Shown here in pieces: positions 1-64,000 of a stretch of DNA of 64,000 nt (the first letter of the stretch is position 1; every line of letters starts with the position of its first letter). The stretch lies in assembly GCA_910574455.1 (NCBI GenBank), contig CAJSYZ010000003.1, forward strand, positions 5,105,396 through 5,169,395, written 5' to 3'. The stretch is from Trichaptum fuscoviolaceum. Lineage: Eukaryota > Basidiomycota > Agaricomycetes > Hymenochaetales > Trichaptaceae. Under the pieces are notes generated by a model. The model worked only from the letters and a program-made list of their open reading frames with translations. It was not told the DNA's origin and made no database searches. The position numbers were made by a program, and so were the translations under genes.

Positions 1-1191
1 GCTAAGCGCCATCATCGCGCCGCGAGTTTGTAGCTGCGCTAGTGATACCCTTCTTGATGACGTTGCTGAGTGCCGGGAGAACATGAGCTGACGGAAGTGA
101 AGTGGTGAGCGTGTTGATGATGCGTAGAGCAGAACGAAGAAAGAGAGTCTTCATCTACATCGTCCCAATTGGATTACATTGCGATAGGCATTGGGCTCTG
201 GGGTGCCTCTAAGGCAAGGCCGGGAGATTGAACCTTCCACTTCTTCCAGATGGAACAATCAATGACGTCTGTAAGACATGAAAGGGATGCCTCGTATTCT
301 GACCCACACCGTATTGATGCACATCGAGGTGTATCCCAGAGTCTCATTCTTCCTCGGAGTTGTTGTATCGTGCAAACTGGCTATGCAATGATGGCAATCA
401 GTTGACGCAAATAAAGCTAGGACGCGGTAGACGTACCTCATTAATCCGTACAGTTTCTCGTATCCCTTCCCTGCAGCTTTCTCACATATGCAACCCAATC
501 TCAATATCCCTCCATTTCTTGGGTATGTAGTTGACACGGAAGTAAGCAAGCGTGACTTGGTGCACAAGTGCGACTTGGTCAGGATGAGGAACTTGAAGAA
601 GAGTAAGATATGCAAAAATCGACTCAGGATAACACATGGTGGATGTCGGAGAGATGTTGTTGGCAAAGAGTTCCATCCGTCGTCCCTGCAGTGGCAGTGA
701 CGCCGTGACCCTTTCCTTCCAACACAATTGCAAATAAATATTTCCTTCGTTCTGACCACCACTGGGGCATCTGGAAATCCGCCAAAATTGTTACTCTGTA
801 GTCAAAGTCAAGGTAAGCATGCATTAGTTCAATGGGATGAAAAGTGGAACTGGCATTCACCATGAAATTATCTCAGTCATTGAGGTATCGCACACGTCTC
901 AAATCCTAGCATCGAGCTGAAGACAAGAATTGATGGATGGATGTTAATGGATGAACGGCGAGAGTTGAACATGATCGACGTTGGACCTGGTCGCTGTGAC
1001 GGCTCTTCAAGTTGGCAACGTAATGGGGTTTCCGCCGAGTAAACGCCTCACACGGTATTGGTATCAGTTTCCAACAGCTATCCTTTGACCTTGGCCTCTC
1101 TACGTCTCCCAAGGTCTTTAAAGCAATCATTCTCTCAGTTATATTCATTATAATACCCTCATTCCAAGACGCGGCCATCTCACTGTTTCTA
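1..1191. other. Stretch without a confident gene
   Basis: No family is recognisable here. On the minus strand between about 863 and 485 there are open stretches in adjacent frames with protein-like composition and a plausible acceptor (TTTCCAG) near 770, so the end of an intron-containing minus-strand gene is possible. I could not join the pieces into one credible frame and make no functional call. The 1080-1190 part is the presumed promoter and 5' UTR of the zinc-finger gene that begins at 1192. Confidence 0.3.
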
Positions 1192-2208
1192 ATGGCCTAC
1201 TGTGATCGCTGCGAGCGCTACTTCCAGAATGATAACAATCTGCTCAAGCACAAGATGAACTCTTGGTCGCATTTTTTCTGTGACAACTGTGATAAGGAAT
1301 TTACGACCTGGAATTCTCTGGAGCAACACTACTCTAATAGCCCGCGGCATCACTATTGCAGCGATCATCGATTGGTACGTAGTGGCCATGATCGATCTTT
1401 CGCACACTCATACATATATCACTTTCTTCAGAACTTCCACAGCCCGGAAAGCCTTCGCCAACACTACATTCAAAGTGGTGATCACTCGTACTGCAAGTTG
1501 TGTTCCATTCTCTGTAGCGACTTCGACGATCTCCTGGAGCATGGGGAGGAATACCACTTTGTCTGTGGCAGTTGCGACCGATTCTTCCAGGCCGAGCAAT
1601 CCCTCGCTTCCCACATAGCAGCCTCGCACTACTATTGCATAGATTGCAATCGCTTTTTCAATACTCAGTCCAACCTAGATCAACATCTCCGTTCATCCGC
1701 GCACAAACCGAAGACATTCTGCTGCGTTGGACGCGGGTGCTACAAGCAGTTCATCAGCATCTCCGCGCTCGTCATGCATGCAGAATCCGGGGCATGCTGT
1801 GCCGGTCTCACACGCAAGCAAGTGGACGACTTTGTTGTGCGGGCCGACCGCAAGCACCGCCTCATCACGAACCCCAACCGCCTCCTCACAGACGCGTCCG
1901 GCACGTGCTGGGTGCCACCGGACGAGGAGTACCAGGCGACTTCCCGCTCCTGGAATGGATCAGGCTTCGAGTGCTTTCTTTGTGGGAATGAATTCCGTAC
2001 GCTGGCTGGGCTGAACATGCATCTGAGCAGTCCGAGACACGCGGCGGACATTTATCGGTGCCCCATGACCGCTTGTGGGATGGAGTTCTCTACGCTGAGC
2101 GCTCTGATTCAGCACGCGGAGTGGGGCAGCTGTGGTGTCGGGCGTAACCAGCAGGTGAAGAGCGTCTTGAACGGTATGCCGAACAATATGAAGCGGATTG
2201 CTTTGTGA
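1192..2208 (+). CDS. C2H2 zinc-finger protein with multiple degenerate fingers
   Basis: The open frame is 338 codons from ATG at 1192. It contains a run of C2H2-type fingers from the first residues onward (YCDRC, FFCDNC, YCKLC, FVCGSC, YYCIDC), each followed by a pair of histidines, then two more near the C terminus (FECFLC and YRCPMTAC). A linker of about 60 residues separates the two groups. Proteins of this layout are common in Agaricomycetes and are presumed nucleic-acid binding, but no specific role is known to me. A stretch at 1375-1431 starts GTACGT and ends TTCAG, is 57 bp long (19 codons) and has no stop; removing it restores finger spacing around HHYCSDHRL/NFHSPESL. The spliced protein would be 319 residues. 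I favour splicing, with retention as an alternative. Confidence 0.8.
   Translation: MAYCDRCERYFQNDNNLLKHKMNSWSHFFCDNCDKEFTTWNSLEQHYSNSPRHHYCSDHRLVRSGHDRSFAHSYIYHFLQNFHSPESLRQHYIQSGDHSYCKLCSILCSDFDDLLEHGEEYHFVCGSCDRFFQAEQSLASHIAASHYYCIDCNRFFNTQSNLDQHLRSSAHKPKTFCCVGRGCYKQFISISALVMHAESGACCAGLTRKQVDDFVVRADRKHRLITNPNRLLTDASGTCWVPPDEEYQATSRSWNGSGFECFLCGNEFRTLAGLNMHLSSPRHAADIYRCPMTACGMEFSTLSALIQHAEWGSCGVGRNQQVKSVLNGMPNNMKRIAL
1375..1431 (+). other. Probable 57-bp in-frame intron in the zinc-finger gene
   Basis: Donor GTACGT and acceptor CTTCAG. The length is a multiple of three and contains no stop codon, so both spliced and retained forms keep the frame. The retained segment (VRSGHDRSFAHSYIYHFLQ) has no finger residues and interrupts a finger. 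Confidence 0.65.
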
Positions 2209-3684
2209 TGGTGAGTGATTACCTTCACTTCTGAAGCCTATTGGGTCTGAGGGAGATATCTTGCATTTAGATAACGCTGATGGACTCGGTTGAAATTAAC
2301 TTCTTGGAATTTTGGATTTGACCATGATATCGGGAGACACGGACAATCAAGGACAAGAATCTCATGTTACCACTGCGTATTTTAACAATGTCAGTGGCTC
2401 AATTTCTACAGATGTATTATACCGGAATAAATGTATAAATGTTGGTTGCTTGAGCTGACTCTTTTTAGTGGCATGATATTCTGCGCTACCATCAAATCAT
2501 TATTATTCTTCTTTGCAAAAAGCATGACAGTCGCGTGCAATTACTTACGCTTCACTTTAATTTCTTTATCTTGCCTCGTTGTAATGCCCGAGGCATTGCG
2601 GAACCGCTTTGCGTTCTTTTCTAGATGAGCGAGATTTAACTTGCTTGTTATTTGTATTAATTTCTTTCACAATCCCCGCCCGTCCATAATTATACGGTGA
2701 AACATTTGCAAGGTATCTAAGAGGCCGGGTCCACTAATGCTGCTTCTTCTTCTATATCTTAGCTGCATTATTCGGACACTCACTCGTTGCAAGCTCTGTT
2801 AGAGATGCATTTGATATTTCCATTGCTCCAAAGTCAATTCTAGTACTGCTTTTTACAAAGGCAGTGAACAGGTGTCATAGCCATGCAATACTGATACTTT
2901 AAGTATACAACCATTATAAAAGAGAAGTACACTGCACTCACTAGATAAGGCTCCGGCATGTGCCTTCTAATTCAAGTTGTGCTAAAACATGTTCTCGTGC
3001 ACGGTCATACTCTACCACACTATTACAGGGTGGCTTCGAATACCATCGTTGCTGATGCCTCAGTCCTTCCGTTCAAAATCACTGAGAACAATCACCCATA
3101 CAGAATGTGACATTGCCTCGTTTGAGGCAGTGAAGATTTGCTTCTATCACAAGAAGCTGAGATGAATGCGGGGCGAGACCTTTTCGATAAGTGTTCTTGC
3201 AACGTGTTTTTAATATCGATTACACCTGTGTCCAAAAAGGAAGAGATTGCAAGATTGGTTACTACGTTTCTATCTCCAAGGGTGGACTTGTAAGTGGTAC
3301 CTAAATTGAAAGTTAGATATGTTTATAGAGAAAGACAGGAAAAATTCTCAGAACTCGATGTATGCGTTCAAACACGCACTTAAACACGAAATATTGTTTC
3401 CCCGAAGGCAACAGAATCCAGATGATTGCACTGTCTGTGTCAAGTTGTCAACACCGGATTCACAGTTTCCCACCATATGTACCTTATATCACTGCCCCGT
3501 GTTCTCACTCGCCGTGATGCACAGCTGCGTCGTTCATGGGAACAAACCGAGTTTGGTGCTCTTGTTTTGGACTTTGAGGTGGTATAAGAAGAGGAGATAA
3601 TCGAGTACTTTACAGCAGGGGCTCATTGATCCCCAGCTCATCTTGATCTAAGGACCCGTCAGCACTATCTGTTCTAAGCCAGCT
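2209..3684. other. Intergenic, no gene recognised
   Basis: AT-rich sequence between two plus-strand genes. Short open frames at 2431-2628 and 3319-3600 show no family resemblance and no credible splice structure. The first part should hold the 3' UTR of the zinc-finger gene and the last part the promoter of the gene at 3685. Confidence 0.5.
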
Positions 3685-4502
3685 ATGGCTCTGATCCAAC
3701 GCCTGTCAAGGCGTGTGCGTCTTAGACGCAGGTCGGAGCCCGCTCCTGATACACCTCCTCCTGTCCAACAACCTTCACGGTCAAGGCAGATTCATGTCGC
3801 AGTTGATACGTCGAGAACCGCCGTGCGCGAGGCTATTATATTCATTAAGAATAGCTCCGATGCGCTTCCTCCGTTGAAGAGCGTAGCTGGAGGGTTAGAT
3901 GGGATATTGACTATGATTGAAGTATGCAATATTCAAGGAGACATACCGTAGCCAGACTAATTTGGTCTTAATATAGACTATGCGCGACAACAAAGCAAAT
4001 GTTATCCGCCTTCGCGAACTGGTTGTCCGTCTTTCTGACAACCTTGGAGACCTTGTGAATAAAGAGGAGTCTATACCAGATGAACTGAGATTCAGCTTAG
4101 CACTCCTAGACGAGTAAGTCATTTATACCTTCTCTGATATACTGTACTCTAATATGTTTCAAACAAGTGGCCTCCAGGATATCCAGGAAGAGCTGGATGT
4201 CATTTGTTCCGAAGGAAGGATTCTGAGCTTCATTCGTGGATCGAAGCGACGCGGTCGTCTTGTCAAGCTAAAAGAGAGCCTTAGCGACACCGCTAACACA
4301 TTTGTGGTCTCAAGCGTAGCAACTATCCAGATTCAGATTGGGCGCGTGGTGAGAGCAGTGTAATTAATGTAAAGACGGAAGTATGCTGAATTCTTGAGGT
4401 GCCTCGTAGGATGAGAAGGTTGATCGGCTTACGGCGTCGGTCAGCAGGATGGATGATCGTTATCATCTCATCTTGAGAACTTCTATCGTTTTATTTGCCT
4501 GA
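3685..4502 (+). CDS. MLKL/HeLo-like N-terminal helical-bundle protein (stand-alone)
   Basis: Four exons join in one frame: 3685-3921, 3977-4113, 4168-4348 and 4410-4502, with introns of 55, 54 and 61 bp. The product is 215 residues. After a basic, proline-containing N terminus comes a helical domain with ALPPLKSVAGGLDGIL, then RDNKANVIRLRELVVRLSDNL, SLALLDDGLQDIQEELD and a final helix with EKVDRLTASVSRM. This pattern matches the MLKL N-terminal-like adaptor domain that fronts many Agaricomycete NLR-like and tetratricopeptide proteins; in the family it is a four-helix bundle linked to membrane-active cell-death signalling or protein adaptor use. Here no NACHT, kinase, TPR or WD domain follows, so it would be a free adaptor or a truncated NLR-type protein. 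Domain call from pattern only. Confidence 0.72.
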
Positions 4503-5009
4503 GCACCTAAATGCTACCACCAAAGCAACTTCCTGATCAACCGCAACCAAACTAACAACTAACAACAACTTGACTTTCGGTTTGATTTGGTTGTTGTGGC
4601 ATGTGACTTTTGGCGGGTCTGACCCGTCGAATGTCGTTCCGACTTGTCTGTCGTGTCGGGGGTGCGGAGGGCAAAGGATGTCCGTCGACGGCGGATATCT
4701 CAAATCGACAGAAATCTTGAGTTTTGTTATTACAACGGACCATCCTTGGGTTTTAATGGTCGAGGGACTCTGTAGTGTAGAGATGTAACTTGTCAGAAGA
4801 AAGAAAATTGTCTCAAAAAGAACAAAAATGAGGTTTAGTCATCAAGGCACGTGAGTGACGTATAGCGAGGAAAATTGAGGCAAGGGTTTTCAGCCGACGC
4901 ACTGCATTCAACCTCCATCGATCTTGCTTCTCCTAGTCCATTCCACTCTTTCCACTCTTTCTGCTTCATCTTACTTCTTTTTCTCAACACAAAACAAAAC
5001 AATAGAATA
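4503..5009. other. Intergenic with ARB1 promoter and 5' UTR
   Basis: Contains a short inverted repeat around 4613-4630 (GGCGGGTCTGACCCGTC) and, nearer the start codon, a pyrimidine-rich leader (4915-4980) directly before the ATG at 5010. The segment from about 4875 is duplicated in decayed form near 27.6-27.8 kb on the minus strand. Confidence 0.5.
4848..4860 (+). promoter_or_regulatory. CACGTG plus GTGACG motif upstream of ARB1
   Basis: CACGTG (4848-4853) is followed at once by AGTGACG. CACGTG is a bHLH/E-box type site. Its position about 160 bp before the start codon is suitable for a promoter element, but no factor can be named from sequence. Confidence 0.3.
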
Positions 5010-7847
5010 ATGGCCCCTTCAGCATCGAAGCAGAAGCGCTTGGCCGAGAAGGCGGCGAAGCAGTCATCAAAGGTCAAGAACGGTGACGGAAGCACGACGG
5101 GCACATCGACCACGACGCCCTCAGGCTCGGTCAATGGAGGAAGCTCTGTGAACACACCGTTAACAAGCAGGTCGGCTGCGACGAGCACCGAGAACTTGAA
5201 TGCGATGGAAAAGCTTCAGCTTGCTACTGATCGGTTCGTTACCCGCATTGGGCGTAAATGTGTGCATACATATGTGCTGATGATGTCCATCTTACAGGAG
5301 CGCTGCTGGTGTCTTAGTGTCAGACGTCAAGGGAAGGGACATCAAAATTGATCAGTTTACGCTGTCGTTCCACGGCCGACTACTTATTGAGGGAGCGGAG
5401 ATTGCGTTGAACTATGGTCAGCGGTATGGGTTATTGGGTGAGAATGGCTCGGGGAAGGTAAGCAATCCCGTCGTTGAACTGTCTTTTTTATGCAAGAATA
5501 TTTGTGTTTGGAACCTTGTCATGGTCAGCGAGATTGCTTCGATCGACCTTGCTCGATGAGCGTGAACTTAAGCGCTACTACAGCCGCAGGAAAGCATGTC
5601 GATGTCGTCCGTCTTGCTTTCTTTGCTTCTTATTTCCTGTGGAATTCCGAATGTGACGACGATAGCCTCATCTCAAACGAGCTGCATTTCTGTTACTTTG
5701 AAGCTCATTCAAGACTTCGTTTCTTTACGACTATATGCTTCATGTATGCTGACGCCGGTCTCTTTATCAGTCCACATTCCTGCAATCACTTGCCAATCGG
5801 GATATCGAGATCCCAGAACACATCGACATCTACCTCGTCAGCGGAGAAGCCGATCCGTCAGACGTCAACGCCATCGACTTCATCGTCGCATCAGCGAAGG
5901 AGAAGGTCGCGAAACTGGAGAAGCGCATCGAAGAGCTCAGCGTCGCGGACGAGGTCGACGAGCTCGCGCTCGACGCCGCGTACGAGGAGATGGAGGAGCT
6001 GGACCCGAACACGTTTGAGGCGAAGGCGGGGAGCATCTTGCATGGGTTGGGCTTCAGCCAGGCGATGATGAAGCGGCCGACGAAGGATATGAGTGGTGGG
6101 TGGCGGATGCGTGTTGCGCTTGCGAGAGCCTTGTTCGTGAAACCGCATCTGTTACTACTCGGTTCGTCTGCAAGAAGTTCATATGCTACAGACTTTTGCT
6201 GAAGACGTTATTCCAGACGAACCTACTAACCATCTGGACCTCGGTGCGGTGGTCTGGCTGGAGGCGTACCTCTCGACCTACAACCACATCCTCGTCATCA
6301 CCTCGCACTCGCAGGACTTTATGGACTCCGTCTGCACGAACATCATGGACCTCACGCCGAAGAAGAAGCTGATCTACTACACGGGCAACTACTCGACGTA
6401 TGTGAAGACCAAGTCCGAGAACGAGGTCAACCAGATGAAGGCGTACGCGAAGCAGCAGGAGGAGATCGCGCACATCAAGAAGTTCATCGCGTCCGCGGGC
6501 ACGTACGCGAACTTGGTGAAGCAGGCGAAGTCGAAGCAGAAGATCATCGATAAGATGGAGGCGGCGGGGTTGGTGGAGAAGATCGAGCAGGGGAAGCCGC
6601 TGCGCTTCAATTTCGAGGGCATTCGCAGGCTGCCTCCGCCGATCATTGCATTCAACGACGTCGCATTCTCGTACTCGGGGAAGAAGGAAGACTACCTGTA
6701 CAAAAAACTCTCGTTTGGTATTGAGTGAGCTCAGCTATTCTTTTCTGATGGTACGCTTCTCATAGCAACTCGCAGCATGGACTCTCGTATCGCTATCCTG
6801 GGAGCAAACGGTACGGGAAAATCGACATTGCTGCATCTCATCACGGGTGCGCTCCAGCCATGCGAAGGAACTATCTCCAAGCACGTCAGCCTGAAACTTG
6901 CCAAGTACTCGCAACATTCAGCGGACCAGCTGCCATATGACAAGACCCCGATCGAGTATCTCGATGCAATGTACCACGCCAAATTCCCGGAGAAGGACTT
7001 GATGGTGTGTAACAGAGGTGCTCCTTTACGTCGTCGTTTACTGAATATATATCGTCCCCATCTTCTTCCTCTTTCTTGCAGGCATGGCGAGCACAACTCG
7101 GCCGCTTTGGTGTCTCCGGATCTCACCAAACCTCTCCGATCAAGAACCTCTCCGATGGTCTGCGTAACCGGTATGCCCACCCGCTGATTCATTGAACGCT
7201 TGTGAGCCTCATGCATATCGCACTTGCAGCGTTGTGTTCTCCCAACTTGCGTTGGAGCACCCACACATTCTATTGCTCGGTATGTGATCAGATCTTGTGC
7301 AATGGCGCATTTGGAGAAGCGGCGCTGATGGACTATTTTTTGCTTTGCGCCTCCGCCATGTGGTCTCTTGCTGCGCCTGCTTCTCGACGCGCACCGTTGC
7401 CCTGCCTACCTCGCAACGCGTCTCTGGCGACAGATGAGCCGACGAACCATTTGGACATGGTGTCTATCGATGCGCTCGCACGTGCGATCAAGGAGTTCGA
7501 GGGCGGTGTCGTTATCGTCTCGCACGATTTCCGTACGCACGACTTCGATTCCTAGTACCACTCTTCTCTATGATTGACGATGCATTGTCTGCTTCAAAAC
7601 AGGTCTGATCTCGCAGGTGGCCGAGGAGCTGTGGGAGGTTAAGGACAAAGGCGTGCGGAACTTGACGAAGGAGGGCATCACGATTGTTGATTACAAGAAG
7701 CTTCTTATGCAAGAGAGTGCGTCTTTCGTTCATCTCATTCTTCCGTCTCTTGCATTCTGACTTTCTTTTTGCTGTCTAATAGGTCAAGACTCGATCGCGA
7801 AGGCGAAGCTGTTCAGCAAGGGATCCACGAGCCGGACGGGCACATGA
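5010..7847 (+). CDS. ARB1: ABCF-type ATPase Arb1 (ribosome biogenesis)
   Basis: Ten exons join cleanly: 5010-5233, 5298-5457, 5771-6161, 6217-6724, 6776-7004, 7082-7170, 7230-7279, 7434-7532, 7603-7716, 7783-7847, giving 642 residues (yeast Arb1 is about 610). A basic, S/T-rich N terminus precedes two ABC cassettes with no membrane segments: Walker A GENGSGKST near residue 122, signature [12 protein letters not shown] near 236, Walker [13 protein letters not shown] near 255; then the ABCF linker with [13 protein letters not shown]; second Walker [10 protein letters not shown] near 437, signature LSDGLRNR near 527, second [12 protein letters not shown] near 550. Arb1/ABCF2 is a soluble, essential ATPase acting in 40S/60S maturation. 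Intron 2 (313 bp) and intron 7 (154 bp) are much longer than the rest. GCN20-type ABCF proteins have a different N terminus, so Arb1 is the better call. Confidence 0.92.
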
Positions 7848-8324
7848 TTTATTGCGTGTAGGAGAAGGTTTTTCTTTCCGCGCACTGAGGCGCCCTCACG
7901 ACACTTGTTGTTTTCTCCATCCTCATTGACACGCCCCAGTCACGAGAAACATAATTGCAAAACGTACTAGTATTCTTCTGAATGTGTTGTTTTAGCATAA
8001 AAATTGTATCACAGCGTATAACTATAGATGTGGTTGTTTCCTGATATACATACGTGTATGTTCTCTTCAGACCATGTGTGTGATGATTTTGAAACTTGAA
8101 ACGAAACGATGATGGAGAAGATATCAAAACACGCGCAGTTTCTATTTTGTTTATTCTTAGAGACAGCAGGAAGCTAAGCTACATCTAGAGATCGCGGCGG
8201 GCGGCGGGAATAAAGATCAGATGACGAGATTTTGTGGGAGTGAAGTAAGTGATGGTGATGTACAAACATAAGAAACATAAGAAAAGTGAAAGGAAAATGA
8301 TGATTAATACGGGTGAGGAGGGTA
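7848..8324. other. Convergent intergenic region (two 3' UTRs)
   Basis: Lies between the stop codons of ARB1 (plus) and the PP4 gene (minus), so it should hold both 3' UTRs and polyadenylation sites. It is AT-rich with no coding signal on either strand. Confidence 0.6.
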
Positions 8325-10353
8325 TCAGAGGAAATATTCTGCGGGAGGCCGTTTTGCGGGTATGGATCGGACGTCCTGGGGGAGTATACATAAGTCAGCA
8401 ATGGATCTGGCAGGTGAAACAGTCCGAACTAGGCGGACGAAGGACATCTTTTTTTTCTTGGTTAGTTAGATGGACTTACGGAGGGTGCGTGTGAGAAGAC
8501 TTTGTATTCCTGCCCGAGGTGTTCGTCGAGGACGAGGATGGAGGCGACGTTTCCGCAGCTATGGATGGGGTGGTCAGAATCGGGTGTCAGAGGAAGGATT
8601 CTACGAAGATAAGTTCTTTGAAGAAAAATGAAGGAAGAAAGAAATCGAATAAGGGCAAAATGCTCGAGGGAAAGCTTGGCGGAAGATACTTCGGTGCAGA
8701 AATGTGTCAATCAATGCACCAAGCCAGCGATGGTCGCTCGGAGGGTGGGATTCTCCGACTGCACGATGAGATGCGGTTTGACTGGTCGAGGGCAAACGAA
8801 AACGAAACGAAACGAAACAGAAGAGGGGAAGAGAAGACATGAGTTTTGAGCGGAAACGCTTCTAGGCCAGGTCCTTTCCATCAGAACTCGACTCAACACC
8901 TCGGCGCATTACTTAAAGAGACCGCTTTATCTGTGCGCGCGGACTGGCTGGCTGGCTGGGACGCCGTGACGTTAGAAGGGAAGCAGAAGTAGAAGCATTC
9001 GGCGGTAGATTTCAGGCGATACAGGTCGGTTGCCGGGTGCGCGGTCTGGTGATGGTATGAACGCCGGAGTTTGGGACAGCCGGTGTATGATAGGTGGGGT
9101 TGAGGCGCGCTTCGCCGGGAGGTGATGCACATGGAAGAAGAAACACAAAAGAGAAGAGAGAGGTGTGCTTTGGAAACAAGAGAAAAGCGAAATTCGCGGT
9201 GGAGAGGAAGAACACGAGACGCGGGGGAACAGACGTACCGATAGCAATAATTCGGCGCGCTCCAGACGGTGACGATGGTGCGGTCGAACATGATCTTGTA
9301 GCCCTCCATGGCGAGCTGGTGCGCGCGCGCGATGAGGTCGAGCGCGTTGTTGTGTGCGAAGGCCTTCGTGATGTCGCCGCCGAAGAGGAAGCCGGCGCCG
9401 CGCGGGGAGAGGCCCCAGCCTGTGATGTCTGCAGCAGAGGTGAGTTAGGCGGGAGGGGGAGGGGGAGGGGAGAGGAGAACGTACCGTCGGGGTCGGACCA
9501 GAGGAGGTCGCACATGGGTCCGTCGTGCGGGACTTCCTGTTTACGGTCGATCGCGCGTATCTGCCGGGACGGGGGATGAGGGACTCGACAAAACAAAAAT
9601 GCAGTCAGCGCTGCGCCGCACGCACCTGGTCCACACCCGTCAAATTCGGACTCAAGCCGCCATGCACGCAAAAGACACTGCCGTCGACGATAGCAGCGAG
9701 GGCGAGGTAGTCGAAGACCTCGCAGCAGTAGCGCCAGACGTTCGCGGAGCCGTACTTGCGCTGGCACTCGTCGAAGAAGCCGTACACCTGCGTGATCTGC
9801 CGCGACTCGTGGTTCCCCCGGATGAGCGTGATCCGGTCGGGGTAGCGAACTTTGTAGGCGAGCAGCAGGAGGAAGGTCTCGACGGAGTAGAACCCGCGGT
9901 CGACGAAGTCGCCTGTGTGTGTGGTGTGCGGTGGGTGGTTAGTGGTTGTGAGTAAGGAAGGACAGGAGGGAAAGAGAGAGAAGGGCGCACCCATGAAGAG
10001 GTAGTTTGTGTCAGGACAGAACCCGCCGACCTTGAAGAGCTCCATCATGTCCCAGAACTGCCCATGAATGTCCCCGCATATCTACAATCAAAGTGTTAAA
10101 TCAACTATCTTTACTGCAGAGGAAAGAGACAAGGAGACGAACGGTAACAGGAGCATCGACAACCTGGACGTTCGCCTCCTCGATGAGGATCTCGCGCGCC
10201 TTGAGACAGAGCTGCTTGACCTGCTCCTCCGTGATGGGCTCGCACCGCAGCAGCTGCTCGATCTGGCTGCACGTCGGTGTGTGTCAGCGCTTTTTCTACG
10301 GTGTGGTACTGATGCTGCGCGACACGCACTTACTTGTCCAGGTCGCTGGGCAT
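8325..10353 (-). CDS. PPH3: PP4-type serine/threonine phosphatase catalytic subunit
   Basis: Eight exons on the minus strand: 10353-10334, 10266-10143, 10081-9991, 9912-9626, 9560-9485, 9428-9239, 8558-8480 and 8375-8325. The product is 305 residues, the usual PPP4C length. All metal and catalytic motifs of the PPP family are present: GDIHG (51-55), GDFVDRG (79-85), GNHE (111-114), then RAHQL and [11 protein letters not shown]. The N terminus (MPSDLDNQIEQL) and the run [20 protein letters not shown] fit PP4/Pph3 best, with PP6/Sit4 and PP2A as alternatives. The C terminus is PPAEYFL; the family usually has DYFL with a methylated final leucine, so the acidic position is a conservative change. 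Pph3 reverses DNA-damage signalling such as gamma-H2A. The first exon is only 20 bp and the intron before exon 7 is 680 bp. Confidence 0.9.
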
Positions 10354-13300
10354 CCTGTCTTTTTGTCTAGATTTTACGGAGGCGGAGGCGGGGCAAGGTC
10401 TTCACACGACACGACACAATGCGTGAAGGGTCCAAGAGTTGTTTATGGCACCAGGGTCCAACAGTCAGGGAAAAGATAGATAGAGTTGAGAGGCGACGAC
10501 GACGACGGGGCCGACGACGCGTTTGACGATGAGCTCGATGTCAAGGGTCCTCCAAGGGTCTTGCTGTGCGGTCCGGCAACTTGAACAAAAGTAGCCGGTC
10601 ATCTTATTTTTAAGATGCCGGACTTCTTCAACTTCTATCATACGCCTCGTTTGTTTCAGCTATGTTCGTAACACGAAACAATCATACTTTTTCTTAGCTC
10701 TCGCGCACTGTGGGAAGTACCGCGGCGTCCCCGTAGCGCAGCAATAACGGCGCTCTCAATTGAAGTTGAAGCTTGCACATACGTACTTATCTGCAGTCAA
10801 CGATCAATCTGACAATCTCTGCCCATTGTCCATTGCCAGCGGCATCAAACCGCAATCGACACTATCCCTGTCTCAGCACGCGCATTGCCACGACGACGTC
10901 GCGTCCACGCCCATACTTGGTGGCCTAAACCCCGCATCACACGACGCTTCATGAGCTCGATGTCTGGAATGAATTATGAGCGCATAATCGTCGGCGCCGT
11001 GAGTATTTCTCTGGGCCGCCCGCTGAGTCCTCGGAAGGTCTGTGATCACTGGCAGCATGCGCGGAATCAATGTCTTCTTCTTTCAACTTAATACAGTATA
11101 CAGCACCTGAGGTGTATACATTTAGCAAGGTACTATTCGCTTTTATTTAGGTCTTGAAAACTTTAGACTCTGATTGTTTTGGATATGTACATATTTGTTC
11201 AGACGCTAGGACGCGTTGCTTACTCTTTCGAGTTCAAGCGCAAGTTACAATAAACCGTGGAACGACCTGGTGTATTCAATAGCGCCTCTAAGGCCATCCC
11301 AGGAACAAACAACGCCTATTGTCGGCGTCGCTGCATTGACGGAGATACACAACACTCGCATTTCCGCCGGCGAGTGCTTGTATGAACGTGGGTACGAGCA
11401 TTTTCCATTGAGTTATTGAGAGATTGAGAGATTCGCTGACAAGCCGCGACAGACCCTGGGATTGTGTCGGCGTGTGCGTGGCACTGGCACTAGGACACGC
11501 TTGGCCAGCTATCGCTATCGACAAACCTCTGGGAGACGATTCAAATTGAATGCAAGGATCCCACTTCCAGTACCCGATGTCAGACGCACAAAGCTAACCC
11601 TTGATCTGATCGTGGCTGTCTGATGCGAGTCCCTTCCAGTGCCCCAGCGAATCCTATTTTGCGTTCCCACCCAGAAGCGGCGGCAAGCGACAGGGGACAG
11701 AGGACAGACAGCAACAGGATCTGCTTCTTCGTGCACACGGACACGGACACCAGCGTCGTGATGCCCCTCGACGTTCATTCAGTTGTCACATATCAGGCGG
11801 GGTGAATATCGAGCACCCCTTGCTCATTGCAGTCTGCCCTGGATCACAGATCAAGCGGGGAAAGAGTACGCGTGAGATAAGATAACACAGGTAGTAGGCA
11901 GCTACTACGGCTGTGCAGAAGCGCGCTCGCTGTCTCCCGAGGCACAGCGAATCAGTGTAGGTTTGCACTCGAGGATCTACAGCTGCACGAATCTTCGAGT
12001 CTTCGACGTTGCTTCTGCTTCTCGGGACTCGGAGGGAAAAAAAAAACATCATGATTCGGATTCACAGACCCTGAAATGCCAGACTCGGTGGACAGCGAAG
12101 TCGAAGCACACGAAATATTGAATGTACGAAGAAGCCTCTTCTTCTTCGTCTTCTGCTTCTTCCGAACCCCGGTATACAGTATATCCTGATTCCTGGCGGA
12201 CCACGGTCCTACACTAGCAAAGCGTGGGTGCCAGTGTGCCCACTTTATTCCATCTGCGAGTTTGTTTTGTTAGGCATCACTCGCTTAGCCATTCTAATTT
12301 CTGTCTAACGGTCGTCGTCGGTAGAAAGTCCGCAATCGCCATCCCACGGACCATCTTTAGGTTACGACATTCCCTGTGGCTTCTCTCATTTATCATGTTG
12401 ATCGACATGGCATAGATATCTTTCAGTGTCTTGCTTTCTGTTCTCAGCCACGGTACTGTTCCATCTGAAGGGAGACAAGACTTTATCATGACGCCTGGGG
12501 GCTTTAACCGCTGATCTTGCGGGGCGAAGAAGGCTGAGATGTGTCTTCGAATCCAACAATCAAAGGAGAACACAGAAGCAAGAAGCAAAGAAGAAGCAAG
12601 TCTTCGATCGGAGGCTATTCAAAGTGTGCCTGAACAATAATGTCGAAGCCGGCCGGACGAAACCGTGTCCGAACTTTAATCTCGATGAATACTCCCAGAT
12701 GCTTCTCCTGCGCTCTCACGGGCGATGTGTGGATGATGTACGGCCCCGATCTCCGAGCTGCTTCTGGCTTTGTCTTTGGCTTTAGCTTTGAACACCGCCG
12801 TTCCAACGATCAGGTGTTAACAGTCCACCAGGATGTCATACACACGGCTCCAGGAACAGCACCAGCTAACCCGGTCCGTTGACTCCGTATGCCGGCTTTC
12901 TTTCTTGTCAGTGCAGCTCAACCATGATTCCATGAAGCCGATGTGCATTCTGCATAGTACAGCACGTAATGCAGACTGCCAGTGACCATCCTACATACAT
13001 ATCTAAGACGTCTTATCTAGTATCTAATACGCAGCGCATAGTAGAGATGATAATCTCAATCCCCTCTGTCCTATCTGTATTTAGCACCGAGCAGCAAGTC
13101 TCAAGCTTTCCATCAGAACACAATACGTTCCTTTCCCATCATTATAGCATATACAAACAATCACCGGCGTTGTCTCTCCCGCATAGCTAGCTAACTTATA
13201 CCCCACCCTAATCCGATTCCGACAGCCTAAGCAAGTCCCGAGTTCCATCAATTATCGCCATCAATTACCGTGCGTGCGTGCGGTCTGATAGGCATATATC

Positions 13301-15024
13301 ACATAATATAAAGCACGATCACGAGCACTCGACTTGCTGTCGCCGCCGGCCGGCGGATATGGAGTCTTACAGCCTATCGACGATCGTGCATACCATCATC
13401 TGGTGTGTATATTACATTGTATTGCTACTGTAGCTGCAAACCGATTATTATCATGATCTCACACTCTATATGCGCTCAGAGGACGTGTAGAATCGCGCAC
13501 GGATGACGCTTTTGGCGTACCCGGACCGGCGTATTGGAAAGCGCGTCGGACTCGGATTCAAGTTTGCCAGTGTGACTCCGGGAAAGAACAGCCAGAGCCT
13601 AGAGGGCCCGACCGGTCGTGGGTTGATACAATGAACGCAAAGACAATGAACCATGCGTAAAGCGTAATTCAACAAGGCAGCGACGTCGACGTAGACGCAC
13701 ATCTGGGGTGGTAGTTTAGTAATACAGAACAAGAGTCGTGTCCCAAGATTCAATTCGAGATGCGCACTGCACGCTGCCAGAAGGTGTTAGGCATCAGACA
13801 AATAAGAATGCGAGCGCAAGGGCCGCCGGTCCAGCAAGCCATTCCAAACAGCTAAGCAGACAGACAAGAAGGCAGACAGACAGGCAATTTGCAAGATTGA
13901 GACCATGCAAAGCACTTCGCTTGTCGATCCAGATCCAGATCCGAGCATATACAGATTGATGGATAGGAACTTGCAAGCACCCGCAAGCCACGATGCACTC
14001 GGACTCAGACTAAAACCCAACACGTATTCGTATTCGTATTCGTATCAACTTGCTTCTCCGATTTCACATCTTACGCAGAACGAGTGATATCTATATTACA
14101 TTTAGGAGGGACACACAAACACAGACATGGACAAAGATGCACAGAGGCGTGCCGAAAGAATGAGGGAAGAGAAGTATGTTGTTGTAGTGAGAAGAAAAAC
14201 TATTTTGTATGCAGCGAAGTCGAGTTACGATCAGTGGAAACAAGGTAAGGAATAATGAAGACGATAAGGGTGAGGAGTGAGAGAGAGGGTCGTTGGATGG
14301 GTTTGTAAGGATATAGCGAGCAGTAGCACAGAGTAAGGGAGATCGTATGGTCGTATAACAGGACACAATTCACAGGTGTTGGTTGATTCGTGAGGGGAGT
14401 AAGTATGGTTGATGAAAAGAAGAGAAAAGAAAAAAGAATAAGTAGATATTAGGACACGGATCGCAGATCGTTAGTTGGTGAAGTAATGTTGTCGAGAAAT
14501 GATGAAAAACGAGCATGAGAATGGCGTATTTGCGTTTGCGTTTGTCGAGCAGATGCTGGGAAGTCAGAGGAAAACAAGAGGACGAGAGAGAAGGAGAGAG
14601 AGAAGGAAGGAAATGCAGAAAGGAAGAGAAAAAAAAAAGAAAAAAAAGGGAAAAGAGATTTGCACACCGCTCTTCCCTTCGCGTCTCGAGAAATAACTGC
14701 ACAACATGGAGTCGGCTTTCTTTGCCTTCCCCATAATACCAGCTCCTTTTGACCACAATGCAACCCACTTCCCCGCCTCCCGCAACTCAACTCGACTCGA
14801 CTCGGCGCGTCTTCCCCGTTCAAAGCGCGCGCGCGCTGCAAGAGTTGCTCGGGCCGCTTGCCCTTTCCTTCCGGCGCCCACCTCGTGAATGTCGATGTTC
14901 GACCCCGGGCGCGCGCGCAAGATTATACCATGGTAAGGATGACTCCGGACAACTCAGTCCGGCATTCGTCGTAGTTTTGATCCTTATTTCCTTCCTTCCT
15001 TCGCGTCCTTTCTTCCCTCCTCCA
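10354..15024. other. Long stretch (4.7 kb) without a recognised gene
   Basis: I see no conserved protein on either strand. The 5' part should hold the PP4 promoter (minus strand) and the last few hundred bases the 3' UTR of the Nrg1-like gene, including a purine-rich tract around 14575-14655. Short open frames at 11216-11419, 12640-12882 and 13738-13959 lack family resemblance and splice partners. A long untranslated or non-coding transcript is possible but cannot be shown from sequence. Confidence 0.45.
14023..14045. repeat. CGTATT microsatellite
   Basis: Nearly four perfect copies of the hexamer CGTATT in a row, in non-coding sequence. Confidence 0.9.
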
Positions 15025-16969
15025 TTAGGACGCATAGCCCTTCGCAGCCTGCGGGTAAGGATTCCCCGCCTGCTGGCCCTGGCCCTGCGCAACTGCGTCC
15101 TTCCGGATGGGCGCGAGGATGGGCGGCGGGCTCGCGTTCCCGTACCGCCCGCCCTGTGGGTGCTGCTGCATCTGGAACGCATACGACGCAGGCGGGGGTG
15201 CGCCATTCGGGTAGGGATGGTGCTGTTGCTGATGGTGGGTGTGATGATGCATCCCATGTCCGCCCTGTCCCGGCGTCGATGACCCGCTCCCTCCTCCATT
15301 CCCATTCGACTCGTTCTGCCCGTTTTGGTTCTGGTTTTGATGACCATTTGACGGAGGGTACGGGTTGTTGCTGCTGCCACCACCGGAGTTGGAACCGGAA
15401 ACGGCGGGGTCGATGACGCCGATGCCCTGCGTGGACTGGTGCGGCGAGTGCGTCGGTGACGGGCTCCCGCTATGGCTCGGGCCCTGTCCCTGCGCGCGGT
15501 TCGAGTTCGGGTTCGAGTTCGAGCGCTGCAGCGTCGGGTACTGCTGCTGATACGGCTGCTGCTGCTGCTGCTGAGACGACGCACCAGGCTGCGGCTGCGC
15601 GCCATACGGCGATGCGTACACGGTCGTGTTCGCCGCGGGGCCCTGGAGGATGGGCACCTGCGGCTGCGGCGCGAAGGTGTAAGCCGTCTGCTGCCCGCCA
15701 TAAAGGTGCTGCCCGTGTCCGTGTCCGTGGCCATGGCCATGGCCGTGCCCCATCACAGGCGACGCGCTCGCCGAGTGGCCCGGCGAGTGCGTGTGCTGCG
15801 GAGGAGGAGGGGCGGCGTACGCCGTGCTCTGCGGGGGCGCGTACGTCGGGTATCGCAAGTCCGGGGAGCGCTCCGCGCTCGCACCCCGCGGCTCTCCGGG
15901 TGCGGGCGGGTATGCGTGCGCGAGGGGCGGCGGGGCGGAGGCTGCGACAGCGGCGGCGTTGGGTGCGTGCGCGTGTGCAAGCGGCGGGGGCGCGTTGGGC
16001 GGGGGCGGGGGCTGGGCCTGGGCGGCGACGAGCGCGGCGGCTGCGCTGGCGAGGGACGGCGGGTTCGTGGGCCCGCCGGGCCCGGTCATGGCGCGCTGGA
16101 TGGCTGCGCGCGTCGCGGACGAATTGGAGCGGCGCGAGCCCGGGGAGAGGTGGATGCGGTAGCTGCGTAAAAATAAGAAAAAAAAAAGGATTGGGTTTGG
16201 GCCGTAAGTACAGACACACGTAAAGGTAGGAGAGATAAGGGACGTACTGCTGCTGGAGGTTGTCCTGCCGCGAACAGCGCGTCTCGCAGCCGGGGAACGG
16301 ACACTTGTGGTTCCGCTCGCCAGTGTGCACGCGTGTATGGCGCGCGAGGTGGCCCGACGTCGTAAACGCGCGCTCGCACGTCGGGCAGATGTGTTTCTTT
16401 TTCGACGAGCCACCTCCTGCACCACCACCACTTCCTGCACCTCCTGCGCTGCCCGTGGTGGGCGTGCCGTTCGCCTGTGGCTGGTGGGGAGCCTGAGGCG
16501 ACTGGGGCGACATGGACTCGGGCGAGGAGGCTGCGCTGGCGAGCGGTTGCGTGTGGGCGGCGGGCGAGGCGAGCGGGGAGGCGTGTGCGGAGTCTGCGCC
16601 TGCGCCTGTTCCATTCTGTCCATTCCCGTTCTGTCCATTCTGCTGCTGCTGCTGGACGTAGCCGTTGTTCATCTGCTGTTGCTGCTGCTGCTGGGCGGGC
16701 GGGAGGTGGTGCATAGGCGGGGGTGGCATCGCCTGGTTGGAGGGCGGGTAGGACATGGGGTAGGGCCCCGGGTGCTGGGCGTGGTGTGCTTTGTGGATGG
16801 GTTCGCGCGGCATGGCGGCGAACGAGTTGGAGGAGGACGAGGAGGACGGGCCGGCGGCGTAAGATGCGTACTGGGTGCTGTAGTTGTGCGCAGGTGCGTA
16901 GTTGGCGTAGTCGAGGGCGGCCTGGCCAGCGGAGGACTGCCCTGAGCGCGGGGCGACAGCGAGCGCCAT
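15025..16969 (-). CDS. Nrg1-like C2H2 transcription factor with low-complexity flanks
   Basis: Two exons on the minus strand, 16969-16248 and 16162-15025, encode 619 residues. The ATG at 16969 is chosen because the codon at 16975 is TTG. Two adjacent C2H2 fingers sit near residues 200-255: CPTCERAFTTSGHLARHTRVH, then CPFPGCETRCSRQDNLQQHYRIH, the second completed across the 85-bp intron. The TTSGHLARH...SRQDN pairing is that of fungal Nrg1/Nrg2-type repressors, which bind C4T-like elements and repress glucose-, stress- and filamentation-related genes. The flanks are rich in Q, P, A, G, S and H with several polyglutamine runs, typical of activation or co-repressor surfaces. A TATA element lies about 160 bp upstream. 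The Nrg1 assignment rests on the fingers only. Confidence 0.82.
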
Positions 16970-17125
16970 GGTCAAGCAGGGTCGGAGTCGGAGTCGGTAG
17001 CGTCGGTGTCGGCAGCGTTCGCGCGTCGGGCGTCGGGCGCAAACGAGAAGACAGGGTCCAGTACACAGAGAGAAGTAAAAAAAAGGGAAAGGAAAGAGGA
17101 GGTCAGAAGGGTTCGTCGCTCAGGG

Positions 17126-17134
17126 TATATATAA
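17126..17134 (-). promoter_or_regulatory. TATA box for the Nrg1-like gene
   Basis: On the minus strand this reads TTATATATA, about 160 bp before the ATG at 16969. It is the clearest core-promoter element in the flank. Confidence 0.45.
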
Positions 17135-19400
17135 CCATACCTGTGATCGCGTTCGCGTCGACGCAGGGTAGACTCAGAGGACGAGCAGCAGAGGGGACAC
17201 CCAGTCTCTTTACAATAGGGCCCTTTAAGGGTCCAAGCCCCTCCCTGCCTATGTATTCCCACGATCAACTTATCTGCTCCGCTTTATTTTTTCTGCAGGA
17301 CCCTTTTTTTCGCTTGCCGGATTTGGGGGGCTTCTCGTAGTAGCCGCTCATCGGCTAGGCTATCCTCCCATCAATTATTAATCGTATTAAGTTGTTTATC
17401 GTTTCCCCGACCAGAGACGCATCAGCGCACGGCGCCGGGCTATATAGTCCTCGTGCTCAACTGTATAAGATCCATCCTCGTAGGCGAGGACAGCCATCAT
17501 TTCGCCATCATTCCTGCTATCCAGACAACGCAGCACGGTCACGGTCATCTCGCGTATAAACATTCTCGCGCCCTCCATGGCCAGCCATCAAAAGTTCAAA
17601 ACACACCGCGCCCGATTGCCCGATGGTCGTCTGCCCCCCTCTGTTTGTCTGGCATCATACTCGTGTATCCGGGAAACGCGGGATATTTGGCTGTTGAGTC
17701 ACCTTACTCGTCTGGGGTAGTAGGATGCGCAGGCTGTGAGTCGTAGCTCGTACACGCTCCGGCGTTCTACGCGACATTGCTTCTGAGCGACCCAACATAC
17801 GCTCACGAACACAGGTAAGCGCCGTGGAGACGCCGGCCGGATCAGGCGCCGGTAGGCTACAGCCTTTGGAAGATAAGATGGCTGAAAAAGCAGCTGCTGA
17901 CACATCGCTCGAGGGCGTCGGGGCTCGGCTCGTTATGGGGCGTGATCGAACGTTCGAGCGTCGATGGGCGGCCTCGTGCTCGATGGCCTGCCAGTCCTTC
18001 CTTCGTCGGTACTCACTCGGACTTGGCCCTCGTCGTAAATCGTACGACTCTTTCTTTCCCTTTCTTTTTTCTCTTCGCACTCATCAGAAACTCGTCTTGG
18101 TGATCATCACCGTCATCGACGTCGAGCATTGTATTTTTCTCCCCACCGTTCGGACGTTCTGCGCAGAATATTCGCCCATGGAGCATAGTGTGCCATGGGT
18201 CAGCGGCGAAACCCCGAGTCAGGCACGCACACGGGGCCAATGCATCAATGCATCAGTTCCCATCATCCCAAACCCAATCAGAATGTTCTTTATCCGGGTC
18301 CTGTGCCGTAACGCTAGAATCCCGGCCATCCCCGACCGCGACCGGCTGAGTCCACGTACGTCGCGCTCTCGATTAGTTGAGTTTGTCGATGGTCGACGAC
18401 GACGACTTTGACGGTCCTCTAACTCGCAACGTTCTGCGAGACCGTTTGGTAAATTCAAAGCGTGGCCGGACGTTGCTCTTAACTCAATTAAACGCCGGTT
18501 CTTGGAGCGATCCCCCGATTTTACGGATTTTGCTGATTATCGCGGATCCTCGTCCCGGGCTAGCCTCAGGCAGCGTCGGTCCTTCGCATCCCCCGACTCT
18601 TAGTCTTCTATTCGGTTCCGCCACGTTTTTTCATTAGTCGCCATTGCACGTTAATCTGCTGCTTAATTGGCATCCGACTCTGCTTAGCCTAGGAGTTTGT
18701 AGGATACGAGCTTTGTTGAATTTGTATTTCATAATCTTTCTCAATGGTCCAATGCATTCGGTCTTTCACTCTGCGATGGCGATGGACTTGCACTCAGGCT
18801 GGTAAGCCTTCACTTCGAATTTGAACTCGTAAATGCGGTTCAGTGTTTTTGACCGGACAATCAACCCCGGAAAGCTGTTACTATTACGCACCTTTAGCGA
18901 ACGAAGCACGGTAACAAGTATACCTCCACAGCCACCGGCAACAAATACACAGACCCTAGATCTCGTCGATCGCACAGACTGGCTTCAACTGCGCTGCCAC
19001 CTCAACTTGAACTCTAGAATTACATCACAAAGGTACATCCCCCCTTTCTTTACATACACTTGTGCACTGCCCGATGGCTTTCTTATTCATCTTAGAGATC
19101 AGAGTAATGATGTACAACGTTGGCGCCTGCAGTTTCGGAGCCGTCAAATGCCAGTGTGTTTCACAGCCTGGTACACAATACAACTTTGAAGTCCAATACA
19201 GCTGCACCCCTCTAACAAGTCGTCCGTCACTCTTACCCGACTTTCAAAGCATCACGAAGAGCGCGATACAGAATTGATGATCCGGCAGTTCGTACGCCCG
19301 TTCACAAGCACATACATGAATACGGTCTTTCTACAAATGTACATATATGCACATCCCTTCTCCCCTGGCCTAGCCTAGCCTAGCCTGCCAATGCTACATC

Positions 19401-19508
19401 CCGGAAGCAAATACAGACTTCTTGTCATTCGTCTAATGAATGCAAATATGCAATTCGCTGTGTTTCGATTCCTCGACTTACGTGCAGTTTATCCGCAGAT
19501 GCTTCCGG
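19401..19508. repeat. Local imperfect duplication, copy 1
   Basis: Starts CCGGAAGCAAATACAGACTT and ends TTTATCCGCAGATGCTTCCG. A diverged copy lies at 19925-20057. Sequence just after each block also shares a GGTGAGAATGTTGGG-like motif (19590 and 19828). Non-coding. Confidence 0.55.
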
Positions 19509-19924
19509 GCCGTAGTGTTGAATCCGCATCTGCTTTCTTCTCTCTATCCGCCATCGTCGAAAGTGTGAGGAGGAGAAGTGGTTGATCCCGCTGGTGAGAA
19601 TGTTGGGTACGTGCGCAGAATATATAACATGTATTTCTCCCGCTTTTTGTCTATCCGTCTAAAGAGTCAAGACTCTAACCCGTTCTTCGCACAGGCCGTT
19701 AAACTGGTTGAAGTCGTGCTCAGGACATCTATGCCCCCATACAACTGGTTAACGGACTCGCCTCACAGCATCCTTACCTCAGCATCTTAGAGCGGACGAA
19801 TGGTGGAGGGCAAATGGTAAAGACCGTTGGTGAAAACGTTAGGTAAGACGGGGGTGGGTCGCATACGTATGTAGATTATCCTCCTTCCTCCGTACTCGAC
19901 TGCTCGTCTTTGCTTACAGACAGA

Positions 19925-20057
19925 CCGGAAGCAAATACAGGCCTGTTGTCATGTCATCCATCTCAATACTTATGCGAATATCCAATCTGATACTCATGCG
20001 TTAGTTTCAAGTCTTCGATTCTCCAGAGGTTTATCCGGATTCCGTACATGCTCCCGA
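19925..20057. repeat. Local imperfect duplication, copy 2
   Basis: Starts CCGGAAGCAAATACAGGCC and ends TTTATCCGGATTCCGTACAT followed by GCTCCCG, matching copy 1 at both ends with substitutions and indels between. Confidence 0.5.
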
Positions 20058-20397
20058 AGCGCATTTTCGCGCAGGATAATATACAGGCTTTCGGTTTTGG
20101 GCGCATGCCAGTTTGTGTTAGGTTGGCGTCGATGCCTTGTAAGCAGTGCTTCGTGCTTGCAATTTATCGGTGTATCTCCGACATAAGGAGGGAAGGGGAA
20201 GAGTGCGCGTGATATGCAATGTGTATGCAACAAAGCATCCTGCTCTCTAAGTAAACGCATCTTCAACTATTCTTAATCCAAGCCGCATGGCCCTGAATGA
20301 ACTGAAGAAATGCTTAGGGTATTACACAGTCTAATACCTTACTCTACTGGTAAGCCGAGTCGGGACTCGGGCCATGGTGTTGCTATCTCCGCAGCTC

Positions 20398-23300
20398 TTA
20401 GGCATCGTCGTACAAAGGCGGCGCTTCCGGCGCTGCCTCTCGAGTATGCCTCATAAGCGCCAACTGTCTCCTCAACTCCTCCACTTCACGTCTAAGAGCT
20501 GCCGAGTCGTCGCCCTGAAAGCGATTAGCTTCATACGCAGCTCCCGTTGCCGTATGGCGCCTTTGCGCAACAGGACCTCCCTGGATTATATCCGAATCTG
20601 CGCCCTGGCCCTGGCCCGGGTTGTCTGACACGCTTATTTGCTTCTCCCGCAGCGCGTCCATCGATTGCGGATAGTTGAGAAACGAAAGGACATCTGAGAC
20701 GGAATTATCCAGCCCTTGAGAACTAGTTAGCGAACAAGAGGGACGGACGCACTGTGTAACACCGGAACAGCTGGAATTTGTCCCGTAATTGCTTGATCCT
20801 CCGCGTGCTGGGCGTCAGCCGGCTCTGGTTGTGTGATCGTGTTGCAAGGCGGAAGCATCAATGGTTCAATGACCGTCTGTTGTCCGGTGCGCTTCTTGGG
20901 GAGCTGGCGATGAATGAAGAAAGCAAGTAGTCCGGACGCACTGACGGCGCCTGCGACAGCTCCTCCGATAACAGCGCCTCTCTTTGAAGTCGTCTTTTTG
21001 CCATTCATACCTTTGTCACTCATACTACCATGACTTCCCGACACCTGTAATTTGATTGGTATGCTGTAGAGCTCACTCAGCATCTACGCTCCTCAATCCG
21101 GTGACTCGAGACTCACTCTATGGCCAATAGCGCGAACATAGCTCCCTGCGCAGGACTGTCACAACGGCTATATGTATCAGAACTATGACATTTATGTGTT
21201 AAGATTGGAAGTGAACGAACCTTGCAGATCCAAGAAGCTGTTCCCCTGTGATGGGGTTGTACACGACTTCGAAGGGGCGGACGTTTGTGAGAACCGAGGC
21301 ATATGCATGGATCTGGGCTATGAGCTCATCTCGCAGGGTACTATTAGTTGTAGAGGCTGCGGTGAACACCATCCAATCTGGGCTCACACAGTGAGCAATT
21401 GAAAGATTCAAGTAGGTGATAATTACGTACCTGATCTAGTCATCGAAGTGTTACTGCTGTCTAGCGGTAGGCCGTATTGCGACGGTTCTGTTTCGGAGAC
21501 GAAAGAAGTTATAACAGTTGTTCTTTTGTTCTTGCAGGTGGCGTCTCACCGAGTTGGGACTTGTAGAAAGTAAATTGGGTGGAAATATCCTGGAGATTGG
21601 TACGGCTTTAGCTGCGGGATCGGCCAAGTTGCTATTCTTCACTTACGGAATCATCCAATAGGTCGAGTTGTAATAGCTTTAGGGCATATAGGTTGTAAAG
21701 TAGCGAGAACGAGCTATCCTGGCCATACTGTGCTGTTATATGACTCTCATCGGAAGAGAAAGCCAATGAACGCCATTGCTGCGCATAACTAGAAGCCATC
21801 ATCTGACATACGATCGTTAGACCCTAAGCAATGTACAAAGCTCAACGAGAACACGGACCTGATAATAGTCGGCATCGGTGCTCTGTTGAACTACCCGACT
21901 GATCCCTGACATTGCCGCAATACCAATGATGCCTTTAAGCGCGACGTTGGTCTGATTCACATATGGCACTCCATCGGTGACAGATGCACTTCTGTGTAAG
22001 TTGTTAGTGAAGTATGTGAGACGTCTGTTGTTATCCACTCACTGGTTTCCCGGTATAAGACTGCTGTTTACGAGATAATCGGCCCAGCCTCTGAGTAAGT
22101 TGTACTGTGTACCGGTTGAGTATCAGGAGAAATGAGAGAGAATCTATTTCCATACATGTTGGACGAGCAGAGAGATATCACCCGTTCTCTGGGCATGGGC
22201 AAATAACATGATTAACATATTTCCGGATTCTTCAAATAAAGTATACATAAGGACTTCATTATAGTGGAAGGTTGGTAACACTCACGTTCAATGCCTTCAT
22301 CATGTTCTCTGTTATTTCCGGTTGCCATGGAGTAATTTGTACCTGAAACGAATCAGCCAATGATCTAGATAGATAAACGTCCGTCTCACCAATGTCTACC
22401 GCAGCATATGCGTTTGGATACATGCCGCTTCCTTGGTATTCCAAAAGAGGTCTCAATAGATAACCAAGGATGTTGGGATTGAGGTAGAGATATATAGGTG
22501 AAGCGGCATATAGAACGTCGACGCAATTTACTCTAGACGTTTTAAATTCAGTGAATCTAAGAACACGACTTCTAGAAAAACAGAACTGCAACTCACCCGC
22601 CGGAGCCAATGCCTGGGGTACCTCTCATGAATGCCATAACGTCTGAAGTGTTCCAGTTTCCGGAGCTATCTAGTCCGACGGTGAAGTCGATAGCCCCCAT
22701 CGCCTGACGAGTTGAGAGCGCAAGAAGGTCGTAATAATTGGACGAGATCTTGTTTCCGTCGACAAGGATTTGATTGTCGAGAGCTATTGCACTCTCAAGA
22801 GCAGTATCAAAGTCACCAAGGAAAGATACAATCTATTCCGAAGGTGAGTATCTCTTCTCACCACAGACAAAAACGTTTTCTTGTCTCACTGCATCGTGGA
22901 TAGTAGTATTATTAGACCAGTAGAACGCTCTCCGCTCTTCATGTTGCCCCGATGAATTAGTGAACATGATAACGGGGTCCCGAACAACGCCAACTGCCCA
23001 TACAAGTGGGTCCGATGTAAACTGGATTTTGCCCAAATTTACGGCTATCCCGAGGGCGTCAAAAGGGCTAGTTTATATCAGCAGTGCCTCATTTCAAACT
23101 ACAATTTTGAAGCACGTACTCGTCGAGAGGGTGAGAGCTTGTGTCAGCCGTATTATTCGGGTTAGTTCCATTTCCGAATTCCGTCCGCAAGATGTTCAAG
23201 TCCTTAATTTGCCAGGAGATCCCAGTCCTCTGTTCAGTGTCAGATATCGTAAGCTGATATATACTCAGCAGCGACGTACGTCTAGCATGGCATAGTATGC

Positions 23301-24091
23301 AATGCCGTCCATCGGTCGATCCTCTAACTCCTGAAATGGACTGGGTACGGTCAACTGTGATTGTAGATAAACAATAGTGCCGTCGTCCGTTGCACTCCAG
23401 TTTGCTTGAAGACTGTGGTCTCCTCCCATCCATTCTGATTATCTTGGAGTCAGACTACATACGAGCTTGATCCAGGAGAAGCCTACCTGAGGTTATGTCA
23501 CTATATACTCTGATATTATGTGCAACGTCGCAGGATATGGATAAATAGTAATAAGAGAATGGAAAGGATTGTTGGACAAGGTCATTTGGCTGTATATCAT
23601 AAGTTAGATGTAAATTACGTCGTAGATATGCACGCGGAGACATACCATTACTGGGCTAAGGTAAGTTGCATTCACATTTACAGGTCCAGCTTCGTACAAA
23701 ATCGAAGTTCGTGTTGGCGTCATCACAACCGCCAGCTGCGTAGCTACGGGCACCTGAGGGATAGTTTCACCCATGAGCTGATAAGGCTTATTGTCCACTG
23801 TGATAATGGTGACCCAGCCTAGAGGCTACAGCGGACGTTAGGACAATCCTCTTCAATTGTATAACGAGAGAATCTTACCGTATAGGATGGTCCAACTACA
23901 GCCCATGTATCACCGAACGATTCGCCTTGATTCGCATGAGGTTCCCAAACATTCACGTACGGATTTTTCACGGCGAGCGGAAATGACGGAGCATTCAGAG
24001 GAGAGGTGGTCCATGTCGAGAAACCATTCTGTGCGGAAGCCAACGATCCAAGAAGCAAGAAAAATGAAAGCAGCTTAACCGACATGGGCAT
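20398..24091 (-). CDS. gtaA: Secreted, membrane-anchored glutaminase A
   Basis: Nineteen minus-strand exons join in one frame to 906 residues: 24091-23879, 23825-23646, 23589-23487, 23434-23280, 23229-23120, 23067-22890, 22832-22597, 22532-22390, 22342-22286, 22229-22156, 22104-22043, 21991-21859, 21802-21647, 21589-21550, 21487-21431, 21377-21221, 21155-21117, 21063-20753 and 20714-20398. A signal peptide (residues 1-20, SFFLLLGSLASA) leads into the fungal glutaminase A domains: PLAVKNPYVNVW, MTPTRTSILYEAGPVNVNAT, SDISSEWMGGD-like, GTNYSMATG with HDEGIE, and YGQDSSFSLLYNLYALKLL. The family hydrolyses extracellular L-glutamine to glutamate and ammonia. A transmembrane helix at about 728-748 is followed by a basic stop-transfer (HRQLPKKR) and a cytoplasmic tail of about 155 residues with a short coiled coil and a PEAPPLYDDA end. 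The last intron as drawn is only 38 bp, so that junction is the least certain. Confidence 0.88.
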
Positions 24092-25289
24092 GTCGTAGTT
24101 TGAGGGAGAGATACGTGGTGGATATTCCTACAGATGGAGCTCACGGCGGGCAAAACTGCGTCCGAGATAGCAATATAGCATGAAACAAGTGGGGAAGGCG
24201 GCAGCGAATTTCGATCACTTCATCTCGAATCCGCTTCAGGTGGAACTGATTGGGCTATAGGAATTACTAAATGTCGTCAATCATTTGTGTTGAAACTATG
24301 GCTTGCTGGTCGACTATCCATCATCTGACTTTGCCTCTCGATCAAGGTGGCCTCTCTGTACCATCACCAATTATAAGCAAGTCCTTGTAATAGAGAATAT
24401 CTGGACCCGGTACAAGAAATGGAAATGAGTTAATAATTGACTTGAAAGATTGTAGTGGCAAGCTGACTTACGATTACGGTGCAGTAATATCTAAGTTGAG
24501 ATGATCGCAGGGAAGTTCATCTGATTTCCAGGAGAGATGTGCTTGCATCAAAAGATCATTGCCATTTTTGTCGATATATTTATCGGAGTATACCAGTAGT
24601 GAGACTCGAACTGGGCTTCCCATAATTCGATCGATCTGATGCATAAGATTTACCTTGTCTCATTCATGAGCTCAACTTCTCTTACAGCAGTAGCCTCAAT
24701 AGCAAGAAAAGAACTTACTTGAGCAAGATGAAGAGATGAATGGCTGTTGTTAATAGTAACGGATGTGTTCTGCTCAGCAACGGGATCGGAGAAGAATAGG
24801 ATAAAGGGTAGAGGTCGAACAGGTCATTCGTAAAGGCAAACATACTGGGCCACTGGGCATTCAGCGAGGTGGATAGGCATGAGAGATTTGCTTGATGGGA
24901 GTAAAGAAGAGAGAACGGCTCTCGGAGTTGGTAAACGGAACTTGAACATGAACACCGCCACTTTACTACTAGTATGTACTAGCGGCGCCGGCACGGGTGA
25001 CCCAACAACTCCAACTTCGCGTTCAAGTTGGTTCTCTTGCAGTCTCGCGATTCTCTACCATACCTTCAAGTGAGTTGATCTGAAGACTATAATGCCTAAT
25101 AGTAATCATCTGTGTAGGAACTTCACGATGGGTTGAGCTCTACCCTGCCACTGGAAATTATGGCGACATCGACAACACCTCTCAGGCTGTGCGATACGCT
25201 CGTCTGATCCGCCTACCGAAGAAAGTGGAATGTGCAGTCCTTTGGCCTCTCTAGGTGACGCTCCAGATTGAAAAGCATATCATTGCCGA
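24092..25289. other. Intergenic, no gene recognised
   Basis: The first part should be the promoter of the glutaminase gene. No conserved frame is visible. It forms the boundary between the intact-gene region and the pseudogene-rich region. Confidence 0.5.
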
Positions 25290-27450
25290 AGTTGAATGCG
25301 ACGACCAAGTTGAAGAAGCACCTTCGCGCCATACGCTCGTCACCGACCCGGCGAGGCCTGCAGAGGTTCGGCGCGCTGCTCAAGATTTAGCAGGGTGTCA
25401 TTAAAGGCTACCTTGCGTTGTTTATGGAACGAGGGCGCTTGTCCGGTCTGCTTGACACTGCGCCACTCGAGGTCAAGGCCATCGTCATGGGCGCAAACGG
25501 GACAGCCACGTACGCTTCGCGAGGCAACTTCCTGCCGTACTTTGTAACGACTGAAGCACTTCCTCGTCTTGTCTGGTGAGGGTGAGGAGACGAAGCTGAG
25601 AGGCATTACTTTGGATGTGGTGGGCGCATTCACTGAGGCTGTAGGAATTGAGGTATTCCGCAGGCACGATAACTCAGACGATCGATGGCATCAAGACGGG
25701 CAACGCACGCTTGCGGGAGTGCAGCTTCCTCTTCTTCAGCGTAGCCAGGGTTTCTGGAAAAGAGTCTGCTCCCCATAGATAGATGGTGTTGTCATTGCTG
25801 GAGAGGATCATGCGATGAACTCTTGGTCTCCGGTGAGTCCTCACCCACCCTTGCTTAATCTCCTGCAGCAGCTGAGGAAATCACCTAGTTCTTCTCCACC
25901 GGCGACTCCTCAATCTCAATATCAAGGTCAACAACACGAACGCGACGATCAAGGTCTACAAGGACAGAATGTCAATCAGTGACAACAAGCTCTTCCCCAT
26001 CTCAGTCATTTGCGAAGAGAAGAAACCGCCGTAGACACCATTGGATCCGTCTTCTCCGCGTTTGGCCGGCAGTTCCTGCCGTACGTCGAGCCATCCGCGA
26101 TCGAGCTCATTTCCCTCTCCAGGGCACCCGGGAGTGCGCGATGGAACACATCCTCGAGATCAAGACCTTCGATAATCTCAAGGAACCGCAGGACTGGAGG
26201 CCCGGCCTTGCCATTGCAGTGCCGTCACATCAAAAGGTCAAGAATCTCATTGCACGCGCGCTAGTGCCTTTGCTTGACGCGTATTAGACTGAGGATGTTA
26301 AGTAAGTGGTGCTTTCCGGCGCATTTTACATGATGAGCTCCTTTAACTCAGCTCACTTCGATGCTCATGAGACTACACATGGATTCTGTTCTGACCTTGA
26401 TTATATTACTATGATTCTATACTGAAACTGACTTCCTCCCCAGGTCTGTCATCTCTGCGCTCTGTGCTGGCCTGGCTGATCCTCTTCAATCGTCGGTCCT
26501 GCATCCCTTGAAGGCCGTAAGTGCATCACACTGTATTCCTTGACTTTCACTAATAACTGTTATAGAATTCAGAGATCTGCAACATCGCCATCCAGATCCG
26601 TACCGGGACGAGGATAACGAGCTGCTGAGGACCAGACAGAGTATGACTCTGTGCTGATCTCTTCCGCTCTTGTTCACTGCCATGCTTGGCGCCGACTTTG
26701 CGCAAGCCTTCCAGACCTTCTTCCCATGCACTCTAAATTCTGTGTACGTCAGGCTATGGTTATCTGGGTTGCACGTGCTGATAACTTGCTTGTCTGTAGG
26801 GGAAGAAACTCTCGCTCAGCAGCCGTTTCGTCGATTCTTGATGCACTCGCAGAGTTAATCAGAGGGACGATGGAAGCAATTTCGCCTACGACACAGCCTC
26901 TACTCAAGCTCTTCTCCCAGGCCCTTTCTGACGACGTTCTGAAAGTCCACAGTAAGACAGCCTTTGCTGTCGGCATCGTCGTCGACCACAGCACCGTCGA
27001 CCTCTTGCCCCAATACCTAGCTCGCAGCTATCCGTCTGCTCGTCGAGGTCCCGTCTGACGCACCCACTTCACTGACACCGCGAACTTGAAGCTGAACACT
27101 CGCGAAAACACCGCGGGTGTCGTCTTGCACATGATCCTCAAGGAGGGCGTGGCAATCCCACTGGTCCAGGTCTTGCCCGTGCTCGTCGGCATCCTGCTGC
27201 CGAAGAATGACTTCCCCAAGAACAGTCCTGTGTTGCGCGCGCTGTTCCACCTCCTCCGTAGCGCGTCGGGCGTCCTCGCTCCGTATCTCGTCTAGTTCCT
27301 CCTGGTCTTCTCGCACATTCTTGATTCGTTTGGTCCTGACTAGCTTGGTGACAAGGTTAGGGGAGAGCTGATTCAGCTCGTGCGGGCGCTGCATGCGGAG
27401 AACCTTGCAAAGATCCACGCAGCTGGTCTTACAACAATTAATAGATAAGT
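25290..27450 (+). pseudogene. KAP123: KAP123 karyopherin pseudogene, most decayed copy
   Basis: Collinear at the DNA level with the two other KAP123 copies at 39-41.7 kb and 42.2-44.8 kb, but frames break repeatedly. Recognisable blocks are the VIKGYLALFMERGRLSGLLDTAPLEVKAIV region (25380-25500), the ASRGNFLPYF...LSGEGEETKLRGI block (25515-25620), the ATGQHFLPYVEPS-equivalent (26030-26110) and the C-terminal HEAT repeats (26800-27440) with STVDLLPQ, NARENTAGVV and LPKNDF-like segments. Nonsense codons interrupt, for example in place of the VLPYL/Q position near 27294. Kap123 imports ribosomal proteins and histones; this copy cannot. Its N-terminal third is absent. Confidence 0.85.
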
Positions 27451-27589
27451 GCCTTATATTAATTTCCATTTGTTTGTAGGTGATAAAAATAACAATAATA
27501 TTTGCTACGCAACTTAATGACGCAATGACTTGTTCATGGTGTCGCTATGAACTCAACCACTTCTACAACGCCTCGGCAGACGATGCCTT

Positions 27590-27808
27590 ACCTTTGCATT
27601 CACCGACACCCTCATGGCTGATCTGCTTGTTAGTAAAGTGTTTGCGGAGCTGCCTCTAATGACCGAGCCTAAGGGCGTCGTGGTCGACGTGTTGAGAGAA
27701 GGAAGTAAAATGAAGCAGAAAGAGTGGAAAGAGTGGAATGGACTAGCAAGATGGATGGAGGTTGAATCAACTTGAATGCAGTGCGTCGGCGGAAAACCCT
27801 TCATCAGG
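27590..27808 (-). pseudogene. ARB1: Duplicated 5' fragment of ARB1
   Basis: Read on the minus strand, this matches the intact ARB1 leader and exon 1 at about 4883-5215: the GGGTTTTC-CGCCGACGCACTGCATTCAA start, the CCATTCCACTCTTTCCACTC leader, then CGACCACGACGCCC...GGCTCGGTCA and ACAAGCAGATCAGCC. The copy has lost roughly 90 bp that include the ATG and the basic N terminus. It lies immediately after the decayed KAP123 copy, in opposite orientation to the parent gene. Confidence 0.85.
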
Positions 27809-27814
27809 GAAACT

Positions 27815-28229
27815 ACTTTCTGCTTATGGCAACTGACGCGTCCTGATTTGGCTGGCACCTTTCTGAAGGGTCGCGACTTTGTCTGAAAATACACTGATTG
27901 CCTTAACTCACTGAAATAACGAGTGTTTCAGAATGCAAGACGACTCTCAGTACATCAGAATGCAAGTCAGGATTTCAGTGCTCAAGCTTACGGCGGCTGG
28001 CTTGTCCTGGCGCGTCCTGAAGCTTCCTTAAATGGGTCGAAGTATTGCCATGCCTGCCTGAAGCGTTGCCTGGCTGCCTGGTGGCCTTAGAACACGGTGT
28101 TTCAGGACAAAATCAGTGCATAAGGAGGTAAATTGTACATTAGGCTGCTTGCTATCGACCGTGGTCAAAGGCATCACATTGTTTACTTATCACAAGTACC
28201 GCAAATCGGTGGACTCTTTCAGGAAGTAC
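27815..28229. other. Short stretch with no gene
   Basis: Unassigned spacer between the ARB1 fragment and the EDE1-like fragment. It contains short CCTGCCTGAAGC/GCCTGGCTGCC iterations near 28040-28085 and no coding signal. Confidence 0.4.
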
Positions 28230-29651
28230 TAATGACAATGAGGTCGGCGAGGCGGCTCCGTTCGTTGAGCTAGCAGGAGGCTCCTTCGCCAGTTCCTCCT
28301 CAGCTGCCTCCCTTTCCTTTGCCGCTTCTTCCGCTTCGCGCTGAGCGACCTCTAGTTCTTTTAGGGCTTTGGCCCGTTCAGCCTCTCTCGTAGCGAGCCG
28401 CTTCTTTGCAATCGCCAGTAATCCCTTCTGGTGTTTCGTCTCTTTTTTCGCCTTCTCGATAGCAGCTTTCGCTTGTTGAATTTTATCTCCTGTCTCTTTC
28501 ATTTTCCTCTGCAGTTCTCTGACGTCTTCTTTATCTCTCATAATACTGCTCTCAACCTCGGCTTTCTCAACCCTGATACCGCTAAGATTGCTTTCGGCGT
28601 GAATGAGCTCCTCCCTTGCCTTTTGCATTTCTGCAGTTTGCTTAGCATATCTTTCCCCGGAGGGCATCCAAGAGACGAGTCTCTGTCTCAAAAGCAGCCT
28701 TCGCCGATGACAGCTGCGTCTGAAGGGCTGAAAGTTGACTTGCTTGAGCTGCAAGGGTCTGTTCCATATTCTGACGTTCTGCCTTCGTATGGTCAAGGGA
28801 TTTGTCGGTTGAGTTCAATTGATTCTGGAGATTGCCAATCTCAACAGAGTTGTCGGGAACTGCGGCTGCAGCGGAGTCCTCTTCATCGCTGAACAGGTCA
28901 CGTTGGCTACAAAGTTATTGATATGGGAAAATTAAACGATACTGACGATTTGTGATAATAGTTACTTACCCGACGAAGCAAAAGCTGAAGCGCCAAACGG
29001 ATCTGCAGCTGGTGCCGAAGGCGGCGATCTCGTACTGAAGGCACCTGTGTTTTGTTGCGGAATAAACCCAGTACCTTGGTGTTGCATGACACTGGACAGG
29101 TGTCGATTGATTGGCAGGCTGGGAAGCAAACTGAGGTATAGTATGCTGAGGCGTTGTGGCGGAAGCTCGAGGAGAATCATCCCAAAGCAGGTCTCTAATT
29201 GGTTCCGGTACAGGAGCCAGTGCGGACGATGCAGGATGTGCAAACGCAGATGCACCCTGTAAGGTTGCGCGCATGGAAGGCGGTACCAGACTCGGAGGAA
29301 GAGACGCAGGAATTTCCTTCCCAGCAAGTTTGCCTTGAATTAGGTGCATTGCGATTGCAAAACCTTCTCGGGTGAGGTGTCCATCATTGTTAAAATCGGC
29401 TAAGCCCTGCGGTAATATCAGCTATGAATGAGTATCCATCTACCAAACAGTATACTCACCAAACTTGCGCAAGCACATCGCCATATACTTTTGATTGCAG
29501 CATGAAAGGCACAGCAACTTCGCCCTCAATGAATCCTCTTTTCGGGATGTCGAGGGTGTCAAATAACTTATCGAATCGAGCTTTTTCTTCTTGTGTCTCA
29601 TCCCAAGGTGCTTGTGCTGGGCTTGCATTGTTGCCAAACGCGGATCAGGAA
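28230..29651 (-). pseudogene. EDE1: EDE1/EPS15-like endocytic scaffold, C-terminal part (broken)
   Basis: On the minus strand the first exon (about 29640-29461) carries the start of an EH domain: PWDETQEEKARFDKLFDTLD, FIEGEVAVPFMLQSKVYGD. After an intron, [21 protein letters not shown] (the calcium-loop-like EF hand of the EH fold) leads to [12 protein letters not shown], then a P/S/A linker, DLFSDEEDS, and a long coiled coil (QNMEQTLAAQASQLSALQTQ, then AKQTAEMQKAREELIHAES onward to about 28270). EDE1/EPS15 proteins organise early clathrin-coated sites. An extra base in the CCCC run at 28655-28658 shifts the frame in the coiled coil, and the C-terminal ubiquitin-binding end is missing. The upstream EH1 portion is found 5 kb away at 34.66-34.92 kb. 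Confidence 0.82.
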
Positions 29652-29905
29652 CCTCAGCTGTTTGGATTAATCCGGGGCCGTCAGCGACGCCACCTTGGAT
29701 TAATCCATTTGTGGATTAATCCGATAACAATTAGTATTATATTTGAATCTATTTTACATTTCTTCTATCTACTATATGGATTAATCCCTTACCTCAGATT
29801 AATCCCTTACCTTGGATTAATCCACACCGGGGATTAATCCCTTACCTTGGATTAATCCACATCGGGGACTAATCCCTTACCTAATTTTAATCCACACTAA
29901 GATTA
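29652..29905. repeat. Left GGATTAATCC element: inverted end plus minisatellite
   Basis: The first 52 bp (from ACCTCAGCTGTTTGGATTAA) are the inverted counterpart of 34655-34600, with few mismatches. They are followed by an array built on GGATTAATCCCTTACC (29775-29885), in which GGATTAATCC, itself a palindrome, recurs about every 17-26 bp. Confidence 0.8.
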
Positions 29906-31194
29906 ATACATACATTACTGATGAAATCATAGCAAAATGTACCTTGACTGCACCATATGGTCGGAGTACATGCCATGCCCGAGGATGAGCAGAGACTGCA
30001 AGATGGCGAGCATCGTGTTTGCAAGCACGTGCAGTGTCTTGTCGGACTTGAGCACGGTCTTGCAAAATGCGGCCTTCGAGAGCTGATGGCTATCCTGAGA
30101 GGGACGGTGTATTGCGAAGTGTATGCCTGCAAGAAACATCAACAACATTAGACATGAAGCAGGCAAAGAAGCGTAATTGTACATAAATGACATACCTTGG
30201 TTGAGATAACACCAATTTCCGGGCCCACATTGATGTGCACACTGCCAAGCGTCTCACGCGAAGCTGCAACGCGCCGCGCTTGAGGCAGCAGCGAAGCAGA
30301 TAGATCTCTCCGCTCCGGGCAAGGAACACACAGATGTCGTCCCGGAAAATTGGGAATGGTCCATGAAGTCGGACGCAAGCTTGAAACTGATAGGGATCTC
30401 CATGAGCTCCTCGAATATCGCGCGCGTCGCGAAGCGGGAGTGGAGAGACATACCACAAGTAACGGACATGATTCGTCTACCGCGCCAGACGATCGCAAGA
30501 TACCTACCAACATCAAAGTTGACGCGCCCACGCATGGTGTTCACGACGGACTTGAGAGATGTTGTCGTCGTTGTCGTTGTCGTTGTCGATGTTGTCATCG
30601 AAGACACCGACATGGTGGTCGGAAGGAAAGAGGGAGAGGCGGTACATTAAGGAAAACGCATTCCTTTGTTGGCGTCAAGTCCGTGAGAATAAATGGATTA
30701 ATCTCACCAAACCAAATCACATGTTTTCAGGGTCTTGTTATGTCACGCGTTTACTAGTAGTACATAGTACTAGATCATGTCACATTGGGACGTCACCAAA
30801 CTAATTAAATCCGAACAGTGTCAAGACTTCGCCCCGCTCTCTTCGAAAGAGGTTCGCGCTTCGATAGATTTGCCCACCTCAGACACGAAGCACATTTGAG
30901 CAGCGCCATATGGGCTACCTTCAAACCGACCGACGCTGATAGGACATTCTTTCGTTCAGCAAGAAAGATCGATAAGGTACACCTAGCATACATCCGTCTC
31001 GAGACCGGGTGCGCTATGTCAATCAATGGGATAGTAAGTATTCTTGCGCAAATCAACACCATTGGAGATCTTTATTCATCCGATGAGAAGGCTTCCGAAG
31101 GACAACCCCATATGTCAGTGTTATTACCAGCTACCGGGCCAAGTCCTAGTACTTGATAAGGCTTGGGATGCTAATAGCGATCGGGTAACCTGAC
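29906..31194. other. Unassigned part of the inserted block
   Basis: Open frames exist on both strands (minus 30613-30254 with a (ACG/ACA)n-derived polythreonine start, plus 30818-31156), but none resembles a family. A (GTTGTC/GTCGTT)n simple repeat lies at about 30560-30600. The minus-strand region 30540-29930 could be exons of a decayed gene that I cannot identify. Confidence 0.35.
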
Positions 31195-31959
31195 ATGGTA
31201 TGTATGTGCCATCCTTTTCTCTTGCTCAGGTTTCTCCTTGCTCACATCGCATTACTTCCAAGGAGCTTCACAACGATAAGCTTGTCAGCTATAACAGCTC
31301 TCCAACCACTCCTACTTTCGTTAATACTTCACCCATCGCTTTGCAAAGATTCAGGCTTTACTCCTCAAACAAACTCAGAAAGCTCAGATACTACCGGGAC
31401 TAGTCCGGGACGAGAACAATCTCGCCGTGGGCTTGTCAACCCGGATAACTTCCCTAAACCTTTCCAAAATCGCCCTGCTGGTCAATTCCATCTCCCATGG
31501 TCGCCATCCGCGTCGCAGACCTCTCATCCTACCTCTCCGAGCAATCACAACTCCATGATCTCTATGGATGCCTCCATCGCGCCGTCAATGATGAGCTCCA
31601 TTCTTGACGAAGCGCATGCCATCTCAATCAAGGCCGCGTTTGGGGATCATATCGTCGTCTTCCGGCGCGCTGATCGGGGCATCACTCTCGAGGAAGTGCG
31701 CACTAAAATCTATCATAAGCTGGTCAATCAGCAGAACCTTAAGCTTTCCGAGAACTTCATTCTCATGTATAAAACCAACGCCACTCCTTCAACGTCAAGA
31801 CCCGGCACGGGCGCTGGGCGAGCGCGGTCGAGCTCGATGTCATCAGTTGGTACGTCTTCTGAGGCACTCGCTTTGTGTCTTGTGTATTCACAAAACGATT
31901 GGCAGAATGTTGTCAATGCCTCTGGGGCAAAGATTACTCTCCACATTATCAACGCTTAA
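31195..31959 (+). pseudogene. C-terminal piece of a PB1-domain protein
   Basis: The last 130 codons (from about 31560) form a PB1-like domain: ISIKAAFGDHIVVFRRADRG, TLEEVRTKIYHKL, ENFILMYKT, then CLVYSQNDWQNVVNASG and KITLHIINA before the stop. PB1 tails of this kind occur in fungal polarity and NADPH-oxidase regulators (Bem1/Scd2, Cdc24, NoxR); the catalytic, SH3 or TPR parts that would decide between them are absent. The preceding S/P/T-rich linker is open only from about 31370, and the hydrophobic N terminus of the long frame is probably not native. I read it as a truncated 3' fragment, although expression as a small protein cannot be excluded. Confidence 0.55.
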
Positions 31960-32352
31960 TTGTACATAACATTATTGTTCCTTCATTGATTTCTCTTGCG
32001 GATATCCATATCTTCGGAACATATATATCTTCGAACTTCATTATTCTTCATCTTTTCCCTTTGCCGTCCTCTTATACCTTCCTGTATCGCATGGAGCAAC
32101 ATCTATTCTGATTTTCTCTCGGATTCTACAGTATGTTTGTACTACCTGTAACTCTTCGCCGCCATCCTCTGTCCTTCACTGTTTCTTATACCGCTCTTAC
32201 ATTACACACTCTCACCATGCTGTTGTTTTACGTCCTGTGAGGCTTTCTATGTAGCTGGGAATAGATGGATTTCCATGTCTTCGATCTAAACCGGTTATTA
32301 GAAACCTTCGCAATTAAATTATTAGAATATACAATAGGCGGAACTGCATCAA

Positions 32353-34321
32353 TCAGTAAGGAAAATGAGAGGACCTCAGGCTCCCACTGCAAGTTTCAAC
32401 CTGCATAACGAGCGGCCTCGGAGCTCTGGGCGCCGGCGGTGCACCTTGTGGCAAAGGTGCCCTCGTCCAGTCTGGAAGGTGAAATATTCGCAGCGGAGGT
32501 TGTCCAGTCTGCTGCTCATTATCGCCATCAGCTGCTTCATCAGCAACCTCTGCTTCATCCCACTTTTCCCGAGTGATCTTGATTCCACCAATTTTCATTG
32601 CCCTGGATAGGAGAAAGTTTTCGTCAGCACAGCGTGTAGATTAAGAACTTCACGAAGTAGGACTAGAGCATCTTACCCTGCCAAAGAGCCTCCAACCCAA
32701 GGTAAAGCTACCGGAGTAAACGCGGGTGCCTTCCCCCCGGCGCTGTTGCCATAGGTGGTGAAGGGTTGTTGAGTATTGCTATATAGAAGGTGCAAGAGGC
32801 CGTAGCGGAGTATACGGGTCATATGTGAGAGGTGCTGGTCGGTCCCGCCGAAGAGATTGACGATGTGAAATAGTAGGTCGAGTTAATAAGCGGACGAGTT
32901 CAGTATGAAGCCGAGGTATGAATCCAGGTAACATCGGCGTGCCTCCAACGACTAAGATATGGACTTGCGGAGATCTATCGGTACCTAGGTAATAGCGAAG
33001 CAGAGAAGCAGACGAATGTGGGGTAAACAAGCAAAGGATCCGAGTATTAAGAGATTTGACGTGACACCCATACAGATTGAGTTAATGGCAAGTTAGCCTT
33101 TCAGTTTATATCTCGGGCGTACCTTGAGTAGGGCATCTAAGAGCACATCAGCAACACAGCTTTCGTCAACATCTCCTCCCTCAAATAGGTCTTCCGCCGC
33201 CCTTTCCCTGACCCAACCCGGAATAACGAGGGTGCCTTTGCTCGTTCCTGATCCAACTTGCATGGTGGGGGAATCAACACGAATATGCAATTCTGTTGCG
33301 GTAGAATGTCGGCTGTATATCGTCGCCATGGCTTGGAGTTGATGCTCTCCCGTACTTCGGTCTATACCCGAGAAATTTGAGCTGAGCGCGTGCGTTAGAG
33401 AGGAGAACCCCGATGGAGATGTAACAGACGAAAGACGATTTGACGGTGGAGAAACGGGGAGATAAACGGAACCACGATTCATATCCTGGTCCTGGTCTGC
33501 TAGGCTTCAATCACCAGGTGGGACATCTGTTTCTGTTGCGCCATCATCAACATAAACCATAGATGAATTTAGGTCAGCGTCGAAAGCCTCTCCAACAAAG
33601 CAACACCGAGCCTTTATGTCTTCCATAACAGCATCTGTGAGTATGTCTTCAGGTACACGCATCGAGCGACTTGCAGCAGGGATGTTGGCTGCACCTCCTA
33701 GTGTACCAAGGGGCGGTAGATATGTGGCAAACATAAGAAGCAAAGCACGTAGATGTGAAGTCAGGCGTAAACCTGCTAATGGAGTTGATCGAATTAACGG
33801 GAAGAGTGGTCGTGAGGAGAATATCTAAAGACTTTATGAATAGAATCGTGTTGGTAGTATGATGTTCCTTAGACTTACTGGTAAGACCGTCGGTTTGAGG
33901 TGTCCGCAATCAAGAACGAGTCCAGTGATTCTGCCCACACCAAGATGCGACAGCAGATGACTGCTGGCGAGAGAGAGTGATGGAATCTACATAACATTTC
34001 TTAGTTATTTTCAAAGCATAAATGGCAGATAGTCAAACATGACACTCGCCATCATATCCTTAACATGCAGCGGCAGAAGAGGATCCCGTTCTGAGTGGAC
34101 ATGTGTCCATGACAATGACCAGAGTGAGGTGCTTGGCTCTTTCTCGACATAAAGCACATCTCGGGGTCGGCCCTCTCCACTGAAGCCAACCTTCCAGATG
34201 TTCGAGCCTGAATCGATGATAATTCTGTCCTCAGTCCCGTACAGAGAATGCCGCCTGGTCGTAACATAATAGGAGAGCTCTGCGCAGCTATGCCAGCACT
34301 AGCTGGCGTTGAAGGGTGCAT
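32353..34321 (-). pseudogene. ARP10: ARP10-like actin-related protein, decayed
   Basis: On the minus strand the order matches fungal Arp10, the pointed-end actin-related subunit of dynactin: a short S/P leader and LRPG, FSVRD, EDRIIIDSGSNIWKVGFSGE with GRPRDVLYVEK, then (after an intron) ASSHLLSHLGVGRITGLVLD, LTSHLRALLLMFATYLPP, VMEDIKARCCFVGEAFDADL, a linker, TLVIPGWVRERAAEDLFEGG, VLDALLK, HILVVGGTPMLPGFIPRLHT and a final GIKITREKWDEA exon. Lesions: an extra G in GGCGGCATTC before FSVRD and an extra T in GGGACTGAGG after it (both near 34230-34260), and an in-frame TGA (33509-33507), most simply a former TGG. The rest is largely intact, so decay is recent. Confidence 0.82.
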
Positions 34322-34458
34322 CGCTACTCTTGATTACGGTGTTTCGGGCTTGATAGTCATTTTGTTGTCTTTGTCCGCAGTTTATAGAGAGAATCTGTAA
34401 GATTTGTGGTAGTTTACCATCCAAGTTACCAGTGGAGTGCCAGTGGCCACTGGAGCTT

Positions 34459-34485
34459 CAAGTTCAAGTTCAAGTTCAAGTTGAG
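34459..34485. repeat. CAAGTT microsatellite
   Basis: Four tandem copies of a CAAGTT/AAGTTC hexamer in non-coding sequence. Confidence 0.85.
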
Positions 34486-34599
34486 CGTGTGAGAAACGCG
34501 TCGCGACGGGTCATCCGACTCATTATTAGACCACCATCCCCCCATCCCCAGCCCTCGAGCCGATACTCTTCCAGCTCTCCATATGTTAATCCGTTGCGT

Positions 34600-34655
34600 G
34601 GATTAATCCGGGGTGGCATCGCTGACTGCCCCGGATTAATCCAAACAGCTGAGGT
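34600..34655. repeat. Right GGATTAATCC element (inverted partner)
   Basis: GGATTAATCCGGGG, a 15-base loop and CCCCGGATTAATCC form a strong hairpin, followed by AAACAGCTGAGG. The whole is the inverted match of 29652-29703. Together they bracket the 5-kb block that separates the two EDE1 pieces. Confidence 0.8.
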
Positions 34656-34918
34656 GATCGCGCGGATGCACCGAGAGCAGCAAGAGGGTTTGGTGTGAAC
34701 TGCGAAGGGAAAATAGCACTCTGTCTGTAGTTTTGGCCCGTCATCTGGGGCTGAAATCTTGGGCGCGAACCTCCCGTATTCTGAGAAGTCAGAGGGGTAG
34801 CCGTAATTCCGCTTGCACCACTGATGTGGCCGGACATAGAGGCTTGAATGAGGTACATGGCAATCGTGAAGTCGGTTTGGTCAAGCGATCCTCTGTCCTG
34901 AGTATCTGCAAGTGTCCT
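34656..34918 (-). pseudogene. EDE1: EDE1/EPS15-like fragment, end of first EH domain
   Basis: After an acceptor (TTGTTTCAG) at 34919 the minus strand reads TLADTQDRGSLDQTDFTIAM YLIQASMSG in one exon, the second EF-hand half of an EH domain with its conserved tail, then a linker with PNPLAALGASARSP. It runs straight into the right GGATTAATCC element. It is in the same orientation as the other EDE1 piece and precedes it in gene order, so the two are one gene split by an insertion. The upstream exon is missing: the GGTACTAAT minisatellite begins where it should be. Confidence 0.78.
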
Positions 34919-34979
34919 GAAACAACGTCAATTGAAGTGGAAATATCACGCCCAGCCAGGATACATCAATAACCCCAGG

Positions 34980-35400
34980 TACTTTATTTAGTACCGATGA
35001 CAGGTTTTCTGTCCGATTGGTACTAATTCAATCGGTACTAAATCCCATCGGTACTAAATATATCGGTACTAAATCCCATTGGTACTAAATATATAGGTAC
35101 TAAATACCATTGGTACGAAATATACTGGTACTAAATGTCATAGGTACTAAGTATATTGGTACTAATCCGTGCTGTGAGAGGGATTGGTACTAATTCGGCC
35201 GTTAAGAGAGATTGGTACTAATCTGGCATGTCAAGTGGGATTGGTACTAATTCAATCGATAAGAGGGATTGGTACTAATCGGGTTGTTAAAAGAAATTGG
35301 TACTAATGTGACTGTTAAGTGAGACTGGTACTAATGCGGCCGGTAAGTGAGATTGGTATTAATTCAGCCGTGAAGTGAGATTGGTACTAATTTGGAATTC
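34980..35400. repeat. GGTACTAAT minisatellite
   Basis: About twenty imperfect units. The left half has short units built on CGGTACTAAATCCCAT/ATAT (17-20 bp); from 35150 the units lengthen to about 30 bp with the core GAGATTGGTACTAAT. The unit change suggests two expansion events. Confidence 0.85.
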
Positions 35401-35874
35401 TAATTATCTATTGAGACGTACGTATTGGTCATAGAGCAATACTGGGATCAGATCAATCGATCGGTATGCAGGCATACATTATCACTGTATTCATATAGTT
35501 TGAATCATGACTTCTGAATAACATGAGAATGCGTCGAGTGCATCAGATGAAAGGCATGAGAATCTAGATTCATTTGTATCTAGTATTCGAACAGACATTG
35601 TGTGATAGAAGTAGAAGATTATTGATTATTATCATTCACGACAGTACAGCAAAGCACAGATAGGAAGAGAGAAAAAGAGCATGAGAGAATGGAAGAGTCC
35701 GAAGTAGTGGCTTATGGAACGTTGGGTTTACTATCACCGATCTTGAAGGAGATGAGAGACAATATATTTCAAAGAGGAACGTAGACTCACAATTGCCTCC
35801 TTAGTGAACCTCCCCAATAGAATTTTCCGTGTATTGAAATGAGATCTAGCCTCCTATATATATGACGCTCAGAA
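35401..35874. other. AT-rich stretch with no gene
   Basis: No coding signal, hairpin or array is seen between the two minisatellites. Confidence 0.45.
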
Positions 35875-36485
35875 GTAACCGGTTACTCGCCAGTCACCGG
35901 TCACTCTTAATTCAGCCATTCTAGGGTTAGTTTGACTATGAGAACGGTCACCTTCCTATTTAGGCTCAGTCACTTTGTGGGAAAGTCGGTCACCTTCCTA
36001 TTTGGGGTCGGTCACTGGGTGTGGGAACGGTCACCTTCCTAATTGGGTTCAGTCACTTTGTGGGAAAGTCAGTCACCTTCCTAATTGGGTTCAGTCACTT
36101 TGTGGGGAAGTCAGTCACCTTCCTAATTAAGGTCAGTTACTTTGCGTGGGAACAGTCACCTTCCTATTTAGTCTGGTCACCTTCCTATATATATAACCGT
36201 GGATAGTACCTAGGTACTCGGTGGGTCACTGGGTCACTCCTAATCCACCTATATATAGTGCAACTAGGGTTAGCATAAAGGCAAAGTGGGTCACTTTCCT
36301 AATTAGAGTGGGTCACCTTCCTATTTGGGGTGGGTCACTTTGTGTGTGAATAGTCATCTTCTTATTTGAGGTGGGTCATCTTCTATTTTGGGGTGGGTCA
36401 CTGGGTCACCTTCCTTTTATAGTAGTGGGTCACTGGGTCACTTGCCTTTTATAGTAGTGGGTCACTGGGTCACCTTCTTGTTTAG
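35875..36485. repeat. GGTCACCTTCCTA minisatellite
   Basis: Around fifteen imperfect units whose core is GGTCACCTTCCTATTTGGG, alternating with (C/G)GGTCACTTTGTGGG. Unit lengths vary from about 20 to 45 bp. Sub-blocks repeat as pairs (35940-36130) and a terminal set ends in GTAGTGGGTCACTGGGTCAC (36415-36475). Confidence 0.85.
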
Positions 36486-36571
36486 TGTACATAACTGTCT
36501 ATTTTCTGAAGAACATGAAAGATTAGCCATATAAATAGAACAATAAGATTAAAAAAGTAAATATGGAATCA

Positions 36572-36809
36572 TTCAGATGAACAATGTTGGCTAAAAATAG
36601 TACACATCATTCAGCTGAACAATGAGAGCTAAAAATAGTGCAAACTGTTCAGCTGAACAATGAGAGCTAATAATAGTATACATCATTCAGCTGAACAATG
36701 AGAGCTAAAAATAGTACACATCATTCAGCTGAACAATGAGAGCTAATAATAGTGCAAACTGTTCAGCTGAACAATGAGAGCAAAAAATAGTACACATCAT
36801 TCAGCTGAA
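36572..36809. repeat. Seven 38-bp iterons carrying the palindrome TTCAGCTGAA
   Basis: Palindromes start at 36572 (one mismatch, TTCAGATGAA), 36610, 36648, 36686, 36724, 36762 and 36800: an exact 38-bp period. Two flank types alternate. Units at 36648 and 36762 are extended to the 14-bp perfect palindrome TGTTCAGCTGAACA; the others read CATTCAGCTGAACAATGAGA. The intervening text is AGCTAAAAATAGTACACAT or a variant. The array ends about 300 bp before the start codon of the ParB-like gene, on its promoter side. Confidence 0.92.
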
Positions 36810-36963
36810 CAATAAAGGTTATTATTAGATGACAATGATGCAATATGATGTAAAATGATGCAATCTGACAGCGTGTGAACCATCAAGAGATGTGATTGGC
36901 CAGTGATAATCTGTGTGAGAGAAAACTTTAATCTGATTAAAGAATAGCCCCTATACCAAAGAG

Positions 36964-36970
36964 TATATAA
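36964..36970 (+). promoter_or_regulatory. TATA box of the ParB-like gene
   Basis: TATATAA, about 85 bp upstream of the donor of a 5'-UTR intron (37055-37109, GTAAGT...TTCAG) and 150 bp upstream of the ATG. It lies between the palindrome array and the gene. Confidence 0.6.
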
Positions 36971-37115
36971 GGAGGTCAGATTTGAGTAAAATGCCCCAAC
37001 TACCACAGACCAACTCAACTCTACTAGTCTTATTTGCTCAACAAGCTATTTCCAGTAAGTCAATAATCTTCTATATTATATTTAATTTACTAACTTCTCT
37101 CTTTTTCAGACAACA

Positions 37116-38761
37116 ATGTCTGTTCAAAGCACTCTCAATCCAGCTGGCCTTATTAGCCAAGCCCACAGCAACTCCTTCAAGGCTTTGCATGCTCAGAACT
37201 CTATTCTTGGCAATGTCTATATTGACATCAGGAAGATGAAAAAGCATGAGGTCCAAAGACCCATTAATGAAAATCATGCCAAACTTCTGGGCAAACATCT
37301 GGTTAAACATCCAAATCATAGGAACAACATCAATAACTATCTCTTGGTTATCTGTCCTGGAGTTACAACAAAGGAACAATTTCAGCAGCTCCTTATCCCC
37401 AAGAAGATCAATGGATGTGACACAGACTTCTTTGACCTTGAAACTCAATCCATTGGTGGAGGTCACAGAGCTTATGCAGCTATCAATTATACATATGGCA
37501 GAGATGTTGACCCATACTGGATTGCCACTTTCTATATGGATGGTTTATCAAAGGAAGTCTACAGGTCAGTTTCTAACTGAATTTTCTTTATATTATTGCT
37601 TATAATTTTTAATAGATATATCTGTATCATGGATAATCTGGTTATGTCAGAAGAAACTAGAAAGGCAGCAAAGACAGGACAACTATTTGCTCTTCTGGCC
37701 TACAGAGTTGCAGAAATCCAGATGCAAAATCCTATATCTGATGCAGATATGGAGAAGTTAATTTTGGCCAACTACAAGCAAATGGAGTTCTTCCAGCAGG
37801 ATATGGAGACAGTGTTGGATCTTTTGAAGACATCAAATGGATTTATCAAGATTGTGCTGGATCTCAGTCTTATGCCTCTTTGGCAGTCATTGGGAAAGTC
37901 CCACTTTGACAAGATATTAAGAGCAGGAAGACAGATAGTAAGTTTTAGTTTATAGTCTCTATTTCTTAACTGACTTAATTTTATAGTTCTTCAAACCACT
38001 TCTCAAAGCTATCTTAGCAGATTATCAGTACTATGCTGATTCCACCAAGGCACCAACTGCTACTAGGCTTGACTTTATGAAAGATATAACCTTGGATCAT
38101 TGTCACTTTTCAACAAGAATGGACCCCAAAACATACACTTTGGCTCCTGGAGTCAAGCCTGTCAGCTCAGCAACTTGCTCAACACAGGCTCAATGGGATA
38201 AAACCAGAAACATTCTATCAGCTCTAGTCAACAATCCAACTGGCCTATATAGAATGGAAGAAGGACAACCACCCTACAGAAATCTTGTACCCTGTCATGC
38301 CTGTATTGTCTCCATAGACAATCCTGATTGCACCTTCTTCATTAACATATGTTGCTCAGTGAGTTATTAATTATTTCTTTTTGAGCTTTATACTTATTTA
38401 TAATATTTAGATTCTCTACTTCAGTGGTATTGCTTTTTCAGACCTCAAACTCTTCCTCCAAGCTGTGGACAGGAGAAATGTGCAGAATCACAGGCCAACT
38501 ACAAAGAACAGTACCCAATATCTGGACTTGGAAAATCAGATGAGGGTTATTCTGGCCTACAACACTCAAATTTATCATCAAGAAAATGGCAAAATTGACA
38601 TGGACAAATTGGATCTGGTCAGAATGTCACCAGAGCAACTACAATTTTTTTGGACCGTTACAGAAGAAGATTATGAAGAACTCTTGCAGTATATCTTCAG
38701 TAACTTCAACACCTTACAGACAGCCTACAACCAGATGTTGAAGAAGGAAGGGACTCTATAG
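37116..38761 (+). CDS. ParB/sulfiredoxin-fold-like protein of unknown function
   Basis: Exons 37116-37564, 37616-37937, 37987-38358 and 38411-38761 join in one frame to 497 residues with no lesion, unlike all its neighbours. Residues 35-185 follow the ParB N-terminal layout: VYIDIRKMKKHEVQRPINEN and a helix (AKLLGKHL), a beta strand YLLVICPG, then IGGGHRAYAAINY (114-125, box II-like, compare G-(E/H)RR-x-x-A in ParB), PYWIATFYMDGL, and ICIMDNLVMSEETRKAAKTG, equivalent to the ENxxRxxL helix. The remaining 300 residues are helical and unassigned, with short motifs LDHCHFSTRM and CHACIVSIDNPDC. Codon use is distinctly AT-rich. Introns have normal fungal signals, so it is a eukaryotic gene. The fold call is from motif order alone; function (DNA binding, CTPase or nuclease) is inference. 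Confidence 0.72.
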
Positions 38762-38789
38762 GTGTGCAGCCTGTCCCCATGGAGTTGGG

Positions 38790-39005
38790 GACTTCCCACG
38801 CTTTTCCGTAAAAGGACTCGGCTATGCTCGAAATGCCTCGGGTAGTGAAATGACTCGGCAAGTATGAGTTCCCTTGGCAAATCGTTCGGCTAGCAAAGTT
38901 CCCTTGGCAAGTCCCTCGGTTAGTAGGTGTTCCCTTGGCAAATCATTCGGCAAGTAGGTGTCCCCTCGGGTAGTGTCGAAATGACTCGGCTAATCGAGCA
39001 GTTAC
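38790..39005. repeat. CTCGGC/TTCCCTTGGCAA degenerate minisatellite
   Basis: Imperfect units alternate GACTCGGC(A/T)A with TTCCCTTGGCAAAT(C)(G/A)TTCGGC and AGTAGGTGT. The ACTCGGCT core recurs in the 43-bp satellite at 41.75-42.19 kb, so the KAP123 copy between them has related repeats on both sides. Confidence 0.65.
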
Positions 39006-39059
39006 AGCAATCGATTCCGCTACTTGGAATCACTCCCTTGCTGTTGCTGCTGCTGTTTC

Positions 39060-41706
39060 CCGCTCAAGGTCGCTTCACTCCCACCAGCACAAGTCTTCCC
39101 CGCTCTCAGCAGCCTCATCACGCATGGCACGTCAGGCGCAGACCCGAATGCGCGTCACAATGGAATGCCACCGGCGACGCTCATGAAGACGCACCATCGT
39201 GTTCTGCGCTGCGCATCATCGACACCCTCTCAACGTCGCTCCCGCCCGCTCAAGTCTTCCCAGCACTCAGCAACCTCCTCAAGCAGGGCATATCGAGCGC
39301 AGACCGGAATGTGCATCGCGGCGCGATGAAGGCAATCGGTGTTGCCGTCGAGGCCGCTGATGCCGCAGGTCTGGCGGCTCTGGCCACTGATCGAGGCTGG
39401 TCTTCAGGACCACGATGCCGGCGTGCGTCGCGCGACCTGCATGGCTGTCGGCTGCCTTTGCGAGTGGGTCGAGGATGAGTGCATCAGCAAGCACGCCGCG
39501 CTTGTCCCCGCCATCATGGCTCTCGTCGCTGACCCAGCGACCCAGCGCCATGCCTGCCCAGCGCTCGGCGCTCTGCTTGAAATCCTGCAGGACGTCATCG
39601 AAGGTTACCTTGCGCTGCTCATGGAGCGCCTCTCTGACCTGCTCGACACCGCACTGCTCAAGGTCAGGCCGTTGTCACGGGTTCGGTCCGCCGCGCACGC
39701 GTCGCGAGGCGACTTCCTTCCGTACTTCGCGCCGACCATGGACAAGCTCAAGCACTTCCATGTTCTGTCTGGCGAGGGCGAGGAGACCATGTTGAGGGGC
39801 ATTGCTATGGATGCGGTGGGCACATTCGCGGAGGCGGTTGAGAAAGGAGGCATTCCGCCCGTACTTCGCAGAGACGATCACGCAGGCCTTCGACGGCATC
39901 AAGACGACTGCAAGAGTGCAGCTTCCTCTTCTTCGGCGTGATGGCCAAGGTGGTTGGAGACGAGTTGCCCCCTACATCAGTCAGGTAGTGCCAGCGTTGC
40001 TAGAGAGCATCAAGCAGGACGAATCCTTGGGCTCCGGTGAGTAATCCTTAAAACCCACCTTCACCCTTGCTCAATCTCTTGCAGTAGATAAGGAACTCAC
40101 TGGGTTCTTCACCACCGGCGACTCCGCAACCTCTGCTATCAAGATCAAGGACGAGAACACGAATGCGACGATCGAAGTTGACGACGACACGGAATCTATC
40201 AGCGATGACAAGCTCTTCGAGGTCAACTCAGCCATTGCCGTGGAGAAGCAAATCGCCGCAGACACCATCGGCACCGTCTTCGCCGCGACGGGCCAACATT
40301 TCCTGCCGTACGTTGAGCCGTCCATGCTCGAGCTCATAAACCTCCTCTCCCACTACTACGAGGGCATCCGGAAGAGTGCGACAGAAAGCGCTTCGAGATC
40401 ATCAAGACCTTCTACAAGCTGAGCGAGCCGCAGGACTGGCAGCCCGGCTTAGCGATCGCTGCGCCGCTCCATCAAAATGTCAAAGACCTCATTGCGCACG
40501 CACTGGTGCCACTGCTGGACATGTATGAGACCGAGGATGACAAGTGAGTTATAGTTTCCTGTGCACTTTACATGATCTTGATCATATTCTTATGTTTACA
40601 CAACCGATACTGACTTCTTTCTTTCAGGTCTGTCGTCTCTGCCCTCTGTGTCGGATTAGCCGAGACTCTTCAAACCGTCGGTCCTGCATTCCTTGAAGGC
40701 CGTAAGTGCTTTGATACTCCTCCAGCTTAGTTTCCTCTAATTCCTGTCACAGACCTCGAAGAGATCTGCAACATCGCTATCCAGATTCTAGAACAAAAGC
40801 TGCTTTGCCAGCAAGATACGGACCAGGACGAAGGTGACGAGCTGCTGGAGGACCAAGCAGAGCACGACTCCGTGCTGATGTCTTGCGCCGGTGATCTCGT
40901 GGCGGCCCTCGCCGCTGTCCTCGGCGCCGACTTTGCGCAGGCCTTCCAAACCTTCTTCCCTCTGATCTCTAAGTTCTACGTAAGTCGTTTTCTTGCTTTC
41001 GATATTTCATTGGCTAACAATTTGTCTGCAGGGGAAGAAACACTCGCTCAGCGATCGGTGGTCGTCTATTGGCGCACTCGCTGAGATAATCAATGGGATG
41101 AAGAGCGCAATCTCGCCTTCAACGCAGCCTCTCCTCGAGCTCTTTTACCAGGCCCTTTCTGACGACGAGCCCGAGGTGCACAGCAACGCCGCCTTTGCCG
41201 TCGGCGTCCTCGTCGAACACAGCACAGTCGATCTCTCCCCTCAATGCCTGCACCTGCTCGCCGCTCTCCGCCCGCTCTTCGAGGTCCCGTCCGACGCGCC
41301 CATCGCGAAGCTGAACGCGCGTGACAACGCTGCAGGCGCCGTCTCGCGCATGATCCTTAAGAATAGCGAGGAGATCCCGCTGGACCAGGTCCTGCCTGTG
41401 ATCGATGGGATCCTGCCGCTGAAGAACGACTTCCTTGAGACCAGGTCCGTGTTTTGCGCGATCTTCCGTCTGTTCCGCAGCGCGCCAGGCGTCATCGCGC
41501 CGTATGTCGACCAGCTGCTCCCGGTCTTCGCGCACGTCCTTGACCCCACGGGTCCCGACCAGCTTGGAGATGAGATTAGGGCAGAGCTGATCCAGCTTGT
41601 GCGAGCACTGAATGCAGAGAATCCTGCGAAGATCCAGGCTGCTGGTCTTACTGCAATTTGTAGAAATGTTTCCTTTATTGCTTTCCATTTTTGTGTAATG
41701 CTGTGA
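39060..41706 (+). pseudogene. KAP123: KAP123 karyopherin pseudogene, copy with intact C terminus
   Basis: The N-terminal third is missing. Near the front the SLPPAQVFPALS block occurs twice (39070-39110 and 39238-39275), a small internal duplication. HEAT-repeat sequence follows: MAVGCLCEWVEDECISKHAA, SRGDFLPYFAPTMDKLKHF, then TIGTVFAATGQHFLPYVEPS, LLEDQAEHDSVLMS, ALAAVLGADFAQAFQTFFP, and after an intron the long last exon from KKHSLSDRWSSIGALAEIIN to the stop at 41704. Lesions include a deletion after VAVE near 39355, an extra base in GAGAAAGGAGGC near 39845, a deletion near 39908 and a missing T at about 39968. The 3' 1.6 kb (40080-41706) is largely open, so a truncated product is conceivable. 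Confidence 0.85.
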
Positions 41707-41749
41707 ATTATTTTTTGAACTGAAGACATCTTTGATTGTATATTAAACA

Positions 41750-42190
41750 GTATGCAGAGTGGAACTTGTTCGGCTATTAAAGTGGTTGTGCATGATCTAT
41801 GGTCGAACTTGCTCGGCTATTGACATGATTGCGTGTGATCTATGGTCGAACTCGTTCGGCTATTGACATGATTACACATGATCTATGGTCGAACTCGCTC
41901 GGCTATTGATATGATTGCATGTGATCTATGGTTGAACTCGTTCGGCTATTGACATGATTGCACATGATCTATGGTCGAACTCGTTCGGCTACTGAAGTGG
42001 TTGCGCATGATCTATGGTCGAACTCGCTCGGCTATTAAAGTGGTTGCCAGTGCTCGTGATCTATGGTCGAACTCGTTCGGCTATTGACATGATTGCACAT
42101 GATCTATGGTCGAACTCGTTCGGCTATTGACATGATTGCGTGTGATCTATGGTCGAACTCGCTCGGCTATTAAAGTGGTTGCTCGTGATC
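41750..42190. repeat. 43-bp minisatellite
   Basis: GATCTATGGTCGAACTCG recurs at 41794, 41837, 41880, 41923, 41966, 42009, 42058, 42101, 42144 and (shortened) 42187: a 43-bp period with one 49-bp unit. The rest of the unit is (C/T)TCGGCTATTGACATGATTG or TCGGCTATTAAAGTGGTTG. The array ends exactly where the next KAP123 copy begins, in place of that gene's first exons. Confidence 0.92.
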
Positions 42191-44794
42191 AGCTGCGTGT
42201 GTCATCGCTGCGATCGCGTCCATCGAGATGCCACTGGGCCAGTGGCCCGACCTCCTTCCTCTCATCCACTGCTGCTACACATCCATCACAGTCAACAAAT
42301 GCGACCTTGGAACATTCCTCCTCTACACTGTTCTCGAAAGCATCATCGAAGGATTCCAGGACCAGGAGCACATCGCCGCTCTGTTCAAGCTCTTCGAGAG
42401 CCTCCTGCAAGACCGAGAGAGCGGCGAGGTTCGCGTTACTGCCGTTCGCGCGTTGGGTGTGATTGCGCAGTACATCAGTTCGGAGGAGAAAAATGAGGTT
42501 CGGGCTTTCCAGGCATTGCTCCCGGCAATGATTACGGTTGTGCAACAGTGCACGGAGGCGGGCGATGAGCAGAGCGCGAGGCATCTCTTCGATGTCTTTG
42601 AGACCTTACTGATTTTGGTGGGTGGTTCAAACTTTACAAGTTATTTTGTACTGATAAAGTTTGCAGGAAGTACCCCTGCTCAGCAAAGCTATACCTCAAC
42701 TTGTCGAATTCTTCCTTCGTGCCGGTGCCAACGCTAACCTTGACGAGGAGATTCGAATCATGGCTCTCAATGCGTTGTCATGGACAATCAAATAGTAAGT
42801 GTTACTTGTCTGTCTAAATATCCCATCTAACCATTGTGCAGCAAAAAATCGAAGGTCCAGTCTCTTGGCCTCGCCCCAGCAATTCTGCAAGGCCTCATGC
42901 CCATTACGACCGAAGCCGAGCCCGACGATGCAGATGAAGACGCACCTTCGCGTTCTGCGCTACGCATCATCGACACCCTTTCGACGTCACTCCCGCCAGC
43001 TCAAGTCTTCCCAGCTCTCAGCAGCCTCATCAAGCAGGGTATGTCGAGCGCAGAGCCCAATGCGCGTCGCGGCGCGATGATGGCACTCGGTGTCGCCGTC
43101 GAGGGCTGCTCCGAGTACATGACACCGCTGATGCCGCAAGTCTGGCCGCTCATCGAGGCCGGTCTTCAGGACCACGATGCCGGAGTGCGCCGCGCCACCT
43201 GCACGGCTGTCGGCTGCCTTTGCGAGTGGGTCGAAGACGAGTGCATCAGCAAGCACGCCGCACTCGTCCCCGCCATCATGGCCCTCGTCGCCGACCCAGC
43301 GACCCAGCGCCAGGCCTGCACAGCGCTCGACGCTCTACTGGAAATTCTGCAGGACGTCATTGAGGGCTACCTCGCGCTGCTCATGGAGCGCCTCTCTGGT
43401 CTGCTCGACTCCGCGCCGATCAAGGTCAAGGCCGTCGTTACCGGCGCGATTGGGTCGGCTGCACACGCGTCGCGAGGCAACTTCCTGCCGTACTTTGCAC
43501 CGACGATGGACAAGCTAAAGCACTTCCTTGTCCTGACTGGCGAGGGCGAGGAGACGGAGCTGAGGGGCATTGCCATGGATGGGGTGGGCTCCTTTGCGGA
43601 GGCGGTAGGAAAGGTGGCTTTCCGCCCATACTTCGCAGACGACGCAGGCCTTCGATGGCATCAAGACGGGCGACGCGCGCGTGAGGGAGTGCAGCTTCCT
43701 TTCCTTCGGCGTCATGGCCCGGGTATTTGGCGACGAGTTTGCCCCCTACATCAGCCAGGTGGTACCGTCGTTGCTGGAGAGCATCAAGCAGGACGAATCC
43801 TTGGGCTCCGGTGAGTAATTATTTAAATCCTCATTCACCCTTGCTCATTCTCTTGCAGTACATAAGGAGCTCACTGAGTTCTTCACCACCGGCGACTCCG
43901 CAACTTCTGCTATTAAGATCAAGGACGAGAACACTAACGCGACGATCGAGGTTGATGACGATACAGAATCCATTAGCGACGACAAGCTCTTCGAGGTCAA
44001 CTCAGCTATCGCCGTGGAGAAGGAAATTGCCGCAGACACCATTGGCACCGTCTTCGCCGCGACGGGCCAACACTGCTTGCCGTACGTCGAGCCGTCCGTG
44101 CTCGAGCTCATCTCCCTCCTCCCGCAGAGCTACGAGGGCATTCGGAAGAGCGCGACGGAGAGCATCCTCGAGATCATTAAAACCTTCTACAAATTGAGCG
44201 AGCCGCGGGACTGGCAGCCGGGCCTGGCAATCGCTGTGCCACTTCACCAAAATGTCAAGGACCTGATCGCGCATGCGCTGGTGCCCCTGCTGGACATGTA
44301 TGAGACTGAGGATGACAAGTGAGTTATTGATTCCCGTGCACTTTACATGATAAGCTCCTTTAACTCAGCTCACTTCGATGCTTCATGAGACTAAATATGG
44401 ATTCTGTTCTGATCTTGATCATGTTCTTATGCTTCCACGACCGATACTGACTTCTTTCTTTCAGGTCTGTCGTCTCTGCCCTCTGCGTCGGATTAGCCGA
44501 GACTCTTCAAACCGTCGGTCCTGCGTTCCTTGAAGACCGTAAGTGTCTTGATACTCTTCCAGCTTAGTTTCTTCTAATTACTGTCACAGACGTCGAAGAG
44601 ATCTGCAACATTGCTATCCAGATCCTAGAACAAAAATGCTTTGCCAACAAGATCCGGACCAGGATGAAGACGATGAACCGCTGGAGGACCAGGCAGAATA
44701 CGACTCCGTGCTGATTTCTTCCGCCGGCAATCTCGTGGCGGCCCTCGCTGCTGTGCTCGGTGCAGACTTTGCGCTGGCCTTCCAAACCTTCTTC
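42190..44794 (+). pseudogene. KAP123: KAP123 karyopherin pseudogene, longest copy, fused at its 3' end
   Basis: Starts inside the first HEAT repeats (IASIEMPLGQWPDLLPLI) immediately after the 43-bp satellite. Blocks at about 42228-42617, 42667-42793, 42841-43811, 43860-44319, 44465-44538 and from 44590 follow KAP123 order: LFKLFESLLQDRESGEVRVT, EEIRIMALNALSWTIKY, GAMMALGVAVEGCSEYM, GCLCEWVEDECISKHAALVP, GNFLPYFAPTMDKLKHF, TIGTVFAATGQHCLPYVEPS. Lesions: about 5 bp lost at 43638-43645 (GCAGACGACGCAGG against GCAGAGACGATCACGCAGG in the sister copy) and one base lost in GAACAAAAATGC near 44633. At about 44794 it stops being KAP123 in the middle of LGADFALAFQTFF and becomes the JmjN gene. Confidence 0.88.
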
Positions 44795-47700
44795 AAGCCG
44801 ATGCTCGAGGAGTTCGCGGATTTCGAGAAGTACATGGAGAGCGTCGAGTGCTGGGGAATGCGCAGCGGCATCGTGAAGGTTGTCCCTCCAAAAGAATGGT
44901 GCGTTCATCTCCGTCCCTCCTCTATCTTTCTTTCTCAGTCTCACGTGTCCTGCCTTGCCTCTTTCGACCAATCCCGATATTCCTGCACTGCACCGTGCAG
45001 GCGAGACAACCTTCCGCCGTTGAACGACAAGCTCGCCTCGGTGCGTGTGCGCGCGCCCATCGAGCAGCACATGCTTGGCCGGGCGGGCCTGTATCGTCAG
45101 CAGAACATCGAAAAGCGCAAGCTGATGAGCGTGAGGGAATGGGCCGACCTGTGTGCGAAGGAAGACATGCAAGCGCCTGGCGTAGACGATGTCGAGCTGA
45201 AGTCTGCAGATGCGGGAGAGCGATGGACACGAAGGAAGAGGCGAACTGCAGTAAAGGAAGAAAAGGAAGACATGGAAGAAGAAGAGCACGAAGACGCTTT
45301 ATCGACCCTGGATGCCCCAACACCTATTCCTACAGTTGACGAAGATGTCCTTCCTCAGGCTACGCCTATGGAAGAAGACGACTTGAATTGCGCCAACAGC
45401 CCACACGCTCCTTCACCTGAACCGCTCAAGCCCGGTCAAAAAAAGCGGCGTGCAGGCCAGTCGAAGCCCGAGCGCGATGCAGCCCAGGCGAGGCGATTGA
45501 AGCTCAACGACGAATTTCTCGCCGATTTCGACCCTCATTCTGACTGGCTCCCGCCGAACACGTCACCTCACGATTACACGCCGGAGTTTTGCTCGAAGCT
45601 TGAAAGAAGGTACTGGCGGAACTGTGGCCTTGGGCGACCACCTTGGTATGGTGCTGACACCGCTGGTACGTGTCCCTTTGCTATCTAATTGTCACGCTTT
45701 GCTCATGCGGATGATCGCTTCTGGCGGTGTTTAGGTTCTTTATTCACCGATGAATGTCGGACACCTTCCTTCAGCGTTGTCTCGTCTTCTGCAATCTACT
45801 GGAAAGAGCCTTCCAGGAGTCAATTCGCCGTATCTCTACTTCGGAATGTGGCGTGCTACCTTCGCTTGGCACGTTGAGGATATGGACTTATCTCGATTAA
45901 CTACATCTATCTTGGAGATCCGAAAGTTCTGGTACGCTATTCCATAGGGCAAAGCTGTACAATTGGAGAACACCATGCGAAGTACGTAACATCCCAACTT
46001 TTGCGCTGACTATCGCGATTAACCAAATTGTCCTCAGGTTACTTTCCTAGGGACGTTTCGCAATGCCGTCAGTTCCTGCGGCACAAGTCATTCCTCGCCT
46101 CGCCCACCCTGCTTGCGCAGTCGTCCTGTAAACCAAATACGCTAGTGCAGCATGCGGGCGAGTTCGTGGTGACCTATCCTCGGGGGTATCATGCGGGCTT
46201 CAATTTGGGGTTGAACTGCGCGGAGAGCGTCAATTTTGCGTTGGAAAGCTGGCTGGATATTGGGCGGAGAGCGCAAGTGTGCAGATGTGTTGGAGACAGG
46301 TGAGTCTGTTACCCACTGCGGCTGTTATCGATGGACTGACTGTAATGTTATCCGCGGTGTGCGAATCGATGTCGATGCTCTCCTGTTAGAGCGCGAACAA
46401 GAGCGTGAGGAGGCGGAACTACTGGTTGCACAAAGGAAGAGCAACACGCCATCTGAACGTGCCACTGGACCCAGCAACCTGCAGAAGCGTAAAGCTGTGG
46501 ACATCAATACGTCAATTGACTCCATATCGACCAACGCATCAAAGCCGAAGTCAAAGTCTCGAAAGATCAAGGTCAAACAAGAAGGGAACGATTCCGCACT
46601 CGCAATGGCGTCTTCGTCCTCGTCTGGCTCGTCTGGTCAGAAGTCTCTGATGAAGGTCACACTCCGCATCGCTGCTCCTGCTCCTATTCCAAAGGAGCTC
46701 GAGCCGTTCCCGTGTTGCCTCTTCGTATCGCGTGGACGACCTTCCCCCGATGCAAGACGCGCCTCTGGCGTGGACGGGCGTGCCTATCCAAGCGCTCCCG
46801 AAGGATGAGAACGGGAAGCTGATCTGGAAGGCGCACGAGTCCTGTGCGATGACCATTCCGGAAACATGGGTCGACAAAGTTGAAGGCGCGGACGGTGAGC
46901 GGAAGAAGGTCGTCTTTGGCATAGATGCGATCTTTAGAGACCGCTGGCATCTGGTATGTTGCCTCTCTTCTCATTTCATGCGTGGTTGGTCTGAAAGCGT
47001 TCTCTAGAAATGGACAGCTTGCCAGAAGAACCGCGATAAGGCCCATGGGGCACCGATCCAATGTTCCATGTTTCGTGTGCTCGTGACGAGCCGGCGTCTC
47101 GTACCCGTTTCGCTATCCTCCGCGAAGTTGAGAGGGAAGTCATTCTCAATGAGCCAACGCCGACACCATTCGTGATGCCGCCTAGAGGCATCAAACTCTC
47201 AACAACTCTGAAAACTATGGAATCTCAAGGCATGAATCCCGAATCAGCAGCCACTTCTCATGAGTCGGTTGCTGATGCATCGAGGATGGAGGTCGAGGTG
47301 TCCATGGACGAGAACCCAACTGCAGATCACACTACGGACTCGGACATCGTCGAAGCGGAGCTGAAGGTTATCAAGACGATCAAGAAGTTAGAGTATGAAT
47401 GTCTTTGCTCGCAGCACAATCCAGTGGGTGTTTTCTCTCTGTTTCTAAAGTATTCGAATCTCACACTCTAGGACGTGGCTGCCACGAAAAAGGCGAGCAA
47501 ACTCGGTCGCGTGCGCGAGAACCTTCTCTCTTTACCACCGATGTCGCGCGTCAAGCATCATGTCACCGCAGGTGTCTTCGAGGTCTCGCTGCTCGCCGTC
47601 CACGAGGAGCGCAACACCGTCGAAGTCATCTGAAAGGAGGCACGAAGGAGTTCAAGTGGGGGAGCTTGGTGTGGGGAAAGATGGAAGGCGTTGAAGTCGG

Positions 47701-47975
47701 CGAGAAGCCCTCCGAGGCTGCGCCACCGCCTGCAAGTATGTGTCTCGTTCGTCTAGTTATGAAGTTCCATGCTCAAGCCAGATAAGCTACCACTGTCTCT
47801 GCGGAGAGCACGCAGGCAACGAGCAGCTGCGCTTCATCCGCGCCTCAAACACCAAGTGAGGCTATTCCGCAGCCAACTTTGCTTTCTACCACCTCTGTGC
47901 CCCAGGCTGGCTACCGCACACTCACGATGCGGCCTGGTGTAGCGTATTCGTCGTACGCCAGTTTCCCGGTATCAA
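44795..47975 (+). pseudogene. JmjN/JmjC (KDM4-like) histone demethylase with PHD-type region, decayed
   Basis: JmjN: EEFADFEKYMESVECWGMRS, VPPKEW then (across a 102-bp intron, 44899-45000) RDNLPPLNDKLASVRVRAPI, GRAGLYRQQN. After an acidic/basic linker the JmjC domain carries the iron ligands: WHVEDMD (His and Glu, 45870 on) and YHAGFNLGLNCAESVNFALE (second His). This matches fungal KDM4/Rph1/Gis1-type H3K9/K36 demethylases. A Cys/His region follows with KCTACQKNRDKAHGAPIQC-like sequence (47020-47060). Lesions: frameshift near 45750, one base lost in GACTTATCTCG near 45890, an extra A at about 45925, TAG at 45945 (from CAG), loss of about 26 bp inside the PHD at 47060, and TGA near 47630 from a lost G. 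The native N terminus is replaced by KAP123. Confidence 0.85.
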
Positions 47976-48240
47976 CACCCGGTCGACGAAGTCGAAGGTG
48001 CGGATGGTGAGCGGAAGAAGGTTGTATTGGCGTAGATGCAATTGTTAAAGACCGTTGTCACCTGGTATAATGCTTATTTCTTCCTTCCATGCATGGTTGA
48101 TCTGACACCCATCAGACAGAAATGCACAGCTTGCCAGAAGAACCGCGATAAGGCCCATGGGGCGCCGATTCAATGCACGCAGGGTAGATGTCTGAAGGCA
48201 TTCCATGTGTTGTGCGCGCGTGACGGAGAGCAAATTAATG
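47976..48240 (+). pseudogene. Second copy of the demethylase PHD exon
   Basis: Repeats 46868-47060: CGACGAAGTCGAAGGTGCGG, GGTGAGCGGAAGAAGGT, AAAGACCGTTGTCACCTGGT, the intron with CATGCATGGTTG/GTCTGA, and CAGCTTGCCAGAAGAACCGC. This copy keeps the bases missing at 47060 and reads CQKNRDKAHGAPIQC, QGRCLKAFHVLCARDGE before a TAG. The pair are a tandem duplication about 1.1 kb apart. Confidence 0.75.
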
Positions 48241-48451
48241 TGTCATAGAATTAACTTGAAAGTATCTGTGGTCTGTGTTTAGTAGCAACCCAATGACATG
48301 AATAAAATTTCTTTTCTTTTGTGATGCACATTGTTCGAACATCTACTATTGCAAACTAAGTACAATGATGTAACCTGAACCACAATGAGTATGAGACAGA
48401 TTTTTTATTACACACTCAAACAGATGCCATTTTAACTCCGTCTCCAACAAC
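48241..48451. other. Convergent spacer
   Basis: AT-rich sequence between the demethylase remnant (plus) and the CSE1 stop (minus). No gene is seen. Confidence 0.45.
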
Positions 48452-51400
48452 CTAAATTGTATACCCCGACTCCGCTAACCCTTGAAGGAACGGCGCAACA
48501 GCCGCCAGGTCCGCCATGTCAATCAGCAACTTCACGTGCGGGTCACTCTTCGATGCGCTCGACAGCTGCTGCCCGACATACGCCCGCACGTCCGCGCCGA
48601 TGTACGCAACCAGGTCCTCCGTGGTCGTCTCGGACGCCGCGAGCTTCGAGTTCGCTGCCTGGTACCTTGAAGTGGAGCGCGGAGCGCCTCGTCTGGGTCC
48701 TCCACCACGGTCTGCTGCGCGGACGTCAGGTGCGTGGATGAGCTGAAGCGCTTGACGAGCTCCGTGAACGCCGCGGGCCTAGGGATGCAATGAGTGCAAT
48801 GTAGATCATACGAATGGAAACCTGGACTTACCACTGCCTTACTGAGGGTACCGAGAGCACCAGCGAGCTCTGTGTTACCATCCGCGTGATGCCCACGATG
48901 ACCAGCTTTCTGTCCTTTGGAAGCATTTTTGAGATCTGTGCATGTTCGCTAAGAGCTGCGACCAAAGTCTGTCACGCGAATTAGTCGTGCTGTGTAGCAG
49001 CATCGTGCAGAAACGGACTCACTGAGGCTGAACCTCCTCCACTAAGCTGATCAAGAAATCGGGGCCAACACCGTCCACGGGAATCGCCATGATGAATGCA
49101 AAGAAGTAAACTAGCGCACAGACGTACGCGTCCGTCCGCGCCGTCTGCAGCCATGTTAACAGCATCGTCACCACACTCTTCATCAACGGCTTCAACGTCG
49201 CGCTCGGTATGTACCGCACGACGCTCTGCAGCAGTTCGAAGCCCCACGCATCGTTGACACGCGACGGGATGAGTTTCTGCTGCACGACGGCCAGGATAGC
49301 CGTGAACTGGCCGGTCTGCGCCATTTGCACCGCATCTCGGGCGAGGAAGGCACGCAAGAGGCGGGCGAGGGCGGGAATAGTGCCTTTTGTGCCCAGGAAG
49401 CGGGCTGGAGGAGGAAGGGGAGGATGGAGCGGTAATCGGGAGGCACGTCGCTGTCGTGGAGCTCGAGCATCTGCGAGAGGATTTGGAAGATATACGGAAT
49501 AAATTCTGCACAGAAGATGGGTCAGTTTCTGTAGGTGCCTGAAAGGAAGGCTGCTTACGATCAATGTCCTGCTGTAGAATGATTGTGAATGGACCAAATA
49601 GAGCCTGTTCGGACGTTGCCAATGTTTGACGGGATGAACCGACGGTAAACCTGTGTATTAAATAGCAATCAAAATATGCTGCATGTTTATCAATTAGAGA
49701 TCCTCACCTAATCAAAGCAGAAATGCTCTCGAAGATATACTTATCGAAGTTAGGATTGCTCGGGTTCTTGCAGATCGTCGCGAGGATGGCGACAAGACGA
49801 TGTAGTAGTCGTTCGTGCTCCGAGGCTATCGTCGCCCGTGCGGTCAGAATGACACGCATGACACCTAAGAGTGGCACAGTTGGGATTTAGGAGAGATTAT
49901 TCTCCAGATAATTGTGAGCTTACATTTATCAGATAGTCGTTTTCTGCAATTTTTTCCGGCGTCCCACCCGCCTCAATCTTTGAGAGTAATGTGTTAATGA
50001 TTTCAGGTGCAAGCCCTCGAATGTCTTCCTGGTTGAAGCTGCTGAAATCATCAGAGGATATTCGCCTCAAGCAATCGCGTTACGCACAATAAAGATGAGC
50101 CGCGCTTGATGAACAATATTCGCTGAATGGTCGTCGCTGCATACGTATAGCAGACATAATGCGGTGAGCGCAGATGACGAACGAGAAGTTGGAGGACGGA
50201 AAGGAGCTGCTCCTTTGTGAGCTGCATAGTTGATTAGCGCTCGTCTTGCATGCTTGCAAGGTAGTTACGCACCTGATTTCGGAAGGAGTACAAAAAGCGA
50301 ATCGCATCAACCTGGAGAATCGGATGATCGGCTTGTAGGTCCGCATACACGTGTTGCGAAAAGAACTGCACAACGTCCACAAGAGCATTTGTGCTTGTAA
50401 CACCTTGCTATTGATCGCCAATGTTATATACCATTCCTTCTGAATGAACTACTTCACTCACCTGAGCGGTCGCACCAACCCTTGCCACTGCCCGTGAGCA
50501 GGTACACACTTTTATCCTTCCTTTTCCAGCTCTCTTCATCTCCCTTCTTCCTGTTGTACTCCTCCAATCCGTTCCCTATCAACGTCAAGACGACTTCGGT
50601 CGTCTCAGCCTCGAAACCTGAAGCAACGAGTGCCCGAAGGACATCGGCTGCGGCCTGACGCCACGCGGTGCCCTCCGCAGTCAGTCCGCCGATGGACGAA
50701 GAGGAGGCCGCGAAAGTAAGGTCGACTCGGACATACTCCAGAGGATCGTCCTCAAATTGCTCTACTTCGTGCTCTGCGGGTCGAGACAGTTTCACTAAAG
50801 ATGAGCGTGATGAAAGAAAAAGTTTGCGCACCTCATAATATAACATTGGGGACAACTACGCCTTTCATCAAAACGTTGATCGTCTCCCTCTCCGCAAACG
50901 TCGCCTTGTAGTTCCCTGACCTGATGACCGTGCTGAGGAAGCATATTCCATGATTGACCAGTCCGTAATACGCCATTCCAGATCTCTGACCTTCCACCAA
51001 GAAGCCCCCACAGCTCTGCGACAAATGCCGGTACGGTATTCGAAGACGAGTGGACCTCCGGGTATCGATGTGTATAAAGCTTAGCGAGCTCGAAGACCAA
51101 AGCGTTGATATGGGTGGGGAAAGAGGGTGTTGAATCGTTGAGATCACCGCGCATGTTCTCGGGGCCGCAAGCAAGGAGTATGATGAGTACTCCCTCCTCG
51201 GCGCCAAAGAACGCGAAGTGCGACTCTTCCAAGGTGGGAGGCAGATCCTTGCGCGTCAAGTCGTAGAGGATTGACAGAAGCACAACCTGAGCCTGCGCCA
51301 TCACTTCAGTTCCCGATCCATTCAGCAGATTGATGGCGGTGAGCGCGAAGATTTGGAGGAAGGTGCCCCAGAAGCGGCTCAAAACAAAGTTGATCGTCGC

Positions 51401-51869
51401 GTAGAGCGAGTCCGAGCGTGTTGAGGCGCGACGATCGAGTGAGCAGTTTCGAGAACAGAAACAATTGTCGGACAGCTTGCAGCGTCGAGAAAGAGTGAAG
51501 AGACGAGCTGTTCGATGAGATCTGGCCACTGCTCGGGGAAATCGTACTTTGCGACAATGGACACGGCCTCCACAACCTGCGCTCGTAATGTCTTGTCCGC
51601 TGGACTCGAGAGCGCGATCATTACAGGGTCCAGCTGACCCTTCAGCTGCGTCTTCTCCGCATCTGCCAAAGGCGAGTCCTCATCCTCCCATTGCCGTTCG
51701 ATCGTGTTCTTGAGATAGGCACTGGCTGCGAGTCGCACCGAACGGTCTTGAGTTGAAGGAGGAGAGCAGGAAGTCCGGATTGTGTAGATAGGGATAGTAG
51801 GTTTTGTTCTGCTTGTCTGCGGGTGTCGAGGTGGAGGGAGGCGAGGAGGAGTGAGGAGACGTCTGCCAT
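48452..51869 (-). pseudogene. CSE1: CSE1/exportin-2 karyopherin pseudogene, near full length
   Basis: From ATG at 51869 the minus strand runs through the whole Cse1 family: N-terminal importin-beta repeat (LAASAYLKNTIERQWEDEDS, DFPEQWPDLIEQLVSS), LYATINFVLSRF, DLPPTLEESHFAFFGAEEG, EVEQFEDDPLEYVRVDL, YNRKKGDEESWKRKD, LTKEQLLSVLQLLVRHLRSP HYVCYTYAATTIQRILF region, PNFDKYIFESISALIRF, ELLQSVVRYIPSATLKPLMK, and the C terminus ending LAESGYTI then TAG at 48454. Cse1/CAS returns importin-alpha to the cytoplasm. Frameshifts are visible near 51750 (LLQLK against QDRSVRL), near 51430, and in the segment about 50975-51010. Both ends are intact, so this copy decayed by point lesions rather than truncation. 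A single-copy essential gene would not survive these, so an intact copy should exist elsewhere. Confidence 0.82.
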
Positions 51870-52011
51870 CGCAGTGATCAAAGGCAAAGTTACAACTTTC
51901 AACGCCCTTTGAAATGACACATCCGGAAAACTACTTTCTGCTAAGAGTCACTTAAGTGTCACTTAATTAAATGTCCTGAGAGACTGAAGTCTTAAATAAG
52001 GCAAGCTTCAC
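51870..52011. other. Short spacer
   Basis: Upstream flank of CSE1 and 3' flank of the coiled-coil gene (both minus). Contains a TCACTTAAGTGTCACTTAATT-like AT-rich repeat near 51948-51968. Confidence 0.4.
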
Positions 52012-54261
52012 TTATTCATGCATGTCCACCGTGGTGCAAGTCGGCATCTCAGGAAGAGAAGGCAGATCCACATCCAAATCCGTGTTCAATAGCAAGCACA
52101 AGGGAACAGGGCCCATCGCATCTTGCAGTGCCTCTCGAACGTCGGGAGCTGAAGCCGGTCCAAGGAGCGGATCGTCGCTAGCGGGAGGGAGGCATACTGG
52201 AGGGCAGAAGACGCTAAGCCCGCCTGCACCAAAGGACTCGTCTCCGCCTAGAGTGGCGTGTGTCCTGTCCAGAATGCCACCCAAGTCGCCTCCCATCTCG
52301 AACATAGACAACAGAGGCGACTCGCACAGACTGATCGTGTCAGGCGTCGGAGCTGCACCATTTCAACGTCAAAAAAGAGCAGAAACATAGTTAGAAAATA
52401 ATGCTGACCATAATTTGACTGTTGCTCTGACTGTGTTGTCTTTTGTACGTCTTCGGTCTTTGCGGTTTCTAAGGTCTTCGTGGGGAGGGTCATCGGTTGA
52501 TTGCTCCGCGCCGCACTCCCCGTACTCCGATTCCTGTCTAAGATTTGCTGAGACTTTAACTTGTAAGACAACATCGCCTGCTCCTTGAGCTTCTCCCACA
52601 GCGCCATTCCATCCTCGTGCAAGTTGTTCGCCCGCTTCGTCACACTTGCTAGCTGTGCTTCTAGTCGTTGAGTGGATGCTCTCGCTGAGCACTGGCTTGC
52701 CTCCAAGTTTGCCTGAAGCCGCTTTGTCTCTGTCGAGTACAATGTCGAGAGCATCTGGTTACTCTTGGCATGCTGTTCTGCCTCCCTATTCTCCTCCTCC
52801 AAGGAATCAATTCGAAGTGACAATATTCTAACCTCCTTCCCTGTGGACACTGAGTTCTCCTTCGCCTCGTTCTTTGCAACGATAGCGTCTAGTTGAGTGC
52901 AATGCATCACATCGGTGAGCTGTTTGTTGTCCTCCCAAGCCGCCTGGAGCTGATGTCCCATCTCCTGACAGCTTTCCGAGAGCAGCGCGACCTCTTGCTG
53001 AGCAATGGACAGATCGAATTTCGTGGCGTCGAGATCTGCCTTCAGTGCTTGATGTGCGTGATCCGCTTTGACGGCCTGACTGCTTGTGTCATTAAACTTG
53101 ACTGTCATCTTGTACCCATTGTGCATCTCCTTTTCTAGGCCCACCTTCAGTCCATCACTTTCACCCCGAATCGTCGAAATCTTGTCTTCTGCAAAGTTCG
53201 CTGTCTCCGTCTCGGCCTGCAATGATGCTTGAAGTTTGGTGATTGCATACTGTGAACGACGAATCTCCGTCTCAAGGTCCTCTGACGCCTTCTCCAGCCT
53301 GCGTTCTTTGTCGTCGGTCATCTGCCTGTCCTCCTCGACGGCAGTTGTGAGCGAAACAAAGCTTTCGTTGGCATGTTCAAGCATGGCCGCCGTGCAACCG
53401 GCCCGCTGCGTCTCGTTTGTGGGAGCAGACTCCGCTCTGGCAACTTGACCTCGCAATGTCTCCAACTCCATCGCCTGCGCAATCAGCTGGACCTGCACGT
53501 TCGCCGCCCTCAGGTTCACCTTTGCAAGTGCCGACTCCAGTTCAAAGGCTTTTGCCTGGGATACTTTGAGCTGTGACCCAACCTCCGAAACTGTAGTGTG
53601 CTCTTCCATTAGCTCTTTTGCGAGCGTCCGTATCTGGCCCTGCGCATACTCCAAATCATGATCCATCGCATCCACCCTGCCGGTCGCGTGTTCGAGCGCC
53701 GACTCCAGTTTAGAGGCTTTCGCCTGAGACTCTATGAGCAGAGTCCCAACCTTGTTAACCTTCGTCTTTTCTTCCTCTAGCGCCTTCAACAGTGCATCAA
53801 TGTAGTTCTGCGCGGCTTCCAATTTACGCTGCACGGCTTCCGCTTCCTGCCTTTTCCGCTTCATGACCGTCCTCTCCTCCTCAAGTGTCTCCTCACAAGC
53901 TTTGGCCTTTGCGTTGCCACTTCATGTCCTGGTCTAGATGGCTTGCTTTCAATTCCTTGGACAGCGTCTGCGCTTGAAACGTTGCAACAATGCATGTCGC
54001 CTTGGCATTCGAAGCTTTCGTCTCCTCCTCGAGTTTCTTCTTCATGTCCATAAGTTTCTTTTTAAGTGTCCTGTTTAATGTCCGAAGAGCTGTCAACCGC
54101 TCGATCTCCTTTGCCTGATGTGAATTAATGTTCTGAAGAGCAGTGAACTGAGCATGGATGTCATTACAATCGGTGGTGACGGAGGCTAGCTCCTTTGGTG
54201 CAGCAATTATACAAAGCTGGCAATAAAAGCAGCACAAATAGTATGTCCAAAGCAGAAGCAA
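52012..54261 (-). pseudogene. Long coiled-coil protein, probably frameshifted
   Basis: Main exon 53864-52409 joins 52352-52012 (56-bp intron, GTCAGC...TGCAG) to give about 600 residues, almost all heptad-rich coiled coil (EEEKTKVNKVGTLLIESQAK, KASEDLETEIRRSQYAITKL), ending in a non-coiled tail with GGDLGGILDRTHATLGGDES. Two segments (LLIESQAKASKLESALEHA and QLKVSQAKAFELESALAKV) look like internal repeats. An upstream frame, 54261-53893, continues the coiled coil (KKKLMDMKKKLEEETKASNA) but is out of phase: reading GGCAACGCAAAGGCC in the other frame gives NAKAKACEETLEEERTVMKR and links to the main exon, so one or two bases were lost near 53925. No family is recognised; low-complexity heptads make homology calls unsafe. 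Confidence 0.6.
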
Positions 54262-54839
54262 TAATCAAAACTGAAAGGTTGAAAAATGTTTCCAATGTAA
54301 ATGTGGAGCAAAATATATAGCAGATTATCGGAGCAGTCCTTATGCAGCTTGCATGATGGACCACGTCTCGTCAACTAAGGTTATTCTGATCTGTGTATGT
54401 GAAGCACAAGATACAAGAGTAACAAAGTATGACGTTGTTACTTATCTGCAGCTTGCAGAAGAAGAACAAAACGATATGCTATGTTTGTATTACATTCAAC
54501 ATATTGGTTATAGGGAGAATTAGAGCATGACACAGGTGCACCTGTGGGTACCCGTAATCCACAAATGCAGGTACCTGTTAGCACCCGTAGGTATTTACAG
54601 TAGGTCATAAGAATACTGTGCAATATTGTTTACTCAATAGCCCAGTCAATGGCCTCAGCCTTGATCCGCCCTTACGGGTTACCCCTGTCCTTAGACGTGG
54701 AGATGTAGCTTATAAATGAAACAATGAGCTCAACAGCCCAGGCGGTGGCCTCAGCCTCACCCGACCGACAGGAACTCCTTGTGCCTCAGCATAGAAGTCA
54801 GCTGTTGAGCTAACAGTACAGCTGCCTGGCTTTGTGCTT
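54262..54839. other. Spacer with short duplications
   Basis: Includes a GGTGCACCTGTGGGTACCCGTA / GGTACCTGTTAGCACCCGTA doublet (54535-54590) and a pair of related GCCCAG(T/G)CAATGGCCTCAGCCTTG-like segments at 54640 and 54737. No gene is seen. Confidence 0.45.
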
Positions 54840-55446
54840 TCGCGCAAAGTCAAGCAGTTCAAAAGGGGAAAGTGTAGTGGTGGTGATGCCGAGATGGGAC
54901 CGTCTTGCACATGCGCGCTGCGTCAACGGCGCCCTCCGCCTGCTGCACAGGCAAACCGCGGCAATAGAGCGAAACATCGAGCCCCTAGAGGTTGGAACAT
55001 ACGACGACGGCGCGCGCGAAGGAGTGGTGGGGAAACTGATCAGGAGGGTTGCAGTCGAGTGTGATGAGCAGACGTGCAACGGCATCACCGAGCGTGCGGT
55101 CGGCAAAGGACCAGCCAGTCTCTGAGTGTAAAGAGACGTGACGGAAAAGCAGCCTCTGCGCGGGAGCCCACCACGCCTGGCAGACAAGCACGCAGTTGGC
55201 GAGGAGGCGATCATCAGACACGCGGCTGGAGGACGAGGCATACCCCGTGATCGCCGTCACTCGTCTGCAAACACCGTTGCCGCGTTGATTTGCACGCCAA
55301 TGCACCGGGCATAGGAGACTGCATGGAGCGCAGAGAGTCGGACGGCGATGGTAACCGGTCAGTTCTGAAGATATTGTGAGTCGATGTGTAAAATTACAAC
55401 AGGCCAGCGAACGTACTTCTTTGGTCGAGGGCCACCCCGTGGTCAC
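54840..55446 (-). pseudogene. Possible F-box-type protein remnant
   Basis: The minus-strand segment SDDRLLANCVLVCQAWWAPA, LLFRHVSLHSETGWSFADRT, followed by LDCNPPDQFPHHSFARAVVV, has the spacing of the N-terminal part of Agaricomycete F-box-like proteins (LANCALVCRAWLPxxRxxLFRxVxL). After VVCSNL the frame stops, and neighbouring frames carry plausible continuation (GLDVSLYCRG). The LPxExxxxI start is not seen. The call is weak. Confidence 0.4.
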
Positions 55447-56545
55447 TGTTGACCGCCGTCACCCGTCTTCTCCTTTCTCGGAGATTTTCCTCCTGCGTAG
55501 TCCAAACCTTCCTCCTGCAAGACTCTCCTTTTTTTGTCTGTGCTTCCATCGGAAATGCCAAGCCATCCTCCGGCGCTGGCGTTGTTATATTGTGCACGCC
55601 GCCTTCGTCCTGTCTCATAGTTTGTCGGCATCAAGTACGCCCTCGCGCTCACATGTGTGTACGTCGTCTTTTTGACGAGCAGATGGGGCTGGAATTCGGG
55701 AAGGGTGGTGACGAGGTCGTTGAGGTATGATGATTGCCCGCGAAGCTCGTCTGCAGCCCGTCATCTCGATACGTATCTTGTCCTCCGCTCCTGGGCGCAC
55801 CTTCTGCGCCTCATCCGCAATCCCTCCAAGCAGCCACAGTCTCTCCTCGGTCGAAGCTGAGCGGGTCTCAATGAGCTCAATCAGTTTGTAGATTTTCGAG
55901 GTTAGAGAGGTAACGGTCGACGTGAGCACGGCGTCGAGCTCGCGGAGGTCGGCAAAGCGGGAGAGGTCCAGAGGGAGGGAGTCGAGAGTCTGCGCATAGT
56001 CCGCGCGCGCGTCGGAAGTAATCGATGGCCGTCGAGGCCCGTAGTCGTCGTTCCGTCGAAAGAACTAAGTCGACCAGTAGCACGCGCCTATGCGCAGACT
56101 CCAGTCAACCGTCCGTAGTATGTCTTCTGCGTGCGCAACGCAATCGTCGCTCGCGAGAAGTCCGAAGACAAGAAACAAACTGGACTCTTGCACGTCCGTA
56201 AAAGTCTTGCGCCGCCGTCGTCAAAAGCCCGAGGACAAGAAACAAAAAGCCGTAAGAAACAAGTCCTACAGAACGCGCACACAGCGCAGACGTCAGACTC
56301 GTCCTCGTTCTCGCTCTCGCTGTCGCACGTAGTGGTAGGGGAAAGAAAGCGAAATTTCCACACGGTGTACAAGACTCGACTAACACAAGTTATTATCGCG
56401 TGTGAACCGGCTCCCAAGGCGCTGCTGCACTTTGGTGGCGATGTCCGTGACTTGGCGAACAAACTCGATAACCTCCAGGGCATGAGCATCAAGGGGAACA
56501 ATCGACGATTGAGTTGCCTTCATCAGTGAAGTGCATGCACGCGGG
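55447..56545. other. Stretch with no recognised gene
   Basis: Open frames on both strands (for example minus 55929-55615 and minus 56580-56380) are protein-like in places (VPLDAHALEVIEFVRQVTDI) but not assignable. They may be decayed exons of another minus-strand gene. Confidence 0.35.
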
Positions 56546-58285
56546 ATATTCTTCATGGAGGATTTCACTGTTGGTACCATGGGTGACCTTATTGGTTTCT
56601 CTGGGTGAGTAATGCAAGTGACTAGCTATCAGCACAGCACATCTGACGGACTACTTGCAACGCAGCCACTTGAATGAGACAACACCATTTGACCTTAATG
56701 AATACAACATTTGGAAGCGGCCAAAGTATGCGCCGTGGGGATTCGATACGTACAAGGATTTCACTATTACGATGAACGCAACTCGTCTTGTACGCTTCCA
56801 AACTTCTGGGATGAGACGGATTTCGAGCTCAATATCACTACCTCGAATGGTTGCATGGCATCATAACTCGACCAGTATGGTGACCTGGAGGCCTTTGGTA
56901 TTCATCCGGACTGGCAGTGTCAACTGACCAAGTCTGCATCCGTGCAAGATCGTCTGATGGAGCGGAGTTGGGCGATGCAAATGCGACGACGGTCAATATC
57001 ACCTTGGATTTTAACGTCCCGATGAGCTGTGACCAGGTGACAGCGAGCATCTCGTTCAACATCACAAGCTTCGGCGTGGGTTGAAGCCCCTCGATCACCG
57101 CCGTGAACTGCGGAGCGGTTGCAAACCCTGATCCTGCAACGATTTTGGGTGCTGGGACGAGCTCGTGGGCGTGGAACGCGACGCTGACGGGCGCGTCGGA
57201 CGATATTATCGACACCATTTTGAACAACCCGCCTTCGCAGGACGGCACCTCGTCAACGAACGCACGCGACCATCTGCTTCTGCGCAAGGGCTCTGCCTGC
57301 AATCCCATGGTCTTCCCCTCCGCAGACTACGACAATGATGCGTTCGGGCTGGACTCAGGCTCTGGGAAGTACACGTTCACGCACCAGGCGCTGGGCGCAG
57401 ATATGTTTAGATACTCGTGGAATTACGGACAGAACTGGACGACACGGGCTGCGTATGAGGATGTGACGAGCATAGATAAGAGCTTGTTTGATAATGATGA
57501 AAATTGGTGGACAGGCGAGCATATTATTGTGCAATGTAAGCGCTTTTACTCTTATATGTGCTATAATCTGCTAATCAATTATACATTAGACTGGTCTGGT
57601 ACTGCTGCATCAGCCTATACTGTTGTTCATGCGGACAGGAATTATGCTAACCAGCGCCGTGTCCCTCAGTTCCTCGCCCGTGGTCCGTTCAACACGTGGG
57701 GTTTCGACAGATGAGTGAACTTCCAGATGGACAATACCGTCGACGGACGCTGGGAGCTCGAGATCATAAGCACATGGCCGACGTACCTCCAGCTCAACGT
57801 GTTTGGGTTCGATGACTATTTCTACGGCGACACGGTCGGCGACGGCGCCTCCCGCCCAATTCGGCTGCTCCCAACTACTTGAACATCAGTGCGCATCTCG
57901 CGTGGACGCTGGTCGTGGACGACGCGACGCTGCGGTGGAGCCTCGAGCCGCGTGGGGAGAGCGCCGTGGGTGCGATCATGTACGCACTACTCCTGTCGAT
58001 CCCGGTAGTCACCGGTACGCTGGCAGTGGCGATCTTCATGTGGAGCTTTTACGGGATCAAGTACAACCAGTGGGGTGTCAAGGAGAAGAAGCCGGGTCAT
58101 TCGCATTGTTTCCCCATCATTGGCTCGCTGGGCTCGAAGTCTGCGCAATACCTCCATGCTGCGTCGATGTCGGAAAAACACTCGAGTCATGGACACGCGT
58201 ATACAGGCAATATCATCGGCTGGCCTGAAGACAAGATAATGCTTCCGTGCATACCTGTAGTCGCTGCGAGCTATACCATTTCATC
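56546..58285 (+). pseudogene. ags1: Alpha-1,3-glucan synthase, first part (catalytic core deleted)
   Basis: Begins inside the amylase-like domain (MEDFTVGTMGDLIGF, intron, HLNETTPFDLNEYNI, NSSCTLPNFWDETDFELN), meets TAA after NGCMAS, continues QYGDLEAFGIHPDWQCQLTK and then jumps to VNITLDFNVPMSCDQVTASI, so most of the GH13 core is gone. The extracellular part follows: GAGTSSWAWNATLTGASDDI, LGADMFRYSWNYGQNWT, RRVPQFLARGPFNTWGF, then DGRWELEIISTWPTYLQLNV FGFDDYFYGD, WSLEPRGESAVGAIMYALLL with the membrane helix and SFYGIKYNQWGVKEKKPG. Further stops occur at about 57082, 57713 and 57880. AGS makes cell-wall alpha-1,3-glucan at the plasma membrane. The gene breaks off after HAASMSEKHSSHG where a kinase fragment begins. 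Confidence 0.85.
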
Positions 58286-58317
58286 CTAATATTATTCCGT
58301 TATACGACTTCTTTCTC

Positions 58318-59384
58318 CTCCCAAGCACCAAAGAGCTATATTTCGTCTTCGAGTCCAAGTCCATGGAAGGCAATCTTTACCAGTTGATCAAATCTCGGAA
58401 AGGCCGTCCACTTGCTGGGGGGTTGGTGTCGTGTATCTTTCGGCAAGTAGTGTCTGGTTTGGAGCACATCCATGCCAACGGCTACTTTCATCGTGACATG
58501 AAGCCCGAGAACTTGTTGGTAACGACAACTGGCCTATTCGATTACAGGAACGTATCTCCTGTGGCGCCACCGAACGCACCTCCCGAGAAGGATGTCGTAG
58601 TCGTCGTGAAGCTGGCGGATTTCGGTTTGGCGAGGGAAACACGGAGTAAGCCCCCATACACCGAATACGTATCAACACGTTGGTATCGTGCACCGGAAGT
58701 ATTGTTGAGGAGTCGGGACTACTCAAATCCCGTTGACTTATGGGCGCTAGGTACGATAATGGCCGAACTTATCAATTTAAAACCACTCTTTCCTGGAGGG
58801 ACGGAGGTGGATCAGGTAGCACGAATTTGTGAGATTCTAGGTGATCCTTCGGATGAATATGGTGTGGATGCTCGAGGATCGAGTATAGGTGGAGGAAAAT
58901 GGGTCAGAGGCACCAGGATGGCAAGGTCGGTGGGATATACTTTCCCAAAGGTACGTTCATGATTAATGTATTGTCCATTAAATTATTTTTCATCATGAAT
59001 TACGTTGATAGATTAAGCCTGTGCCAATCCACAACCTTTTTGATCGCAATGTACCCCATAGTATGGTCGATTGCATCGCGGACTTGCTAAAGTATGACCC
59101 AGAGGTACGCCTTACTTGTAGGCAACTCCTCGACCACTCCTACATAATGGAGACGACACCAGGCAATGTCCCGCCTGGACCTCAAATTCCTATGCAGCTC
59201 AACGCATCTCGCTTTCGCATATGATGAACGGCAAGCTGATGCAACAGCGTCCTCCTAATGTGTCTCCAGCGACAAGCATGAACTCCATTGCTCCTCGAAC
59301 TGTACCTCCTTCGCACTCCGACTCACCTTCCAACGCGAAACCCGTCTTCAATGGTCCTCGACCTCCCTTACCACAACCGAGCGG
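58318..59384 (+). pseudogene. Ime2/MAK-type (Crk1-like) kinase fragment lodged in the AGS gene
   Basis: Starts at the hinge (ELYFVFESKSMEGNLYQLI), so the glycine loop and catalytic lysine are missing. It keeps HRDMKPENLLV (58489 on), an insert of about 30 residues, KLADFGLARE, the TEY activation loop (PPYTEYVSTRWYRAPEVLLR), DLWALGTIMAELINLKPLFP, and after an intron (58950-59012) NLFDRNVPHSMVDCIADLLK with RLTCRQLLDHSYI. This is the RCK/MAK/Ime2 family, fungal regulators of meiosis and differentiation. After LNAS the frame breaks (loss of bases before TCGCTTTCGCATATG), with tail text MMNGKLMQQRPPNVSP. At 59384 it passes directly into the AGS glycosyltransferase domain. Confidence 0.82.
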
Positions 59385-60990
59385 AGGACGGTGCTCATCG
59401 CGACTTTGGAGTACGAAATCATTGATTGGAAGTTGAAGGTTAAGATTGGTGGTCTTGGTGCGATGAGTTTGTTGATTGGCAAGGCCATGTCGGACGTCGA
59501 CCTGATCTGGGTTGTGCCGAAGGTGAAGGATATTGTGTACCCCGGTGGTGAACCTGCAGAACCTATTGAAGTCATTATCTTCGGCGAGCCTTACCTCATT
59601 GAGGTCGAGACGCACGTACTCGACAACATCACGTACGTTATCCTCGACTTGCCGGTCTTCCGTGCGCAAACGAAGGCGGATCCGTATCCTGCGCGCATGG
59701 ACGACCTCAGCTCAGCCATCTTCTACTCGACGTGGAACCAGGCTATCGCAGCGACCGTCAGGCGCTACCCGCAGATCGATATCTACCACATTAATGACTT
59801 CCATGGTCCGCTCGCTGCTATCTTCCTCCTCCCGAAAGTCCTCCCGGTGTGCCTGTCTCTCCACAACGCAGAGTTCCATGGCCTGTGGCCGCTCCGCATG
59901 AAGGAAGAGATGAAGGAAGTATACTCGGCGTTCAATATCAGCAAGGAGCACTGCACGAAGTACGCTCAGTTCGGTAACACGTTCAACTTGCTCCACGCCG
60001 CTGCATCCTTCATCAGTGTGCACCAGAAATCGATCGGTGTCGCCGGTGTCTGACAAGTATGGTAAGCGGTCGTGGGCTCGTTATCCGGCGCTATGGACAC
60101 TCAAGCATGTGGACTCGCTCCCGTATCCGGACCCAACAGATATTGCCGCTTTGGACGAACCGCTTGTACAGATCAAGGACATTCAGATTGAGGAGTGGGA
60201 TGGTATTGCTCAGGACCCTAAGGCAGATCTCTTCGTGTTCGTCGGTCGTTGGTCAAAACAGAAGGGTGTGGATCTTATTGCGGACGAGATGCCTTCGCTG
60301 TGAGTTCTTTTAATGCTATCTTACTAACTAGATGATTATTTGCTCATTTATTAATGTCAGGCGGGAAAAGCGCCCCTCGATTCAGTTGATTTGTGTCGGT
60401 CTCGTCATTAATTTGTATGGTCGTTTCGCTGCGGAGAAGCTTGCTCGTCTCATGGATCTCTGTATCCTGACCGAGTGTACTCGAAGCCGGAGTTCACTGC
60501 TCTGCCTCCGTACTTGTTCGGTGGTGCCGACTTCGCTTTGATCCCATCGCGTGATGAGCCGTTCGGTTTAGTCGCTGTTGAGTTTGGTCGCAAAGGTGCC
60601 TTTGGTGTTTGTGTTCGTCTTGGTGGTCTTGGTCTCAATGCTTGGATGGGTAAGCTCATATTTTCTGTCTCTAATCTGAAATCTGACTTTGGTTACATCG
60701 AGTTCATCAGCACACATGTTGTCCCAGCTTACGAAGACAATTTAAATGGCGCTTAAGTCTACGAAAGACGAGGGTGCTATCTTGCGTGCTCGATTGGCTG
60801 TCCAGCGTTTCCCGGTTGTTGAATGGCGTCAGCGCATGGAAGACGTCCACAAGCGCAGTATTATTACTAGCCAACAGATCACTGGCTTTCTAGCACGGAG
60901 GCCCTCGGATGGTGAGGCTGAGCATGCGCCTGGCGTAGCTGTCATGGATGCGGAAGATTGGGATCCTGACGGTGAGAAGAACCGAAGCAG
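59385..60990 (+). pseudogene. ags1: Alpha-1,3-glucan synthase, glycosyltransferase (GT5) part
   Basis: RTVLIATLEYEIIDWKLKVK IGGLG opens the starch-synthase-like domain, followed by GKAMSDVDLIWVVPKVKDI, DPYPARMDDLSSAIFYSTWN, DIYHINDFHGPLAAIF, LSLHNAEFHGLWPLRMKEEM, GNTFNLLHAAASFISVHQKS, DKYGKRSWARYPALWTLKHV, DLFVFVGRWSKQKGVDLIAD, then (intron from about 60300) [40 protein letters not shown]. Lesions: GVAGV then TGT/TGA break near 60047, two extra bases in GATCTCTGTATCC at about 60458, TAA before MALKSTK at 60743. It ends after APGVAVMDAEDWDPDGE. Together with the part before the kinase insert it is one disrupted gene. Confidence 0.85.
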
Positions 60991-61099
60991 TCCAACTGGG
61001 ACACCCGAAGCACATACGACAGCCCACACAACTCGATCCCTGGAGCTTACGCCATTCGACGCGCAAAGCCACCTCTGCAGAAGATAAAGCGAGAAAAAT

Positions 61100-61724
61100 G
61101 AGAGCCCACGCTCTTCCAAAAGAATCCGTTCCGACCCATCCTGGTGCAGATCCAAAAGCCACCCCCACCTCCGCCGTCGCGTCCGAAGCCAAAAGTCAAG
61201 ACAGAGCCAGATGCAGGGAAGCCGCTGGTGAAGCTCGAGTCAAAGTCTGAGATCAAGGTCAAGGGCTCCGGGTCGTCTTTGGCCTCGACGTTCACGGCTG
61301 TCAGAGGCGAGGACGCGCCGTATCAGGAGTTCAAGCTGATGAGCTGCGACAGGCATGGGTGGCGATACGACGTGATGAAGTTCGACTCGCGGAAACCGGT
61401 CGACATCAGTACGTGGGCGCGACCCGTGAGGCTCAACCACAAGGAGCTGCGCCGTGACCCTACTGGTGAGGGTGTGGGCGGCGTCAGCTCGCAGGCGCCC
61501 ATGAAGCCAATGTTAGGGGTAGACGGGAAGCCCGTCATTGGTGCAGATGGGCGTATAGTCATGGTCGATGCAGAGGAGCGGCCGATCCACAACGAGACGA
61601 TTTTGCAGAAAGGGAAGGAAGTCAAAGACAAAGACAAAGACAAGCAAAAACGCAAGTTTCAGAAGAAGACTCAACAGGTGTTCCTGGTGCCCGAGCACAT
61701 CCAGCAGAACGTTGAGAGGAATGG
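61100..61724 (+). pseudogene. TFG1: TFIIF alpha subunit (TFG1/RAP74) 5' fragment
   Basis: PFRPILVQIQKPPPPPPSRP precedes an open frame with PYQEFKLMSCDRHGWRYDVM KFDSRKPVDIS, RPVRLNHKELRRDPTG, PMLGVDGKPVIGADGRIVMV, then a K/D-rich stretch and KFQKKTQQVFLVPEHIQQN. This is the N-terminal half of the TFIIF large subunit, which dimerises with Tfg2 and binds RNA polymerase II. Coding similarity stops at about 61720, exactly where the telomere-associated repeat begins (TATATATATGCCCG). The winged-helix C terminus is absent. Sequence between the AGS end (60990) and about 61100 is a junction of uncertain origin. Confidence 0.8.
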
Positions 61725-62830
61725 TAACCCTATATATATGCCCGTCCCGAGTAGGGGGGGTACTCGGTCGTCAGGGTCTTGGTCGTCATCCAAATCCGGT
61801 CGGTCGCATCCATATATGGTCGGTCGCAGCCCAAAAATAGTTGGTCGCATCCAAATCGGGTCGGTCGCCTGGTCGTGGGAGTTGGTCGCTGGTCGCGAGA
61901 ATTGGTCGCTGGTCGTGGGAGTTGGTCGCCTGGTCGCATCCTAATTTGGCCGGTCACATATGTCTATAATTAGTTTGGCCCTCACATTGATAAAAATCTT
62001 AAGGCAAAATCGGAAAAATCAGCAATAAATCTGAATATTTTCGTTCCATTAGAACCAAAGTCAGGGTCCAGTCATAAATCAAAATTAAATGAATATTTTT
62101 CGTTCTAATGGAACGAGATTCAGGGTCCAGCCATAAATCAAATTTAAATGAATATTTTCGTTCTATTAGAATCAAAGTCAGAGTCCAGCCATAAATCAGA
62201 TTTAAATGAATATCTCGTTCTAATGGAATGAGATTCAGGGTCTAAGGGTCTAGTCTCAGGGTCTAAGGGATCTATTTGGTCCTATTTGTACCCCAGCCAT
62301 ATATAAGGAGCCAATTGTCTATTTTTGACTCTCTTTATATATATGCCCGCCCCGAGTAGGGGGGGTACTCGGTCGTCAGGGTCTTGGTCGTCGTCCAAAT
62401 CCGGTCGGTCGCATCCATATATGGTCGGTCGCAGCCCAAAAATAGTTGGTCGCATCCAAATCGGGTCGGTCGTCTGGTCGTGGGAGTTGGTCGCTGGTCG
62501 CGAGAATTGGTCGCTGGTCGCATCCTAATTTGGCCGGTTACATATGTCTATAATTAGTTTGGCCCTTACATTTGTGGAAATCATAAGTCAAAATCGGAAA
62601 AATCAGTAATAAATCTGAATATTTTTGTTCCATTAGAACCAAAGTCAGGGTCCAGTCATAAATCATAATTAAATGAATATTTTTCGTTCTAATGGAACAA
62701 GATTCAGGGTCCAGCCATAAATCAAATTTAAAGGAATATTTTCGTTCTATTAGAACCAAAGTCAGGGTCCAAAGTCTCAGGGTCCAATCTCATTCTAATA
62801 GAACGGAAAATAAGTTATAATTCAGTATAT
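61725..62830. repeat. Tandem telomere-associated repeat, two units
   Basis: Unit 1 (about 61725-62330) and unit 2 (about 62332-62830) both start TATATATATGCCCG(T/C)CCCGAGTAGGGGGGGTACT. Each holds a GGTCGC-rich half (GTTGGTCGCATCCAAATCGG; GGGAGTTGGTCGCTGGTCGC) and an AT-rich half built of about 60-bp sub-repeats (CAGGGTCCAGCCATAAATCA, TTAAATGAATATTTTCGTTC) with GTTCTAATGGAAC-type near-palindromes. Unit 2 lacks one GGTCGTGGGAGTT sub-repeat. Confidence 0.9.
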
Positions 62831-63861
62831 ATTTATTCTAATAGAATGAAAGTCAGAGTCTCAGAGTTCAAAGTCATTCTATTAGAAGGCTTGTTACGTA
62901 TTCTGACTGGATATATATTAGAGACTGTAATCTGACTAGTCTCAGCTATGACTTGCATCAGTGATTGTGAGGTACTGTCTGTCTGTTCTAAGTTACAATT
63001 ATGTTACGTATATCTAATCTGTTATAGCTATTATCAGAATGTCTAACCATTGATATAGTCAATACTACTGATGAATTAATAAGCTACTCCGCTAATTCAG
63101 ATGCACTTGTTATCAAGCTGAGTAAGAGTCAGATACGAATTAGATATGATAAACACAATATATGAGATCAGTCAGGCTTACTGAAGTACAGGCTGTAGAG
63201 CGTATAAGTCAGAGTTAAGTGACATGAAGCATATACTCTGTTCTGCTTATGATATAGTCTTAGTATGTAACCCGTATATTACAATTGAAGGCTGATGTTA
63301 AACAGTTGTGATTTAAAGCGTAGCAGAGACAACTGATGCAAAGTCAGTTCAATATATGTTGTTGCAGAGCGTAATAATGGAGCAAGTTAATGACTTGTTC
63401 TTGTCAGTCAGCTAACCCGATTGATCTTGTAGCTGTATTTAACTGTGTAACCCGTATTTTAATTGAATGAGTGAGATCCGATAATGAGCATGAATATGAG
63501 CGTAACCCGTCAAGTGTTAGTAACCCGAGTAGAAGTAGAAATGAAGTGATAACCCGATAAGATGTTAGTAACCCGTATAGATTATGAAGGGTATAAACCG
63601 ACAGACGTTAGTGACCCGGATTAATGACAAGTGTTAGTGACAGACGTTAGCAACCCGGGTTAGTGGCAGTACAGAGGGAAATGTTAGTAACACAGGTTAA
63701 TATGAAGTGTTAGTAGCATATGTTAACAAAATGAGTTAGTGACAGTGTTGATGTATAAATATAGTAATTGATTGAGATTAGATAATTGGATTTCGGAGTA
63801 GAGGATAATAATAGAAAGTAGGGTTATGATAGGGTTAATGTCAGTTAAGGTTAGTTCGTTT
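62831..63861. other. Distal subtelomere with scattered TTAGTAACCCG motifs
   Basis: No gene is seen. From about 63420 short TAACCCG and GTTAGTAACCCG motifs recur irregularly (near 63503, 63522, 63550, 63568, 63610), and from 63820 AGGGTTATGATAGGGTTAATG gives degenerate telomere repeats leading into the telomere. Confidence 0.65.
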
Positions 63862-63862
63862 G

Positions 63863-64000
63863 TAGGGTTAGGGTTAGGGTTAGGGTTAGGGTTAGGGTTA
63901 GGGTTAGGGTTAGGGTTAGGGTTAGGGTTAGGGTTAGGGTTAGGGTTAGGGTTAGGGTTAGGGTTAGGGTTAGGGTTAGGGTTAGGGTTAGGGTTAGGGT
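63863..64000 (+). repeat. Telomere, about 23 copies of TTAGGG
   Basis: Perfect TTAGGG repeats run to the last base with the G-rich strand 3', as at a right chromosome end. The phase starts TAGGGT at 63863. Length is limited by the window or assembly end. Confidence 0.98.

Follow-up and report, generated by a model that had tools for sequence, protein, structure and literature searches.

Seven palindromes follow one another at an exact 38-bp period upstream of a gene in the subtelomeric part of the window (the whole analysed stretch of DNA, 64,000 nucleotides). The array is real, conserved and regulatory-looking, and we give about an even chance to the explanation that it consists of operators for a dimeric, trans-acting regulator common to the promoters of subtelomeric modules. 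Because similar arrays also precede unrelated genes and the paralog of the window gene has none, the array looks, on comparison of the sequences, like a shared control element, that is, the mark of a module-promoter class rather than a private anchor of the window gene. The relevant features of the window are as follows.

35853..36183, + strand: preceding subtelomeric module, with the edge CCTATATATATGACGC, the palindrome AGTAACCGGTTACT (35874-35887) and 42-bp GGTCAC-type repeats, cut by the edge at 36184 (sequence, repeat scan, junction search)
36184..36480, + strand: the window gene's own module, with the proximal edge CCTATATATATAACCG and the palindrome AGTACCTAGGTACT (36205-36218), then the GGTCACC block common to C1, C2, C5, C10 and C11 (genome comparison)
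36568..36813, strand '.': putative operator array, seven 38-bp units each centred on TTCAGCTGAA, the first on TTCAGATGAA (tandem-repeat and palindrome analysis)
36964..36972, + strand: TATA box TATATAAGG, about 150 bp past the array (sequence)
37055..37109, + strand: probable 5'UTR intron, GTAAGT...TTTTTCAG (from sequence)
37116..37564, + strand: coding exon 1, N-terminal domain with GGGHR; a ParB/sulfiredoxin-like fold is predicted for the paralog-type exon 1 (gene model, structure model)
37616..37937, + strand: coding exon 2 (gene model)
37987..38358, + strand: coding exon 3 (gene model)
38411..38755, + strand: coding exon 4 as far as the break; a relative runs about 300 aa further (gene model, P0001 comparison)
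38756..38792, + strand: the next module's fixed edge CTATAGGTGTGCAGCCT and hairpin GTCCCCA/TGGGGAC (38773-38779, 38786-38792), truncating the window gene (sequence, genome comparison)
61729..63862, + strand: terminal module, with the edge CCTATATATATGCCCG and the hairpin CCGAGTA-GGGGGGG-TACTCGG, then telomere-associated repeats common to other chromosome ends (genome comparison)
63863..64000, + strand: telomere tract (TTAGGG)23 (tandem-repeat scan)

Geometry and conservation of the palindrome array

The geometry proposed in the original prediction holds in full. The tandem-repeat scan of the window delimits a repeat at 36568-36813 (period 38 bp, 6.5 copies) in which the cores start at 36572, 36610, 36648, 36686, 36724, 36762 and 36800 (the last extending to 36809), spaced by exactly 38 bp. 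Six of the seven cores are perfect copies of TTCAGCTGAA, the first being TTCAGATGAA, and two are lengthened, from 36646 and 36760, to the 14-bp palindrome TGTTCAGCTGAACA; the TATA box likewise lies where it had been placed. The six exact core sites in the window compare with 0.11 expected, a figure that overstates the surprise because the six sites, being tandem repeats, cannot be counted as independent. Among shuffled 38-mers, 3.1% contain a palindrome of at least 10 bp and 0.2% one of at least 14 bp.

Core conservation is a stronger argument for the array than this chance figure. Across the seven window units, the core deviates at 1 of 70 positions and the spacer at 31 of 196 (Fisher p 0.0005, with positions treated as independent), and ten randomly drawn columns equal the conservation of the core in 0.11% of draws. 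Among the five inner units, the counts are 0/50 and 14/140 (Fisher p 0.02), and random columns do as well in 6.4% of draws. When the three units of the array on C1, which were picked by exact core match, are added, the counts become 1/100 and 44/280, and the divergence between the window and C1 units is 0.014 in the core against 0.269 in the spacer; the contrast is weaker when the C1 units are left out. Homogenisation within a tandem array should affect core and spacer equally. The GC-centred core is carried by two arrays only, those of the window (C3) and C1, which may share a recent descent. The CANNTG at the centre of the palindrome would also suit an E-box for a bHLH factor. A further tandem array with a palindrome, GGATTAATCC, is found at 29777-29897 of the window, with 18- and 35-bp periods.

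Similar arrays before unrelated genes

In the 59.1-Mb genome, a search for pairs of TTCANNTGAA 18-40 bp apart returned 20 pairs (3 for the reversed-pattern control), 18 of which fall into five arrays (C1, C2, C3, i.e., the window, C10 and C11), the other two being on C5 and C8. Each of the five arrays comprises 3-9 sites and is preceded by a GGTCACC repeat block. The C1 array, with its GGTCACC block and three TTCAGCTGAA units, is located 2.8 kb from a contig end that bears a TTAGGG tract and is followed by a TATA box after about 60 bp, compared with about 150 bp in the window. The short ORF under this array, read with one intron (L016 7440-7795), shows no significant BLASTP match to the ParB/sulfiredoxin (Srx)-like family discussed below. 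The C11 array is TA-centred and has nine cores, two of them imperfect; altogether, 19 of 21 rows of TA-centred cores are exact, which is a description and not a test because these cores were collected by a near-core string search. The gene behind the C11 array has a weak OrsD match (E 0.012) and shares 74% identity over 478 aa with a C5 gene that contains OrsD (3.4e-8), DEAD (5.2e-8) and Helicase_C (7.4e-11) domains. The array pattern did not recover this C5 helicase gene, and the promoter of the C4 paralog of the window gene has no palindrome array, so that neither gene type always comes with an array. On C2, the array faces away from the nearest contig end, at a distance of 238 kb, so that a subtelomeric position cannot be demonstrated for every array in the assembly. 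A private pairing of one protein with one array is not supported by the evidence.

The window gene and its C4 paralog

The window gene had been described as an intact four-exon gene. The four coding exons stand, with the last ending at 38761 and a product of 497 aa in which GGGHR and IMDNLVMSEETRK, the two motifs originally named, are both found; intactness does not. The TAG stop codon (38759-38761) is contributed by the module edge that begins at 38756, a repeat edge (CTATAGGTGTGCAGCC) that is also present at 14 other genomic places. A predicted protein of 378 aa in a public collection, P0001 (source label 'lgn'), is 99% identical over its first 73 residues, which reach the last residues of the window protein, and extends about 300 aa beyond them. 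In P0001, the C4 paralog and P0002 alike, homology extends beyond the break point of the window gene. From these comparisons, the window gene is judged to be truncated, with its C-terminal part lost. The P0001-type tail was not found in the window, the fetched loci or the rest of the genome (a single match among the best candidates, namely the window itself). Relatives of the first exon under the same source label are P0003 (99%), P0004 (97%) and the paralog-type P0005 and P0006. Ten ORFs of the window, when scanned, revealed HEAT, Cse1, JmjN, zinc-finger, kinase and starch-synthase-type domains.

In the genome (59.1 Mb, 12 contigs), protein searches identified the window gene and a single paralog. 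The latter occupies 1.8-4.0 kb of contig C4, which starts with CCCTAA repeats, and is transcribed toward these repeats. The two genes are 27.5% identical over 465 codons, and their three introns occupy identical alignment columns with phases 2/0/0. The differences at codon positions 1, 2 and 3 (0.551/0.454/0.658) indicate protein-level constraint on the family. Like the window gene, the C4 paralog terminates at a module edge (position 1837). The C4 paralog lies within 4 kb of a telomere, and the 1.6 kb upstream of it carry no palindrome array (one palindrome of at least 10 bp, compared with 1.8 expected). Tandem repeats of other kinds, with units of 31, 73 and 148 bp, are present upstream of this gene; the 148-bp repeat (L014 4050-4405, 2.4 copies) is located inside its probable 5'UTR intron.

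Altogether, the family is apparently a small set of subtelomeric proteins of about 800 aa, in which a predicted ParB/sulfiredoxin-type domain at the N-terminus is accompanied by a conserved middle part, a proline-rich linker and a further tail. Keyword literature searches for ParB-like or ParB-domain proteins in basidiomycetes, fungal subtelomeres and eukaryotes gave no relevant report among the matches listed, and these searches together with the absence of family matches suggest that the family is, apparently, previously undescribed.

A possible ParB/sulfiredoxin-type fold

The AlphaFold2 model of the paralog-type exon 1 (P0005) has a pLDDT of 65.2 and a pTM of 0.61. In both structure searches started with this model, sulfiredoxin, Noc, ParB and KorB chains rank at the top, with a best Foldseek E of 3.1e-3; the plasmid repressor among them is KorB (8qa8, Foldseek ranks 7, 8 and 10). 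The guess of a ParB/Srx fold is supported by these matches, so that, with modest confidence, the N-terminal domain can be predicted to adopt a fold of the ParB/sulfiredoxin type. For the window copy, exons 1-2 were modelled with intron 1 translated along with them; this model reached a pLDDT of 35.7 and was discarded.

The profile search did not bear out membership in the ParB family. The ParB_N profile (PF02195) matches neither the protein nor any place in the genome at E <= 1, whereas 11 of 14 control genomes are positive. The spliced window protein has no Pfam match at E <= 10, residues 150-497 have none either, and NCBIfam, PDB (searched by sequence) and PHROGs yielded no significant or usable match to the family. 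Compared with P1 ParB alone, the family shows no BLASTP match at E <= 10 and an hhalign probability of 0.1, a comparison too shallow to decide the matter. ParB proteins carry the CTP-binding motif GERRxR, and sulfiredoxins GGCHR with its catalytic cysteine; in place of either motif, all six first-exon sequences of the family have GGGHR. The family shares with the superfamily (ParB, Noc, KorB, sulfiredoxin, SerK) a predicted strand-helix order, the structural matches and a G-x-H-R turn followed by a helix, and differs from it in the lack of a sequence-profile match, in the GGGHR motif and in being a fungal protein of about 800 aa with a proline-rich linker.

Stacked subtelomeric modules with hairpin edges

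The subtelomeric setting of the original prediction is confirmed by the telomere tract that closes the window. Beyond this tract (L015 1001 onward), the contig extends for 373 kb in all, starting with a long stretch of N, which makes this a scaffold-internal chromosome end, i.e., one that the scaffold joins to something else. The OrsD-helicase genes, the short introns and the TTAGGG repeats suggest that the DNA is from a basidiomycete. The window gene is part of a stack of modules whose edges, at 35853, 36184 and 38756, are all closely followed by an inverted repeat, and from 36184 onward the window conforms to a module class with a fixed CCTATATATAT edge, an inverted repeat and then the GGTCACC block. 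A search for CCTATATATAT in the fetched loci and the window gave 29 distinct junction strings. Edges with inverted repeats include 35853, 36184 and 61729 in the window, 1837 and 5606 in L014, and others in L022, L023, L025, L026, L028, L048, L059, L062 and elsewhere, and the flanks ahead of the edges differ between copies.

Covariation of the hairpin was analysed on a subset of 11 distinct sequences (the GCCCG kind and two with GACGCTTCC) that stand for 14 rows, with 15 rows excluded, a subset chosen after the hairpins had been seen. Five of the eight stem pairs are changed on both sides and 88.6% of the cells pair, compared with at most 50% in slid alignments. In 500 shuffles, the covariation score, the paired percentage and the number of both-side cells were never reached, whereas the number of both-side pairs was reached in 98 and the number of pair types in 360. 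Among the excluded rows, four have an imperfect palindrome and L027 is irregular. The pattern CCTATATATATRNCCG has 20 genomic matches, compared with none for its reversed control. Of these, 15 are no more than 42 kb away from a contig end, and every one of the 15 is oriented toward that end; the five farther inside contigs include the window's own two.

A second kind of module has the edge CTATAGGTGTGCAGCCT and a hairpin 17 nt from it; besides the window, it is represented by 13 canonical rows (L022, L041, L042, L044, L049, L050, L054, L056 and L059-L062, with an identical flank in L049 and L050) and one variant (L040). In the window, HEAT-repeat ORFs follow this edge. In L043 (1776 onward, C12 at about 107 kb), a module is cut and TTAGGG repeats directly follow the palindrome 107 kb inside the contig, so that the tract either is a telomere repeat of internal position or marks a junction made in scaffolding. 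The CCTATATATAT-edge modules are possibly a mobile or end-capturing element, and we take a retroelement of the Coprina/Penelope type to be one candidate reading of the edges. These edges with their covarying hairpins may be a more unusual phenomenon than the palindrome array.

Relation to known families

DUF3723 (PF12520) is a cargo gene family that, according to the available text of PMC12134995, is common in Starship elements and absent from the Gaeumannomyces ones. Residues 108-152 of P0003, around GGGHR, weakly match positions 50-92 of this profile (E 0.17); the scores of P0003 (11 bits) and P0004 (10.6 bits) fall short of the Pfam cut-off of 22. The profile does not match the spliced 497-aa window protein, and a genome search returned no match, as was equally the case for the control genomes. 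With respect to location near telomere repeats, the modules resemble the telomere-linked helicase and UTASa-UTASb subtelomeric elements of Ustilago (PMC10532341) and the RecQ genes near Ganoderma telomeres (PMC10817607), as far as the available parts of these sources describe them, and OrsD-helicase genes occur in the same module class here. The window gene differs in that it is not a helicase (no Pfam match for OrsD or DEAD/Helicase_C), and a palindrome array is not mentioned in the available text of either source.

Proposed operators of a shared regulator and alternative explanations

The repeated module in the window is ordered as a fixed proximal edge, a GGTCACC block, a palindrome array, a TATA promoter and a gene reading telomere-ward. 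Under the operator explanation, the palindromes, with the consensus [A/G]TTCA-NN-TGAAC, would be bound by a dimeric regulator that controls a number of module promoters in trans, holding them off or switching them jointly; the ParB/Srx protein, the zinc finger of the helicase gene and a host factor are candidates for this role. We infer that the palindromes are protein-binding sites that regulate transcription, with one factor for the GC- and TA-centred versions. The window copy would have shed its C-terminal 300 or so residues when a further module joined at 38756.

The original prediction comes through in part: the fold is supported with modest confidence, and the array is not private to the protein, as arrays also stand before unrelated genes. 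In a KorB/ParB-like version of self-binding, which sharpens the idea of the original prediction, a ParB/Srx-fold protein would bind the palindromes, repress its own and other palindrome-bearing genes and perhaps hold or cluster chromosome ends. The position of the array directly upstream of the window gene and the predicted resemblance to ParB, Noc and KorB are in line with this version, as is RK2 KorB, a ParB-family repressor that, in the available text of PMC11790492, silences promoters from operators lying upstream of them at short or long distance. The likeness to RK2 extends to operator-like, here putative, sites at several promoters and to the fold; the arrays of 3-9 putative sites and an operator sequence that is not KorB's set the present case apart. 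The paralog without an array, the array before the unrelated C1 ORF and the TA-centred form before a helicase-type gene all speak against self-binding, as do the lack of a ParB_N match and of an identified DNA-binding domain, and sulfiredoxin and free serine kinase, which have the same fold, are enzymes. On balance, we consider self-binding unlikely. A bolder version, in which telomere-directed mobile modules with a fixed edge and covarying hairpin are ruled by a module-encoded, nucleotide-gated ParB/Srx-fold regulator that controls both itself and a telomere-linked helicase by binding GTTCANNTGAAC arrays across chromosome ends, as a eukaryotic counterpart of KorB, appears quite improbable.

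The array could also be a by-product, a promoter segment duplicated in tandem by subtelomeric recombination, with no role and an incidental palindrome. The subtelomeres of this genome are rich in tandem repeats (30 rows in the window), the 3.1% of shuffled 38-mers with a palindrome of at least 10 bp gives incidental palindromes some room, and the contrast between core and spacer is weak among the five inner units; the contrast across all seven units (p 0.0005; 0.11% of random draws) and the existence of two arrays with different centres, the same half-site and the same place in the module make this origin rather unlikely. The regular spacing of sites next to a gene is reminiscent of plasmid iterons (the P1 record, RepA iterons), and modules that are repeated, stacked and truncated telomere-ward would suit a role in replication or end maintenance, in which the array would serve a telomere-directed mobile module as its origin or anchor. 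Such a role is nonetheless very improbable, given that the array lies between the repeat block and the TATA box (at the distances noted for the window and C1), that no replication protein is recognised in the module and that the paralog's module has no array.

Implications

Subtelomeric helicase modules are known from many fungi, and we know of no established switch that activates them upon telomere failure. A palindromic operator shared by different module genes would provide a concrete handle on module switching. The ParB/Srx fold is familiar mainly from sulfiredoxin and the partition proteins of bacteria; the present family, seen so far only at fungal chromosome ends, would add a eukaryotic branch.
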